A stretch of DNA of 57,743 nt from Pseudomonadales bacterium (GTDB lineage Bacteria; Pseudomonadota; Gammaproteobacteria; Pseudomonadales; Ketobacteraceae), in contig PAPM01000031.1 in assembly GCA_002708905.1 (NCBI GenBank), forward strand, positions 1-57,743, written 5' to 3'. This document shows positions 1 to 57,743 of this stretch, piece by piece. Position 1 is the stretch's first letter; each line of letters opens with the position of its first letter. The notes under the pieces were generated by a model, which did no database searches, was not told the DNA's origin, and saw only the letters and a program-made list of their open reading frames with translations. The translations under genes and the position numbers were made by a program.

Positions 1-81
1 GGATATTTTACAGGCAGCCAGAGCGAGCACTTAAAGCGCAGAGCATCAGATATCAGGTTTCCTGGCTGCTTGAGTAGTTTG

Positions 82-98
82 GTGAAATATCCGGGCTA
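82..98 (+). repeat. 17-bp inverted repeat, left copy
   Basis: The 17 bases GTGAAATATCCGGGCTA recur exactly on the opposite strand at 57650-57666, near the other edge of the window. A shorter related string, GGATATTTTAC, sits at 1-11 and forms an imperfect inverted pair with 82-94. Inside it, GCAGCCAG (14-21) pairs with CTGGCTGC (62-69), so bases 1-94 could fold into a long hairpin. No gene is visible in 1-127. Confidence 0.5.
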
Positions 99-127
99 GA
101 GTCCTGATGGGGTACCTGCGTAGTGAG

Positions 128-772
128 TTACTCGCTGGGGGCACCCAGTACAATGTCCATTTGCTTCATGCGTTCATCCATAATCCGTTGTACATCTTTG
201 GCCTGTTCAATCAGGTCCGGGATTTCTGCAATGGGGATGGTGGTGGGAATGGGTAAAGTTTGATCAAGACCTTCTCCGTTGGCGAACGGATTGTTTTCCA
301 CGATGGAATTGGTGTTCTTCACCCGGCCGAAGGCAGCATCGATTTGGTCTTCGCTCAGCCCCTGCAGGACATTGGCGTCGGGATCGGTGCGTACCACCAT
401 ATTAAGGGTATTGCGGTTGGGTAATTCACTGAACTGCCAGACACCGTTGTCATCCTGCCAACGATAGTAGATGTTCTTTTGGCGCTGAATATCCAGAACC
501 GCCAGTTGTTCACGGGTCAACTGATCCGGTTGTTGAAACGTGGAATGTTCTTCAGACCATTGAATCCACTGTTCGCCACCCTCACCCAGACCTTCGCCAC
601 CGCTGAGCAGGTCGCCGGCATCTTCCAGGCTGGGGGCAGATATACTTACCAGACTGGGCAGACTGTCTTTTATCTGCATCAATTTCTGCATGCCGTCAGG
701 CCCCATCAGCAGGTAGGGACCGGCCAGGCCGAAAACCACCAGAAACATAATCAATTTGATGACAAACTTCAT
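128..772 (-). CDS. DUF4124-like periplasmic or membrane-anchored protein
   Basis: A 214-residue protein of unknown function. Residues 1-23 form a hydrophobic signal or anchor segment. A stretch near residues 100-120 (YYRWQDDNGVWQFSELPN) resembles the DUF4124 domain seen in many proteobacterial periplasmic proteins, where a Y-W-D-G-x-x-x-S/T-x-x-P pattern is typical. The C-terminal part (about 165-214) is charged and probably helical. A GGAGGAG ribosome binding site lies about 12 bases before the ATG, which supports this start. The gene is divergent from yajQ and shares its 117-base promoter region. I cannot assign a role beyond envelope location. Confidence 0.6.
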   Translation of the reverse strand: MKFVIKLIMFLVVFGLAGPYLLMGPDGMQKLMQIKDSLPSLVSISAPSLEDAGDLLSGGEGLGEGGEQWIQWSEEHSTFQQPDQLTREQLAVLDIQRQKNIYYRWQDDNGVWQFSELPNRNTLNMVVRTDPDANVLQGLSEDQIDAAFGRVKNTNSIVENNPFANGEGLDQTLPIPTTIPIAEIPDLIEQAKDVQRIMDERMKQMDIVLGAPSE

Positions 773-889
773 GAACGCGAATCGCTCCTCCTGATGAGCC
801 GATCCATCCAGTATAGCCGCTAATAACGACCTACACAGGGTGGGCTTGATGGATTACTATGTGGCAAATTGCACGTTTTGAGGAAATTT

Positions 890-1372
890 ATGCCTTCTTT
901 CGACATAGTATCTGAACTGAATATGCACGAAGTGGACAACGCGGTGGACCAGGCCAAGCGTGAACTGGGTACCCGTTTTGACTTCAAGGGCACCAAATGC
1001 GCGTTCGAGCAGGACAAGAATGTGGTGACCCTGATCGGTGATGCGGACTTTCATTTGCGTCAGTTGCAGGACATTCTGGAAAACAAGCTGATCAAGCGCG
1101 GGATCGATATCGTATGCATTGATGCTGCGGACCCGGAGCTGAATCTGGCAGAAGCCCGGCAGAAGATCACCCTGCGCGAGGGGTTAACCTCTGAGCAGGC
1201 GAAGAAGCTGGTGAAGATGATCAAGGACAAGAAGATGAAGGTGCAGGCTTCCATTCAGGGGGAGAAAGTCCGGGTTACCGGCAAGAAGCGCGATGACCTG
1301 CAGGAAGTGATCGCCATGCTGAAGGGCGCGGATTTTGAAATGCCCCTGCAGTTTGATAATTTCCGGGACTAA
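890..1372 (+). CDS. yajQ: YajQ family nucleotide-binding protein
   Basis: A 160-residue protein that matches the YajQ/DUF520 family over its whole length. It opens with the family hallmark MPSFDIVSE and contains the conserved RFDFKG segment near residue 30. YajQ proteins have two similar ferredoxin-like folds. Family members have been described as binding nucleotides, and in Xanthomonas and Pseudomonas relatives cyclic di-GMP with effects on transcription. The longer frame from 869 was rejected because family members start at MPSFD. The gene is convergent with phoR, 22 bases away, with no clear terminator between them. Confidence 0.9.
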   Translation: MPSFDIVSELNMHEVDNAVDQAKRELGTRFDFKGTKCAFEQDKNVVTLIGDADFHLRQLQDILENKLIKRGIDIVCIDAADPELNLAEARQKITLREGLTSEQAKKLVKMIKDKKMKVQASIQGEKVRVTGKKRDDLQEVIAMLKGADFEMPLQFDNFRD

Positions 1373-1394
1373 AGACCCAATATTAAAAGGGCGA

Positions 1395-2717
1395 TCAAGC
1401 CACCGATTGCCGGGTGGTGGCCACCAGGTTTTTACGGGGGAAATGGCAGGTGAACACACAGCCTTCCCCCAGTTCACTGAACACTTCCAGTTTGGCCTGG
1501 TGATGAATCAGCACATGTTTGACGATGGCGAGCCCCAGCCCGGTGCCACCGGTTTTGCTGTGCCGGCTCTGGTCCGCCCGGTAGAAGCGTTCCGTCAGGC
1601 GCGGCAGGTGTTTGGGATCAATACCGTCGCCATCGTCCTCCACTTCCATATAGACACCGTTCTCGTCATCGTACCAGCGCAGGGTAATGTTGCTGCCGGC
1701 CGGAGTATATTTGATGGCGTTGATCACCAGATTGGAAAACGCGCTGCGTAATTCCTCCTCGTCACCCTTGATATCCAGGTCATCGTTTACTTCCAGCGTT
1801 ATGTTGTGCTGCTTGCTGTCATTCATGGCCTGGGCGTCATTAAAAATTCGCCGCAGCAGGTTGGGAACCCCCACGGGCTTCATCACCTGAGTGCTGCGAT
1901 CGGTTTCCAGGCGGGACAATAACAGCAGATCATTCACCAGGGCTTCCATGCGCAGGGCCTGTTCATTCATGCGATTCAGGCCCCGACTCAGTTGCGGCTG
2001 ATCTTCCTGCAGTGAATCCATGAAGGTTTCCAGATAGCCTTTTATCACCGTAAGTGGCGTGCGTAATTCGTGGGACACATTGGCCACGAAATCCTGGCGC
2101 ATTTGCTCCAGATTATGCACCCGGGTTACATCCCGCGCCACGATCAGCCGTTCCCCTTCCCCGAAAACGGTAATCTGGAACTGCAGGAACACACCCGCTT
2201 GCAGGGCCGAGGGAATCTCCAGGGGGCGCTGGTAATTGCGGGACTCAAAATAACGGATAAAGCGGGGATCCCGCAGCAGGTTGGTGAGGGGCTGGCCGCG
2301 ATCGGTTTTTAGCTGGAATCCCAACAGCACTTTACCGGCGTCGTTCCACCACTCCAGGTTGCCCTGTGGGTCCACCACCACCACGGCGTCCTGGATGGCG
2401 TTGGTGGATTGCTGGGCGCGGATGATGATGTTGTGCAGGTTGCTGATCTGGCTTTTGAAGGTTTTATTCTGCTGGTAAAGATGGTCGAAGATCAGGCCCC
2501 ACAGCCCGCTGCTTTCCGGAGGATCGGATTTGTCGTCGGATGCCAGCCAGCGCGCCAGGTCCCGGGTGCGGACCAACATCCATAAGCAGTAGGGTACGCT
2601 CACCAGTGCCACACCAATGCCCGGGTAGCCCAGGGTCCAGCCGCCGACGGCACCTATAATGATCAGAATGATGAACTGGTTGAGCTCAATATTCCATTCT
2701 TTAAACACGCGCTGCAC
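1395..2717 (-). CDS. phoR: Phosphate regulon sensor histidine kinase PhoR
   Basis: A 440-residue membrane histidine kinase with the PhoR layout. Two transmembrane helices lie at about 14-50, a PAS domain at about 100-200, and a HisKA domain with the phospho-acceptor H216 in VSHELRTPL. The HATPase domain has its N box near residue 333, DGDGID at 362-367 and GTGLGLAI at 391-398. With PhoU and the Pst transporter, PhoR senses phosphate supply and phosphorylates PhoB. Its partner phoB lies just upstream on the same strand, 103 bases away, so the two are probably co-transcribed. No pst or phoU genes are in the window. Confidence 0.92.
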   Translation of the reverse strand: MQRVFKEWNIELNQFIILIIIGAVGGWTLGYPGIGVALVSVPYCLWMLVRTRDLARWLASDDKSDPPESSGLWGLIFDHLYQQNKTFKSQISNLHNIIIRAQQSTNAIQDAVVVVDPQGNLEWWNDAGKVLLGFQLKTDRGQPLTNLLRDPRFIRYFESRNYQRPLEIPSALQAGVFLQFQITVFGEGERLIVARDVTRVHNLEQMRQDFVANVSHELRTPLTVIKGYLETFMDSLQEDQPQLSRGLNRMNEQALRMEALVNDLLLLSRLETDRSTQVMKPVGVPNLLRRIFNDAQAMNDSKQHNITLEVNDDLDIKGDEEELRSAFSNLVINAIKYTPAGSNITLRWYDDENGVYMEVEDDGDGIDPKHLPRLTERFYRADQSRHSKTGGTGLGLAIVKHVLIHHQAKLEVFSELGEGCVFTCHFPRKNLVATTRQSVA

Positions 2718-2820
2718 CCTGCTTACGAATTCAGGAGAATACTACTCTACTGCACAGTAGTAGCAAAACGGTTGCGCTTGGGCAATAAATCTAGCCCTTT
2801 AGCTAGCAAGCTGATTTTCT

Positions 2821-3510
2821 TCAGAATTTTGTTGAAAATCGATAGCCTGTGCCGCGCACAGTCTGCACCAGATGATCGTATTTGTGAGGGGCCAGAGCCT
2901 TGCGCAGGCGGCGGATATGAACATCGACAGTGCGGTCTTCCACGTACACGTTGCCACCCCAAACCTGGTCCAGCAGCTGGGCGCGGGAATAGGCCCGGTC
3001 CTGATGGGTCATAAAGAACTCCAGCAGGCGGTATTCCGTCGGGCCCATTTCCACCGGGCGTTCATCGGCGGTAATGCGATGGCTGATGGGGTCCAGCGCC
3101 AGGCCTTCCACCAGGATGGCCTTGTTCTGGTCGCCCTTGGTGCGGCGCAACACAGCGTTGATGCGGGAAATCAATTCCCGGGTGGAAAAGGGTTTGGTGA
3201 TGTAGTCGTCGGCACCGGCATCCAGTCCCTGGATTTTGTTGTCTTCTTCACTTTTGGCTGTGAGCATGATGACGGGAATTTCGCTGGTGGCTTCATCCCG
3301 CTTCAGGCGGCGGGCCAGTTCGATACCGCTGACCCCTGGTAGCATCCAGTCCAGCAATACCAAGTCTGGTCTTTCGTCCACCACCATGCCGTGGGCCACT
3401 TGCCCGTTTTCCGCTTCTATCCACTGGAAGCCCGCCAGCTCCAGGGAGACGGAGATCATTTCGCGGATGGCTTCTTCGTCATCAACGATCAGAATTTTTG
3501 CTTCGGCCAT
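2821..3510 (-). CDS. phoB: Phosphate regulon response regulator PhoB
   Basis: A 229-residue OmpR-type response regulator. The receiver domain (1-120) has the acidic pair D10/D11, the phospho-acceptor D54 in VLLDWMLPG and K106 in TKPF. The C-terminal winged helix carries [14 protein letters not shown] and ends in GTGYRFS. When phosphorylated by PhoR, PhoB activates genes for phosphate scavenging. Length and motifs match PhoB throughout. It is the first gene of the phoB-phoR unit. I did not find a convincing pho box in the 77 bases between it and ubiA. Confidence 0.93.
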
Positions 3511-3587
3511 GATGTCACTGTATCCACTACCTAATAATTACAGCCCATTTAAGTAGGTCAATGTTACAGAAAAATGACGATTGTGGG

Positions 3588-4481
3588 TCAGGTCAGGCTG
3601 TAATGCAGGAATATTCCCGCAAAAATCACCGCGCCCACCCAATGATTGTGAAGGAAGGCTTTGAAACAGGCGTCCCGGTCCCGCTGCCGGCTCTGCCAAA
3701 GTTGCCAGCCCCACAGCAGGATCGCCGCCAGCAGTCCGGCGTAGTACCAGACACTGAATTCCAGGCGACTGCCCAACAGGGCCAGGGCCAGCACAGCGGT
3801 ACCGTTCAACACCCCCACCATGGTCAGGTCCATGTCACCAAACAGGATGGCGGTGGATTTGATCCCCACTTTCAGGTCGTCTTCCCGGTCCACCATGGCG
3901 TAGAGGGTGTCATAGGCCATGGTCCAGGCCACGGTTGCCAGGTAAATCAGCCAGGCATGCTCGGGCACGGTTTCGCTGACCGCGCCGAACGCCATGGGAA
4001 CCGCCCAGGCAAAAGCAGCACCCAGCACCAGTTGGGGCAGGTAGGTATGGCGTTTCATGTAGGGATAGGTGCAGGCCAGCACCAGCCCGCCCACTGACAG
4101 TATGATCGTGAAGGTGTTGGTGAGCAGTACCAGGCAGAACGCCAGAATGCCGATGATCGCTGCGATAGCGAGTGCTTCCTTACCGCTGATGCGTCCAGTG
4201 GCAAGCGGGCGTCCGGCGGTGCGGGTGACATGGCCGTCAAAGTCCCGATCGGCATAGTCGTTGATAATGCAGCCACCGGTGCGGGTCAGGAATACACCGG
4301 CGATAAAAACAAAGATCAGCTTGAAGCTGGGGTCGCCCTCGGCGGCGATCCAGAGTGCCCACAGGGTTGGCCACATCAACAGATAGATGCCGATGGGGCG
4401 GTCCAGGCGGCCCAGGGCGATAAAGTCCGGTAATCGTCGCAAGCGCGAATTGGAGAGTTGTAGTTCTTTTAAGGTTGCCAC
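3588..4481 (-). CDS. ubiA: 4-hydroxybenzoate octaprenyltransferase
   Basis: A 297-residue integral membrane enzyme that attaches a polyprenyl chain to 4-hydroxybenzoate, an early step of ubiquinone synthesis. The two aspartate-rich Mg-prenyl diphosphate motifs are present: N74-D75-x2-D78-x3-D82 and D191-x6-D198-x2-D201. Between and after them are about eight hydrophobic helices typical of the UbiA superfamily. It lies directly downstream of ubiC, the enzyme that makes its substrate, separated by 9 bases. The two form a biosynthetic operon of the kind found in E. coli. Confidence 0.94.
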   Translation of the reverse strand: MATLKELQLSNSRLRRLPDFIALGRLDRPIGIYLLMWPTLWALWIAAEGDPSFKLIFVFIAGVFLTRTGGCIINDYADRDFDGHVTRTAGRPLATGRISGKEALAIAAIIGILAFCLVLLTNTFTIILSVGGLVLACTYPYMKRHTYLPQLVLGAAFAWAVPMAFGAVSETVPEHAWLIYLATVAWTMAYDTLYAMVDREDDLKVGIKSTAILFGDMDLTMVGVLNGTAVLALALLGSRLEFSVWYYAGLLAAILLWGWQLWQSRQRDRDACFKAFLHNHWVGAVIFAGIFLHYSLT

Positions 4482-4490
4482 AAGGATTCC

Positions 4491-5063
4491 TTATACCGTT
4501 CCCAAATACATGGGGCATGCGTGAAGGAAGTACTCACTTACCAATAAAGGTTTGTCATATAAATAGAATAGCGACTGTCTGCCCCAAATGATGCCTTGAT
4601 CTGCAAAATCTGCACTGACCCGCTTCGCATCCAGCCGGTAAACCGAGATCGGGCCGCGGCGCACATTGGGGTGGTTGAACAGTACCGCACCCAGGGGTTT
4701 GGTGCCAAGTCGGGTCAGGGCCTTGGCGGGGCCCTGCAGGGTGTCGGCGGGAATCAGGGTGCGGGCAAACACCCAGGGCTGATCGTGACACAGCAGCGCC
4801 ACTTCCCGCAGAAAGGGCCAGCTCCTCTGCTCCTGGGCAAGGGCTTCCCGCTCATGGTCAGTGGCCTGCTGGTGCCCCTGGCGCAGCAGGTGTACCCGAA
4901 AGTCACCATCACTGGCCCGTATCAGGCGTTGGGTGAGGGAGCCCCGGTCCAGCAACCAGGGCCGATAGGGGCGCGGCACCCGATAGGGCGGGATGCGACC
5001 GCCTCCCCCCAGGTAAAGTGCCTGATCCTGCAGGATCGATGGAAGAAAGTGCTGGCTAGCCAT
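4491..5063 (-). CDS. ubiC: Chorismate lyase
   Basis: A 190-residue soluble enzyme that converts chorismate to 4-hydroxybenzoate plus pyruvate. Conserved features include the REVALL segment near residues 86-91, which carries the product-binding arginine, and the LVSEYFL segment near the C terminus, which carries the glutamate equivalent to E155 of E. coli UbiC. Similarity to the family is moderate, as is usual for UbiC, but its place immediately before ubiA makes the call firm. It is divergent from the rubredoxin gene, across 163 bases. Confidence 0.88.
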   Translation of the reverse strand: MASQHFLPSILQDQALYLGGGGRIPPYRVPRPYRPWLLDRGSLTQRLIRASDGDFRVHLLRQGHQQATDHEREALAQEQRSWPFLREVALLCHDQPWVFARTLIPADTLQGPAKALTRLGTKPLGAVLFNHPNVRRGPISVYRLDAKRVSADFADQGIIWGRQSLFYLYDKPLLVSEYFLHACPMYLGTV

Positions 5064-5226
5064 AAGGTATTGAATCTATTGATGCTGTTGTCCGTGATTG
5101 TAGCGAAATCCGGTTTGGTTTGCTTTGCACTGTCGGACAATTGATGCGGCTGACTTGCATTTTTGGGGTTTCGCACGTAATTTCCCCCTTCCTTACAGAG
5201 GTTGTGATAGTAGAAAGGTGTAGAAA

Positions 5227-5391
5227 ATGAAGAAATACGAGTGCATCGTTTGCGGCTATATCTATGATGAGGCAGAGGGTTGGCCGGAAGATGGCATTGC
5301 AGCTGGGACCAAGTGGGAAGACGTGCCGGAAGATTGGGTGTGCCCGGATTGCGGTGTGACCAAAGAAGATTTCGAGTTAATGGAAGACTGA
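5227..5391 (+). CDS. Rubredoxin
   Basis: A 54-residue rubredoxin, a small cytoplasmic one-electron carrier with a single iron held by four cysteines. The two CxxC pairs are at C6/C9 and C39/C42, within CIVCGY and CPDCGV, and the aromatic and acidic core residues are in place. The ATG follows an AGAAAGGTGTAG stretch that gives an AAGG-like ribosome binding site. In gammaproteobacteria a lone rubredoxin at this site beside ubiC is common. It could also feed the AlkB-type monooxygenase 30 kb away, although that enzyme has its own reductase. Confidence 0.95.
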
Positions 5392-5429
5392 TAAGAGCCT
5401 TCCATTAGTAACTCCGGCACCTGTTGCCA

Positions 5430-6407
5430 TCAGGGATCATAGCGGTGCAAGCCGCCTTCGAAAAAACTGGTGGCCAACAGGACTCCCGGTACCGATACAT
5501 TCCCCAGATCCACTGCCAGACTGCTCACCTGAATAGGCCCGCTGTCCTGGCGCCGATAGTGTCCCGTCAGCGGATCAAAATAGGTCAGGTAGTTTTTTCC
5601 CAGCCCGTTGATACCCGCAATTTCCGCCAGCACCAACTCCCCCGCGAGCCAGGTCATGTCGTCCAATACCCGATACCAGGGGGTACGATACAGCAGCTCC
5701 GGTGCGCCGGCGGACCCGTCGTCCCGCACCGGTATGCGAAACAGGGTCTGACCGCCGATAAAATAGAGTTCGCCTTCTGCCATGAGCAAGCCATTGGGCA
5801 TCAGCATCCCGGGCCGGCGCGCCAGCCAATCCTCCAATTCAAAACTCAGGTTTAGCGGGTCGGTGATGGTGAGCTTACTGATGGCCGGGCCGTCGAAGCC
5901 CAACGCCGTGCCATAGGATGAAGCGCTCAGCAACAGGGTGCGGTCATCCAGCATGGTCATGCCGTTGTACCAAACCGGATCAGCAAATGCCTGAATCTGA
6001 ACCTGGTCCGCGCTGCTGGCACCGGGTGTCACTTTATAGAGCGCGGCGGTGCGGGGTCTGCCGAGGGGGATCAACCATGGGTACCAGATGGTGCAGGCGG
6101 CATAAAGATGGTGTCCGTCGGTGGTCATGCCGGAAAAAAAGCAACGACCGTTGTCGTAGTGATTATCCACCTGGAGGCAAGCCGTGAGGCCGCTGACGGC
6201 GTCATAGTCACAGGCTTCATCCAGGTCCAGGGTACGCTTGATTTCATAGATGCCGCGATCACTTGCCAGGAAAACCCGGCCTTGCGGCAGCACCACTATG
6301 TTTTCCGTGTGGCCCAGCAGGCTGCGGGGTAGAATGGGGGAGGCGTTGACCCACGCCCCGGCCAGCAGCAACAGGGCCGCCAGCAGACATCGTCCATGGT
6401 TTGTCAT
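5430..6407 (-). CDS. Secreted beta-propeller protein, SMP-30/strictosidine synthase-like
   Basis: A 325-residue protein with a signal peptide (1-22, ending near VNASP) followed by repeats of about 45 residues of the beta-propeller kind. They carry motifs such as LPQGRVFLASDRGIYEI, WYNGMTMLDD and PNGLLMAEGELYFIGG. These resemble the SMP-30/gluconolactonase and strictosidine synthase-like propellers, in which an N-G pair helps bind a metal. I cannot name a substrate. It is convergent with rubredoxin (38 bases apart) and divergent from the HU gene. The predicted location is the periplasm. Confidence 0.6.
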   Translation of the reverse strand: MTNHGRCLLAALLLLAGAWVNASPILPRSLLGHTENIVVLPQGRVFLASDRGIYEIKRTLDLDEACDYDAVSGLTACLQVDNHYDNGRCFFSGMTTDGHHLYAACTIWYPWLIPLGRPRTAALYKVTPGASSADQVQIQAFADPVWYNGMTMLDDRTLLLSASSYGTALGFDGPAISKLTITDPLNLSFELEDWLARRPGMLMPNGLLMAEGELYFIGGQTLFRIPVRDDGSAGAPELLYRTPWYRVLDDMTWLAGELVLAEIAGINGLGKNYLTYFDPLTGHYRRQDSGPIQVSSLAVDLGNVSVPGVLLATSFFEGGLHRYDP

Positions 6408-6571
6408 TTTTGTTAGTCCATTAGATTAGAGTGGAAATCTGATAATAGAACGGTAGTACGTGGCAGCAAGTCAGGGATGTTTACAGAATGGTCAAGGAGG
6501 CGGGTGCGGCGGCCAGGATGCAAAAAATCCACAACCATTATACAATCGCCGCTTTTGAGGGGACCTCACGA

Positions 6572-6847
6572 ATGCAGAAGTCAGAAGTGGAAGCGGCGCT
6601 TGCAGAGAAGCTGAATATTACAAAAACGGCCGCGCGCGATCTGTTGAACGTGATTCTGGATCAGATCACCCTGGAATTAAGCCGTGGCCAGCGCGTCAGC
6701 CTGCCCGGTTTTGGTGTGTTTGAAACCCGCGCCTACGGCCCTCGTACCGGCCGTAACCCCCAAACCGGAGAACCCATCGACATTCCGGCCGGGCACAACG
6801 CGCACTTCAAACCGGGTAAAGGTCTGAAAGACGCCATCTCAGGCTAG
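6572..6847 (+). CDS. HU/IHF family DNA-binding protein
   Basis: A 91-residue histone-like protein. It shows the HU pattern: an N-terminal helical dimerisation part, then GQRVSLPGFGVFETR near residues 40-55 and the beta-arm segment GRNPQTGEPIDIPA with the conserved proline that intercalates into DNA. The open frame starts at 6488, but that would add 28 residues not seen in the family. The ATG at 6572 follows a GAGGGG ribosome binding site and gives the standard length. It is not clearly HupA, HupB, IhfA or IhfB. It is followed by a small SCP2-like gene 27 bases downstream. Confidence 0.88.
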   Translation: MQKSEVEAALAEKLNITKTAARDLLNVILDQITLELSRGQRVSLPGFGVFETRAYGPRTGRNPQTGEPIDIPAGHNAHFKPGKGLKDAISG

Positions 6848-6874
6848 GCTGTTGAATTATTTGGGAATGCCATT

Positions 6875-7255
6875 ATGAAGTTTTGGTTTTTATTGCTGGT
6901 TTTGGGCTGGCGCATGCGCTGGCTGGCCAATAACAATGACGCGTTTAAAGAGAAGCTGGAAGAAAAGGACACCATCCTCCAGTTTCGCACGGAAAGCGGC
7001 AAAGTGGCCCGTTATTACGTGATCAAGGATCAGAAGGTCAAGCCCTGTGGCGGCATTCACCCTAAACCCAACATGTGCATGTCCTTCAAGGATGCACAGT
7101 ACGCCTACCAGACCATCATGAACGTCAAAAAGGATAAAATGGCCATCATGAAAGGCATGGGCACCAAAGAGATCGTGGTGACCGGTGAAGCCCAGGAAAT
7201 GATGTGGTTTATGAGTCTGGTTAAGTTCTTCCCCCCAAAAAAGAAGAAAAAGTAA
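6875..7255 (+). CDS. Small SCP2-like protein
   Basis: A 126-residue protein. The central part (about 30-115) has the spacing of a small SCP2 sterol-carrier domain: an ILQFRT strand, a YYVIKDQKV strand with CGG after it, SFKDAQYAY and VTGEAQEMMWF. The N terminus has a short hydrophobic stretch (4-18) and the C terminus ends in a run of lysines after two prolines. SCP2 domains bind lipids or sterols nonspecifically; a lipid role is inference only. It is probably co-transcribed with the HU-like gene. Confidence 0.5.
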   Translation: MKFWFLLLVLGWRMRWLANNNDAFKEKLEEKDTILQFRTESGKVARYYVIKDQKVKPCGGIHPKPNMCMSFKDAQYAYQTIMNVKKDKMAIMKGMGTKEIVVTGEAQEMMWFMSLVKFFPPKKKKK

Positions 7256-7288
7256 CCAAGTTTCAAGTTGTTCGGTAAAACTTCACTT

Positions 7289-7314
7289 GTTTCGTAGTCA
7301 CTTTGTGACGAAAC
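7289..7314 (+). terminator. Possible terminator hairpin
   Basis: GTTTCGT and GTCAC pair imperfectly with GTGACGAAAC around a TTT loop, followed by a weakly T-rich stretch. It lies in the 195-base gap between the SCP2-like gene and the symporter gene. The T tract is poor, so this may only be a structured leader. Confidence 0.3.
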
Positions 7315-7450
7315 TTATTGTTAACTGGCTTTCGTTCGATGTGATTGATACATTGTGCTTGTCTGTTTTTTGCACAAGTGAACCAGTATTTAGACCAGCA
7401 ACTGGTATTGAGTTAACTGGGATTGAGTAAGTGAGTTAAGAGGAACCGGG

Positions 7451-8806
7451 GTGACAGATTCGCTGCGGTCGGGGCAACAGGATGCACCGGCTTCCGAGCA
7501 TCATCAGCATCAGCATCAGCATAAGAAAGATACGCTGACCTTTCGTATTTTCCTGGGCCTGGCCCTGGGCTTTGCGGCTGGCCTGTTGATGTTCTATGTC
7601 CCCAGCGAAGGCTCAGACTTGGCAGCCTGGGTGCAGGAATACCTCATCGACGGTGTGTTTCTCGTTTGTGGCAAGATCTTCGTCAATTTGCTCAAGCTTA
7701 TGATTGTGCCTCTGGTGCTGGTCTCCCTGATCTGCGGGGTGATTGCCTCAGAGGAAAGCAAAAGCCTGGGGCGGTTGGGCACCAAGACCTTCTTCCTTTA
7801 CCTGATCACTACCGGCATCGCCATTACCCTGGCGCTGATGGTGGCGCAGGTGGTGGACCCCGGAGCAGGCATCAGCCTGGATGGGGATTACGACCCCTAC
7901 GTGGCCAAGGAGCGCCCGCCCTTTGTGCAGGTGCTGATTAACATCTTCCCGGACAACCCCATGCAGGCCATGGCCGAAGGCAACATGCTGCAGGTGATAG
8001 TGTTTGCCATCCTGGTGGGTATTGCCCTCAATCACACCGGTGACCACGGTCAGCGTATCGGCGCCATCTTTAACGACCTCAACGTGGTGGTGATGAAGCT
8101 GGTGCAGTTGATCATGCAACTGGCACCCTATGGCGTGTTCTTCCTGGTGGGTAAGGTGTTCGCCGAACAGGGGCTGGATCTGTTGAAAGGTCTGGGGGCT
8201 TACATGGGCTGTGTGTTGTTCGCCCTGTTCCTGCATTTCACCGGCACCTACCTGACCATTCTTACCTTCCTGGCGCGACTGAACCCGATTATCTTTCTGA
8301 AGAAAATGCGCCCGGCCCACATGTTTGCTTTCAGCACCGCCAGCAGCGCCGCCACCATGCCGATCACCATGGGTATCGTGGAGAAAAAGCTGGGGGTGAA
8401 GAACTCCGTAGCGTCTTTCACCATTCCCCTGGGTACCACCATCAATATGGACGGCACCGCCATCATGCAGGGTGTGGCCACCGTCTTTATTGCCAGTGCC
8501 TATGGCGTGGAGCTGGGTCTGGCGGAATTCCTGTCGGTGATTGCCACTGCCACCCTGGCGTCAATCGGTACGGCGGCCGTGCCCAGTGCCGGCATGATCA
8601 CACTGGCTATGGTGCTGGGACAGGTGGGATTACCGGCGGAAGCCATCGGCCTTATCTTAGGCGTGGACCGGGTGCTGGATATGGTGCGCACGGCCGTGAA
8701 CATTACCGGGGATGCCGTTGTAACCTGCACCGTTGCCCGCAGCGAGGGGGCACTGGATCAGACGATCTTCGATGATCCGGATGTGGTGGAGGTACAACCA
8801 GGATGA
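7451..8806 (+). CDS. Dicarboxylate/amino-acid:cation symporter (DAACS family)
   Basis: A 451-residue inner-membrane carrier of the GltP/DctA family, which imports acidic amino acids or C4-dicarboxylates with Na+ or H+. The re-entrant hairpin serine motif ASSAATMP, the NMDGTAIMQG helix and the substrate/cation helix DMVRTAVNITGD are all present. The arginine in the last motif is the residue that binds the side-chain carboxylate in GltPh, so an acidic substrate is likely. The start is GTG with AGGAACCGGGG before it. The cytoplasmic N terminus (residues 17-25) is unusually rich in alternating His and Gln. The stop overlaps the next start (ATGA). Confidence 0.9.
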   Translation: MTDSLRSGQQDAPASEHHQHQHQHKKDTLTFRIFLGLALGFAAGLLMFYVPSEGSDLAAWVQEYLIDGVFLVCGKIFVNLLKLMIVPLVLVSLICGVIASEESKSLGRLGTKTFFLYLITTGIAITLALMVAQVVDPGAGISLDGDYDPYVAKERPPFVQVLINIFPDNPMQAMAEGNMLQVIVFAILVGIALNHTGDHGQRIGAIFNDLNVVVMKLVQLIMQLAPYGVFFLVGKVFAEQGLDLLKGLGAYMGCVLFALFLHFTGTYLTILTFLARLNPIIFLKKMRPAHMFAFSTASSAATMPITMGIVEKKLGVKNSVASFTIPLGTTINMDGTAIMQGVATVFIASAYGVELGLAEFLSVIATATLASIGTAAVPSAGMITLAMVLGQVGLPAEAIGLILGVDRVLDMVRTAVNITGDAVVTCTVARSEGALDQTIFDDPDVVEVQPG

Positions 8807-9633
8807 GCCGTTGGATCTTCACCGCTGTGTTTATGATGTTGGGTTTGTCTGGCGTAGCTCAGGCTGATCCGGCGATACAGGCGCCAAGCCCGGAGGCCTG
8901 GGAGCGGTTGATTGCCTCCTCCGGCGTGGGTCAGGTACTGGAACAAACCAACGACCTGATCGAGCAGGAAATTTCCAATCTGGAAAAAGCGCCACTGGGG
9001 TTCAGCGCCTTGCAGCTGGAAACCATGCGTAACCAGCTGCGACAGAAGTTGGGCTCCGAGCGTTTGAAGCAGGACATCATGGTACGGCTGGAGCAGGACT
9101 TCTCCAAAGAACAATTTGCGGAGCTGCAGGCCGTGTTGGCTTCCAACAAATTACATCAACTCCAGGTGTTGCAACAGCAACTGGATGATGCCGATGTGCG
9201 TCGCGCCGTACGCGCCTACCGTTTGAAACTGTTGGACTCCAACCCCAATCAGGAACGTTTGAAGTTACTGGCCTCACTGGATCAGCAGCTGCAGCAATCG
9301 GCGTTGGAAACGGAATTGAAAGTGGAACTGCGCAAACAACTGCTGGCGACCGTATCTCATGTCAAAGCCAGTGAGACTTTTTCCGAAGCCATGCTGGAAC
9401 GACAACTGCAACCCTACCGCGCTACCGTAGAAGGTGAGATCAGTGAGAATGCACTGTTCGCCTATCTGTATCTGTTAAAGCGCACCCCCAGCCACACCGT
9501 TAAAGACTTGGTGGTATCACTGGACCAACCGGCCTTTGATGCCTTTATGGCATTGTGTCGTGAGACGGTGCAGGAATCGTTTCGTGTGGCGCGAGAGCAG
9601 ATTCAGGAAGATGTGCAGTTGGCGGGGAATTGA
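8803..9633 (+). CDS. Secreted helical protein, DUF2059-like
   Basis: A 276-residue protein with a clear signal peptide (1-21, cleavage after VAQA). The rest is strongly helical and rich in Gln, Leu and Glu, with two similar halves each about 110 residues long. This resembles DUF2059-type periplasmic proteins, whose function is not known. It overlaps the symporter stop codon by four bases, so the two are translationally coupled. A role connected with uptake through that carrier is possible but unsupported. It is convergent with the TetR gene. Confidence 0.55.
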   Translation: MSRWIFTAVFMMLGLSGVAQADPAIQAPSPEAWERLIASSGVGQVLEQTNDLIEQEISNLEKAPLGFSALQLETMRNQLRQKLGSERLKQDIMVRLEQDFSKEQFAELQAVLASNKLHQLQVLQQQLDDADVRRAVRAYRLKLLDSNPNQERLKLLASLDQQLQQSALETELKVELRKQLLATVSHVKASETFSEAMLERQLQPYRATVEGEISENALFAYLYLLKRTPSHTVKDLVVSLDQPAFDAFMALCRETVQESFRVAREQIQEDVQLAGN

Positions 9634-9681
9634 AATTTTTTCTGCTGAATTGGTTGCCCGCCCAAACTTATCGCCGAACGC

Positions 9682-10251
9682 TTAGCCATCCAAACCATCA
9701 ATCACATTCTGCACCAATAACCTCAGGTGCTTGCGCAGAGCCTGGTCGCTGATATCACTGACGATGGGATGCATTACACTGCTACCAATACCGGTAATGA
9801 TCAGGGCTGCGGCAACACGGCTCTTTTGACGGGTATCACCACCCAATAAAAACTGCGCCAGGCTCGCCAGAATATTTCTGAACGGTTCGTGTTCTTCAAA
9901 ATACCGCAGCATGATCGGGTCCCGTTGCAGAAAGCTGGCCAGCCCGCGGCTTTCCACTGCCAGATCAATCAGGTCGTTCACCACCACTTCCCGCGCCGCT
10001 TTTGCGGTGGGCGCAGTAGAACCTCGCTCCACGGTTGCCAGTAACTTCTCGAAAATCAGCCAGGTGCTGCCTATCACAATTTCGTCTTTGGTTTTGAACT
10101 GGTGGTAGACCGCTGCTTTGGTGACACCAATGGTATCCGCAATCATTTGCAGGGAGGTCCCCGCCACGCCGTGTTCGCTGAACAGTTGCAGCGCCACTTC
10201 AAGAATGCGGGATTTGGGCGCGCTTTGGGGGATTTGCGGTGGTTGACTCAA
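9682..10251 (-). CDS. TetR/AcrR family transcriptional repressor
   Basis: A 189-residue regulator. The N-terminal helix-turn-helix (about 13-60) reads ILEVALQLFSEHG, TSLQMIADTIGVTKAAVYHQF, the standard TetR DNA-binding pattern. The C-terminal helical domain is the ligand pocket and is not recognisable to a named subfamily. It is divergent from a four-gene membrane operon across 188 bases. Two copies of a perfect or near-perfect 14-bp palindrome lie next to the operon promoter (10334-10347 and 10357-10370). It is therefore very likely the repressor of that operon. Confidence 0.9.
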   Translation of the reverse strand: MSQPPQIPQSAPKSRILEVALQLFSEHGVAGTSLQMIADTIGVTKAAVYHQFKTKDEIVIGSTWLIFEKLLATVERGSTAPTAKAAREVVVNDLIDLAVESRGLASFLQRDPIMLRYFEEHEPFRNILASLAQFLLGGDTRQKSRVAAALIITGIGSSVMHPIVSDISDQALRKHLRLLVQNVIDGLDG

Positions 10252-10333
10252 ATTCAGGATGTCCGGGTTTAATGCTTGATCTTGCCTGCATTATAAGGAG
10301 ATGTGTCATGCCTGTATACCGGTGGTCCGGCGC

Positions 10334-10370
10334 TAGCCGATCGGCTTGTAACGTAGTAGCCGATCGGCTA
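10334..10370. promoter_or_regulatory. Twin palindromic operators for the TetR repressor
   Basis: TAGCCGATCGGCTT (10334-10347) and TAGCCGATCGGCTA (10357-10370) are two copies of one palindrome, spaced 23 bp centre to centre, about two helical turns. They lie between the TetR gene and the operon starting at 10440. An AT-rich stretch TAGTATATATG directly after the second copy may be the -10 region. Paired sites on one helical face suggest that two repressor dimers bind together. Confidence 0.75.
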
Positions 10371-10439
10371 GTATATATGTCTGGATTATATTGGACGTCA
10401 CCTTGCGGGCGATGTCTAACCACGACAGGTTGAATAATA

Positions 10440-11144
10440 ATGAATAACAAAGGCCAACTGCTTTTGCTGTGGACCACACCGGTTGCCGGCATCCTGTTTC
10501 TGATTGCGTATTTTATGTTTCCGGCATTTGCACCACCGATGTCTCCTACCATGACACCCGAACAAGTTGCTGCGTTTTTCAAGGAGCATGAGGCGTCAAT
10601 ACGCGGAGTGATCATTTACGGTAATCTCATCGGTGCCGCCCTGGTGCCGCTGTTTGCCATGATTGCCGTGCAGATGTTGAGGGTGATTAATTCCAGCCCG
10701 GTGTTTGCCTATTCCTATATTATTGCCACCGGCGTGGGGCTCACTGCGTTTATCTTGGCGGATTTTGCCTGGGGGGTTGCGATCTTCCGGCCCGATCGCG
10801 ATCCGCAGTTGATCAGTCTGCTCAATGACATGGCCTGGTTCTTTTTTATTGCGCCGGCGGGCTGCATCATTGTGCAGAACCTGTGTCTGGCGGGCAGTAT
10901 TTATCTGGATGCACGGCCGCAACCGGTGTTTCCCCGCTGGGTGGCGCACTTCAATATTCTGACCGCAGTATTAATGGTGCCGGCTGCGTTCTCGGTGTTG
11001 CACAAGACCGGGCCGCTGGCATTTGACGGCAGTCTTTCCTTCACATTGCGCCTGCTGACCTATGTGATGTATGTGGCGGTGATGTTTTTTGTTTTGCTGG
11101 GTATCGTCAACCGCGAAGTGGAAAACGAAGGGGTTGCCGCGTGA
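10440..11144 (+). CDS. Membrane protein of the COX3-like operon (first paralog)
   Basis: A 234-residue protein with about six transmembrane helices and no recognised family name. A periplasmic or loop segment PTMTPEQVAAFFKEHEASI follows the first helix. A loop RPDRDPQLISLLNDMAW follows the third or fourth helix, and KTGPLAFDG precedes the last helices. The next gene has the same landmarks (RPDYDPEI, KTGPFAWDG), so the two are paralogs and may pair with each other. It is the first gene after the TetR operators. Its stop overlaps the next start (GTGA). I can give no reaction. Confidence 0.6.
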   Translation: MNNKGQLLLLWTTPVAGILFLIAYFMFPAFAPPMSPTMTPEQVAAFFKEHEASIRGVIIYGNLIGAALVPLFAMIAVQMLRVINSSPVFAYSYIIATGVGLTAFILADFAWGVAIFRPDRDPQLISLLNDMAWFFFIAPAGCIIVQNLCLAGSIYLDARPQPVFPRWVAHFNILTAVLMVPAAFSVLHKTGPLAFDGSLSFTLRLLTYVMYVAVMFFVLLGIVNREVENEGVAA

Positions 11145-11968
11145 GCGACTCGGTCAGCGTAGACGCCCCGGGCATAAAAGCGCCGGGCATAAAAGCCTCC
11201 AGCGGGGTACGTCAGGGTGAGCCCTGGTATAAGAATAAAAAGCTGGACCAGTATCTTTGCTTCTGGAGCGTGCCGATCTTTTACACGTTGTTTGGTTTGG
11301 TGTTCGTGCCGTTGAGCTGGATGATGCCACCGCGCTCACCGGACAGCTCCATGGCGGAGATCGTAGCGTTCATGCAATCCGAAAACCTGTTGTTTGCCTG
11401 CGTCATTCTGATTCTTTCGGTGGGCCTGGCGGCAGTGGGCAATGCGGTGTATATGACGCAAATGCGGCGCATGACGGTGAGCCCGGCGTTTCGTTTCGCC
11501 TTTATGGCCGGTTCCATCACAGGCCCGGTGGTGGGTTGTTTGTTTCCGATGTTCTGTTTTGGTCTGGGTGCCTTTCGGCCTGACTACGATCCGGAAATTC
11601 TCGCCATGCTCTATGACTTTGGTTACCTGTCCTTTATCGGTTGCCTGGGTTGCTTTTGCCTGATGTGGTCGATGCTGGGGCTCTCCATACTGCTGGACAA
11701 GAATAACATTTTGCCCAAATGGCTCGGCTATTACACGGTGTGGCAATTCGTGACTGAGCTGTTTGCAGCCACAGTCTGGATCGCCAAAACCGGCCCCTTT
11801 GCCTGGGATGGATTGTTGGCGTTCTGGTTTAATATGGTGCTCTATGTTCCCTGGCAAATCATTGTGTATTTCTACATATACAAAGCTATTCAGAATCAGC
11901 CGGAGCACGAACTACCCAATGTCTTGCCCGTTAAGGCCCAACCAATGCTACAGGGGAATGCGTTATGA
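11141..11968 (+). CDS. Membrane protein of the COX3-like operon (second paralog)
   Basis: A 275-residue protein with about six transmembrane helices, related to the preceding gene. Shared landmarks are an acidic loop after the first helix (MAEIVAFMQSE), RPDYDPEILAMLYDFGY and KTGPFAWDG. The start is GTG, overlapping the upstream stop by four bases. The N terminus holds a 15-base tandem duplication that encodes APGIK twice. Its own stop region overlaps the start of the COX3-like gene (11965). The tight coupling indicates that all four proteins are made together, perhaps as one membrane complex. Confidence 0.6.
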   Translation: MSDSVSVDAPGIKAPGIKASSGVRQGEPWYKNKKLDQYLCFWSVPIFYTLFGLVFVPLSWMMPPRSPDSSMAEIVAFMQSENLLFACVILILSVGLAAVGNAVYMTQMRRMTVSPAFRFAFMAGSITGPVVGCLFPMFCFGLGAFRPDYDPEILAMLYDFGYLSFIGCLGCFCLMWSMLGLSILLDKNNILPKWLGYYTVWQFVTELFAATVWIAKTGPFAWDGLLAFWFNMVLYVPWQIIVYFYIYKAIQNQPEHELPNVLPVKAQPMLQGNAL

Positions 11969-12573
11969 GTAATACCCTGGAAAGCGTCGTGCACAAAGTT
12001 GATGTCCGCGAGCAACCACAAGTTGTCGGTGCTTTCCCCGGTCAACCCAGTATGTGGTTTTTTATCATCGGTGACCTGCTGATCTTTGGCGCCTATTTTA
12101 TTGCCTACATGGCCTACCGCAGTCAGGAACCGGATGTGTTTCTGCAGAGCCAGCAAGCGATGAACCAGGGGGTTGGTGCGATCAATACCATTGTTCTGCT
12201 GACCAGTTCGCTGTTTGTGGCGTTGGGTACGGAGGCCGTGCGCGCACAAAAAATCAGGGACAGCCTCCGCTTGTTTGGTCTTGCTATGGTCTTTGGCGCC
12301 TTGTTTCCGGTTTTAAAAATCTTTGAATGGCTGCCCAAGATCGAAGCGGGTCATACACCGGGTGAAAACCTGTACCTCATGTTCTATTACGTGATGACCG
12401 GTCTGCATTTGTTCCATGTACTGCTGGGATTGGTGATACTCGGTTTTGTCATGCGGAATATTAAAACCGCCGCCAACCCCGACGTGCGTTTTGTTGAAAC
12501 CGGCGCCATCTATTGGCACATGGTTGATTTGTTGTGGCTGGTGTTATTCGCCCTGTTCTATTTGATGAGGTAA
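11965..12573 (+). CDS. Cytochrome c oxidase subunit III family protein (NorE-like)
   Basis: A 202-residue membrane protein with five predicted helices of the COX3 superfamily. Recognisable stretches are GDLLIFGAYFIAYM near residue 36, the FEWLPKI segment near 118, and GLHLFHVLLGLVILG and HMVDLLWLVLFALFYL at the end. This short five-helix form matches NorE-like proteins, which accompany nitric oxide reductase, more than true oxidase subunit III. No subunit I or NorB/NorC gene is present in the window. It is followed by a COX4-like gene, as NorE is followed by NorF. Confidence 0.82.
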   Translation: MSNTLESVVHKVDVREQPQVVGAFPGQPSMWFFIIGDLLIFGAYFIAYMAYRSQEPDVFLQSQQAMNQGVGAINTIVLLTSSLFVALGTEAVRAQKIRDSLRLFGLAMVFGALFPVLKIFEWLPKIEAGHTPGENLYLMFYYVMTGLHLFHVLLGLVILGFVMRNIKTAANPDVRFVETGAIYWHMVDLLWLVLFALFYLMR

Positions 12574-12578
12574 GCGAT

Positions 12579-12854
12579 ATGGGTTCCTATCTGAATAATC
12601 GACTGACCCATGTCTGGGCTTTTCTGACCGCCATCACGGTGGCGTCCTGGTGGATCGGGCAGAGCCGGGGGGCAACGTTTCAATTGGATGCCATGGTTAC
12701 GCTTACGGTATTGCTGATGGCATCCGTCAAGGCACAGCTGGTGATTCAGTATTTTATGGAAGTGCGTTCAGCGCCGCGCTGGCTCAAGCAAACGGCGTAC
12801 GGCTGGAATATCGGCTTATTGCTGCTGCTGACCGGTGTGTACTGGCTCGGCTAA
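12579..12854 (+). CDS. COX4/NorF-like small membrane protein
   Basis: A 91-residue protein with three hydrophobic helices, similar to prokaryotic cytochrome c oxidase subunit IV and NorF. The segment KAQLVIQYFMEVRSAP near residues 50-65 is typical: these families carry a lysine-rich or aromatic motif ending in H/Y-F-M-E-x-R/K. The longer frame from 12534 overlaps the upstream gene, and the ATG at 12579 (5 bases after its stop) is preferred. It is the last gene of the TetR-controlled unit and is convergent with the HDOD gene. Confidence 0.75.
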   Translation: MGSYLNNRLTHVWAFLTAITVASWWIGQSRGATFQLDAMVTLTVLLMASVKAQLVIQYFMEVRSAPRWLKQTAYGWNIGLLLLLTGVYWLG

Positions 12855-12869
12855 ATGCAACGGTGGGCA

Positions 12870-14282
12870 TTACCCCTCCAGATTCCTCGCCATCTGCCGT
12901 AGCTCATCTTTCATCGCCACCACATGATTAATCACATGCAGGGCGTCTTCCTGCTCCAGGCCCAGTTCTTCGAAAATGCGATCGCTGATGGGCAACACCG
13001 GTCCATGAATCAGGCCGACGCTGCGCAGTAATTGATTGCTCACATACAGCAGGCGGGCATACAGGTTGTAGTCACCCTGATAGCCGGGGTAGTTCTGCCA
13101 GCGTAAAGCCTGGATCACTTCCTCCGGCATGCTCCAGCAATCCATCAACTGGCTGGCCAGTGTTTCCCGATCGATACCCAGCACATGTTGCTCGATCAAA
13201 TGGGGATTGACGTGAGTGTTGGCTTCGATGCTGCGGCAGATCACCTTGAAATAGGGCGGGAAGATATGCGCCAGTACCAGGTAGCCATAATTGGACAACA
13301 GACCGGCGAGATAGGCCAGTCCCAATGAAGGACGGCGTTCGGAGGGCATGGCTTTCACCAGTCCTTCCATGGTCACGGCACAATACACGGACTGATCCCA
13401 GAAGGGTGTTACACCATGGGGGCCTTCTTTGGGCAATTCCAGGGTGCGGCCCAGGGCCAGGCCCAATGCCAGGTTGATCACCAGGTCAAAGCCCAATACC
13501 CGCACCACGGCATCGTGCACCGAGCGGATGGCGCCGGGGGCAGCGTAGTAGGGGGAGCTGGCCCAGCTCACCACCTGGGCGGCCAGGCTGGGATCTTTCT
13601 CCACCAGTTCCGCCAGTTCGCCGACACCGGCTTCGGGGTCGATGCGCAGCTGGATAATCTTTTCCGCCGTTTCCGGCAGTGGGGGCATCTCCAGGGTTTC
13701 TTCCAGGCGGCGTTTGATGCGTAGCTGGGTAAAGCGTTGCACCGAGCTTTCGATCGCCATGCGGTCGTCGGTATTGGGGGTGAAATCGTCCAGCTCGACG
13801 CAGAAATCCGCTTCACTGCCGTTGGCCACCAGTTTGGCAAACTCAGTCTGGGGCAGTTTGAGGAAGTAACCGCTATTGCCCATTTCCAGATAGAGGTCGC
13901 CGGCGACTTTCAGACGTTTTTCAACTACCAATGGCAGGCTGTCGTTGAGGGGAAAGTCGGGCAGGTGGTCCAGGCCGTGAGAACGAGCCATTTGCTCATA
14001 CTCTTCCGGTGTAATGGCTTCCAGATTGCGGCCCTTCAGTTCACACAAACGGCTCAGGTCCAGGAGACTGTCAGCGGGAATCAGTGCCTGCAGGTGCCCC
14101 ATGGAGTCCTTCAGAATGACCAGTTTCACCACCTGGCCCGCGCTGAGTTGGTCCGCGCTGAACAGTTGATGCAGGGGAGCGATCTCCGCTTCCTCGATGA
14201 TCTGGTAATTGATGCCTTGGGAGTCGAGCCGCTCACTCACGGTTGGGGGGATGGGCATGGTACACACCTCACTATCTGCCAT
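12870..14282 (-). CDS. YbaK-like deacylase domain fused to HDOD domain
   Basis: A 470-residue protein with two parts. Residues 10-165 resemble the YbaK/EbsC aminoacyl-tRNA deacylase fold, including VVKLVILKD, which aligns with the VFKTLVV strand that carries the catalytic lysine in YbaK. Residues 190-440 form an HDOD domain, with LPPLPE-like MPPLPETAEKIIQLR, EKDPSLAAQVVSWASSP, AVVRVLGFDLVINLAL and LAYLAGLLSNYG. HDOD domains act in signalling and lack the HD metal site. No response-regulator or GGDEF domain is present. The fused N-terminal domain may sense aminoacyl-tRNA or an amino acid, which is inference. Confidence 0.8.
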   Translation of the reverse strand: MADSEVCTMPIPPTVSERLDSQGINYQIIEEAEIAPLHQLFSADQLSAGQVVKLVILKDSMGHLQALIPADSLLDLSRLCELKGRNLEAITPEEYEQMARSHGLDHLPDFPLNDSLPLVVEKRLKVAGDLYLEMGNSGYFLKLPQTEFAKLVANGSEADFCVELDDFTPNTDDRMAIESSVQRFTQLRIKRRLEETLEMPPLPETAEKIIQLRIDPEAGVGELAELVEKDPSLAAQVVSWASSPYYAAPGAIRSVHDAVVRVLGFDLVINLALGLALGRTLELPKEGPHGVTPFWDQSVYCAVTMEGLVKAMPSERRPSLGLAYLAGLLSNYGYLVLAHIFPPYFKVICRSIEANTHVNPHLIEQHVLGIDRETLASQLMDCWSMPEEVIQALRWQNYPGYQGDYNLYARLLYVSNQLLRSVGLIHGPVLPISDRIFEELGLEQEDALHVINHVVAMKDELRQMARNLEG

Positions 14283-14368
14283 CCCATAAGCATAGTAGCG
14301 CCTTGAAATGCTGCCACAGGGGTGCCTCAGGAGAGTTGGAGAATGTCAGGCTATGTGATTGATTTCCC

Positions 14369-14989
14369 CTAATCAGGGTGTGGTGTTGGGCATTCCAGCA
14401 GAAAAAAAATCTTATTCTTGGCGTTCTTTTGTTTGAGCACCTGCCAATGGCCGGGCAATCGACTGGGTAAGAATTCGCCCTCGGCTTCCAGGTAGATTTT
14501 GGTCTCCGGTTTAATAAATCCTTTGTATTCCAACAGGTAAAGGCAGGGTTGCAGCAGATCCTGGTGGAAGGGCGGGTCCAGGAAGATCAGGTCATAGGGT
14601 TCAACCTTTGTGTTCGCCTGTTGTTTGAGCCAGGCTTCTGCGGCGCGGTGATGCACCCGGGCATCCTGACAGGACAGGGTTTGCAGATGCTCGCGAATGG
14701 CCTGGGCCGCCTGGGCGCTGGCATCGACAAAATCCACGTGGCGGGCGCCGCGGGACAGGGCTTCCAGGCCGAGGGCACCGCTGCCGGCAAACAGGTCCAG
14801 GCAGCGGGCGCCTTCCACATCGAACATCAGCCAGTTGAACAGGGTTTCCCGGTAGCGATCCAGGGTGGGACGCAGGCCTTCTTCCGCCGTAAAAGTGAGG
14901 CGTCGCCCACGCCATTGGCCGCCGATGATGCGGAGTTCGCTTTTGCTGACGCGGTTTGCCTTCGGATTGCCTTTAGGGCTTTTACTCAC
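14369..14989 (-). CDS. rsmD: 16S rRNA (guanine(966)-N2)-methyltransferase
   Basis: A 206-residue SAM-dependent methyltransferase that modifies G966 of 16S rRNA in the 30S subunit. It has the SAM motif DLFAGSGALGLEALSRGA near residues 65-82 and the catalytic DPPF in LIFLDPPF near residue 138. The N terminus IIGGQWRGRRL is a family hallmark. Its start overlaps the stop of the upstream M16 peptidase gene by four bases, so the three genes from 17906 to 14369 look like one operon, an arrangement common in gammaproteobacteria. Confidence 0.93.
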   Translation of the reverse strand: MSKSPKGNPKANRVSKSELRIIGGQWRGRRLTFTAEEGLRPTLDRYRETLFNWLMFDVEGARCLDLFAGSGALGLEALSRGARHVDFVDASAQAAQAIREHLQTLSCQDARVHHRAAEAWLKQQANTKVEPYDLIFLDPPFHQDLLQPCLYLLEYKGFIKPETKIYLEAEGEFLPSRLPGHWQVLKQKNAKNKIFFLLECPTPHPD

Positions 14990-16488
14990 AGACTGGCCTC
15001 GGTATCAGCCGAGACCGGTGTTGTCTGTTGTCCCGCAGTGACCGTAAACATTGCTTCAGGTTGCACCACCCGCCCAAAGGCTTTCTTGATGGCCTTGATA
15101 TCCACTTTTTCGATGTTGCCGATGTAGGTGTCCAGATAGTCCAGCGGCAGGTCGTAGAAGCCGATCATGCCCAGGTAATCCACGATGTTGCTGTTGCTGG
15201 CAGTCTGCAGGGGGAAGCTCCCCAGAATGTGGCGCTTGGCGGCCTCCAGTTCTTCTTCGGTGGGGCCGGTTTCCACAAAGCTCTGCAGGGTGTCGTTCAG
15301 CAGCGTCAGTGCCTGCTGGGTCTGGTCGTTGCGGGTCTGCAGGTTGATCAGGAACGGGCCTTCGCTGGCCATGGGGATGAAATGGCTGTACACGCTGTAG
15401 GCCAGGCCGTTGTCCTGGCGGATGATCTGGTTGAGGCGGGAGCTGAAGCCCCCGGCACCCAGGACTTCATTGCCCACGGTGAGGGCAAACCAGTCCGGAT
15501 CACCCCGCTTGACGCCAATGCTACCCACCAGAATGTGGGTCTGACTGGAAGGAAATTCCACATGCTCCTGCTGCGCCTGCTGCAGAGGTTGGGCGGACGC
15601 CAGCTTGGGTGCCGCCTGGCCCTTGGGCAGTTGATTATCCAATTGCAGGGCGATCATCTCCGCCTGGGTACGATCAATGTCGCCGATCATGGCGATCACC
15701 ATATTGGCGGCCACGTAATACTGCTGGTGGAAGCGGCGCAGGTCATCGCTGGTGATGCGGGTCAGGCTGGCTTCGGTGCCGTTGGGGGGAATGCCATAGG
15801 GCAAGTCCTGGTACAGGCCCTTGAAGAACGCCTTCTGGGCCAGGGCGCCGGGGCTTTGCTTTTCCTGCTGCAGGCCCAACAGCATTTGCTGGCGCAGCCG
15901 GTCGAGGCTGGATTCCGGGAAGGTGGGCTGGGCCACCACGTCGTAGAACATGGTCAATGCCGGGTCGCGATACTGCGGGTCGGACAGAGTGCGCAGGCTG
16001 GCAATGGCCATGTCCCGATAGGAATTGGTATTGAGGTTGGCTCCCAGGCCCTCAAAGTGACGGGCGATGGCGTCCACATCGGCAATGCCTGCGCCTTCCG
16101 TCAGCATGGCACTGGTGAGCTGGGCCAGACCCGGCAGGTCGCCGTCCCGGGCGGCGCCGGCATCAAACACCACGCGCACATCCAGCATCGGGATTTCCGA
16201 GGCCTGCACAAACAGCACCTTGGCACCGTTGGGGGTGTTCCAGGCATCAATATGCACTTTGTAGGGTTTGGCTTCCGCCTGTTCAATCAATTCCAGGGAG
16301 GTGAGCTTGGAACCATCAGCCCGTTCCTTCAGGGGCGGGCTTTGCATGGGGGTGACAATAGGGCCGGGTTCCCCGCCATCGCCGGGTTTAACACTGCCCG
16401 GCAGGTTGTATAACACAACCACGAAAATGGATATCACAAGGATCATGGTGCTAAGTGTCTTGCGACTGATTCGGCTCTGTTCAGACAT
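14986..16488 (-). CDS. M16 family peptidase-like protein, non-catalytic partner
   Basis: A 500-residue protein of the pitrilysin/processing-peptidase family, with a hydrophobic N-terminal segment (13-30) acting as signal or anchor. The region that would hold the zinc site reads AQLTSAMLTEGAG, so the HxxEH motif is absent. The C-terminal half keeps the substrate-binding arginine/tyrosine region (GLAYSVYSHF). In many bacteria M16B proteins work as pairs of one active and one inactive subunit. The active partner lies 20 bases upstream. Location is probably periplasmic. Confidence 0.85.
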   Translation of the reverse strand: MSEQSRISRKTLSTMILVISIFVVVLYNLPGSVKPGDGGEPGPIVTPMQSPPLKERADGSKLTSLELIEQAEAKPYKVHIDAWNTPNGAKVLFVQASEIPMLDVRVVFDAGAARDGDLPGLAQLTSAMLTEGAGIADVDAIARHFEGLGANLNTNSYRDMAIASLRTLSDPQYRDPALTMFYDVVAQPTFPESSLDRLRQQMLLGLQQEKQSPGALAQKAFFKGLYQDLPYGIPPNGTEASLTRITSDDLRRFHQQYYVAANMVIAMIGDIDRTQAEMIALQLDNQLPKGQAAPKLASAQPLQQAQQEHVEFPSSQTHILVGSIGVKRGDPDWFALTVGNEVLGAGGFSSRLNQIIRQDNGLAYSVYSHFIPMASEGPFLINLQTRNDQTQQALTLLNDTLQSFVETGPTEEELEAAKRHILGSFPLQTASNSNIVDYLGMIGFYDLPLDYLDTYIGNIEKVDIKAIKKAFGRVVQPEAMFTVTAGQQTTPVSADTEASL

Positions 16489-16508
16489 GAAAAACGATCC
16501 TTAAGGGT

Positions 16509-17906
16509 TTACAGCGGTTGCGGATTGAGAACGGCAACGGTCCTGTTGTCGGTTACCAGATACTTGCGGGCAGCGGCCTGAATCTGCTCCGGTGTAATAG
16601 CGGACAGTTTTTCCACCATGGCGTCCGCTTCCTGCCAGCTGCGGCCAATGGCTTCCATGCGGCCGATCTGGTTGGCCTGGCTGGAGATGGAGTCCTGCTG
16701 ATAGACAATACCGGAGATGATCTGGGCTTTTACCCGTTCCAGTTCCTCCGGGTCCGCCAGCTCGGTCTGCAGCTTTTCAATCTGTTCGTTGAAGGCGGCT
16801 TCCAGCTGTTCGATGGAGTAGCCTTCCGCCGGCACGCCACTGAAATAGAACAGGGTGTCCCCCAGGGAGAAACCGCCGTAACCGGCGCCGGCGCTGGCAG
16901 CGATGCCCTGGTTGCGCACCATATCGGTTTCAATGCGGGCGCTGTAGCCGCCGTCGAGCACGCCCGCCAACATGCGCAGGGCATAAACATCGGTTTCATC
17001 TTCCGCAGTATTGATACCCGGTACGTTGTAACCCACAAACAGGGTGGCGATCTTGGCGGGAATATCCACACTGATGCGGCGTTCACCCTTGCCGGCCACT
17101 TCCCGGTTGAGAGGGCGTTTGGGCACTTCACCCTTGGGAATGGGGCCGAAATAACGGGCCGCCAGCTCAAACACTTCCGGGGCTTTCACATCGCCCACCA
17201 CCACCAGAATGGCGTTATTGGGCATATACCACTTTTTATACCAGTTGCGGGCATCCCGGGCGTTCATGTTGTCCAGGTCGTGCATCCAGCCGATCACCGG
17301 GTTGTGGTAACCGGAGGACAGGTAGGCCGCCGCCATGAAGCGCTCGTAGGCCACGGAATTGGGTTTGTCGTCAGTGCGCAGGCGCCGCTCCTCCTTTACC
17401 ACTTCAATTTCCTTGGCAAAGGCCTCGTCCGGCATGATGGCGTTCTGCATGCGGTCCGCTTCCAGCTCGATGGACAGGGGCAGGTTGGTGGCACTCATCA
17501 CCTGGTAATAGCCGGTGTAGTCGTAGGAGGTAAACGCGTTTTCGCTGCCGCCGTATTGGGAGATCAGTTTGGAGAACTCGCCGTCGGGAACTTTCTCGGT
17601 GCCTTTGAACATCAGGTGTTCCAGCACATGGGAAACCCCGGTCATACCGGCGTGTTCGTAGCTGGACCCCACCTTGTACCACACCTGGGACACCATCACC
17701 GGTGCCCGGTGGTCCTCCCGCACAATGATTTTCATGCCGTTGTCCAGGGTGTGGCTGAAGGTGCGCTCGGCGGCAGAGGGCCGGGCCGACATCTCGTTGG
17801 CCCAAGCATTATTTAGGGATAGGGTCAGGGTGGTGAGACAGGCTGATATGCTTGCCAGCAATATGAATCGAGATGCTAAATTCGCCATAGTATCTAGGTT
17901 ATCCAA
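16509..17906 (-). CDS. M16 family zinc metallopeptidase, catalytic partner
   Basis: A 465-residue zinc peptidase of the M16 family. After a signal peptide (about 12-36) comes the inverted zinc motif H93-V-L-E96-H97 and, 76 residues later, E173 in VKEERRLR, which completes the metal site. The C-terminal domain has the usual GLAYS-like substrate-binding region in altered form (GIAASAGAGYGG). It probably forms a periplasmic heterodimer with the downstream inactive homologue. The first 11 residues before the signal core suggest the true start could be the ATG encoding M7. Confidence 0.88.
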   Translation of the reverse strand: MDNLDTMANLASRFILLASISACLTTLTLSLNNAWANEMSARPSAAERTFSHTLDNGMKIIVREDHRAPVMVSQVWYKVGSSYEHAGMTGVSHVLEHLMFKGTEKVPDGEFSKLISQYGGSENAFTSYDYTGYYQVMSATNLPLSIELEADRMQNAIMPDEAFAKEIEVVKEERRLRTDDKPNSVAYERFMAAAYLSSGYHNPVIGWMHDLDNMNARDARNWYKKWYMPNNAILVVVGDVKAPEVFELAARYFGPIPKGEVPKRPLNREVAGKGERRISVDIPAKIATLFVGYNVPGINTAEDETDVYALRMLAGVLDGGYSARIETDMVRNQGIAASAGAGYGGFSLGDTLFYFSGVPAEGYSIEQLEAAFNEQIEKLQTELADPEELERVKAQIISGIVYQQDSISSQANQIGRMEAIGRSWQEADAMVEKLSAITPEQIQAAARKYLVTDNRTVAVLNPQPL

Positions 17907-18074
17907 GGTATCCGGATTGCGTTGGTGTTGGCTTTTATGATGTTATGGTACCGGAATAAGACCTTGCGGGAGCGTATAAATTCCCCTGGCAGAATACTGA
18001 ATATATATACAGATATTGCTCGCCTAAACCGGTTGTTATGGTTACCATATTAGCAAATTAATCCCTTAAATTGA

Positions 18075-20846
18075 TTGTTCATAATCCGACCCGTGACGCT
18101 GTTCCAGGAATTTGCCGAGCTCTTCGAATATCTACACACTAAATCCCCGCAAGACGTTTTGGTGTTAACGCCCAATAAACGTTTAAGCCGCTTTTTGCGG
18201 GATGGTTTTAACCAGTATTTGGCTTCCCGCCTGTCTGATCAGGCGTGGCCTACCTTGGCCTGTTTTTCTGTTCAGGGTTGGCTGCAACAGGTTTGGGATC
18301 AATTGATGCTGAACCCGCAGCAACGTTCGATACTGGAGCGAATGCCGCTGTCCTCAATGCAGGAGCGTATTATCTGGCAGCGGGTAGTCAGTAGTCATCC
18401 TGATACCCCGGCATTACTAAGTACCAAAGCCACCGGCAATCAAGCCATGGAGGCCTGGCGTTTGTTGCGGCAATGGCAAGTGGAGTTGCCTGACAACGGG
18501 GATGACAACAGTCGTATCTTCGCCGCCTGGAGCGACGCGTTTTCCGCAGAGTGTGAAAGCCGCGGCTTGGTGTCGTCCGCTCTGGCCGCTGATGTGGTGA
18601 TGGGCTGTATCCGGGATGGTCTGCTGCCCTGTCCCCAGTCGGTATTGTTATACGGTTTCGATGAAATGACGCCGCAATTTCAAAACCTGTTGGGAGTGTT
18701 ACGGGAAAACGGCACTGAAGTGGCAGAGCTGGCTTGGCAAACACAAGCGCAGCAGATCCGGCGTTATGAGTTTGTCGACGAAGAAACCGAAATCGAAGGC
18801 GCTGCCCTGTGGGCGCAGGCGTTGCTGCAGCAGAATCCCGGCCAGCGCATCGCGGTGGTGATTCCCAAGCTGGCGCAACTGCGGGAAAAGGTGGAACGCA
18901 TTTTTACCCGGGTATTTGAGCCACAATACCTGTTGCCGCAGCAACCCCAGCATGCACCCGGCTTCAACATCTCAGCCGGCCAGCCCATGGACGGCGTGCC
19001 GGTGGTGGCGGCAGCGCTGAGTGTTCTGGCCTGCAACCGGGGCGTATTGGAAATTGAAGCGGTGTCCCGTTTATTGCGCTCACCCTTTGTGGGGGTGACA
19101 TCAGAGTTGCCGCAGCGGGCCTTGCTGGATGTGGAATTGCGCGGCGGTGACCTCACGCTCAATCTCAAGCAATTGCGGCAGGCCCTGGGCAAGCGTGTTG
19201 GTGAAGCCGGGGAAGAATATCGTTATCGCTGCCCCAACCTGAACAGCGCCTTTGAACACTTTGACCAGATCCGCTTGTCCACTGCGAAAAAACAACTGCC
19301 CAGCCAATGGGGGCAGGTTTTTCTGCAGCAATTACAGGCGGTGGGTTGGCCCGGTGATCGCACCCTGGACACCCTGGAATTTCAGCAGGTGCAAAGCTGG
19401 CAGGAAGCCTTGCAGGAATTTGCCACCCTGGATGCCGTCTGTGGTGAGATCGATTGGTCCAGTGCATTGCAGTACCTCACCGTGATGTTGAAGCACAACA
19501 GTTTCCAGGCCCAGACCAAAACCTCCCCGGTTCAGATTCTCGGTATGCTGGAAGCAGCCGGTCTGCCGTTTGATCATCTGTGGCTGATGAACATGGACGA
19601 TGAAACCTGGCCACCGGCACCGGACCCCAATCCACTATTGCCGCTGGGTTTTCAGATCGAGCACGGGATGCCGCAATCCTCTTCCCAGCGGGAGTTGGAA
19701 TACGCCCGGCGCCTGTTGCAGCGTTTGCGCACCAGTGCCCCCGACGTTGTTTTCAGCCATTGCCTGATGCAGGGAGACAAGCATCTGCGCGGTAGCACCC
19801 TGGTGGCGGATGTAGCGGTGCAGGAATTCAATCTGAGGGCAACGGAAACCTTCGCCGCCCAATTGTTTCGTCAGCGGGATATCGAAACAGTGTTGGAAAA
19901 CAGCGGGCCCAGAGTGGCCAACACAGCAGAGATTCGCGGCGGCACCGGCATTTTAAAGGATCAGGCCGCCTGTCCGTTTCGCGCCTTCGCCCGCCATCGT
20001 TTGCATGCAGACGATATCCCGGTACCGGGCATGGGGCTGGATGCCATGGAGCGGGGTAATCTGCTGCACAAGGTGATGGAATTAATCTGGCGCCGGCTGC
20101 GACGGCAGAGCCGTCTGCTGGAATTATCCGAGCCGGAGCTGGAGGATTTGATCCTGCGCAGCATTGAAGAGTCGGTGCAGGGTTTTGAGGCCCGGCATTC
20201 CGTGGGGCAACGTTTCCTGCAGATTGAAAGCCGGCGTTTGGCGGGTCAGGTCAGGGCCTGGCTGGAACTGGAAAAGCAACGCCAGCCGTTCAGCGTGGTA
20301 TTCAATGAAGGGCGTAAAACCGTCAAGCTGGGCAAGCTGCCGCTAAATATCCGCTACGATCGCGTGGATCGTCTGGAGGATGGCCGTTTGTTTGTGCTGG
20401 ACTATAAAACCGGCAAACAGACGATTAATTCCTGGGATGGGGAGCGCCCGGACGAACCCCAGGTTCCCCTGTACTGTGTGGCCAACAGCAGCAAGGTGGC
20501 CGGGGCTGCTTTTGGCCAGATCACTGCCGACGAGATTGCCGTAAAAGGCATCGCAGATGATGACAGCCTGGCGCCGGGCATGAAGGCTCCCGAAGCATTG
20601 TCGAAATTGGAATTGCCGCCGGACTGGCCATCGATCATTGAGCATTGGCGTACTGTATTGGAAAAACTGGCGCAGGATTTTATGAGCGGGGTGGCGGCGG
20701 TGGACCCGAAGAAAGCCGGGGTCACCTGTCGCTATTGCGAGTTGAAACCGTTATGCCGGATCAAGGAGCAAATGAATTCAGATCCAACTGACAATGATGG
20801 TGAAGCGGCTATCGGGGAAGGGGTTGCCAAAGGGGAGAGCCTGTAA
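18075..20846 (+). CDS. AddB-like PD-(D/E)XK nuclease, probable DNA repair protein
   Basis: A 923-residue protein of the AddB-like family of probable DNA repair proteins. The C-terminal nuclease domain has FVLDYKTGKQ (D-x-K of PD-(D/E)XK), and four cysteines (CPFRAF near residue 635, then CRYCELKPLC near 890) match the iron-sulfur cluster of AddB nucleases. The N-terminal two thirds resemble an inactive helicase. The start used is TTG; a GTG at 18093 is equally possible and neither has a good ribosome binding site. The stop overlaps the next ATG by one base, coupling it to the helicase subunit. Confidence 0.85.
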   Translation: MFIIRPVTLFQEFAELFEYLHTKSPQDVLVLTPNKRLSRFLRDGFNQYLASRLSDQAWPTLACFSVQGWLQQVWDQLMLNPQQRSILERMPLSSMQERIIWQRVVSSHPDTPALLSTKATGNQAMEAWRLLRQWQVELPDNGDDNSRIFAAWSDAFSAECESRGLVSSALAADVVMGCIRDGLLPCPQSVLLYGFDEMTPQFQNLLGVLRENGTEVAELAWQTQAQQIRRYEFVDEETEIEGAALWAQALLQQNPGQRIAVVIPKLAQLREKVERIFTRVFEPQYLLPQQPQHAPGFNISAGQPMDGVPVVAAALSVLACNRGVLEIEAVSRLLRSPFVGVTSELPQRALLDVELRGGDLTLNLKQLRQALGKRVGEAGEEYRYRCPNLNSAFEHFDQIRLSTAKKQLPSQWGQVFLQQLQAVGWPGDRTLDTLEFQQVQSWQEALQEFATLDAVCGEIDWSSALQYLTVMLKHNSFQAQTKTSPVQILGMLEAAGLPFDHLWLMNMDDETWPPAPDPNPLLPLGFQIEHGMPQSSSQRELEYARRLLQRLRTSAPDVVFSHCLMQGDKHLRGSTLVADVAVQEFNLRATETFAAQLFRQRDIETVLENSGPRVANTAEIRGGTGILKDQAACPFRAFARHRLHADDIPVPGMGLDAMERGNLLHKVMELIWRRLRRQSRLLELSEPELEDLILRSIEESVQGFEARHSVGQRFLQIESRRLAGQVRAWLELEKQRQPFSVVFNEGRKTVKLGKLPLNIRYDRVDRLEDGRLFVLDYKTGKQTINSWDGERPDEPQVPLYCVANSSKVAGAAFGQITADEIAVKGIADDDSLAPGMKAPEALSKLELPPDWPSIIEHWRTVLEKLAQDFMSGVAAVDPKKAGVTCRYCELKPLCRIKEQMNSDPTDNDGEAAIGEGVAKGESL

Positions 20847-23800
20847 TGACCAACTCTTCGAATTCACCAAAACAACCAGCCGACTTTTTGCAGCGGCAGC
20901 AGGCACTGGACCCCGAAAACTCTTTTATCTGCGAAGCGCCGGCAGGCAGTGGTAAAACCGAACTGCTGACCCAGCGTTTTCTCAATTTGTTGGCGCGGGT
21001 GGAACGACCGGAACAGGTACTGGCCATTACTTTCACCCGTAAAGCGGTGGGGGAAATGCGGGAACGTATCCTGAGCGCTTTGTTGGCGGCCACCGGACCA
21101 CAGCCACAGGAAGCCCACAAACAACAAACCTGGCAACTGGCCAGCGCCGTGCTGCAGCGGGATCAGCAACGGGACTGGTATTTGCTGGATAATCCCAATC
21201 GCCTGCAGATCAAAACCTTCGACAGTCTGTGCGCATCGCTTACCAACAGCATGCCACTGGAATCCGCCATCGGCTCCAAACCCCAGGTCACCGAAGACGC
21301 CGATGATATTTATCGGCGGGCGGCCCGGGCCTTGTTGGCATCCCTGGAATCCGATGAACCCTGGAGCGATGCCCTGGCGACCTTGCTGCAGCAGATGGAT
21401 AACCGTTTTTCCCGCCTGGAAGATCTGTTGGTGCAGATGCTGGCGCGGCGGGAAGAGTGGTTGCCCTTGATGATGACGGCCCCGCAGCATGGCGGCATCC
21501 GTCACTCCCTCGAACACAGTCTGCAAAGCATCATTGAAGATGCCGTCAACAGGATGCATGAGTTGATTCCGGCTGCGCTGCAGCGGGAGATCGTGGTCCT
21601 GGCCGGATTTGCTGCGGCCAACCTCAAGCGCATGGAGATCGATTCACCGACTTTATGTTGTCATGGTTTGGATCTGGATAATGATTCTCTTCCCGGTTGT
21701 ACGGAGGCCGAGCTGCCCCAATGGCAGGGCATCATTACCATGCTGACCACCGCCAAAGGCGAGTGGCGCAAAGCCATCAATAAAAACGCAGGCTTTCCTC
21801 CCGGTGACAATGCCCGGGAAAAAAAGGAATTCAAAGAGCGCAAAGAACAACTGCTGCTGGTGATTGATCAATTGCGTAATGTAGCGGGTCTGGAAGATGC
21901 CGTGGCGGACATGCTGGTGCTGCCGGAACGGCATTTCACCGATGAGCAATGGTTGCTGCTGGACGCCCTCACTTTGGTGCTGCCGGTGCTGGCAGCGCAG
22001 CTGCAGTTGGTGTTCCAGGAAACCAACAGCCTGGACTTTGCCGAGATCAGTATTCGTGCCCGCCGTGCTCTGGGTGCGTTGGATGATCCCACCCAGCTGG
22101 CGTTGAAAATGGATTATCGCCTGCAACACATTCTGGTGGATGAATTCCAGGATACCTCTGCCAGTCAGGTGGAACTGTTGCATCAACTGACCGCGGGTTG
22201 GCAGCCCGGCGACGGGCGTACTTTGTTCTGCGTGGGGGATGCCATGCAGTCCATCTACGGTTTTCGTGGTGCCAATGTGGGCTTGTTCCTGAATTGTCGG
22301 GAGGCGGGGCTGGAGAATGTTCCCCTCATCCCGCTGCGGTTGACCACCAACTTTCGTTCCCAGGCGGGGCTGGTGGACTGGGTGAACAAGGTCTTCCAGC
22401 AGGCTTTTCCCGCCGCCAATGATATTTCCACCGGCGCGGTGACCTATTCACCCTCTGATGCTTTCCATGATCAACAGGATGGCCGTGCCGTTACAGTACA
22501 TGCCTTTGTGGAGCAGGGTGACAGCGAGCCTGGTAATTTGAGTGCCAAAGGGGATGGCAGGGCGGCCGAGGCCCGTGCCATTCTGGATATCATCGCTGAA
22601 ACCCGCGCCACCCAACCCCAGGCCAGCATCGCCATTTTGGTTCGCAACCGACCCCATGCGGCTCATATCCTGCCGTTATTGAAAGAGCAGGGCATTGCCT
22701 ATCGTTCCCTGGATCTGGAGTTATTGCAGGATCAACCGGTGATACAGGATCTGATGGCACTGACCAAGGCCCTGTTGCACCCGGCGGATCGCACCGCCTG
22801 GTTATCCGTGCTGAGAGCACCCTGGTGTGGTTTGAGCCTGGTGGATCTGGAATCCATCGCTAATCTAACCGGCGCCGACCAGGCTACCTCTGTGCAACGG
22901 GGTTATCCCACGGTGTTGTCGCAATTGGAACAGGCTTTAGAGCTCAGCGAGAGCAATGGTGCGGTCAGGGACGCAACCCCGGTTCAGGAAGATTTCTTTG
23001 CCCTGCAACAGCCAGCAGAATTGGTGAATGGCCAGGTACTGACAGCCGACGGTTACCACCGGCTATGCCGTGTCTTGCCTGTCTTGCGTCAGGCATTGAA
23101 CAACGCTGAACGCAAACCCTTGCGCAGTTGGATCGAAGGCACCTGGTTGGCCCTGGGGGCTGCAGCCTGTGTGCGGGATGCTGAAGCACTGAAGAACGCC
23201 GACAAGTTTTTCGCCCTGTTGGAAAGCTGGCCCTATGGCAGTGCCATGCCAGCCCTGGACAGCCTGCAAAAAGCGGTGGAAAAGCTGTATGCAGCACCGG
23301 ACCCCAACGCCGATGATCGCTTGCAGATCATGACCATTCACAAATCCAAGGGCCTGGAATTCGACGTGGTGATTGTGCCGGCCTTGCACAAGGCACCCCG
23401 CAGTGACGACCCGGCCCTGTTGCTCTGGCATGAGCGGCTCAATGCCCACGGCGAAATGGAACTGGTGATGGCACCCATCACGGCGGTGGGTAAAGATAAG
23501 CATCCCACCTACCGTCATCTGCAGATGGAAGACACCAAGAAGAGCCAGTATGAAGCCTGCCGCCTGCTCTATGTGGCGTGCACCCGGGCCAAACAAACCT
23601 TGCATCTGTCGGCCCAGGTGAAGGCCGATGACGGGCAGCCACCGGTGTTGAAAGCCCCTGCGAAATCCTCCCTGCTGAACAGCATCTGGGAACCGGTGCA
23701 ACTGCATATTCAGCGCTATGAGGTGGAAGCAGCATCCCCCCCGCTTGCCGCACCTGGACCCGGTCCCCGGCCACTACAGCGCCTGCCCCGTCACTGGCAG

Positions 23801-24421
23801 TTGCCGGAACTGCCCGGTGGTCACCTGTTGGATCAGTACATTCCCCGCTATGAATACGGCGAAACCAATAATCAGGTGGAGCTGAAATGGCAGGACCCGA
23901 CACCGCGGGCGGTGGGCACGCTGGTACACCGCTACCTGCAGCAGATGGGTAATACCGGCATCAATCACTGGAGTGTGGATAGTATCCGCAAGCTGGAGCG
24001 TTCCATTGCTGCCGGGTTAAAGGCGTTTGGGGTGCCGCTGTCCCAGCTCAGCGCGGCGGTGGATAAAGTGAGCCTGGCCCTGCAGATGGTGCTGCAGGAC
24101 AGCAAGGCGGAACACTTCCTCTCCCACAAACATCCGTTCCATGCCTGTGAGTATCCGATCACCTTTGCCAGCAGTGTGGGACCGAAAAACCTGCAGATCG
24201 ACCGGGTCTTTACCACCCAGCAGGGCACCACCTGGCTGGTGGACTACAAGACCAGCGAGCCGGAAGCCGGACAGTCCCTGCAAGACTTCCTCGATCAGGA
24301 GCTGGAACAATACCAGGCCCAGCTCAGTCTGTATCAGCGAGCCCTGCAATCCGCAGGTTTCGGTAAAGTAAAAAAGGCGCTTTACTTTCCCATGATCACC
24401 CACTGGCAGGAGCTTGGGTGA
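20846..24421 (+). CDS. AddA/RecB-like UvrD-family helicase-nuclease
   Basis: A 1191-residue superfamily 1A helicase with all main motifs. These are Walker A APAGSGKTELL near residue 31, motif Ia ITFTRKAVGEMRER, Walker B DEFQDTS, GDAMQSIYGFRGA, TTNFRSQ, the TIHKSKGLEFDVV segment and LLYVACTRAK. A C-terminal RecB-type nuclease follows (LVDYKTSEPE near residue 1130). With the preceding AddB-like protein it should process double-strand DNA ends for recombination, as AddAB or RecBCD do. Whether RecBCD also exists in this organism cannot be seen here. Confidence 0.9.
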   Translation: MTNSSNSPKQPADFLQRQQALDPENSFICEAPAGSGKTELLTQRFLNLLARVERPEQVLAITFTRKAVGEMRERILSALLAATGPQPQEAHKQQTWQLASAVLQRDQQRDWYLLDNPNRLQIKTFDSLCASLTNSMPLESAIGSKPQVTEDADDIYRRAARALLASLESDEPWSDALATLLQQMDNRFSRLEDLLVQMLARREEWLPLMMTAPQHGGIRHSLEHSLQSIIEDAVNRMHELIPAALQREIVVLAGFAAANLKRMEIDSPTLCCHGLDLDNDSLPGCTEAELPQWQGIITMLTTAKGEWRKAINKNAGFPPGDNAREKKEFKERKEQLLLVIDQLRNVAGLEDAVADMLVLPERHFTDEQWLLLDALTLVLPVLAAQLQLVFQETNSLDFAEISIRARRALGALDDPTQLALKMDYRLQHILVDEFQDTSASQVELLHQLTAGWQPGDGRTLFCVGDAMQSIYGFRGANVGLFLNCREAGLENVPLIPLRLTTNFRSQAGLVDWVNKVFQQAFPAANDISTGAVTYSPSDAFHDQQDGRAVTVHAFVEQGDSEPGNLSAKGDGRAAEARAILDIIAETRATQPQASIAILVRNRPHAAHILPLLKEQGIAYRSLDLELLQDQPVIQDLMALTKALLHPADRTAWLSVLRAPWCGLSLVDLESIANLTGADQATSVQRGYPTVLSQLEQALELSESNGAVRDATPVQEDFFALQQPAELVNGQVLTADGYHRLCRVLPVLRQALNNAERKPLRSWIEGTWLALGAAACVRDAEALKNADKFFALLESWPYGSAMPALDSLQKAVEKLYAAPDPNADDRLQIMTIHKSKGLEFDVVIVPALHKAPRSDDPALLLWHERLNAHGEMELVMAPITAVGKDKHPTYRHLQMEDTKKSQYEACRLLYVACTRAKQTLHLSAQVKADDGQPPVLKAPAKSSLLNSIWEPVQLHIQRYEVEAASPPLAAPGPGPRPLQRLPRHWQLPELPGGHLLDQYIPRYEYGETNNQVELKWQDPTPRAVGTLVHRYLQQMGNTGINHWSVDSIRKLERSIAAGLKAFGVPLSQLSAAVDKVSLALQMVLQDSKAEHFLSHKHPFHACEYPITFASSVGPKNLQIDRVFTTQQGTTWLVDYKTSEPEAGQSLQDFLDQELEQYQAQLSLYQRALQSAGFGKVKKALYFPMITHWQELG

Positions 24422-24452
24422 TTTTCCAGCTGAGCCCGATTTCCAGCTGAGC
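24420..24452 (+). repeat. Tandem duplication at the helicase stop codon
   Basis: GATTTTCCAGCTGAGC is followed at once by CC and GATTTCCAGCTGAGC. The first copy begins with the last two bases of the TGA stop. The period is about 18 bases. Confidence 0.7.
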
Positions 24453-24519
24453 AAGAGGGGAACAAATGTTAGGATACCCCCCAACAGAATTGGATCATGA
24501 TGTAGGTTAGGGGTTTTAC

Positions 24520-25707
24520 ATGGTGGGTACTGCTCACGAACAGGAAATTTTCGGGCGCTTCTTTGAATCGACACCGGCTTTTATGCGCGGCCCTGAGGTT
24601 CTCACTGAACAGGCATTATTCGCCCGCTTCTTCGACGCTGAAGCCGCCAATCAGGCCCTGTTAGCCCCGCCGGTTGAGGAACCGGTTCCCACCGCACCAG
24701 AACCAGAAACCGCAGAGAAAGTAGTGGGTGCCGTTGCCGATGTGGCAGTGGTCAAGTCCACGGTTGAGATCGGCGCCGAGCCGGTTTCCTTTTTTGCGCG
24801 GGTCAAGCAGGGCCTGTCCCGGACCCGTGCCGGCCTGAGTGATGGCTTGTCGGGTTTACTGCTGGGCAAGAAAGCCATTGATGATGACCTGTTGGAAGAA
24901 ATCGAAACCCAGCTGCTGGTGGCGGATGTGGGGATGGATGCTACCGGCAAGATCATCGGCGCCATTACCGAGCGCATGGGCCGCAAGGAACTGAAAGATT
25001 CTGACGCGCTCTATGATGCCCTCAAGGAAGAAATGGCCGCCATCCTGCGCCGCTCCGATGACGGCGGTGGCCTGCATGTGGACAGCGGCAAGCAACCCTA
25101 CGTGATCCTCATGGTGGGGGTGAACGGCGTGGGTAAAACCACCACCATTGGTAAGCTGGCCAAGAAACTGCAACAGGAAGGCAAGTCCGTGATGCTGGCG
25201 GCGGGGGACACCTTCCGCGCTGCGGCCGTGGAGCAGTTGCAGGTCTGGGGTGAGCGCAACAATATTCCCGTGGTAGCCCAGCACACCGGAGCCGACAGTG
25301 CGTCCGTTATTTTCGATGCCCTGCAGTCCGCCCAATCCAAAGGTGTGGACGTGTTGATCGCCGACACCGCCGGCCGCCTTCACACCAAAAGTAATCTGAT
25401 GGATGAGTTGTCCAAGGTGAAACGGGTTATGGGTAAGCTGGACGATAGTGCGCCCCACGAGGTGATGCTGGTGCTGGATGCCGCCACCGGCCAGAATGCC
25501 CTCAACCAGGCGGAACAATTTCATAATGCGGTGGGCGTGACCGGGATCACTCTCACCAAACTGGACGGCACCGCCAAAGGTGGTATCGTGTTCGCCATTG
25601 CCGCCAAAATGGGGCTGCCCATCCGCTATATCGGTGTTGGGGAGCAGATTGATGACTTGCGTCCGTTTGCGGCGGACGAGTTTGTACGAGCTTTGTTTGA
25701 TCGATAG
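24520..25707 (+). CDS. ftsY: Signal recognition particle receptor FtsY
   Basis: A 395-residue SRP receptor GTPase that docks ribosome-SRP complexes at the inner membrane. The acidic, proline-rich N-terminal A domain (1-90) is followed by the N domain and then the G domain. The G domain has GVNGVGKTTTIGKLA near residue 200, AGDTFRAAAVEQL, DTAGRLHTK and TKLDGTAKGG, and the family ending IGVGEQIDDLRPF. It is the first gene of the ftsY-ftsE-ftsX-rpoH order that is standard in gammaproteobacteria. A 196-base gap with a large cruciform repeat separates it from ftsE. Confidence 0.95.
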   Translation: MVGTAHEQEIFGRFFESTPAFMRGPEVLTEQALFARFFDAEAANQALLAPPVEEPVPTAPEPETAEKVVGAVADVAVVKSTVEIGAEPVSFFARVKQGLSRTRAGLSDGLSGLLLGKKAIDDDLLEEIETQLLVADVGMDATGKIIGAITERMGRKELKDSDALYDALKEEMAAILRRSDDGGGLHVDSGKQPYVILMVGVNGVGKTTTIGKLAKKLQQEGKSVMLAAGDTFRAAAVEQLQVWGERNNIPVVAQHTGADSASVIFDALQSAQSKGVDVLIADTAGRLHTKSNLMDELSKVKRVMGKLDDSAPHEVMLVLDAATGQNALNQAEQFHNAVGVTGITLTKLDGTAKGGIVFAIAAKMGLPIRYIGVGEQIDDLRPFAADEFVRALFDR

Positions 25708-25724
25708 TTTGAACAATAGTTTGA
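25704..25724 (+). repeat. Tandem duplication at the ftsY stop codon
   Basis: ATAGTTTGA occurs at 25704-25712 and again at 25716-25724. The first copy contains the TAG stop of ftsY. A related GTTTGATCG string flanks the pair on both sides. Confidence 0.65.
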
Positions 25725-25764
25725 TCGGTGAATTCGAAGCTAAGGTCTAGTTGGATAGCACGGA

Positions 25765-25872
25765 GCAGAGGGAGGGGAACTGGTTCAAGACCGTCAGCGG
25801 CCATGGACGGCCGCTGTCGAGCGCACAGGGATGTGCTTGCAGCGTGTCTTGAACCAGTTCCCCTTCCTCTGC
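25765..25872. repeat. Large cruciform element between ftsY and ftsE
   Basis: Two 27-base arms (25765-25791 and 25846-25872) are reverse complements with a single mismatch; the core is GGGGAACTGGTTCAAGAC. Between them lie two further hairpins: CAGCGGCC with GGCCGCTG (25795-25816) and GCACA with TGTGC (25823-25836). The folded form would be a long stem carrying two short arms. There is no T tract, so it is not a standard terminator. It may be a REP-like dispersed element or an RNA processing structure. I saw only one copy in the window. Confidence 0.8.
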
Positions 25873-25903
25873 GGAAGTATATTAAGAACGCTAATCGGGA
25901 TTT

Positions 25904-26614
25904 ATGATTCACTTCCAGAAAGTCAGCAAACGTTATGAAAATGGTAAAGATGCCCTGCTCAACGTCAGTTTCGAGCTGGACCGGGGCGAGCTGACTTTTT
26001 TAACAGGGCATTCCGGTGCCGGTAAAAGCACACTCCTGAAACTGATCATGTTGATCGAGCGTCCCAGTGGCGGCCGCATGGTGGTGTGTGATCAGGATGT
26101 TTCCAAGGTGGGTCGATCCGCCATTCCCTATTACCGCCGCCAGATCGGCATGGTATTCCAGAACCACCAACTGCTGTTCGATCGCACGGTTTATGACAAC
26201 GTGGCCCTGCCCCTGATCATTGCGGGCTACCGACCCCGGGAAACCGGTCGCCGGGTGCGGGCGGCCCTGGATAAAGTGGGTCTGCTGGATAAAGAGAACC
26301 TAAACCCCATTGCGCTTTCCGGCGGTGAACAGCAGCGGGTGGGCATTGCCCGGGCGGTGGTGAACAAACCCCAGATTCTGATTGCCGATGAGCCCACTGG
26401 GAACCTCGATCCCGAATTGTCGGCGGAGATCATGGACCTTTTCGATCAGTTCTCCCAGGTGGGGGTGACGGTGTTGATTGCGACCCACGATCTGGGCCTG
26501 ATCTCCCGTTATGATCATCGTCTGTTGTCCCTGGATTCCGGCACCCTCATCAGCGATGGCACCGATCACATTGCCGCCGACCCGGATCACCACCTTTATT
26601 CCGGGAGCTACTGA
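25904..26614 (+). CDS. ftsE: Cell division ATP-binding protein FtsE
   Basis: A 236-residue ABC ATPase. Walker A is [11 protein letters not shown] near residue 37, the signature motif is [14 protein letters not shown], Walker B is [12 protein letters not shown], and the switch histidine follows in ATHDLGL. FtsE drives the FtsX membrane protein, which switches on periplasmic murein hydrolases during division. It ends one base into the start of ftsX. The C terminus is slightly longer than E. coli FtsE (222 residues). Confidence 0.94.
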
Positions 26615-27606
26615 TGAATCAGACCGCTCCGAAGAATGCGCCCAAAGCGCCGGCTCCGAAGGGGGCAACCGCCGCCCGTACCACGTTCAAGCAACGCTTT
26701 GAAAGCTGGCGCGAGCATCATAAAGAAGTGGCGCTGGAAAGCCTCCGTCGCCTGATGGCCACCCCATTGCCGACTCTGATGACCATCCTGGTGATCGCCA
26801 TTGCGTTGAGTTTGCCGGCCGGCCTGTACGTTATGCTTAAAAATGCCGAAGCCATCAGTGAGGATTGGGATGGCAGTGCCCAGATCTCCCTGTTTCTGCA
26901 TCTCAAAACCAGTACGGAGCAGGGCCGCAGGCTGGCGGATACCCTGGCCAAACGACCGGATGTGAAGCGCACGGAATACATTTCCCGGGAACAGGCTTTG
27001 GCGGAATTTGAAGAGCAGAGTGGTTTTGGTGACTTACTGCAGGAGCTGGGAGAAAACCCGCTGCCGGCAGTGGTGGTGGTGTATCCCTCTGTTACCGATC
27101 TGGAGGCGGCGGAAAAACTGCGTCTGGATCTGGCAAAGAAAGGGGAAGTGGATCTGGCGCAACTGGATGCCCAGTGGGTGCAGCGTCTCTACGCCATTTT
27201 GGATTTGGGGCGCCGCCTGGTGGTGGCCCTGAGCATCGGCCTGGCGCTGGCGGTGTTGCTGGTGATCATCAATACCATCCGCCTGGCCATCGAGAGCCGC
27301 CGCGATGAAATCATCATTGTTAAACTGGTGGGGGGTACCGACGCCTTCGTACGTCGCCCGTTCATGTACACCGGCCTTTGGTATGGACTGGGGGGATGTC
27401 TGATCGCCCTGATGCTGATCCAGACTGTACTGTGGTGGCTGGATGAACCGGTGCAGGCCCTGTCTGAGCTGTACCGCAGCCAGTTCGAGCTCAGTGGGCT
27501 GGGCCTGGAAGTCTCCTTCCTGATGCTGTTGGGGAGCATTGCCATCGGCCTGATTGGCGCTCGCCTGGCGGTGAGTCAGCATATCCGCTCCATTGAGCCC
27601 GGGTAG
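26614..27606 (+). CDS. ftsX: Cell division protein FtsX
   Basis: A 330-residue inner-membrane protein with four transmembrane helices: one near residue 60 and three at about 205-325. The large periplasmic loop (about 80-195) contains SLFLHLKTS and the EYISREQALAEF pattern typical of FtsX. It has a long cytoplasmic N terminus rich in Lys, Pro and Ala (1-35). It works with FtsE. The stop codon is followed by two more in-frame TAG codons (TAGTAGTAG). Confidence 0.93.
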   Translation: MNQTAPKNAPKAPAPKGATAARTTFKQRFESWREHHKEVALESLRRLMATPLPTLMTILVIAIALSLPAGLYVMLKNAEAISEDWDGSAQISLFLHLKTSTEQGRRLADTLAKRPDVKRTEYISREQALAEFEEQSGFGDLLQELGENPLPAVVVVYPSVTDLEAAEKLRLDLAKKGEVDLAQLDAQWVQRLYAILDLGRRLVVALSIGLALAVLLVIINTIRLAIESRRDEIIIVKLVGGTDAFVRRPFMYTGLWYGLGGCLIALMLIQTVLWWLDEPVQALSELYRSQFELSGLGLEVSFLMLLGSIAIGLIGARLAVSQHIRSIEPG

Positions 27607-27616
27607 TAGTAGCGCC

Positions 27617-28825
27617 ATGAAATGGAATTTCTGGCTGTCATGGTTTTCGTTATGGTTGGTGGTGGACAAGGCTGCTGCCCAAAACTGGCACAATCCTCAT
27701 CCCTGGCGTCCACAAGCCGTCGTTGAGGGGAGGGGCTATGACTACAATACGGAATATTTCGTTCAGACGTTCAGCTATCGCCATCTGATTAATGATCCCT
27801 CTCCTGTGGCAGACGGCATCCGGGGAACCGGGGGCAGCATTACCAGTGACCGGCTTTATCTGGACATTCATTACCGCCAGACCTTCGAATTCGATAATGG
27901 ACATCAGGCTTTCAACCTGGAAATGCAGCGCAGTGAGGATTTTGACGGCAGTTACGATCGCCAGTTGGTGGGGCTACGGCAGACTCTGGATCGTTGGCAA
28001 TTGTCCCTGCAGGGGGATGTGTTCAGTGACAAATCCATCTCCGATATCTATCTCGGAGTAAAGCGGCTGCAGGGGGAGAACGGCTGGCTGCAGTTGAGCT
28101 GGATTCTGCCGGATGCCTATTTCAATGAAAAAACCAACACGGATAACAAAGTTCTGGAAGCGCCCCAGACCTTCTTTGTGCAGTGGCATCGACAGCATTC
28201 GGGTGCCTCCACCACCCTCAGTATTAATCATTCTCCTGACTCAACCTTGCGCGATATTGACCAGGAGGATGAGGTCACCAGTCGGCAAACCCGCGCGGCG
28301 TTGAGCCAACATTTCACCTCAGACCACTGGGATTGGCGGGTTGACATCGAAGCTGAGCAAACCCGGCGCCGGCATCAGTTAACCGGTATCCCTGCCGTTC
28401 AGGCTTTCAATCGTGATATGGCGGCCCTCACTGTGGCCCTGCGTCGGTTGCAGGGGCCACGGCAGATGCAGCTGGGAATACGCTATTTTTGGCTCGACGA
28501 AGCGGGCTGGTTTGGTCGCGAATTGAACGCCAATGCCTGGGTGGAACGCAAGGAGCCCATGCTGTTTGGCAGCATCAGGCATCGATTGAGCGACACGCAA
28601 TGGCTGGAACCCACCCTGTACCTGAGCGTACCCCGGGTCCGCCAACAATCAGTGAATAATGAATGGAAGTCTCGGGATTTCGAAAGCTTTGTGGGCAAGC
28701 TCAGCCTACCCTGGCACATCCGGGTTGCCGCGACTAATGGTGCAGTGCTGAGCATCGTGCCGGCACTGAGGCTGCATCGCCTGGGGTTCGGGGGTGGCAA
28801 CATCCAGTTTCACTGGCCGCTGTAG
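27617..28825 (+). CDS. Secreted protein, possibly an outer-membrane beta-barrel
   Basis: A 402-residue protein with a signal peptide (1-21, ending KAAAQ). The mature part is rich in alternating polar and aromatic residues, with many short strands such as RLYLDIHYRQTFEF, WQLSLQGDVFSD and QMQLGIRYFWLDE. This suggests an outer-membrane beta-barrel. The end (IQFHWPL) lacks the usual terminal Phe, so the barrel is not certain. I chose ATG 27617 over 27593, because the upstream ATG lies inside ftsX and the signal peptide starts at MKWNFW. No family is recognised. It sits between ftsX and rpoH. Confidence 0.5.
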   Translation: MKWNFWLSWFSLWLVVDKAAAQNWHNPHPWRPQAVVEGRGYDYNTEYFVQTFSYRHLINDPSPVADGIRGTGGSITSDRLYLDIHYRQTFEFDNGHQAFNLEMQRSEDFDGSYDRQLVGLRQTLDRWQLSLQGDVFSDKSISDIYLGVKRLQGENGWLQLSWILPDAYFNEKTNTDNKVLEAPQTFFVQWHRQHSGASTTLSINHSPDSTLRDIDQEDEVTSRQTRAALSQHFTSDHWDWRVDIEAEQTRRRHQLTGIPAVQAFNRDMAALTVALRRLQGPRQMQLGIRYFWLDEAGWFGRELNANAWVERKEPMLFGSIRHRLSDTQWLEPTLYLSVPRVRQQSVNNEWKSRDFESFVGKLSLPWHIRVAATNGAVLSIVPALRLHRLGFGGGNIQFHWPL

Positions 28826-29014
28826 GTCGGAGTAAGTGTGCGCTTACTAATTTGGGAGGCCTTTTCGTGCAGTCCACTTTACAGTCTGCGGGTTATTTTT
28901 AAAAAAACTCGTGTTTCTGTGCTTGAAAACCTTGAAAAAGACCCAAGGAAACCCCAACAATATAAGGCCCTGTTACGGCTGGATTGCTAAGGAATCAGGG
29001 AACTTTTGGCGGAA

Positions 29015-29041
29015 TTAGCACTCAAAGATTCAGAGTGCTAA
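29015..29041. promoter_or_regulatory. CIRCE element (HrcA operator) upstream of rpoH
   Basis: TTAGCACTC, nine spacer bases, then GAGTGCTAA is an exact match to the CIRCE consensus, the operator bound by the heat-shock repressor HrcA. It ends 31 bases before the rpoH ATG. CIRCE normally controls groESL or dnaK. Here it places the sigma-32 gene under HrcA. Confidence 0.93.
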
Positions 29042-29072
29042 ACTCAGTCAGACCCAACGGAGGTTTCACTAT

Positions 29073-29930
29073 ATGACTAATGCCCTTCAACCTGCTTTTG
29101 TCACCGCGCCCGGTGTCAATCTCGAAGCCTACGTACAGTCCGTACAGACTGTGCCGGTACTGAGTGCAGAAGAAGAAAAGGCACTGGCTGAAAAACTGTA
29201 TTTTGATGGTGATGTGGACGCTGCCCGTCAGTTGGTATTGTCCCACCTGCGCTTCGTGGTGCACATCGCCAAGTCTTACAATGGATATGGGCTGCCTCAG
29301 GCTGACCTGATCCAGGAAGGCAATGTGGGTTTGATGAAGGCGGTCAAGCGCTTCGACCCCACTGTTGGTGTGCGCCTGGTGTCTTTTGCGGTGCACTGGA
29401 TCAAGGCTGAAATCCACGAATACGTGCTGCGTAACTGGCGAATTGTGAAGATCGCCACCACCAAGGCCCAGCGTAAACTGTTCTTCAACCTGCGCAGCCA
29501 AAAGAAACGCCTGGGTTGGATGAGCAGTGATGAAATTAATGCCATTGCCAAGGATCTGGGCGTGGACGCCTCGGATGTGCGGGAAATGGAAGGTCGTTTG
29601 GGTGCTTATGATGCCTCTTTCGACGCACCGGTGGATGCAGATGACGAAAGCGCCAATCAGGCACCCGTGTACTTCCTGGAAGACAAAACCATGGATCCGG
29701 CGGCCATGTTGGAAGAGGATGACTGGGAAACTTCGCACAATGAGCGTCTTTACCAGGCCCTGACCACATTGGATGAGCGTAGCCGGGATATCCTCCAGCG
29801 CCGTTGGTTCGATGATGATAAGGCCACTTTGCACGACCTGGCCGCCAAATACGACGTATCCGCAGAACGCATTCGCCAACTTGAGAAGAATGCGATGAAG
29901 AAGCTGAAAGCCCACATGCTGGAAGCGTAA
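29073..29930 (+). CDS. rpoH: RNA polymerase sigma-32 factor
   Basis: A 285-residue heat-shock sigma factor. Region 2 reads [16 protein letters not shown] and [19 protein letters not shown], and the RpoH-specific box QRKLFFNLR follows near residue 132. Region 4 has RDILQRRWF and the recognition helix [14 protein letters not shown]. It directs transcription of chaperone and protease genes. A perfect CIRCE element lies just upstream and a strong terminator just downstream, so it is probably a single-gene transcript or the last gene of the fts unit with its own promoter. Confidence 0.96.
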
Positions 29931-29949
29931 AGCGGACAACAACCCCGTT

Positions 29950-29981
29950 AAAAAGGCTGATCTTACGATCAGCCTTTTTTT
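29950..29981 (+). terminator. Rho-independent terminator after rpoH
   Basis: AAAAAGGCTGATC and GATCAGCCTTTTT form a 13-bp stem around a TTAC loop, followed by a T run. It lies 20 bases after the rpoH stop. Confidence 0.92.
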
Positions 29982-30081
29982 GTTTACGCAGTGTAATAAA
30001 CCTTAACTGAAATAGCCGGTGTAAGACGGTATACTCAGTTTGTTTCGCTTCGGCTTGTATTTGTTTTTCTAGGGACCACAG

Positions 30082-30585
30082 ATGAAGTTTGTCCGTGTTG
30101 TTGGGTTAGCACTGGCCGCTTTGGTATGCGTCGTATTCGCTGACGATGCCATGGAAGCTACCAAGGGTGTTTTCTCCACTCAAATTGCTGAGACCGGTTC
30201 GGCGTTGGATGGCCTGTGGGTATCCAATTGTTATCCGTTTGAAGGCAGCTATCAGGTACGCACGTTTGAATTTGTGCTGGATCACCTGGCCACCATTACC
30301 ACTATCAGTTATCCCGATGCGCTCTGTGCCAAACAGCCCTTGGGATCGACCGTGATATCTGCGACCTGGGATTTGGGGGACACCTTGGTGACGGAGGAGG
30401 GCCTGTTGGCCTATCGCTTGGATGTATTGCTTAAAACCGGTCCGCGTCAGGAGCTGACCACGGTCAAACAGGTGGTGCATTTTCAGGATCAGTCTTTCAT
30501 GCTGGGTATCGGCAGTCAGTTGAATCGTTACCCGGATCGCCTGGACTGGGAGATCGTCTTCTCCCGTTTGGAGCAGCCGCTCTAA
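30082..30585 (+). CDS. Small secreted protein of unknown function
   Basis: A 167-residue protein with a signal peptide (1-21, cleavage near VFADD). The mature part is short strands, with two cysteines in SNCYPF and DALCAK that may form a disulfide bond in the periplasm. The segment GSYQVRTFEFVLDHLATITT resembles a lipocalin-like or META-like strand pair, but not strongly enough to name a family. It is preceded by AGGGACCAC as ribosome binding site. It is convergent with the lipoprotein gene that ends the RND operon. Confidence 0.55.
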   Translation: MKFVRVVGLALAALVCVVFADDAMEATKGVFSTQIAETGSALDGLWVSNCYPFEGSYQVRTFEFVLDHLATITTISYPDALCAKQPLGSTVISATWDLGDTLVTEEGLLAYRLDVLLKTGPRQELTTVKQVVHFQDQSFMLGIGSQLNRYPDRLDWEIVFSRLEQPL

Positions 30586-30657
30586 TCCAAAGTAACATTA
30601 AACCGCGCACCAACTACAGCTGACATTGTTGGCGTAGCTCTCGTCGCTCTCGTCGCT

Positions 30658-30691
30658 AGTATTTGAATATAACGTTAGTACTTGAATATAA
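30658..30691 (+). repeat. Tandem duplication at the lipoprotein stop codon
   Basis: AGTATTTGAATATAA (30658-30672) and AGTACTTGAATATAA (30677-30691) repeat with a 19-base period. On the reverse strand the second copy holds the end of the lipoprotein gene, whose TAA stop lies at 30675-30677. A shorter repeat, CTCTCGTCG twice, lies just left of it (from about 30638). Confidence 0.65.
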
Positions 30692-31175
30692 AAGGACTGC
30701 TGTATTCCAGCTCAACAGAATCGGCGCGGGTTCTTTCGGTTACCGGTTTGCCAGACGTTTGCTCGATAATCCAGAACTCAACACTGTCTCCCAGAATCTC
30801 GCCGACCACTTTATATTCCACCCCGGCTGCCGCGTTAAAATGGAGTGTAGCCAGAGCGGTACACGGGCAGTCGGACTCTTCTTTGTCGAATTCGCTTTTG
30901 ACCAGCACTTTATGTTGTCCCGGTGTGAGCTTCATGGAATCCACGTCCCGGAACAGATCCGTTAACGGTCTGCGGTAGTTTACGGGCAAATCATCGATAT
31001 ACATTACCGTAAATTGAGACCAATGGGACAAGCCTGTGCGTGAGCTGCTGTTGGCCAGGCTGGGTGGATTGGTCAGTTCTTTGGGCTGAACATAATGCTG
31101 GGATGGTGTGGCGCAGGCAGCCAGGAAAATCGCCAGTAATACTACCAGCCCAAAGGGAGATGACTTACATTGCAT
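30675..31175 (-). CDS. Lipoprotein at the end of the RND operon
   Basis: A 166-residue lipoprotein. The signal sequence ends in the lipobox LAAC (C21), so the mature protein is anchored by a lipidated cysteine. The rest is mostly strands with two further close cysteines in DCPCTA. It overlaps the 3' end of the RND pump gene by 11 bases, so it belongs to that operon. Its position suggests a part in efflux or in passing substrate to the outer membrane, but no outer-membrane-factor signature is visible. Confidence 0.65.
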   Translation of the reverse strand: MQCKSSPFGLVVLLAIFLAACATPSQHYVQPKELTNPPSLANSSSRTGLSHWSQFTVMYIDDLPVNYRRPLTDLFRDVDSMKLTPGQHKVLVKSEFDKEESDCPCTALATLHFNAAAGVEYKVVGEILGDSVEFWIIEQTSGKPVTERTRADSVELEYSSPFIFKY

Positions 31176-34100
31176 GCTTTTTTCTTCCCAGTTTTTTTAC
31201 AGAAGCATAATAAATCAAAGGAATAACCACCAGTACCAACACCGTAGAGAACAATAGGCCACTGACGATGGTGGCGGCAATTGGACCCCAGAGTAAAGAT
31301 TTGCCGCCGACGCCGACGGCCAGCGAAAACAAACCGGCGATGGTGGTGGTGGAGGTGATCAGGATGGGAACCACACGGCGGCGGCCGGCATAGATGGTAG
31401 CGTGCAGTGGGCTCATGCCCTGTTGCAGGCGGCTGTTGGCGGCCGAAATGAGCACGATGGCGGAGTTGACGGAAATTCCTGATAACGCCACCACACCGTA
31501 CATGGAGGTGAAGCTTAACGGGTTGTTGGTCAGCACCAGGCCGAACACGACACCAATAAATGCCAGGGGAACCGACACCAGAATCATCAATGGTTGGCGA
31601 TAGCTTTTAAACTGTGTGCCCAGAATCAGGTAAATCAAACCAATACCTATGGCAAACAATGAGCTGATGCCGCTCAGGTTCTCTTCGATGTCATCCAGTA
31701 CCCCGGAAAAATCCAGGCTGATACCCGGGTGTTGGGCGCGAATGGAATCCCAGTATTCGCTAATCAGATTATTGGCGGCTACTGCGTCAAGTTGTTCTTC
31801 GTCGATGTCGCCGTTGATGGTGATAGAACGTTTAAAGTTATAGTGACGAATATTCTGGTAGCCGGAACCGTATTCGGTTTTAAGTAGCGTACTCAGGCGC
31901 ACGGTTTCGCCATTGCTTGTGGTGAGGGTGGTGCTGAGCAGGGAATCAAGATTGTCATTCTCGTCCTGACGGGCCAGCAGCCGGATATCCACCTCTTCTC
32001 CCAGACTCTGGTAGCGTCCGATCAGAAGTCCATCCACCCGGCTTTGTAACGCAGTGGTGACCACCTGGGGCGCAATCCCTGCCCGTTGGATAGCATCGCC
32101 ATCCAGCGTCAGTTTCAGTTGTGGGCTGCCGGTTTTGAAATCGGTGTTGATGTTTTTGAAACGGGGATCGGATTGCAAATGGGCAATAATTTTGTTGACG
32201 ACGATTTCAATTTCTTCGAATTGGTCCCCGCGCACTTTGACGCTGATAGGCTGGCCGACGGGTGGACCGTCTTCCAGAACCAGTACGGAAACTTTAGACT
32301 CGCCCAGACTATCCCCCACTACGTTTTCCACCGCCTCAATCAGGCTATAGGTGTCGCGCATTTCTCCGCGGATGGGGTTCAGGCTGATGAAAGCCTGGCT
32401 GTAGTTTTCACCAAAGTAGGGTTCTGTCTGAGTAAACATGAGACCGCTGTAAGAAACAGAGGCGCGCACTTCTTCCGGCTCCAGTACCGAAAGCACTTTT
32501 TCCTCCAACTGGGTTGCCACTGCCATGGATTCTTCGATGGTGTAGCGGGCCGGTGATTCGGCGTTGATATACAACACCCGGTACGGATCAGCGGCAAAGA
32601 AGTTTACCTTGATGACACCACTGGCCAGTAGTAACACCGCGACGATAGCAGCAGCGATAATGCCCACTATGGATTTTCTGGGATGACGCATTACCTTGAT
32701 CAACAGCAGGCTGTAATAGTGCCGGATATTGCGGGAAAAGCGTTGCCGTTTCAGTTGTAGTGAGGACGTCTTGTCAAAGTTGACCCGAATCGCTGAAACA
32801 TGTGCCGGCAACATCCAGAACGCTTCCAGCAGACTGATCGCGAGGGCAATACAGACTACAAGGGGAATCACGCGCAGGAACTCGCCCATGATGCCCTGTA
32901 GCAACATCAACGGCAGAAAGGCGGCAATGGTCGTAAGCACCGAAGTGAATACCGGTGCTGCTACTTCCTGCAGCGCGGCAATGGCGGCATCCATGGCCTT
33001 TTCACCCTGTTGCAGTCGGTAATAAATAGTCTCCACCACGACCACAGCGTCGTCTACCAGCATGCCCAGTGCAATCACCACGCCCAGCAGCACAGTGTTG
33101 TTCAGACTCATGTCCATGGAGTGCAGAATGAAGAAGGTCGCTGCCAGGGTGAAGGGGATGCCGATACCGGTGAGCAGGGCAATGCGTCCTCCCAGAAACA
33201 CAAACACCACCACCATCACCAGAGTGAGACCGATGGCTGCGTTCCATTGCATGGTGTCGATTGCGTCGCGGGTACTGATGGTCTGGTCGTCCACCAGAGC
33301 CATCTGGTAGCCAAGCGGGATAATCACGTCCTGTTCGCGGGCAATAAACTGGTTGAGGTTATCCAGTAACTCCAGAGTGTTGGCTTGTTCCTGTTTGGTA
33401 ATGTTGAACATGATGGCGGGTTGGCCCTGGTAGCGGGTCAGAATGGACGGTTCTGCACTGCTGCGATAGATTTCCGCCAGACTACTCAATGGTACCACCC
33501 CCTGGGCGGTGACCACTGGAAAGGCTTCCAATTCATCCAGTGAACTGCTGGTGCCTTCAAGCCGGACCAGCCAGCGGCCATTGGGGGTACTCAGATCACC
33601 GATGGAGACGTCGCTGAAATAGGCGCGCACCGTGTCTGCCAGATCGTTCGGATTGATCGCCAGCCCTTGCAGTTTTTCCGGATAAAAGGCGATGTGTAAC
33701 TCCGGATCTTCACTGCCCATTTTCAGCACTTCATCGATTCCGGGTTGCCGTTCCAGCGCCAGTTTGAGGTTCGCGGCATAGCGCCGAAAAGCCTCATCGG
33801 GAGACTGGGCTGTCAGCACCACGCTGGCGGTGGGGAAACCGGAAGAGGTGGTGATTTCCCGTATTTTCGGGTCCAGCGCTTCGTCCGGCAAACGGTCGGT
33901 GTAGACGTTCTGTACCTCGCGGCGCAGGTCTGCGACCCGTTCGCGGAAATCATCTTTACTGAGCTGATTAAAGCGCACCAGGATGGAAGAGACGCCCTCG
34001 CGACTGGTGCTGGTGACAAAACGCAGATCCCGTACGGTGCTGCTGATGGTGTCCTCGATGGGATCGGTAACGCGTTTTTCCACTTCAATAGAGGATGCAC

Positions 34101-34257
34101 CGGGTAACGCGGTGGTAATGTCGATCCAGTTGAAGTTGATTTCAGGATCCCTGGCCCGGGGCATATCCTTATAGGCCAGGATGCCGAGAATGATGACCAG
34201 GCCAAAGGTAAGATTGGCCAGAACATGGTTTTCCAGAAAACGACGCAGCAGGTTCAC
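31165..34257 (-). CDS. RND efflux pump inner-membrane subunit
   Basis: A 1030-residue proton-driven transporter of the AcrB/CusA superfamily. It has an N-terminal helix, two large periplasmic loops and two sets of helices. The core motif GVVIALGMLVDDAVVVVE near residue 400 carries the paired aspartates for proton transfer. Its sequence type (ALPGASSIEVEKRVTDPIED, STSREGVSSILV) resembles the hydrophobe/lipid-related HAE-type pumps rather than metal pumps. The adaptor gene overlaps it upstream and a lipoprotein gene overlaps it downstream. No outer-membrane channel gene is nearby. Confidence 0.92.
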   Translation of the reverse strand: MNLLRRFLENHVLANLTFGLVIILGILAYKDMPRARDPEINFNWIDITTALPGASSIEVEKRVTDPIEDTISSTVRDLRFVTSTSREGVSSILVRFNQLSKDDFRERVADLRREVQNVYTDRLPDEALDPKIREITTSSGFPTASVVLTAQSPDEAFRRYAANLKLALERQPGIDEVLKMGSEDPELHIAFYPEKLQGLAINPNDLADTVRAYFSDVSIGDLSTPNGRWLVRLEGTSSSLDELEAFPVVTAQGVVPLSSLAEIYRSSAEPSILTRYQGQPAIMFNITKQEQANTLELLDNLNQFIAREQDVIIPLGYQMALVDDQTISTRDAIDTMQWNAAIGLTLVMVVVFVFLGGRIALLTGIGIPFTLAATFFILHSMDMSLNNTVLLGVVIALGMLVDDAVVVVETIYYRLQQGEKAMDAAIAALQEVAAPVFTSVLTTIAAFLPLMLLQGIMGEFLRVIPLVVCIALAISLLEAFWMLPAHVSAIRVNFDKTSSLQLKRQRFSRNIRHYYSLLLIKVMRHPRKSIVGIIAAAIVAVLLLASGVIKVNFFAADPYRVLYINAESPARYTIEESMAVATQLEEKVLSVLEPEEVRASVSYSGLMFTQTEPYFGENYSQAFISLNPIRGEMRDTYSLIEAVENVVGDSLGESKVSVLVLEDGPPVGQPISVKVRGDQFEEIEIVVNKIIAHLQSDPRFKNINTDFKTGSPQLKLTLDGDAIQRAGIAPQVVTTALQSRVDGLLIGRYQSLGEEVDIRLLARQDENDNLDSLLSTTLTTSNGETVRLSTLLKTEYGSGYQNIRHYNFKRSITINGDIDEEQLDAVAANNLISEYWDSIRAQHPGISLDFSGVLDDIEENLSGISSLFAIGIGLIYLILGTQFKSYRQPLMILVSVPLAFIGVVFGLVLTNNPLSFTSMYGVVALSGISVNSAIVLISAANSRLQQGMSPLHATIYAGRRRVVPILITSTTTIAGLFSLAVGVGGKSLLWGPIAATIVSGLLFSTVLVLVVIPLIYYASVKKLGRKKHAM

Positions 34258-35315
34258 GGTAAGGGATCACCTGCGTTTAACTGGCCCAGTCTTTTCACCA
34301 CAATGGCGGTATCTGCGGGCAGATCGACAGGGGCACTGCGGCCGGGTATGGCATCCGGTAACGGGTGGAACCTGGCCTTGCCTTCGCGTTTAACAAAAAT
34401 GCCCCATTTTCCCTCGCGCTTTACGATGTATTGGGCAGGAATAAAACTGCGGGGATCGGTCCAGACCAGCCTGCCGGCGGTACCCGGTGGTGGTGCACCA
34501 CTGTTGAAAGCCAACCGAATTTCCTGATCACGGGTTTCGGTGTTGACGATGCCGCCGGTGCGAACCAGCGTTACCGGGTATGTGTGATCGGCGGAAAAAA
34601 TCAGTTCAGCCTGTTGCAGTTGGTTTACTTCCTGAGGTTTGACCAGGGCAGACACTTCCAGCTGCTGCGTATCGATGATCGTGATCAGGGGAGTGCCGAC
34701 CGCTGCCAGCTGCCCTACGCTGGCGATACGCTGGGTCACGATGCCGTCAAACGGAGCCTTGATCTGGCAACGCTTCACATTCTGTTGCGCCTGTTGCAGG
34801 TTAATTCGGGATTGCATCAGTTCGGCCTGGCGGGCGATGGCTTCCGTGTTGGTGGTATCCACGTTTTCCCGGGAGGTCAGATCTTTTTGCAGCAGTTGCG
34901 AGGCGCGGTCCTGTTGGTTCCTGGCCAGATCCAGGCGTGCCTTGGCAATGGTCACCCCGGCCTCTGCCAACTGCAGGGCGAGATTGAAGTCAGTGCAATC
35001 CAGCTGTAGCAGCAGGTCACCTTTTTTTACCTGCTGGCTGACGCCGACGGGAATACTGATGACGCTGGCCTGTAGCTGTGCGCTCAAAGTGGTGTGATTG
35101 AGACTGACCGCAGTGGCAGGTGCCTGGCGCAGCGGGTGTTCGCTGATATCGGACAGGGCGGCCGTGCGAGCGCTGTCAGCAGCATAGGCCGTTGGCACCA
35201 TGCTGGATAGAACAAGGCTCATCAGAACAAGGCCCGTTAGAACAAGGCCTCTTGCAAAGCAAAACGATAATTCTTGGAAAGTGCGCGTTGCCGTCGTCAT
35301 GGTTGCCCGCATCAT
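34254..35315 (-). CDS. RND efflux periplasmic adaptor subunit
   Basis: A 353-residue membrane-fusion protein. A hydrophobic signal segment (about 18-45) is followed by a lipoyl-like half (VKKGDLLLQLDCTDF), a coiled-coil hairpin (about 110-165), then KAPFDGIVTQRIASVGQ and beta-barrel parts. It links the RND pump to an outer-membrane channel. The signal sequence contains three 15-base tandem repeats. Of several possible starts, M1, M2 and M6 are all plausible. The gene overlaps the pump by four bases and follows alkB after an 83-base gap. Confidence 0.88.
   Translation of the reverse strand: MMRATMTTATRTFQELSFCFARGLVLTGLVLMSLVLSSMVPTAYAADSARTAALSDISEHPLRQAPATAVSLNHTTLSAQLQASVISIPVGVSQQVKKGDLLLQLDCTDFNLALQLAEAGVTIAKARLDLARNQQDRASQLLQKDLTSRENVDTTNTEAIARQAELMQSRINLQQAQQNVKRCQIKAPFDGIVTQRIASVGQLAAVGTPLITIIDTQQLEVSALVKPQEVNQLQQAELIFSADHTYPVTLVRTGGIVNTETRDQEIRLAFNSGAPPPGTAGRLVWTDPRSFIPAQYIVKREGKWGIFVKREGKARFHPLPDAIPGRSAPVDLPADTAIVVKRLGQLNAGDPLP
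35209..35248 (-). repeat. Three 15-base tandem repeats inside the adaptor signal sequence
   Basis: AGAACAAGGC occurs at 35209, 35224 and 35239, in phase with the reading frame. It encodes the repeated hydrophobic unit LVL within GLVLTGLVLMSLVLSS. Confidence 0.75.
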
Positions 35316-35398
35316 TACTTAAACGAACAGGCAGCATAGCGAGAGGCCTATGACAATGCAACGCGCAGAAATACCACTGGTAACAGAACAGTAACGAA

Positions 35399-36580
35399 CT
35401 ACGCGGCGCGATAATCGTCGCTGTAGGTGATACCCTGCAACGCTTTCAACCCGCTTTTTCGATTGGCTGCCTCTGCCATCTTGCGTTCTTCTGCGGTAGC
35501 GTATTTGGCATCCCACTCCAGTACCTTGGGTGTCATCAGTTTGTGCCACAGTGGTGGTATCAGGGCAACGGTAATGGTCGTAAGGTAGCCGTTGATCATC
35601 ATCGGCGCATCCCGATAGGGTTTGAGCTCGTGATAGGGTACCTCACCCTGGGCGTGATGATGGGAGTGGCGGGTCAGGTTGAACATGGACCAGGAACTGA
35701 AGCGTTTGTTGGTGTTCCAGGAATGGCGTGGCTGCACCGGTGTTTCCGGGTTGCGCACCATGCCGTAATGTTCCATGTAATTCACAATCTCCAGCAGGGC
35801 TTTGCCCCACAGGCCGGCGGCGATAAAGAACAACACACCCGCCCATCCGGCAACCAGGAAAGACGCCAGCATGATGGTGGCACTCATCAGGTAACCACGA
35901 ATTGCAAAGTTGTGCACGGAAAACAAACCCTGGCGTTTTTTCTTCAGCCGCTCTTTCTCTATATTCCAGGCACTGACATTGCCGCGGATGGTGGAGATGA
36001 CCACATGGGCGTACACGTTGCGGCCGCGGGGTGCGGTGGCGGGGTCTTCGGTGGTGCTGACATAACGGTGATGGCCGTATACATGCTCAATGGCAAAGTT
36101 GCTGTCAAAGCTAAACGCCAGTAGCCAGCGTCCCACGAACATGGAGATGGGATCCCAGGTGCGATGGGTCAGTTCGTGTCCGGTAATGGTTCCCACCATG
36201 CCGATCATCAAACCGGTCATGATGACACCCCAGAACAGGTTCCAGCCACTGTTGGCGTCGCGGGCCGCCACCATATCATAACCGCTGAGTTGTTGTACCA
36301 GGGCACCGTAGCCCAGTGGATCGCCACTGCTGACGTGCCATAAAAAGGTGAACAGAATAAAACACAGTAACGGCAGTGCCATCCACAGCTGCCAGGTCAA
36401 TATTTCGGGGAGTTTGTAGTCCGGTATGCTGATGTCGTCACCCAGCACGGCGTCCAGCAGAACATAGCCGAAAAATATGGTCAGAAATCCGTAGGTCATC
36501 CAGTCGCCGCCCAGTGTGAGGAACAGGGCCGACAGCAAACCAATGCCGTGGAATAAAAAGAATTTAAGGTAATGGAACAT
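35399..36580 (-). CDS. AlkB-type alkane/xylene monooxygenase
   Basis: A 393-residue integral membrane non-haem diiron hydroxylase. All histidine boxes are present: HELTHR (135-140), EHVYGHH (165-171), NYMEHYG (267-273) and LTRHSHHHA (302-310). About six transmembrane helices surround them. The family adds oxygen to a terminal methyl group of medium-chain alkanes or of alkyl aromatics. The gene directly follows a ferredoxin-reductase gene, the arrangement of XylM-XylA rather than the rubredoxin-dependent AlkB-AlkG. Substrate chain length cannot be read from sequence. Confidence 0.92.
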   Translation of the reverse strand: MFHYLKFFLFHGIGLLSALFLTLGGDWMTYGFLTIFFGYVLLDAVLGDDISIPDYKLPEILTWQLWMALPLLCFILFTFLWHVSSGDPLGYGALVQQLSGYDMVAARDANSGWNLFWGVIMTGLMIGMVGTITGHELTHRTWDPISMFVGRWLLAFSFDSNFAIEHVYGHHRYVSTTEDPATAPRGRNVYAHVVISTIRGNVSAWNIEKERLKKKRQGLFSVHNFAIRGYLMSATIMLASFLVAGWAGVLFFIAAGLWGKALLEIVNYMEHYGMVRNPETPVQPRHSWNTNKRFSSWSMFNLTRHSHHHAQGEVPYHELKPYRDAPMMINGYLTTITVALIPPLWHKLMTPKVLEWDAKYATAEERKMAEAANRKSGLKALQGITYSDDYRAA

Positions 36581-36592
36581 GGCAGAGTCCTT

Positions 36593-36621
36593 TAGAGTGT
36601 TCTTACTGTAGAGTGTTCTTA
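36593..36621 (+). repeat. Tandem duplication at the reductase stop codon
   Basis: TAGAGTGTTCTTA occurs exactly at 36593-36605 and 36609-36621, separated by CTG. On the reverse strand the second copy contains the TAA stop of the reductase gene (36619-36621). Confidence 0.85.
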
Positions 36622-37683
36622 TGCAATTTTTTGTTGGTTGGATTTATCCAGAAACTTGTCGCTGAAAATCTGATCCGGCGACACACCCAGTTGGTGTAGT
36701 TGTGCTTCGGCAGCATCCAGCATGGCCGGAGGGCCACACAGATAGGCCTGGCTGTCAGGGCTGCAATACCGGTCCAGGTGTTCTGTTACCAGACCGCGGG
36801 CACCCTTCCAGCCGGATGCTTCCGGTTCTTCGGAGAGCACCGGGATAAAGGTGAACTCTCCCGCCCACTGTTGCTGCAGCTGTTCTATCTCCGCCAGGCA
36901 ATACAGATCCTGTTGCCGGCGGGCACCAAACAGGAAGGTCACCGGGCGCGGGTTTTTGAATGAAAGCGCCTCCTCCAGCAGGGCTTTGATGGGGGCCAGT
37001 CCGCTGCCTCCGGCAATGCAGAGAATAGGTTGGCTGGTTGCCTGTTGGCTCTCCCGCAGGTAAAAATTGCCAAAGGGACCTTCCACCTGTACCTGGGTGT
37101 TCATCACTGACCCCTGTGCCCAGGTGGACATGTCACCACCGGGTACCTGGCGAATGTAAAAGCGTACGGTCGGGGTACCGTGCTGGCCCGCCGGGGAGGC
37201 GAAGGAATAACTGCGTGGCTCATCAATGCGGCCGGGCACCGAAAGCAAAGCGTACTGACCGGCGATGTAGCGCAGTGGCGCATCCAGCTCGATGTCCAGG
37301 GCCATAATATCGTGGGTCAGGGCCTGCTGGGCCACCACCACACCAGAGTGCTGGGTGGGCTTGATGTCCGGTCCGCTGGTGTTGAGGTAGTCCACCGCGA
37401 TGTGGACATCCCCTTTTGGTACCGACTGGCAGGCCAGGATATAGCCCTGGTCCAGTTCCTGCTCCGACAAAATATAGGCGGACTCAGTGAGTTCCTTCAC
37501 CTTGCCGTCGGTGAGGCGACATTTGCAGGTGGCACAGCCACCGACCCGACAGCTGTGGGGAAAACGAACGCCTTGGCGCAAAGCCGCATTGAGGATGGTT
37601 TCCTTGTTTGCCACCTCAATGGGCTCGTCCATTCCCTCTATAAAAACCCGCTTGGGCTGAGCCGATTTAAAAAAGCCGAACAT
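36619..37683 (-). CDS. Ferredoxin-NAD(P)H reductase, electron donor for the AlkB-type monooxygenase
   Basis: A 354-residue fusion of a plant-type [2Fe-2S] ferredoxin and a ferredoxin-NADP reductase module. Cluster cysteines are C45, C50, C53 and C85 (CRVGGCATC and LAC). The flavin site RSYS lies at 157-160, the NAD(P) site GGSGLAP at 225-231, and the C-terminal CGPPAM at 326-331. It passes electrons from NAD(P)H through flavin to the cluster and on to the hydroxylase encoded 38 bases downstream. This is the first gene of the cluster that also holds an RND pump. Confidence 0.92.
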   Translation of the reverse strand: MFGFFKSAQPKRVFIEGMDEPIEVANKETILNAALRQGVRFPHSCRVGGCATCKCRLTDGKVKELTESAYILSEQELDQGYILACQSVPKGDVHIAVDYLNTSGPDIKPTQHSGVVVAQQALTHDIMALDIELDAPLRYIAGQYALLSVPGRIDEPRSYSFASPAGQHGTPTVRFYIRQVPGGDMSTWAQGSVMNTQVQVEGPFGNFYLRESQQATSQPILCIAGGSGLAPIKALLEEALSFKNPRPVTFLFGARRQQDLYCLAEIEQLQQQWAGEFTFIPVLSEEPEASGWKGARGLVTEHLDRYCSPDSQAYLCGPPAMLDAAEAQLHQLGVSPDQIFSDKFLDKSNQQKIA

Positions 37684-37700
37684 GAAATTACCTGTCTTGT

Positions 37701-37746
37701 TTGGTTATTGTTGGATTGTCCTACAATCTAACGAAAAGATAACCAA
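37701..37746 (-). promoter_or_regulatory. Nested palindromes upstream of the alkane-hydroxylase cluster
   Basis: TTGGTTAT (37701-37708) pairs with ATAACCAA (37739-37746). Centred inside it, GATTGT (37714-37719) and ACAATC (37723-37728) form a second, tighter palindrome with a 3-base centre. Both lie 18-63 bases before the reductase ATG, where an operator or activator site would be expected. No regulator gene is adjacent. Confidence 0.5.
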
Positions 37747-37858
37747 TCTTGGGATCTCCTGCAACCCGGAACGGACCAGTTGTTGTGCATATTTTTGTAA
37801 CCCGCTGCCCATGAAGGGTTAGAATGTCGGCCGGAGTTTTACGGGATAAGGGTGGAAT

Positions 37859-38230
37859 ATGAAGATTTTCATAGTGATAGGGCTCTGTGCCATGGCCTTG
37901 GGTGTGATTTTGGGTGCTTTTGGTGCCCATGGCCTCAAAGACAAGATTGAGCCGAATCTACTGGCCGCTTATCAAACCGGGGTGGAATACCACATGTACC
38001 ACGCGCTGGGGTTGATTCTGGTGGGCATGCTGGCCTTTCACTTTCCCCAGGCAGCCGGCCTCAAATGGGGGAGTTGGCTGTTGTTGTGGGGGATCATCCT
38101 GTTTTCCGGCTCCCTTTATCTGATGGCTTTCACCGCAATTCGCTGGTTAGGGGCGATTACTCCCCTGGGTGGTACGGCTTTTATCATTGGCTGGTTGTGG
38201 ATAGCATGGTCTGTGATCAGATCTGCTTAA
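37859..38230 (+). CDS. DUF423 family membrane protein
   Basis: A 123-residue inner-membrane protein with four helices. The N-terminal stretch GLCAMALGVILGAFGAHGLKDKI and GVEYHMYHALGLILVG are hallmarks of DUF423 (YgdD-like) proteins. The function of the family is unknown. It is divergent from the alkane-hydroxylase cluster across 175 bases and precedes thiS by 87 bases. Confidence 0.85.
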   Translation: MKIFIVIGLCAMALGVILGAFGAHGLKDKIEPNLLAAYQTGVEYHMYHALGLILVGMLAFHFPQAAGLKWGSWLLLWGIILFSGSLYLMAFTAIRWLGAITPLGGTAFIIGWLWIAWSVIRSA

Positions 38231-38317
38231 AAAATTGCACCAAGCCTTTACGGAATGTCGGCAATTCAACACAATAGTCAGCCAGCCGGAAATGGACAAT
38301 TAATAAACGAATTAGTC

Positions 38318-38545
38318 ATGCCCCAAGATAAAGTAGAAAACACCATAACCGTCACTGTGAATGGCGAACAGCAGCAGTTGGCAGCCGGAGCCACCGTGGC
38401 AGACCTGGTGGCGACCATGGATCTGCAGGGGCGCCGGGTGGCCGTAGAGCGCAATCTGGAAATTGTCCCCAAAGCCGAGCATGCCGCCACCCTGTTGCAA
38501 GCCGGGGACGTATTGGAAATCGTCCACGCGATCGGTGGCGGTTGA
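38318..38545 (+). CDS. thiS: Sulfur carrier protein ThiS
   Basis: A 75-residue ubiquitin-like protein that ends in the required di-glycine (AIGGG). Its C terminus is adenylated and then carries sulfur as a thiocarboxylate to ThiG, to build the thiazole of thiamine. The longer frame from 38255 would add 21 residues not seen in the family, so the ATG at 38318 is preferred. thiG follows 65 bases downstream. The conserved VTVNGEQ start and [10 protein letters not shown] end are clear. Confidence 0.9.
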
Positions 38546-38610
38546 TTGCCCGCCTGCGTTCGTATTATTCGCAGTAACCCATTCAAGGAACCAGTCAAGG
38601 AACCAGGCCC

Positions 38611-39405
38611 ATGACACAGACCTTCACCGATACCCCGCTCAAAGTGGGACAACGCGAGTTCTCATCCCGCCTTTTGGTGGGCACGGGTAAATACAAGGAT
38701 CTGGAAGAAACCCGCCTGGCCATTGAGGCCAGTGGTGCCGAGATCGTGACGGTGGCAGTGCGCCGTACCAACATTGGCCAGAATCCCGATGAGCCCAATC
38801 TGCTGGATGTGATTCCACCGGATCGCTACACCATCCTGCCCAACACCGCTGGTTGTTACACGGCACAGGATGCCGTGCGTACCTGTCGCCTGGCCCGGGA
38901 GCTGCTGGACGGTCATAACCTGGTGAAGCTGGAAGTGCTGGGGGACGAGAAAACCCTGTACCCCAATGTGATGGAAACCCTGTCCGCCTGCGAGACCCTG
39001 ATTAAAGATGGTTTTGAGGTGATGGTGTACACCTCGGATGACCCTATTATTGCCAAGGAGCTGGAGCAAATGGGGTGTGTCTCGGTGATGCCGTTGGCAG
39101 CCCCCATCGGCAGTGGTTTGGGTATTCGCAACCCCTACAACATCCGCATGATCCTGGAAGAGGCCAAGGTGCCGATCATTGTGGATGCGGGCGTGGGGAC
39201 TGCGTCGGATGCGGCCGTGGCTATGGAGCTGGGCTGTCATGGTGTGCTGATGAATACCGCCATTGCCGCGGCTCAGCGTCCGGTACTGATGGCGTCGGCC
39301 ATGCGCAAAGCCATTGAAGCGGGGCGCGAAGCGCACCTGGCGGGGCGTATGCCGAAGAAGTTGTATGCCAGTGCTTCTTCCCCTATTGAAGGCACCTTTT
39401 TCTAA
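38611..39405 (+). CDS. thiG: Thiazole synthase ThiG
   Basis: A 264-residue TIM-barrel enzyme that condenses deoxyxylulose phosphate, dehydroglycine and ThiS thiocarboxylate into the thiazole phosphate of thiamine. Family segments include [12 protein letters not shown] near residue 20, [18 protein letters not shown] with the Schiff-base lysine, [12 protein letters not shown] and [17 protein letters not shown]. Just before the ATG the sequence AAGGAACCAG occurs twice 12 bases apart, so two AAGGA ribosome binding sites are available. No thiamine riboswitch was seen in front of thiS. Confidence 0.95.
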
Positions 39406-39452
39406 CAGGTAATCAAAGTTCTAACAGTTAATCGAATTTCTAACAGGTAATC
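39401..39452 (+). repeat. Three-copy 19-base tandem repeat at the thiG stop codon
   Basis: TCTAACAGGTAATC starts at 39401 and 39439, and the variant TCTAACAGTTAATC starts at 39420. The first copy contains the thiG TAA stop. The last copy ends near the ribosome binding region of trmB. Confidence 0.85.
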
Positions 39453-39460
39453 GCAGCAGT

Positions 39461-40159
39461 ATGAGCATGACTGAATCCGAACAACCCCAGCGCCGCCTGC
39501 GCAGCTTTGTCCGCCGCCAAGGGCGCCTGACCGAAGGTCAAAGCCGCGCTCTGGAAACCCTGTGGCAGGACTATGGGTTGGAACTGCAGCAGGGCATGCT
39601 CAATTTTGCGAACACTTTTGGCAATGCCGGCCCGGTGATTCTGGAGATCGGTTTCGGCAACGGCGTTTCCCTGCTGGAGATGGCGCAGGCCGCGCCTGAG
39701 AAAAACTACATAGGTGTTGAAGTGCATCGCCCGGGCGTGGGCAAGTTGATCAACGATGCTCACCATGCCGGTGTCTCCAACATAAAAGTGTTTTGTGATG
39801 ACGCCATCGAAGTATTAGAGCACAGCATTCCCGACAACAGTCTGGACGGCGTGCAGTTGTTTTTTCCGGATCCCTGGCACAAGAAGCGCCATAACAAGCG
39901 CCGTATTGTGCAGCCGGAGTTCGCCCAGAAAATTCGGGGAAAATTGAAAGTGGGCGGTTATTTTCACATGGCCACCGATTGGGAACCCTATGCCGAACAT
40001 ATGATGGATGTGATGTCGGCGGCGGATGGCTATGACAATCAGGCGGGACCGAATCGGTATGCACCGAAACCGGATTACCGGCCGATAACGAAATTCGAGC
40101 GCCGTGGAGAGCGATTGGGTCACGGTGTCTGGGATTTGATATTTATAAAAACGAGCTGA
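39461..40159 (+). CDS. trmB: tRNA (guanine(46)-N7)-methyltransferase
   Basis: A 232-residue SAM-dependent enzyme that methylates G46 in the variable loop of tRNA. The SAM site is [15 protein letters not shown] near residue 64, and the catalytic/tRNA segment [15 protein letters not shown] near residue 143 is the family signature. The end [17 protein letters not shown] also matches. Starts at M1 or M3 are both possible (ATGAGCATG). It follows thiG after 55 bases that are mostly a three-copy repeat. Confidence 0.94.
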
Positions 40160-40197
40160 TCGTTATTGGGGCTCATAAAAATATAGGAACACAGTAA

Positions 40198-43047
40198 ATG
40201 CACCGCTTTTTTGTCGCGCTGATTTTATGCGCGTGCAGTTTGGCTCACAACGTATGGGCCTACACACCGCAAGACACAGCTCTGTTGATGCCGCAGCCTT
40301 TCGAAAACTGGAAGACACTGGAAACCGATCACTTCCGTATCAACTATCGGGAAAAGCATCTGGCCTTTGCCCAACGGCTGGCAGCGGTTGCGGAGACGGT
40401 TTATCAAAAACAAACGCCCCGCCTGCAGTGGGAGCCCGCCAAGCCCACCGAAGTGGTGATCACCGACAGTTATGATGGTTCCAATGGTGGTGCCACCGTG
40501 TTGCCTTTCAACCGCTTCTTTATTTTTATGAACGCGCCGGTGGAAGGGGAACTGCTGGATAACAGTCCCTGGATCGAACAGGTCTTCACCCACGAATTTG
40601 TGCATATCCTGCATCTGGATCAAAGCGCCGGTGGTCAATCCATTCTCCGCAACATATTCGGTCGCTTCTTCTTTGTATTCCCGCAGATCTTCAGTCCGGC
40701 CTGGGTGTCGGAGGGCATCGCCGTTTATGAAGAAACCGATGCAACCAAAGGTTTTGGTCGTGGCCAAAGTGTTTTCTATGACGCCATGATGCGGGCGGAA
40801 TATCTGAAAGGGTTCCGCAGCTTTTCCCAGCTGAGCTATCAGGGATACTGGGGTACGGATTGGCCATCGGGTCAGGTGTATTTGTACGGTTACTATTTCT
40901 TTGAATTTCTTACCGCCAAGTATGGGGAAGAGAAGGCCTTCGAATATTTGCGTAACTGGAACAACAACATTATTCCCTGGCGCATGCAGGCACGGGCCCG
41001 GGAAGTGTTCAAGATGGATGCCGAAACCTTGTGGGCCCAGTTTCAGGAATACCTGGACGCCAAATTCGAGCAGCAGATGACCCGCCTGCCGGTGGTGGAT
41101 AATCAGGAAATTGTGGATGATGGGCGCATTAATGCCAACCCGGTGTGGATGGCTGACGGCAGTTTTTATTATTACCGGGAAGATGGTCGCCACCATCCCG
41201 CGTTGCATAAAGTGGATGCCGCGGGTAACGATCAGAAAGTAACGAACGTGCTTGAATACCAGCAGTTTGATGTACACCCTGAAGCCGGTGTGTTGCTGTC
41301 ACGCCACGCCATTTGTGACAACGTTAATGCTTATGCGGATCTCTATCGCCTGCAGACGAATGGCCGCTGGCAGCGTATTACCGAGTGTGGGCGTTATCCG
41401 CGTATAGCCTGGTCTCATTCCGGCAAACGGATTGCCGCCGTGCATACGGAGCGGGGTTTGTCCCAGATTGCGATTCTCGATGATACGGGCACCCTGCTGC
41501 AGTTGTTGCCGGCGCTGGGTGCGGGGGAAGTCATTGGTCATATTGCCTGGTCACCGGATGATGCAAAACTGGTGGCAGCGGTACGCCGCGAACGCACTGG
41601 TTGGAATCTGGAGCTACTCGACATTGAACGCAATGTGTGGACGCCGTTGACGCTCAACACCTACCTGGAGCAACGTCCCCGTTTCTCGGCGGACGGTCAG
41701 TGGGTGTACTTTATTTCCGATCATAAAGGTGTGATGAATCTGCGGCGCCTGCGTTTGGCGGATGGTCAGGTACAAACTGTGACCCGTACCCTAACCGCGA
41801 TTCTGGATTACAGCCTGGATGCCGATCAGCAACGGGTGCGGGTGGCGGAATATTCTCCCGATGGCGTCCATATCCGGGAACAGGCGCTGCAACCCTGGGG
41901 CGATGAATATGCCGGTTTGTGGAAGGAGCGCGCAGCGCTGGCGTCCATCGTGAATCAGCCGGACTACTCTGCCGCTGGCTATACCAACAGCCGTGATTAT
42001 TCCGCCCTGGATACCATCGCTCCCACTTCCTGGTTTGCCTATTTCTACGCGGACAGTGACGACAACAACTGGATTCAATTTATTTTGCAGGGCCAGGATG
42101 TGCTGGGTTTTCACCAGTGGCAGCTGGCGCCGGCCTATTATTTTGATAAGGAAAAGTTTGGCGGCAGTATGGCGTACATCGCCTATCACCGGCTGGCGCT
42201 GCTGGCAGAGCGCGAGTTCGATACCATTCAGGATGAAGCACCGGGCATACCCGGTGTGTGGCGGGAAGAAACCCGTTACCAGGCGGTGTGGCAACAGCCC
42301 TTTAATCGTTTTGAAGGCACTTTTGAACTGGACCTTGGCATGGGCAAGGAAGATGTCAAACGCATCTTTGACGAGGTGGAATACGATTCCTATCGTGACA
42401 ATTTTATCGGGCTGTCATTGAACTGGTCGGATTTCGAAAATTACCTCCATTCCATCAGCGTGGAAGACGGTCGTAAAATCAAGTTGCAGGCTGAGCACTA
42501 CAATGCTTTCGGCGATGGCTTCCACGAAGGGGATGTTTACAGCCTGGATTGGCGTGAGTACATCAGCCTGTTTGATAATCATGTGCTGGCGTTGCGCATG
42601 GTAGTGGGGAAAGCGGATGATTCCGCCAAGACCTTCCAGCTGGGAAATGAGCTGGATGAATTGCAAACCCTGGGAGCCTTGATCGGCTTTGGGCGCACCG
42701 GTTATACCCTGCGGGGCTATTCAGAAAACAAACGTGAGTTGGCGGGGGACAATCTGCGTTTGTATTCCCTCGAGTATCGCTTGCCTGTCGGTGAGTGGTT
42801 TGATGGTTTTACCTCAGTGCCCATAGGGTTGGGTAAAGCGGGGTTGCATCTGTTTGTGGACCATGGCGCAACCTGGGATACCGGCAATACCCATGAGTTC
42901 TATACGGGTGTGGGTTTTGAGTTGCGTCCTGACCTGTTGATCGGGTATTCCACTTTCAAGTTGGAAAGCACTCTGGGTTACGCCCGGGGGCTGGACGACG
43001 ACATTGGTGAGAGTACTGTGTATCTGCGTCTGGGTGCCAATTTCTGA
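40198..43047 (+). CDS. Large secreted zinc metallopeptidase with propeller and barrel-like parts
   Basis: A 949-residue protein with a signal peptide (1-21). The peptidase part holds H132-E-F-V-H136 and E172 in AWVSEGIAVYEE, a gluzincin zinc site. Residues about 300-600 are TolB-like propeller repeats with WSHSGKRIA, WSPDDAKL, FSADGQWVYF and YSPDGVH motifs. The last 300 residues are strand-rich and end in RLGANF, a terminal Phe typical of outer-membrane beta-barrels. The likely location is the outer membrane with the peptidase on one face. The substrate is unknown. Confidence 0.75.
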   Translation: MHRFFVALILCACSLAHNVWAYTPQDTALLMPQPFENWKTLETDHFRINYREKHLAFAQRLAAVAETVYQKQTPRLQWEPAKPTEVVITDSYDGSNGGATVLPFNRFFIFMNAPVEGELLDNSPWIEQVFTHEFVHILHLDQSAGGQSILRNIFGRFFFVFPQIFSPAWVSEGIAVYEETDATKGFGRGQSVFYDAMMRAEYLKGFRSFSQLSYQGYWGTDWPSGQVYLYGYYFFEFLTAKYGEEKAFEYLRNWNNNIIPWRMQARAREVFKMDAETLWAQFQEYLDAKFEQQMTRLPVVDNQEIVDDGRINANPVWMADGSFYYYREDGRHHPALHKVDAAGNDQKVTNVLEYQQFDVHPEAGVLLSRHAICDNVNAYADLYRLQTNGRWQRITECGRYPRIAWSHSGKRIAAVHTERGLSQIAILDDTGTLLQLLPALGAGEVIGHIAWSPDDAKLVAAVRRERTGWNLELLDIERNVWTPLTLNTYLEQRPRFSADGQWVYFISDHKGVMNLRRLRLADGQVQTVTRTLTAILDYSLDADQQRVRVAEYSPDGVHIREQALQPWGDEYAGLWKERAALASIVNQPDYSAAGYTNSRDYSALDTIAPTSWFAYFYADSDDNNWIQFILQGQDVLGFHQWQLAPAYYFDKEKFGGSMAYIAYHRLALLAEREFDTIQDEAPGIPGVWREETRYQAVWQQPFNRFEGTFELDLGMGKEDVKRIFDEVEYDSYRDNFIGLSLNWSDFENYLHSISVEDGRKIKLQAEHYNAFGDGFHEGDVYSLDWREYISLFDNHVLALRMVVGKADDSAKTFQLGNELDELQTLGALIGFGRTGYTLRGYSENKRELAGDNLRLYSLEYRLPVGEWFDGFTSVPIGLGKAGLHLFVDHGATWDTGNTHEFYTGVGFELRPDLLIGYSTFKLESTLGYARGLDDDIGESTVYLRLGANF

Positions 43048-43112
43048 CCCATCCGCAACCCTGATTCTGGACTATCCTTAGAGGTGCCATTGGGCTAATT
43101 CAAGGATAGGAC

Positions 43113-45386
43113 ATGACGCGGCTTAAAGGGCCATTGCTCTTTGTCATCTCGCTGGCGGGTTATTGGCTGCTGGGGATCGCAGCAGGCTTGTTTGCCATTC
43201 CGCCCGGTTATGCCAGCCCGATCTGGCCTGCAGCCGGTTTTGCGCTGTTTATGGTGCTGGTGGTGGGTGTGCGCATACTGCCGGCGATCTGGCTGGCGTC
43301 CTTCCTGCTCAATCTGCGATTTTCCGGAGCATCTTACACCGAACCTTCCATGAGCTGGGGGGTGGCCGCCATCATTGCGGCGGGGGCCGCGTTGCAAACG
43401 GGAACAGCCTATTGGCTGGTGCGTCGCTTTACCTCGTTTCCCAACTGGTCCCGCAGTAGTGACCCGATTTTGTTTGCGGTATTGGGCGGGCCGGTCGCCA
43501 GCCTGGTGTCATGTTCGGTCGGTGTGGCGACGCTGTACGGCTTTTCAGTGGTAAGTATCAGTGAAGCGCTGCCCAACTGGATCAATTGGTGGGTGGGGGA
43601 TGCCATCGGCGTAATGTGCCTGGCGCCCTTGATCGTGGCGGTAAAAGGGCAAACCACCTGGTCTTCCAACACCCGTCTGACCAGTTTTGTTGCCATGTAT
43701 GTTTCGCTCGTTGTGGTGGCGAGTAGCAGCTTCCTCTACTTTCGGGGCGAGCACGAACAGTGGGTAGACAAAGTCTTCAGTGAACATGCTGCCGGGATGC
43801 ATCGCGCCATCAAGAAGCAATTGGACAGTATTTCCCACATTTCCCATACCCTGGTGGGTTTGTTCACCACCTTCGATCACATCAGCTACCCCCAATTCAT
43901 CCAATATTCCAATGAACTCTACGAGCATGTCCCTGGTACCCAGGCGTTGTCCTGGATCCCCATCGTGCCCCGTTCCGAGCGTTCCCGTTACGAACAACAG
44001 ATGGCGGTTCATTTGGGCAGCGAATACCACTTCAAGGAATTAAATCCCGACAAACAAATGGTGAGGGCGGGGCAGCGTGACCGGTACTATCCGGTTTATT
44101 ATATCGCCCCCTTGGAAGGCAACCGGCGCGCCCAGGGCTTTGATCTCGGCTCGGATGCCTCGCGGCTGGCCGCTATCCAGCATGCCATCTTTGATAACGA
44201 GATCGTGATCACCGAACCCATTACCCTGGTGCAGGAAAAAGGTAATCAGTTTGCGTTTTTATTATTGGTGCCGGTCATGCGTAATGGGGAGCCTATTGGG
44301 CTGATCTCCTGCGTTTACCGGGCGAAGGATCTGTTGGAGGCGGCTTTCAATACCCGCGATCTGGAACAGGTTTCGGTTGCCATTGAGGATGTGACCAATC
44401 CGGAAAACCCGATTCCGTTTTATCAGGACCTGGTCGTACCCACGCAAAAAAAACTGGTATTGGAACTCGAGTTCGGCGATCGACTGTGGCGCATTACCTA
44501 TTCCCCTGGTATCGCCTACATGCAGCGTACTCGCTCGTCATCGGTGTGGGTGGTGTTGGTGGCGGGGTTTGTGGCTGTATCTGTGTTTGGTATGGTGATT
44601 TTGATGGTGATGACGCAAAAGTCCACCGTGGAAAACGCCGTACAGCGCCAGACGGTGGAGTTGCAGCAGGCTCTGGACAAAGCCGAGAACGCCAGCCGCA
44701 TCAAGAGTAATTTCCTGGCCAGCATGTCCCATGAACTGCGCACGCCGTTGAACTCTATTATCGGCTTTAGTGTGAGAGCGCGGAAAAAACTGGAAGGCAC
44801 CGGCCATCATCGGGTGTTGGATTCACTGGGTCTGATTGAAAAGAATGGCCGCCATCTGCTGAACCTGATTAATGACATTCTGGATCTGTCGAAAATTGAA
44901 GAAGGCAAACTCCAGTTGGTGCGCACCCAGGTATCGGTAATAGAGGTGACGCGGGATGTGATTAATATACTTCAACCGTTAGCAGAGGAGCGCCAGCTTA
45001 CCATCTCGGTTGAGGCCGGAGACGTAACCACCGTGCTGGCGGATCGTATGCGATTTTCCCAGATTCTGATCAACCTGATTTCCAATGCCGTGAAGTTTAC
45101 GGAGCAGGGCTGTATTACCCTGCGCTACAGTCCTCAATACAATAATGGGCGCTCCGGTGTAAGCCTACAGGTGGAGGATACGGGTAAAGGTATCAGTGCG
45201 GATGACCTGAAGCGCCTGTTCCGTCGCTTTGAGCAACTTGGCAACGACTTTAATAACCAGTATCTGGGCAGCGGTCTGGGGCTGTCCCTGGTGCGGGAGC
45301 TGGTGGAAATGCACGGCGGGACCATTTCGGTTCAAAGCCGTCCTAATAGAGGCACTGTCTTCGAAATCTGGTTCCCGGACAGGTAA
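43113..45386 (+). CDS. MASE1-CHASE sensor histidine kinase
   Basis: A 757-residue sensor kinase. The first 210 residues are about eight membrane helices of the MASE1 type (GYASPIWPAAGFALF, WWVGDAIGVMCLAPL). Residues about 230-460 form a CHASE-type periplasmic ligand domain (LSWIPIVPRSERSRYEQQM), followed by a further helix and coiled coil. HisKA has H540 in MSHELRTPLNS, and the HATPase carries its N box (LINLISNAVKF) and DTGKGIS. No receiver domain or neighbouring response regulator is present, so it is an orphan kinase. MASE1-CHASE proteins sense unknown small ligands. Confidence 0.9.
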   Translation: MTRLKGPLLFVISLAGYWLLGIAAGLFAIPPGYASPIWPAAGFALFMVLVVGVRILPAIWLASFLLNLRFSGASYTEPSMSWGVAAIIAAGAALQTGTAYWLVRRFTSFPNWSRSSDPILFAVLGGPVASLVSCSVGVATLYGFSVVSISEALPNWINWWVGDAIGVMCLAPLIVAVKGQTTWSSNTRLTSFVAMYVSLVVVASSSFLYFRGEHEQWVDKVFSEHAAGMHRAIKKQLDSISHISHTLVGLFTTFDHISYPQFIQYSNELYEHVPGTQALSWIPIVPRSERSRYEQQMAVHLGSEYHFKELNPDKQMVRAGQRDRYYPVYYIAPLEGNRRAQGFDLGSDASRLAAIQHAIFDNEIVITEPITLVQEKGNQFAFLLLVPVMRNGEPIGLISCVYRAKDLLEAAFNTRDLEQVSVAIEDVTNPENPIPFYQDLVVPTQKKLVLELEFGDRLWRITYSPGIAYMQRTRSSSVWVVLVAGFVAVSVFGMVILMVMTQKSTVENAVQRQTVELQQALDKAENASRIKSNFLASMSHELRTPLNSIIGFSVRARKKLEGTGHHRVLDSLGLIEKNGRHLLNLINDILDLSKIEEGKLQLVRTQVSVIEVTRDVINILQPLAEERQLTISVEAGDVTTVLADRMRFSQILINLISNAVKFTEQGCITLRYSPQYNNGRSGVSLQVEDTGKGISADDLKRLFRRFEQLGNDFNNQYLGSGLGLSLVRELVEMHGGTISVQSRPNRGTVFEIWFPDR

Positions 45387-45404
45387 ATTCGGTCATATGC
45401 TACT

Positions 45405-45454
45405 CAAATAGGCCAAAATGGGATGCAAAAACGGCCTATTTGATGCCTTTTTTT
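45405..45454 (+). terminator. Likely terminator after the histidine kinase gene
   Basis: CAAATAGGCC (45405-45414) pairs perfectly with GGCCTATTTG (45433-45442), with an 18-base loop, and ATGCCTTTTTTT follows at once. Confidence 0.7.
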
Positions 45455-45526
45455 GCCCTGCCTGCCAATGCTGCCTAATATTCTGCTCACAGTAAGCACT
45501 CGAATGAATCAGTTAGAGGACATGGC

Positions 45527-46696
45527 ATGCAGAAGTTACCCCGCGATAAGAACAACGACTATACCGTCGAAATGGCGCAGCAGCGGCGTCAGGTGGTGAC
45601 CTCGGAAACCGGGGCCAGCCTGCAGCACGTGGGGTCTTATTCCTTTGATCCGGCGGTGTTGCCGGGCAATATTGAGAACTTTTCCGGCGTGGCCCAAATT
45701 CCTCTGGGCTTCGCCGGCCCGGTGTTGGTAAATGGGGAGCATGCCCAAGGGCAATTCTATGTGCCCATGGCTACCTCGGAAGGCACGCTGCTGGCCAGTT
45801 ACAGCCGAGGAATGCGTCTGACCCGGGAAGCCGGTGGTATCAAAACCACCGTCATCGACGATGCCATGCAGCGGGCGCCCGTATTTGTGTTTGAGGATGC
45901 CCGCGCGGCCCTGCGCTTCGGCCAATGGGTGGAGGAAAACTTCGAAGCCATCAAAGCCAAGGCGGAAGAAACCACATCTTCCGGTAAGCTGCGCAACATC
46001 GAGCAGTATGCGGTAGCAAAAATGCGTTGGTTGCGTTTCAACTTTACCTGTGGCGACGCGGCGGGCCAAAACATGGTGAGCAAAGCCACCCGTCATGCCT
46101 GCATGTGGATGATTGACCAGGGCATTCCCGGCTTGGAAAACTTTACCCTGGCCGCTAACTTCGATACGGATAAAAAGCATTCCTTTGTCAACAGCCTGCA
46201 CACCCGCGGCAAGCGTGCGGTGGCGGAAGTTACCCTGCCGGCAAAGCTGGTACAGGACATCATGCACACGACCCCGGAAGACCTGTTCCGCCAGCGCCAG
46301 TATTCCAATATGGGAGCCTTGATGGCGGGCTCAGTGTGTAACGGGGCCCACTATGCCAACGGTATCACTGCCATGTTCATTGCCTGTGGGCAGGATGTGG
46401 CAAACGTGGCGGAGTCTTCGGCCGGTTTTAATTACAGCGAAATCACGCCGGAAGGGGACTACTACTTCTCTACCACGATTCCTTCCTTGGTGGTGGCAAC
46501 CTATGGTGGTGGAACCGGCTTGCCCACCCAGAAAGAATGCCTGGATGTGTTGGGTTGTTATGGCAAAGGTGGGGTGTATAAATTCGCGGAGATAGTGGCC
46601 GCCACGGTGCTCTGCGGTGAGCTGTCCCTGGCCGCAGCCATTGTGGCGGATGAGTGGGTGTCCAGCCACGATACCTACGGACGTAACCGTCCTTAA
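45527..46696 (+). CDS. Hydroxymethylglutaryl-CoA reductase
   Basis: A 389-residue HMG-CoA reductase, which interconverts HMG-CoA and mevalonate with NAD(P)H. Segments match the catalytic core: ENFSGVAQIPLGFAGPV, the E85 motif PMATSEGTLLAS, the lysine motif GDAAGQNMVSKAT, the aspartate motif CGQDVANVAES and the C-terminal histidine in SSHDTYGRN. Length and motifs look class I-like. The enzyme is uncommon in gammaproteobacteria, which normally make isoprenoids by the MEP route. No other mevalonate-pathway gene is in the window. A 42-base copy of its 3' part lies at 49095-49136. Confidence 0.9.
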   Translation: MQKLPRDKNNDYTVEMAQQRRQVVTSETGASLQHVGSYSFDPAVLPGNIENFSGVAQIPLGFAGPVLVNGEHAQGQFYVPMATSEGTLLASYSRGMRLTREAGGIKTTVIDDAMQRAPVFVFEDARAALRFGQWVEENFEAIKAKAEETTSSGKLRNIEQYAVAKMRWLRFNFTCGDAAGQNMVSKATRHACMWMIDQGIPGLENFTLAANFDTDKKHSFVNSLHTRGKRAVAEVTLPAKLVQDIMHTTPEDLFRQRQYSNMGALMAGSVCNGAHYANGITAMFIACGQDVANVAESSAGFNYSEITPEGDYYFSTTIPSLVVATYGGGTGLPTQKECLDVLGCYGKGGVYKFAEIVAATVLCGELSLAAAIVADEWVSSHDTYGRNRP

Positions 46697-46707
46697 TCTT
46701 TCATGGC

Positions 46708-46757
46708 CCTGCATTGCCAGCTCGTGTTGGTAATGCAGGCGGTAGTATTCTTCTATT
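46708..46757 (+). terminator. Possible terminator after HMG-CoA reductase
   Basis: CCTGCATT (46708-46715) pairs with AATGCAGG (46732-46739), extended by a CCA/TGG pair, and a T-rich stretch follows after 15 bases. It lies between two convergent genes. Confidence 0.45.
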
Positions 46758-46761
46758 TTAA

Positions 46762-49068
46762 TTAATCACTAAGCTCAGCGAATAAAAGATCGTTCTGAAG
46801 CTTGATATCGTTTGGTGCCATTGCGGCAGCTTTTTTCAGTAAACTTATGCCTCGTTCTCTATACCCACTTTTTAACAGCGCAACACCGTAGGTATGGATG
46901 ATTTGCCAACTGTCAGGCTCCAGGGTATAAGCTCTTTCTGCAAATTTCAGGGCCCGTGGGTCATCAATTTCAATATAACGCCACGCCAGGTTATTCAATA
47001 TCAATGGTTGATCTGGAGAGATGCGTATCAATGTCTCGTACTGCTCCATTGCCATCGAGAAGTCTTTTCTTTCATCATATGCGAATTCTGCCAGGGCCAA
47101 GATAACGGCAGTACTCTCAGGATGCTTTTCAAAAGCATACTCCAGAAGAGTGCGGGCTTCATTCGGTTTGTTCTCAGCAATATCGAGTTTGGCTAACCCT
47201 AACAATATGTTTACGTTGTCGGGAGCAAGCCCGATTGCTTCGTTATAAGATTCTCTTGCTTGATTATAATTGCCAGTTGCATGGTGGCACATGGCCTTGA
47301 GTAATAGCGCTTTCCAATTATCCGGGGAAATTGCTAACGATTTACTGATATTTTCATTTGCAGCAACAAAGTCTCTTTGTTGGTATAGTTTTAGGGCGTC
47401 TCTCAGATAAAGTGTACTTTCGATTTGTAAAGCAATGTCGATGCCGTTTTCAGATCTATTGAGTTTTTGAATAATGGCATGGACATTGTCGCTGCTGCCG
47501 TGTCTGAGCTCTATTTCCGCGAGTATGGCCAGGCCATAAATGCTGTCTGGGTCCTTGTTGAACACCCTTTGCAAAGCGAATCGGGCATCGTTTGTTCTAT
47601 TTTGCAGAATGTCCAGAAGCGCCAACTGAACAGCAGGTTGCGTGTCATTAGGCCTAATATCCTCGGCTGTTACAAACGCCCGGCGGGCTCGAATGTAGTC
47701 ACCCTGCGCTTTCTTGAGCCAACCCATCAACATATAAGCTTCCCAGTTTCTCTGCTCCTCATCAATGATGGTGTCCAGAAGCTCCTCCGCCTGAAGGTAT
47801 TCGTTGTTTATCATTAATGCGCGCGCCAAAACCAAATTGTCTTTATTGTAGTTGTCGCTTGTCGGAATTATTTCTTGCAGCTTTTTTATGGCGTCTGCAG
47901 TCTCGTTATGAAAAAGATCGTCTATCGCAAGGCGGGTCGTATATTCAAAACCGATTTGTTCGCCTTCCTTGAATAAATTCTCAGCATACGGGTAAAAAGT
48001 AAAAGGAACGGCTACTAATCCAAATACGGCAGCGTATATGCTCAGTTTGGAATCGCGTGGTTTAATGCCATCCTCCGGTTGTGGATGATTCAGACTTGCA
48101 TGAGCTTTGTCTTTTTCACCTAATGAATGGCCAATATAAAAAATGATAACTAAACCAATTGCGAAAATTATCCAGCCAGTAACTGAAATTAGCAGTGGGT
48201 CAGGATCGCCATTACTAATATATTGGTAGTAACTTATGATTACCCATATTCTAAATGAATTTAGAGTTATACAGAAAATACATGAGCAGATAACAAAAAT
48301 GATCTTTGTATGAATGTTCTTGAAATAGAGGTACGAAAAGAGGGTCGATATGGTTAAAGTGGCTAGTAAGTAGGATAACCCGCTACCTTGAGGGCCTACG
48401 TCCCATCTTCTACTCTCAGTTTGGATGAAGGTTAGTTCTTTCGTGATTTCTAATCCACTGGCCAGTAATAGCCCGGAAGAAAATTCCGCCGAGAAAACCA
48501 TTAGTAGATTTTTAATAAACGGGTCAAAGGGTATAGAAAAAAATAGGAAAGCGAGCGGAAACAAAATTGATTTTGCGATTTCTGCGCCGAGGAATATTGG
48601 AACCGATAAAAGTATGATGCTGAGAGTTAAATAGTCCTGAAGTGTCGGAAGGTCTTTCGTTCCGCAAAATACCCATGCTATAGATGCAAAGAATACAGCG
48701 ACAAACCAGATGTAACTGCTTCTTGGTCTTATTTCTTTTAATTCACTACGTTTTAGCCATATCAAGTAACCGGATATTAACAGAATCAAAGGGCCGTGAG
48801 AAAAGTTATCATCACTTAGCCAAGATCCTACGATACGGCTTACGGAACCCCCAAAAGCAAAACATACGACTACGATGTAGATGCATAGAAGTGAAATCTT
48901 CTTTATCCAGGGGTTATTGCTAAAAGCGGACAGCATTGTTTTGACAATCATATTAATTGCAAGTCTGATTATATTTGGTAAATGGCCAGTAACTCGGCTA
49001 GATAAATATGTTGATTGATATCGAATAAACACTAAACACTGCGAGTTATCAAGGTTATTCAACATCAA
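46762..49068 (-). CDS. Exosortase-like membrane protein fused to TPR repeats, catalytic residues missing
   Basis: A 768-residue protein. Residues about 55-330 match the exosortase (EpsH-like) fold: DDNFSHGPLILLISGYLIW, SIPFDP, WDV then GSGLSYLLATL, N270-S-F-R273 and GWIIF. In active exosortases the motif is ACSG; here it is QGSG, with G228 (codon GGT at 48385-48387) in place of the nucleophile Cys. The usual His a few residues before GW is also absent, while R273 is kept. Residues about 380-765 are TPR repeats. The gene is clearly richer in A and T than its neighbours. No PEP-CTERM target was seen. Starts at M40 or M45 are also possible. Confidence 0.8.
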   Translation of the reverse strand: MMLNNLDNSQCLVFIRYQSTYLSSRVTGHLPNIIRLAINMIVKTMLSAFSNNPWIKKISLLCIYIVVVCFAFGGSVSRIVGSWLSDDNFSHGPLILLISGYLIWLKRSELKEIRPRSSYIWFVAVFFASIAWVFCGTKDLPTLQDYLTLSIILLSVPIFLGAEIAKSILFPLAFLFFSIPFDPFIKNLLMVFSAEFSSGLLLASGLEITKELTFIQTESRRWDVGPQGSGLSYLLATLTISTLFSYLYFKNIHTKIIFVICSCIFCITLNSFRIWVIISYYQYISNGDPDPLLISVTGWIIFAIGLVIIFYIGHSLGEKDKAHASLNHPQPEDGIKPRDSKLSIYAAVFGLVAVPFTFYPYAENLFKEGEQIGFEYTTRLAIDDLFHNETADAIKKLQEIIPTSDNYNKDNLVLARALMINNEYLQAEELLDTIIDEEQRNWEAYMLMGWLKKAQGDYIRARRAFVTAEDIRPNDTQPAVQLALLDILQNRTNDARFALQRVFNKDPDSIYGLAILAEIELRHGSSDNVHAIIQKLNRSENGIDIALQIESTLYLRDALKLYQQRDFVAANENISKSLAISPDNWKALLLKAMCHHATGNYNQARESYNEAIGLAPDNVNILLGLAKLDIAENKPNEARTLLEYAFEKHPESTAVILALAEFAYDERKDFSMAMEQYETLIRISPDQPLILNNLAWRYIEIDDPRALKFAERAYTLEPDSWQIIHTYGVALLKSGYRERGISLLKKAAAMAPNDIKLQNDLLFAELSD

Positions 49069-49094
49069 TATTTAAAATACCCTTTAACGGGCAA

Positions 49095-49136
49095 TATGGT
49101 AAAGGCGGGGTGTATGAATTCGCTGAGATCGTGGCC
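49095..49136 (+). pseudogene. Remnant of a second HMG-CoA reductase 3' end
   Basis: Fourteen codons read YGKGGVYEFAEIVA, against YGKGGVYKFAEIVA encoded at 46559-46600 in the intact gene. Of 42 bases 37 match, and four of the five differences are silent. The remnant runs into TTAATC, which forms the stop of the reverse-strand gene at 49137. The intact reductase also ends in CCTTAATCTT. Confidence 0.85.
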
Positions 49137-50345
49137 TTAATCTTCTTTGCGTTGGGATCTTTGAGCAGCGGTGTACTCTTCCAATTGGTCCACCAGTTGT
49201 TCCAGTAGGGTTTTGGGCCCGTCCTTGTTATCCTGATTTGCCAGCTCCTGCTGGCGATCCAGACGGGATTGGCGGGCCATGTTGATCTGCTGCATCAGGT
49301 TGTCCAGGTCCTGGGTATCTGATGCTTCCTCTTGGGGGATGTTATCGCTGGGGGCGGCGAAAGCACGTTCCAAACGTTGTTCAGCCAGGGGATCACGATT
49401 GGTAAGGTCAATCTGTTGTGTGCTGCCCACGGAACCGTCGTTGCGAATGAAGATACCAGTGGCGCGGGCCATTCCCCGTTCCTGATTCAGGTGATCAGTG
49501 ATACGGAAGGGGGTGGCAACAGATTCGACGCTGATGGCGGCGATGTCGAAGTCGGTCAGTTTGCGCAGGGCGTCATTGCCTTCACTGTCCTTTTCAAAGA
49601 TCTGCAGTTGGGAGAAAACGCTGTCGCCGGAATCGATAAAACCATTGCCGTCTTCATCCAATGCGGCCAGCTCGGCAAAACCATCCCCGGATTCGGCACC
49701 GAACAGTTCGCTGCCACTGTTTATGATGCCATCGCCATTTTTGTCCCAGGCCAGGAAGCCGCTGCCGGTGCCGGTAAACGACACCATCTCATCAACACCG
49801 TCACTATTCTGGTCAAATGCATAGGCCTGGTCGCTGAAGTTATTGAAGCCGCCGCCATAATTGATAATCAATGGGTCCGTGCGACCGGAGATTCGCTCAG
49901 CATATTCCCCCTGTGCAAGCTCCAATATGAAATTACTGCCGCTGCTGGCCGAAAACTGAAACTGAATGGCTTCGTCATCGCAAGTCTGTACCGTTCCATT
50001 AATCGTTACCTGGGTAAACTGACTTTCCTGATAACGATGGTAGAAACTGGACGTCACAATGCCCGTTGTAGCGTTTTCGCTGAGCTCATTAAAAACGACT
50101 TTGCTGTTATAAAAGCGGGTAAATTGTGCCTGCTCACTCAACTGTTGTTGATAGGTGGTGGTGCCGTCGCTGGAGTAGAGATTGATAGATTGCCATTGGT
50201 TTGAATTGAGGAAAATGTGGGTATCGCTTCCGGAATCTGTGATCGAGGGATTATCTGGGGTATTGGCATTGGTCCGTTCGGAAACCTGCTGTAATTGCCT
50301 GCTGTGCTGCGCATTGAAGGACAGACAGGATTCGCTGATCTTCAC
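49137..50345 (-). CDS. Calcium-loop (EF-hand/VCBS-like) protein of unknown function
   Basis: A 402-residue protein without a clear signal peptide. Residues about 170-245 hold three acidic loops of the D-x-[DN]-x-[DN]-G type: DQNSDGVDE, DKNGDGIINSGSELFG and DEDGNGFIDSGD. These are typical of calcium-binding repeats in secreted or surface proteins. The C-terminal third is charged and helical, with many Gln. The family is seen in Pseudomonas- and Marinobacter-like genomes but has no known role. It may be exported without a cleavable signal, which is inference. Its stop touches the HMG-CoA reductase remnant. Confidence 0.6.
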   Translation of the reverse strand: MKISESCLSFNAQHSRQLQQVSERTNANTPDNPSITDSGSDTHIFLNSNQWQSINLYSSDGTTTYQQQLSEQAQFTRFYNSKVVFNELSENATTGIVTSSFYHRYQESQFTQVTINGTVQTCDDEAIQFQFSASSGSNFILELAQGEYAERISGRTDPLIINYGGGFNNFSDQAYAFDQNSDGVDEMVSFTGTGSGFLAWDKNGDGIINSGSELFGAESGDGFAELAALDEDGNGFIDSGDSVFSQLQIFEKDSEGNDALRKLTDFDIAAISVESVATPFRITDHLNQERGMARATGIFIRNDGSVGSTQQIDLTNRDPLAEQRLERAFAAPSDNIPQEEASDTQDLDNLMQQINMARQSRLDRQQELANQDNKDGPKTLLEQLVDQLEEYTAAQRSQRKED

Positions 50346-50562
50346 AATCTACTCCAACCTAATTTGGTTTTACCAGAACTGACAATGAGTATGGTATTCA
50401 CTGTGCCATCACTATGGTATCGGCCTGGAGCTGACGCCCTTTAAGTTAAAAAAGATCTGTAACCCGCTCCCTGAAATGGACGTTGGATATATGGGTATCG
50501 CTGCATCCGAGACGTCTCACCTGGTTACCCTGCAGTGAAATCCTTGCCGATGTCAGAAACAT

Positions 50563-52920
50563 CTATATGTTGGCCACAGGAATCAATAACTCACGTCGTT
50601 TTTGTTCCCGCCGTGCCTGCCGCTTGCCTTGCCAGATAAGAAAGCCAAAGACCAGCCCGGTTACAACCAGCATGCTGCCTACCCACAATATGGAACGGCC
50701 AGGATGTTGTGACAGGGTAGCGAGCTGAAAATAAATTACCGCGCTGCCATAGCCCAAGGTCAAACTCCAAACCAGAGTAAAGGCTGCCCAGAAACCATTC
50801 AGCTCCTTATAAATGGCACCGAAGGTGGCAACGCAGGGCGCATAGAGAAGAATGAACAGCAGATAGGCGAAGGCACCGGCGCTTCCTGCAAACAACAGGC
50901 GCATTGAGCCCAGTGTGGAAAGGCTCACGGCCTGGGCTTGGGCTGCATCTGTTTCATCCGCCACGTTTCCTACGCTTACTCCCAGGGGATCAGTCAGTTG
51001 ATCCAGCAAGGCGATGAGGTTGGCGGGGATGGTGTACCAGGCTGCTATCAGTGCGTGGCCCAGTTGAAAGGGCGTGTCGTCGCTGTCGGCAGCGGTGTTC
51101 ATGTCTGTGTACAGCGCGTCCAGAGTACCCACTACTACCTCCTTCGCAAACAGTCCGGTAAAAATGCCCACGGTGGCGGGCCAGTTATCCGGTTCCATAC
51201 CCATGGGCTCGAACAGGGGTGTAATGGTTTTACCAATGGCCGAGATAACGGACTGCCCGCTGTTCTGGTGGCCGAAACTGCCATCTGTCCCTATGGAGTT
51301 GAGCACGTTCAACACCAGCACAACACAGACGATGGCTTTTCCCGCCCGCACCATAAAACCCTGCAAGCGCTGCCAGGTACGGATGCTCAGGTTTTTTAAT
51401 GTGGGAATATGATAGGCGGGCAGTTCCATGATGAAGGGTGATAGTGGCCCCGGCATCAACGCGCGTCGAACCACAAAGGCAGACAGAATCGCCAGGGTGA
51501 TACCGATGATGTACAACAGGAACACGACGTTCTGTCCGTTGTGGGGAAAGAAAGCCGCCGCAAACAGCGCGTACACGGTCAGGCGGGCACCGCAGGACAT
51601 GAAGGGCGCCATGATGATGGCCACCAGGCGGTCGTTATGATGCTCGAGCGTGCGCGCGGCCATCACGCTGGGCACATTGCAACCGAAGCCAACGATCAAC
51701 GGTACAAAGGCTTTTCCCGGCAGACCCACACTGCGCATCACCCGATCCACAATAAACGCGGCCCGCGCCATGTAGCCGGAATCCTCCAAAAACGATAAGC
51801 AGAAAAACAGCCCGGCGATCACCGGAATGAACGATGCCACCAGCTCTACACCACCACCCAGGCCGTCTGCGAGAAGGGTGATGAGCCATTCCGGCAAATG
51901 CAATGTGGTGAGCAAAACTCTCAAGCCGTCCACAAACAGCGCAGCCGCAACACCATCGAAAAAATCCACAAAGGCATTGCCCACGTTGATGCTGAGCATA
52001 AACATCAAATACATCACACCCAGGAACAGGGGTATCCCCAGATAACGATTCAGGAACAATCTATCCAGCCACTCAGACACATTCAGATGTGAAGTCGTGT
52101 GCCGGGTTACGCTCGCACACACCACTTGGTTAATCCAGTCATACCGACTTTGCACCATGGCTTGATCCAGACTCTGTTGCAGTGCCTGTTCCAGCTCGGC
52201 GATGGTTGCATCGATGTCGCCCTGTTCTTCTGCGCTGAAATATTTCAGCGCCCCCGCATCCTGTTCCAGGGCCGCCACCGCCAACAGGTGATGGTTGAAA
52301 TTCTGGTGACTGCGCCCGGCCGCCTGGGAGGCGATGGCTTCAATGGCCTGTTCCACAGCCTGTGGGTAATGAAACGGGCGTATGGGGCAATGGGGCTTGG
52401 CCTCCATGTTGGTGATCACATCCAGCAGGCTGCCCATGCCGTCTTCTTTGCTGGCAATAATGGGAACCACCGGGCAACCCAATTCCTGGGACAGGGCAAA
52501 AGGATCGATATGAATACCATTCTGGTGAGCCACATCCGTCATATTGAGGGCCACCACCAATGGCAGTGAGGCATCCAACAATTGCGTGGTGAGATACAGA
52601 TTGCGCTCAAGGTTGGAAGCGTCGACGATGTTGAGCAGCAGGTTGGCCTGGCCGGAGAAAATAAAGCTTTGTGCAATTTGCTCGTCGAGGGAAGTGTCAT
52701 CCGCACCGACATGCAGGGAGTAGGTGCCCGGCAGGTCCACCAGTTCATACTGGTGATCCCCATGCTGGAAGTGACCGGTTTTGCGTTCCACGGTAACGCC
52801 GGGCCAATTACCGACGCGCTGGCGGGAGCCGGTGAGGGCATTGAACAGGGTGGTTTTACCGCAGTTGGGATTACCCACCAGGCCGATGGTAAATCCAGTG
52901 CTGAATGCAGGCGCGCTCAT
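50563..52920 (-). CDS. feoB: Ferrous iron transport protein FeoB
   Basis: A 785-residue ferrous iron transporter with an N-terminal GTPase and a polytopic membrane domain. G-protein motifs are GNPNCGKTTLFN (16-27), G2 WPGVTVERK, G3 DLPGTYSL and G4 NMTD. The membrane part has two Gate-type repeats with the conserved GFGCNVPSVMAARTLE core and FVPLIVGF. It works with FeoA, whose stop its start overlaps by four bases. No FeoC was found in the 217 bases after it. Confidence 0.96.
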   Translation of the reverse strand: MSAPAFSTGFTIGLVGNPNCGKTTLFNALTGSRQRVGNWPGVTVERKTGHFQHGDHQYELVDLPGTYSLHVGADDTSLDEQIAQSFIFSGQANLLLNIVDASNLERNLYLTTQLLDASLPLVVALNMTDVAHQNGIHIDPFALSQELGCPVVPIIASKEDGMGSLLDVITNMEAKPHCPIRPFHYPQAVEQAIEAIASQAAGRSHQNFNHHLLAVAALEQDAGALKYFSAEEQGDIDATIAELEQALQQSLDQAMVQSRYDWINQVVCASVTRHTTSHLNVSEWLDRLFLNRYLGIPLFLGVMYLMFMLSINVGNAFVDFFDGVAAALFVDGLRVLLTTLHLPEWLITLLADGLGGGVELVASFIPVIAGLFFCLSFLEDSGYMARAAFIVDRVMRSVGLPGKAFVPLIVGFGCNVPSVMAARTLEHHNDRLVAIIMAPFMSCGARLTVYALFAAAFFPHNGQNVVFLLYIIGITLAILSAFVVRRALMPGPLSPFIMELPAYHIPTLKNLSIRTWQRLQGFMVRAGKAIVCVVLVLNVLNSIGTDGSFGHQNSGQSVISAIGKTITPLFEPMGMEPDNWPATVGIFTGLFAKEVVVGTLDALYTDMNTAADSDDTPFQLGHALIAAWYTIPANLIALLDQLTDPLGVSVGNVADETDAAQAQAVSLSTLGSMRLLFAGSAGAFAYLLFILLYAPCVATFGAIYKELNGFWAAFTLVWSLTLGYGSAVIYFQLATLSQHPGRSILWVGSMLVVTGLVFGFLIWQGKRQARREQKRRELLIPVANI

Positions 52921-53150
52921 AGTTTTTCCACCTGCAGGCCTTGGGCTTCTGCACGCCGCAGACTCAGTCGAAAGCCCCGCAGATTGATCTCTACCGGATC
53001 ACCCAGCGGCGCCACCCGCGTAATGCTGAAGCAGGTACCGGGAATCAGTCCCATGCTCATCAGTTTCTTGCGGTAACTGTCTGCCAGGCCGTGGTAACTT
53101 AATACCCGGGCTTGTTCCCCCACCGCCAATTCGCTAAAACTCAGGCCCAT
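52917..53150 (-). CDS. feoA: Ferrous iron transport protein FeoA
   Basis: A 77-residue SH3-like cytoplasmic protein needed for full FeoB activity. It has the typical MGLIPGTCFSITRVAPLGDPVEI-type core (residues about 32-54) and LRRAEA at the C-terminal end. It is the first gene of feoAB, and a possible Fur-binding region lies upstream. Confidence 0.93.
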   Translation of the reverse strand: MGLSFSELAVGEQARVLSYHGLADSYRKKLMSMGLIPGTCFSITRVAPLGDPVEINLRGFRLSLRRAEAQGLQVEKL

Positions 53151-53182
53151 GGTGCAACTCCTGTGGGATTTGGTCTGCCAAT

Positions 53183-53226
53183 AACGCTAATGGTTCTCAA
53201 TAATGGCTGATACAGATTATCATCCG
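53183..53226 (-). promoter_or_regulatory. Possible Fur-binding region upstream of feoAB
   Basis: On the reverse strand the stretch contains GATGATAATC followed by CCATTATTGAGAACCATTAG, two partial matches to the 7-1-7 Fur pattern. The match is imperfect, so this is a candidate only, supported mainly by its place before an iron-uptake operon. Confidence 0.4.
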
Positions 53227-53361
53227 AATGGGGAGCGGTACTGACGGGGGTCAATGCTCTATTAGATTTTACTAAACCAAACAATGCACAAGATTCGGGT
53301 GGTTAGGCGCTACCGATAAAGAGATGATTGCTGGAAACAGGTACAACGAAAGAGGACGTTT

Positions 53362-54219
53362 GTGAGTACGAATTATGGTCAGGGTGAGCACTACCGAAAG
53401 ATTGCATCGGCCATTGAGTATTGTGTGGATCACCGGGCCGATCAGCCGGGTTTGGCGGAATTATCCAGCGAACTCGGGTTAAGCGAATTCCATCTGCAGC
53501 GCCTGTTCTCGGAATGGGTGGGGGTCTCACCCAAACAATTTCTCAAGTTCCTCACCAAGCAGGAGGCCAAGCGTCGCCTGCCTGCACAATCGGTGGAGGA
53601 GACGGCATTGGAGGTGGGGTTAAGTGGCAGCAGCCGCCTGCACGATCTGATGGTGACCTGTGAGGCGGTGACACCCGGTCAGGTCCGGCAACAGGGTGAA
53701 GGTTTGGCGATTACCTATGGCATGATTGATACACCATTCGGTAGTGGATTGTTGGCGCAAACGGAAAAGGGTATCTGCAAGCTGGGCTTTTATGATGTGG
53801 CAACAGAGCGGGAGCAGCTGCTGACCGAATTGAAATCAGAATGGCCGAAAGCAGATTTTCAACGTGACGACCAACAGGCAACGGTAACAGCCCACAGGGT
53901 ATTTGGACGCTTGCACATGGGTGTAGCGCAAGATCCGCAACGATTGCACCTGTTGATGAAAGGCAGCCCCTTTCAATTGAAAGTCTGGGAAGCACTGTTG
54001 GCCATTCCGGAAGGAGAGGTACGTTCCTATCAACAGGTAGCGGATGCCATCCAAGAGCCCACCGCCGTGCGTGCGGTGGCCAGCGCCATTGCCCGCAATC
54101 ATATCGGCTACCTGATTCCCTGTCATCGGGTCATCAGGGCTACCGGCGAATTCAGTCAGTATCGTTGGGGCGTCACGCGCAAGCAGGCGATGATCGGTTG
54201 GGAAGCGTGCCGGCGATAA
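53362..54219 (+). CDS. AraC-type helix-turn-helix fused to methylated-DNA cysteine methyltransferase
   Basis: A 285-residue Ada-like protein. Residues 10-110 form an AraC-family DNA-binding domain (LAELSSELGLSEFHLQRLF, ALEVGLSGSSRL). Residues about 120-285 form the Ogt/AGT domain with the acceptor C254 in IPCHRV and the ARNHIGYLIPCHRV segment. The protein removes alkyl groups from O6-methylguanine and may sense DNA damage. The N-terminal zinc Cys domain of true Ada, which takes methyl from phosphotriesters, is absent, so how it would be activated is unclear. The start is GTG. Confidence 0.9.
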   Translation: MSTNYGQGEHYRKIASAIEYCVDHRADQPGLAELSSELGLSEFHLQRLFSEWVGVSPKQFLKFLTKQEAKRRLPAQSVEETALEVGLSGSSRLHDLMVTCEAVTPGQVRQQGEGLAITYGMIDTPFGSGLLAQTEKGICKLGFYDVATEREQLLTELKSEWPKADFQRDDQQATVTAHRVFGRLHMGVAQDPQRLHLLMKGSPFQLKVWEALLAIPEGEVRSYQQVADAIQEPTAVRAVASAIARNHIGYLIPCHRVIRATGEFSQYRWGVTRKQAMIGWEACRR

Positions 54220-54231
54220 CGCGGCGTTTTG

Positions 54232-55389
54232 CTACTGAAACAGATGCAGCAGCGTGTTGAGGAAGCGCTGCCCCAACTCGGTGGTGCGCCAATGATCGAG
54301 ATGATTTTCTAATAGCCCTTGTTTAATCGCTTCCTGAACAGCGTCATCCACTACAGCAATGGGCAGTCCGGTGCGTGCCGTAAACAGTGATTTGGGGATG
54401 TCTTCCTGTAAACGCAATGCATTCATAAAAAACTCAAAGGACAAATCCTGTGCGCTGACATTCTGCTGCCTGGAAGTAAATGCTTTCTGCGGGTTGAGGT
54501 AATCCTGGGGCAGGCGGGTTTTTTGATAACGCACCACCTTGCTACTTTCCATATCAGTGATCTTGCCGTGGGCTCCGGCGCCGACGGCCAGGTAATCTCC
54601 GAAGCGCCAGTAATTCAGATTATGGGCGCACTGAAAACCGGGCTTGGCGTAAGCACTGGTTTCGTATTGCTGGAAACCCTGTTCCTGTAGTAATGCCTTG
54701 CCTGCGTCTTCAATGTCCCCAAGAGCATCGTCTTCTGGTAGCGTGGGCGGTTTATTGAAAAACACCGTATTGGGTTCAATGGTGAGTTGGTACCAGGAGA
54801 GATGACTTGGCTCAAGCTCGATGGCTTGTTGCAGATCCGCCAGGGCGGAGTCTACGGTCTGTTGTGGCAGGCCGTGCATTAAATCGATATTGAGCTTGTC
54901 GAAGCCCACATTGCGGGCCGCGCGAATGGCGTTGATGGCTTCATCCCGGTTATGAATGCGGCCCAGCGCCTGTAACTGCCTGCTATCAAAACTCTGCACA
55001 CCAATGGACAGCCGGTTGATGCCTGAATTGTGAAAGCCGGCAAATTTTTCGTATTCAAAGGTACCGGGATTGGCTTCCAGGGTGATTTCTGCGCCGGCGT
55101 TGATGGGCACGATATCATTGATGCATTGCAGCAGTTGGTCGTAGCTGGCGGCGCTGAACAGGCTGGGTGTGCCGCCGCCAAAAAAGATGCTTTCAATCCT
55201 GCGGCCCCGGGCCAGCTGTTGATCCTGTGTCAAATCCTGCAACAGTGCCGCGATGTATTCCTGCTCCGGAATGTTCCGGTTCTCATGACTGTTGAAATCA
55301 CAGTAGGGACATTTCCGTACACACCAGGGGATGTGCACGTACAGAGACAGTGGGGGCAGGGTAGAAATCAGGGCGGAATTTGCTGCCAC
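54232..55389 (-). CDS. hemW: Radical SAM haem chaperone HemW
   Basis: A 385-residue radical SAM protein. The [4Fe-4S] site is C23-x3-C27-x2-C30-D-F in IPWCVRKCPYCDF, followed by FFGGGTPSLF and the HemW C-terminal domain (WRTTELGQRFLN). HemW proteins bind haem and deliver it to respiratory enzymes; they were once annotated as HemN-like oxidases. The gene follows rdgB by 4 bases, the usual order in gammaproteobacteria, and is convergent with the Ada-like gene, 12 bases away. Confidence 0.93.
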   Translation of the reverse strand: MAANSALISTLPPLSLYVHIPWCVRKCPYCDFNSHENRNIPEQEYIAALLQDLTQDQQLARGRRIESIFFGGGTPSLFSAASYDQLLQCINDIVPINAGAEITLEANPGTFEYEKFAGFHNSGINRLSIGVQSFDSRQLQALGRIHNRDEAINAIRAARNVGFDKLNIDLMHGLPQQTVDSALADLQQAIELEPSHLSWYQLTIEPNTVFFNKPPTLPEDDALGDIEDAGKALLQEQGFQQYETSAYAKPGFQCAHNLNYWRFGDYLAVGAGAHGKITDMESSKVVRYQKTRLPQDYLNPQKAFTSRQQNVSAQDLSFEFFMNALRLQEDIPKSLFTARTGLPIAVVDDAVQEAIKQGLLENHLDHWRTTELGQRFLNTLLHLFQ

Positions 55390-55393
55390 GATA

Positions 55394-56029
55394 TCAGCCG
55401 TTCTGTTTGCGGGAAAAAGCCTGCATCAATTTCTGCAGCGCCTGACCCCGGTGACTGAGCTGGTTTTTCACTTCCGGCTTTAGTTGGGCCGCGGTGCAGT
55501 TGTGTTGCGGTACCACAAACACCGGGTCGTAACCAAAGCCATTGTCGCCGGAAGGTTGAAAATCAATATAACCCTCCCAGGTGCCCTGGCAGATCAGCGG
55601 CACCGGGTCGGCCGCATGGCGCAGATACACCATCACACATTGGAAACGGGCGGTACGTTGTTCCCGGGGAATGTTCTGCAAGGCACCCAACAGCTTGTTC
55701 ACATTGGCTGCGTCGGTTGCATCCGTGCCAGCATAACGGGCGCTGTAAATGCCGGGCGCACCCTGCAACGCATCCACTTCCAGTCCGGAGTCATCTGCCA
55801 GCGCGGGTTTGCCGGTGAGGCTGGCAGCGTTACGGGCTTTCAGAATGGCGTTTTCCACAAAGGTCAGCCCGGTTTCTTCAATATCGGGAACATTGAGTTG
55901 CTTCTGCCCCAAGGCCAGCAAGCCGAAAGGGTTCAAAACCTGATTGATTTCCTTGAGTTTGCCTTGGTTGCCGGTGGCAACAACGATCTCTTGCATGAAT
56001 TGGAACCATTGGTTGGATTGGACGGCCAT
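55394..56029 (-). CDS. rdgB: XTP/dITP pyrophosphatase RdgB
   Basis: A 211-residue enzyme that hydrolyses non-canonical purine triphosphates such as dITP and XTP, keeping them out of DNA and RNA. Motifs are ATGNQGKLKEI, LADDSGLEVDAL, GDNGFGYDPVF and SHRGQALQKL. Family members start at the equivalent of M12 (MQEIVVATGN, at 55996). However, the ATG at 56029 has a GAGG ribosome binding site 5 bases upstream and M12 has none, so the longer start is kept here with doubt. It is co-transcribed with hemW. Confidence 0.93.
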   Translation of the reverse strand: MAVQSNQWFQFMQEIVVATGNQGKLKEINQVLNPFGLLALGQKQLNVPDIEETGLTFVENAILKARNAASLTGKPALADDSGLEVDALQGAPGIYSARYAGTDATDAANVNKLLGALQNIPREQRTARFQCVMVYLRHAADPVPLICQGTWEGYIDFQPSGDNGFGYDPVFVVPQHNCTAAQLKPEVKNQLSHRGQALQKLMQAFSRKQNG

Positions 56030-56113
56030 TATACCTCAGCTTTCACCGCAGGAGGTTATTGCCTATAGTAGGACGAACGTTTTGCGCTGACCTTACTTCA
56101 CTGCGGAATATCA

Positions 56114-56581
56114 ATGACACCCGGAATCAAGCTCGTCCAGAAGGCAAAAGTTTCTCACCGAGTACATGAATACGCTCATGATCCATCCAGTGAATCCTAT
56201 GGCCTGGAGGCCGCTGAGAAGTTGGGTGTTCCTGAAGCAAAGGTGTTTAAAACCCTGGTGGTGAGCTTGGATCACAAAACCCTGGCGGTTGGGGTGATTC
56301 CAGTTTCGTCGATGTTGAGTATGAAGCTCATCGCAAAAGCTGCAGGGGTAAAGAAAGCGGTGATGGCTGAGCCCACTGACGTAGAGCGGTCTACCGGCTA
56401 CGTGTTGGGGGGTGTCAGTCCCCTGGGTCAGAAAAAGCGGCTGCAAACGTTCATTGATGCATCCGCAAAAGAGCATGCAACGATTTTTGTCAGTGCGGGT
56501 CGACGAGGGCTTGAAATTGAATTGGGTCCGGAAGATCTCGTGAAGCTGGTGAATGGTGTGTTTGCAGAAATAAGTCAGTAG
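56114..56581 (+). CDS. ybaK: Cys-tRNA(Pro) deacylase YbaK
   Basis: A 155-residue enzyme that removes mischarged cysteine from tRNA(Pro). The catalytic K46 sits in KVFKTLVV, followed by GYVLGGVSPLGQKKR near residues 95-109 and FVSAGRRGLEIEL near 125-137, which match the active-site loop of E. coli YbaK. It is a full-length stand-alone copy, distinct from the YbaK-like domain fused to HDOD at 12870-14282. It is divergent from rdgB. Confidence 0.93.
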   Translation: MTPGIKLVQKAKVSHRVHEYAHDPSSESYGLEAAEKLGVPEAKVFKTLVVSLDHKTLAVGVIPVSSMLSMKLIAKAAGVKKAVMAEPTDVERSTGYVLGGVSPLGQKKRLQTFIDASAKEHATIFVSAGRRGLEIELGPEDLVKLVNGVFAEISQ

Positions 56582-56590
56582 GGAGCGAGG

Positions 56591-57289
56591 GTGAAACGGG
56601 TCATCGGCAGGGCTTTGGTAATCATCGGAACACTTATTGTGGTGTGCACGCTTGGTTGGGTGGCAGCCTACTTTGTGGAACGTGGACTGGATCATGAAAG
56701 CCTGCTTTTTGCCTTAACGTCGGAGTTTCCATATTGGGCACCGGTACTGCTGCTGGGGTTGCCGGCTGTTGTGCTTATTCAGCACGGTCGCAGATTGTTG
56801 GTTCAAGATAAGTTGCCTGTGTTCGCCGTGGGTGAGGTCGCCATTATATTTGCGATCCTGGGAATCCTCGCTGCGCTGGTAATGCCATTGGATAATTTCA
56901 GTTATGTTGCAGCAAGCATCGTGGCCAATGGTATTGAACGTGCACAACCCGCCAGAGTTGCCATTGAACGTTATCTTGAGGAACATGGTGAGTTTCCTGA
57001 TGCAGACGATCAAGTTGCGTCTGCTGGTTTATCCGGGGAATCGGATTCGCATATCCGCTCAATCCTATTAGGTAGTCAGGGTCGTATTATCATTACCTTC
57101 GATACGCAGGATCTGGATTGGAAACCGTCCTGGTGGCAGCGTTTGCTGATGATGGAATCCAATGATTTGACAGGCAAAACCCTGGTTCTGGTACCGGCAT
57201 TTGTGGGTGGCGAAGTGGTGTGGGATGAGTGCGAAGAGGGCACGGTGCCCAAACGTAATCGACATTTTAAATGTTCAGGGCATCAATAG
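56591..57289 (+). CDS. Membrane protein with periplasmic pilin-like region
   Basis: A 232-residue protein with about three hydrophobic helices: residues 5-25, 45-65 and 78-105. The third is followed by a soluble part with RVAIERYLEEHGEFPDADDQV, a pattern seen in pilin-like proteins, where A-x-E-x-Y-x-x-x-x-G-x-x-P follows the helix. Two cysteines near the end (DECEEG, FKCSGH) may pair. It is not a classic pilin, since two helices precede the pilin-like one. The GTG start follows GGGAGCGAGG. It lies 9 bases after ybaK and ends at a strong terminator. Confidence 0.55.
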   Translation: MKRVIGRALVIIGTLIVVCTLGWVAAYFVERGLDHESLLFALTSEFPYWAPVLLLGLPAVVLIQHGRRLLVQDKLPVFAVGEVAIIFAILGILAALVMPLDNFSYVAASIVANGIERAQPARVAIERYLEEHGEFPDADDQVASAGLSGESDSHIRSILLGSQGRIIITFDTQDLDWKPSWWQRLLMMESNDLTGKTLVLVPAFVGGEVVWDECEEGTVPKRNRHFKCSGHQ

Positions 57290-57293
57290 GCAT

Positions 57294-57322
57294 AAAAAAG
57301 CCCTACGTGGTAGGGCTTTTTA
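57294..57322. terminator. Bidirectional rho-independent terminator
   Basis: AAAAGCCCTAC and GTAGGGCTTTT form an 11-bp stem, with A-rich and T-rich flanks on both sides. It sits between the convergent membrane-protein gene and the truncated gene on the reverse strand. Confidence 0.9.
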
Positions 57323-57340
57323 TTTCGCATGGGAATTCGA

Positions 57341-57688
57341 TCAGGGCAACAGCGTTACATTGCTGGACATACGTTCACCGGTGGAGAGGTGTTCGAATAC
57401 CACTTCCACGCTGGTTAGCGTGTCAGGTAAGTCTGAATGATTTTGCATGGTGACGTTGAAGGTGTTGCTGGCAGTGTCTTCCTCAACCGTGAGCCATCCC
57501 AATGCATCCAGCTCAGCTTGATTTGCCACTTTATAGGCCAACGAGTTTACGGGCGCCATTTGGCTGGTGATCTGGAACGTGGTATCGCTGGTTACGTTAA
57601 TTGGCTCGCCGGCGTTGTATTCGAACCAGATGGGCTCGGGCAGACCGGTTAGCCCGGATATTTCACTAAAAGAAGGAGGCGGAACCGT
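57341..57688 (-). pseudogene. 5'-truncated gene fragment
   Basis: An open frame of 115 codons on the reverse strand, with normal-looking protein (PEPIWFEYNAGEPINVTSD, VEVVFEHLSTGERM), but no start codon before a TAA at 57689-57691. The only ATG lies 43 codons inside, at 57559, in the middle of the strand-rich domain. The fragment looks like the C-terminal end of a larger secreted or surface protein whose 5' part was lost or replaced. The 17-bp inverted repeat shared with 82-98 lies within it. Confidence 0.55.
57650..57666 (-). repeat. 17-bp inverted repeat, right copy
   Basis: On the reverse strand this reads GTGAAATATCCGGGCTA, identical to 82-98 on the forward strand. In both places it could encode EISGL after a TTT-[AG]GT pair, so 20 of 21 bases agree. 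Confidence 0.5.
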
Positions 57689-57696
57689 TTAACCCT

Positions 57697-57729
57697 TATA
57701 ATGTAGGTGCTTAAGCCAAAAAACAAGGA
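57697..57729 (+). promoter_or_regulatory. Possible promoter and ribosome binding site of a gene leaving the window
   Basis: A perfect TATAAT (57697-57702) is followed by AAGGA (57725-57729) and an ATG at 57740, three bases from the edge. The strings GGCGGAACCGT (from 57679) and ACGGTCCCGCC (from 57729) around it are near inverted copies. The gene itself lies beyond the window. Confidence 0.4.
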
Positions 57730-57743
57730 CGGTCCCGCCATGA

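Follow-up and report, generated by a model that had tools for sequence, protein, structure and literature searches.

Can an exosortase fold be of use to a cell after the residues that should make it an enzyme are gone? Exosortases are membrane enzymes that trim and anchor surface proteins in bacteria, and the XrtA system pairs with PEP-CTERM proteins. The window, the whole stretch of 57,743 nucleotides analysed here (contig PAPM01000031.1 of a Pseudomonadales bacterium), contains a reading frame in which a membrane half of exosortase type, with a glycine at the position of the nucleophile, is followed by a solenoid of TPR repeats. Its features are as follows.

46762..49068, minus strand: whole open reading frame, 768 amino acids, opening with TTG at 49068; Met40 or Met45 are possible true starts.
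48127..48873, minus strand: exosortase (PF09721) domain, residues 66-314, from the Pfam profile match.
48385..48387, minus strand: codon 228, GGT (Gly), at the catalytic Cys column of the exosortase alignment.
48250..48252, minus strand: codon 273 (Arg), the retained Arg of Asn-x-x-Arg in the exosortase alignment.
48187..48189, minus strand: codon 294 (Ile), at the catalytic His column of the exosortase alignment.
47989..48045, minus strand: hydrophobic segment, residues 342-360, a putative extra transmembrane helix between the exosortase and TPR halves, from hydropathy, with a predicted topology.
46765..47901, minus strand: TPR solenoid, residues 390-768, about 11 helical hairpins, from Pfam, a model and fold comparison.
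46720..49140, no strand, limits approximate: AT-rich islet in the GC profile.

The frame runs through 768 codons without a stop or a frameshift; the earlier note had described it as intact, and so it is, on the minus strand. Residues 1-45 are coded by DNA at 31% GC and may be untranslated, with Met40 or Met45 as the true start. Positions 46500-50600, scanned with a simple promoter search, showed no site upstream of the gene, and three sites overall where 7.1 would be expected by chance.

The exosortase half passes the cut-offs of PF09721 (140.2 bits, 1e-40, cut-off 25.7) and TIGR02602 (136.5 bits, cut-off 105.55), and residues 60-315 match the XrtA model TIGR03109 at 174.9 bits (2.1e-51), under the cut-off of 208. 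On these profile scores, the protein can be assigned to the exosortase/EpsH family by fold membership. The fold and topology of the membrane half rest on the profile match and on hydropathy, which reveals several hydrophobic segments where the family expectation is eight transmembrane helices; the model has a pLDDT below 50 in this region. A profile of the exosortase half found no match among solved structures at E ≤ 0.01.

To locate the active-site residues, the protein was aligned with 46 other exosortase reading frames, two from its own genome and the rest from related genomes. Column counts use 43 of the 46; two XrtE proteins and one contig-edge fragment were left out, and these three also have the Cys and the His in the alignment. 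Ten columns are identical in 43/43: Trp83, His91, Gly161, Cys228, Gly230, Asn270, Arg273, His294, Gly298 and Trp299. The 768-residue protein retains eight of them, the exceptions being Gly228 for the catalytic Cys and Ile294 for the catalytic His. Codon reading and alignment thus bear out the earlier note on both the glycine (GGT) at the nucleophile position and the missing His before Gly-Trp, and its view that the exosortase signature is otherwise kept agrees with the eight invariants and the PF09721 match. Read as motifs, Cys-x-Gly has lost its Cys and kept Gly230, Asn-x-x-Arg is present (Asn270, Arg273), and His-x-x-x-Gly has lost its His and kept Gly298. In excerpts of the 2006 paper, these three motifs contain all six perfectly conserved residues, and the Cys, Arg and His of exosortases are compared with the sortase triad (PMC1569441); an excerpt on archaeosortase ArtA describes an active-site Cys and a similar triad (PMC11980579). 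Set against the motifs as excerpted from the former, two of the three proposed catalytic residues are lost while four of the six conserved residues are retained. Only the Cys and the His proposed as catalytic are missing, while the other eight invariants remain, a pattern that fits a split of the exosortase invariants into catalytic and structural ones. The loss would be expected to abolish catalysis.

Neither a sequencing error nor a recent mutation of codon 228 can account for the glycine: the His is lost as well, the near-invariant positions 212, 226, 232 and 289 are also changed, and the end branch in the tree is very long. The alignment also rules out another Cys at the catalytic column. 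Cys261, Cys263 and Cys266 lie in the next hydrophobic segment, preceding Asn270-x-x-Arg273, in columns that are mostly Phe/Leu, Ile/Val and Pro in other exosortases. The two findings that might have overturned the earlier reading are thus absent, since the searches turned up no homologue of the same architecture that has the Cys, and the alignment puts no other Cys at the site. It is highly unlikely that the protein is an active enzyme with another residue, such as one of these three cysteines or Ser229, as its nucleophile. Arg273, Asn270, Gly230 and His91 are kept and the cysteines sit 7-12 residues before Arg273, as such an enzyme might have it; however, the His is gone too, the cysteines are in a hydrophobic segment and in columns that are not Cys in relatives, and the genome has no PEP-CTERM match. 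Ser229, for its part, corresponds to the normal serine of the CSG motif, found in 42/46 of the others, which have the Cys too.

At the average residue retention of 28%, the chance of keeping eight of ten invariants is about 0.001, which suggests that constraint acted on the exosortase scaffold for much of the time it was diverging and says nothing of the period after the catalytic loss.

In the C-terminal half, PF14559 (TPR_19) matches six stretches at 1.2e-32, and a single-sequence AlphaFold2 model has 22 helices, or about 11 hairpins, over residues 390-766. Its block-mean pLDDT is 72-94 for residues 411-768, 61-65 for 391-410 and below 50 for 1-389. The TPR half is therefore as well kept as had been noted, with hairpins modelled mostly at good confidence. 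Its closest solved folds by Foldseek are superhelical TPRs, for example O-GlcNAc transferase, and it matches none of the 46 other exosortase reading frames at E ≤ 0.1. The best-scoring NCBIfam model for the whole protein is TIGR02917, PrsT, the TPR protein of the PEP-CTERM/XrtA system, with its best stretch in the TPR half; however, the score of 193.4 bits is below the cut-off of 312.2, and here the TPRs are fused to a membrane domain. Of 14 control genomes, 13 also have a match to TIGR02917 (one of them over the cut-off), so the match means little beyond TPR; the protein's own genome has no match to it over the cut-off. The Foldseek matches include a bacterial TPR solenoid, LbcA, the partner of the CtpA protease in Pseudomonas aeruginosa (7rqf at rank 30, 8sxf at rank 43). 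LbcA suggests what TPRs could do next to a protease, although it is a separate lipoprotein, the likeness is one of TPR fold alone, and eukaryotic and designed TPR proteins rank above it.

Comparison with XrtA-type enzymes defines the architecture. Like XrtA/EpsH (TIGR03109, TIGR02602, PF09721), the membrane half matches nearly the whole model and retains Trp83, His91, Asn270, Arg273 and Gly298-Trp299; unlike XrtA, the protein has neither the Cys nor the His, falls short of the XrtA cut-off, and has TPRs where XrtA has EpsI/DUF3485. That domain is C-terminal to the exosortase part in all 12 XrtA/XrtD-type proteins scanned at full length (L068, L057 (by TIGR02914) and ten more, drawn from the 46), and is missing from the 25 of 40 NCBIfam and 25 of 36 Pfam matches listed for the 768-residue protein. 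In the two XrtE proteins of the same genome the C-terminal part is a CPBP protease. The TPRs thus appear to occupy the EpsI/DUF3485 place, probably through a swap of EpsI for TPRs. Given the usual topology for the exosortase half, and with segment 342-360 spanning the membrane, they would be periplasmic.

These features are consistent with a horizontally acquired, catalytically dead exosortase fold that anchors a periplasmic TPR scaffold and has a non-enzymatic role, the likeliest reading in our view, though at about even odds. A catalytically dead gene of the exosortase family would have been acquired horizontally; the membrane half would serve as an anchor and might still bind another membrane protein or the hydrophobic tail of a partner; and the TPR solenoid, in the place of EpsI/DUF3485, would dock other proteins. 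In favour of such a scaffold function, which we infer, are the eight retained invariants, the open 768-codon frame, and a TPR half that folds in a model from its single sequence. Against it, there is no homologue of the same architecture to show selection after the loss of the site, neither a partner nor a neighbouring exopolysaccharide or sorting gene was recognised, and the promoter scan gave no site upstream. A more specific version is rather doubtful: a dedicated non-enzymatic exosortase whose fold persists as a receptor in the membrane, binding hydrophobic tails or partner proteins, and whose EpsI was swapped for a periplasmic TPR solenoid, the whole working outside any PEP-CTERM system. 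Should the protein be functional, the exosortase fold would prove able to work without catalysis.

The partners available in the host bear on this. Besides the gene itself, the genome has two exosortases over the PF09721 cut-off, both of the XrtE type (TIGR04162) with Cys and His, encoded as XrtE/CPBP fusions (L035:9209-10834 and L036:9520-11139) on contigs other than that of the exosortase/TPR gene. PF07589 (PEP-CTERM) has no match in the genome (G000) at E ≤ 1. Five congeners searched in the same way served as a control; all five were positive and four were over the cut-off, with eight matches over the cut-off in G010, seven in G011, five in G012, one in G013 (only with neighbours in frame) and none in G014. 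XrtA was seen in G010 (L020, 294.2 bits to TIGR03109), and XrtA-type sequences in G012 (L021) and G011 (L031, at a contig edge). As a side observation, PEP-CTERM matches over the cut-off range from none to eight inside one genus, together with the exosortase types seen.

The check for an active exosortase and PEP-CTERM proteins thus gave two XrtE proteins with Cys and His for the first, and no match for the second. Since the only other exosortases over the cut-off are the two XrtE proteins and PEP-CTERM matches are absent, a role of the 768-residue protein in PEP-CTERM sorting is unlikely in this host, and the docking for sorting machinery proposed earlier is not borne out in its PEP-CTERM version. 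A singleton gene whose genome lacks PEP-CTERM matches agrees with the rule that XrtA and PEP-CTERM proteins co-occur.

The protein could instead dock on the host's VPEID-CTERM/XrtE system and hold VPEID-tailed proteins, or XrtE itself, without cutting. The two XrtE genes with Cys and His would provide such a system, and next to one of them (L035:10944-11237) lies a small protein whose C-terminal tail, read by eye, is of the VPEID type. We regard this as improbable, however: the exosortase/TPR gene is on a different contig from either XrtE, the tree separates XrtE widely from the XrtA-like half, and no NCBIfam model at E ≤ 0.1 fits the VPEID-tailed protein. The XrtE gene at L036 adjoins sugar-transferase-like genes, also read by eye.

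No second protein with exosortase and TPR halves was found in the family, order, class and phylum samples, in plasmids or phages, or in genome contigs. The samples, own genome included, comprised 15 genomes of the family (E ≤ 1e-10), 293 of the order (1e-20), 369 of the class (1e-32), 398 of the phylum (1e-36) and again 390 of the order (1e-36, overlapping the first), with at most two or three candidates per genome scored in both order samples and in the class and phylum samples. The empty answer from 11 further genomes of the order of G630 (1e-40, own genome outside) shows nothing, because this limit is stricter than G630's known match of 9.3e-39. Matches apart from the gene itself cover one half only: the exosortases among them share 20-31% identity and the TPR stretches 24-39%. 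Neither the plasmids (11 records, exosortase half only) nor the phages held a second member, and a single-protein scan of genome contigs gave 20 stretches, none of them confirmed. A motif scan of the genome contigs, with the Cys codon replaced by any codon not beginning with T, gave one match, which is not an exosortase; the same motif with TGY recovers 39 of the 46 aligned exosortase loci, and the scan is blind to other spacings and to Phe, Tyr, Trp, Leu (TTR) or Ser (TCN) in place of Cys. Viral contigs are no control, since they held no exosortase of either kind, and the genome collections may omit near relatives of the host genome. A tree sets the protein apart from a starred set of 37 other exosortases, at the end of a very long branch (2.83) that leaves a weakly supported fork (90/36); because of the long branches, its place is unsure.

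With no relative of the same architecture found, a conserved pseudo-enzyme branch is not supported, and on present data the protein appears to be a singleton. The earlier note had proposed such a branch, and that part lacks support, whereas its catalytic loss in an exosortase scaffold with TPRs stands, and amounts to more than one base, the His being gone too. A literature search, judged by titles and abstract openings and with thin coverage of subscription journals, found no exosortase described as a pseudoenzyme or as catalytically inactive; absence from print is not thereby established.

The composition of the gene sets it apart from its surroundings. It has 41% GC and a GC3 of 0.417, compared with 0.516-0.573 and 0.598-0.69 in eight neighbours, and 500-base windows give 0.38-0.47 GC within the gene and mostly 0.49-0.59 in the flanks, with one at 0.454. 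The five congeners have no orthologue; the best match (55.5 bits) is an ordinary exosortase in G010. Its AT-rich composition and the lack of an orthologue in congeners make horizontal acquisition probable; a gene present in the ancestor and lost repeatedly would be a less simple account.

The main rival reading is a functionless relic, that is, a foreign gene, dead or dying catalytically, that is unbroken so far and has no role in the host. The foreign composition, the lack of a congener orthologue and of relatives, a genome without XrtA or a PEP-CTERM match, the very long branch and the lack of a promoter-like site upstream all agree with this possibility, which we hold only tentatively. On the other hand, a relic would not readily explain 768 codons without a stop or frameshift, a well-kept TPR consensus or the eight invariants, and we give a functional scaffold a slight edge over a relic.

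Around the gene, sequences read by eye include what we take to be an HMG-CoA reductase, an EF-hand-like protein and FeoB; among the neighbours, mostly read in this way, no exopolysaccharide or sorting gene was recognised. Four congener loci with the HMG-CoA-reductase-like gene contain no match to the exosortase/TPR gene. In G014 about 90 bases lie between this gene and the next one, the counterpart of the window gene at 53362; in G011 about 560 bases separate the two; and in G010 the FeoB-like gene follows after about 540 bases. G012 gave no match to the DNA query. A 402-residue protein with EF-hand-like loops (49137-50345, minus strand) is encoded on the same strand as the exosortase-like gene, 68 bases upstream of it; it has no family over the cut-off (weak Pfam matches below it, none in a second search) and was not found at the four congener loci compared. 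An imperfect direct repeat of 35 nt (77%) occurs near both sides of the AT-rich gene, at 46708-46742 and 49232-49266, and may be due to chance.
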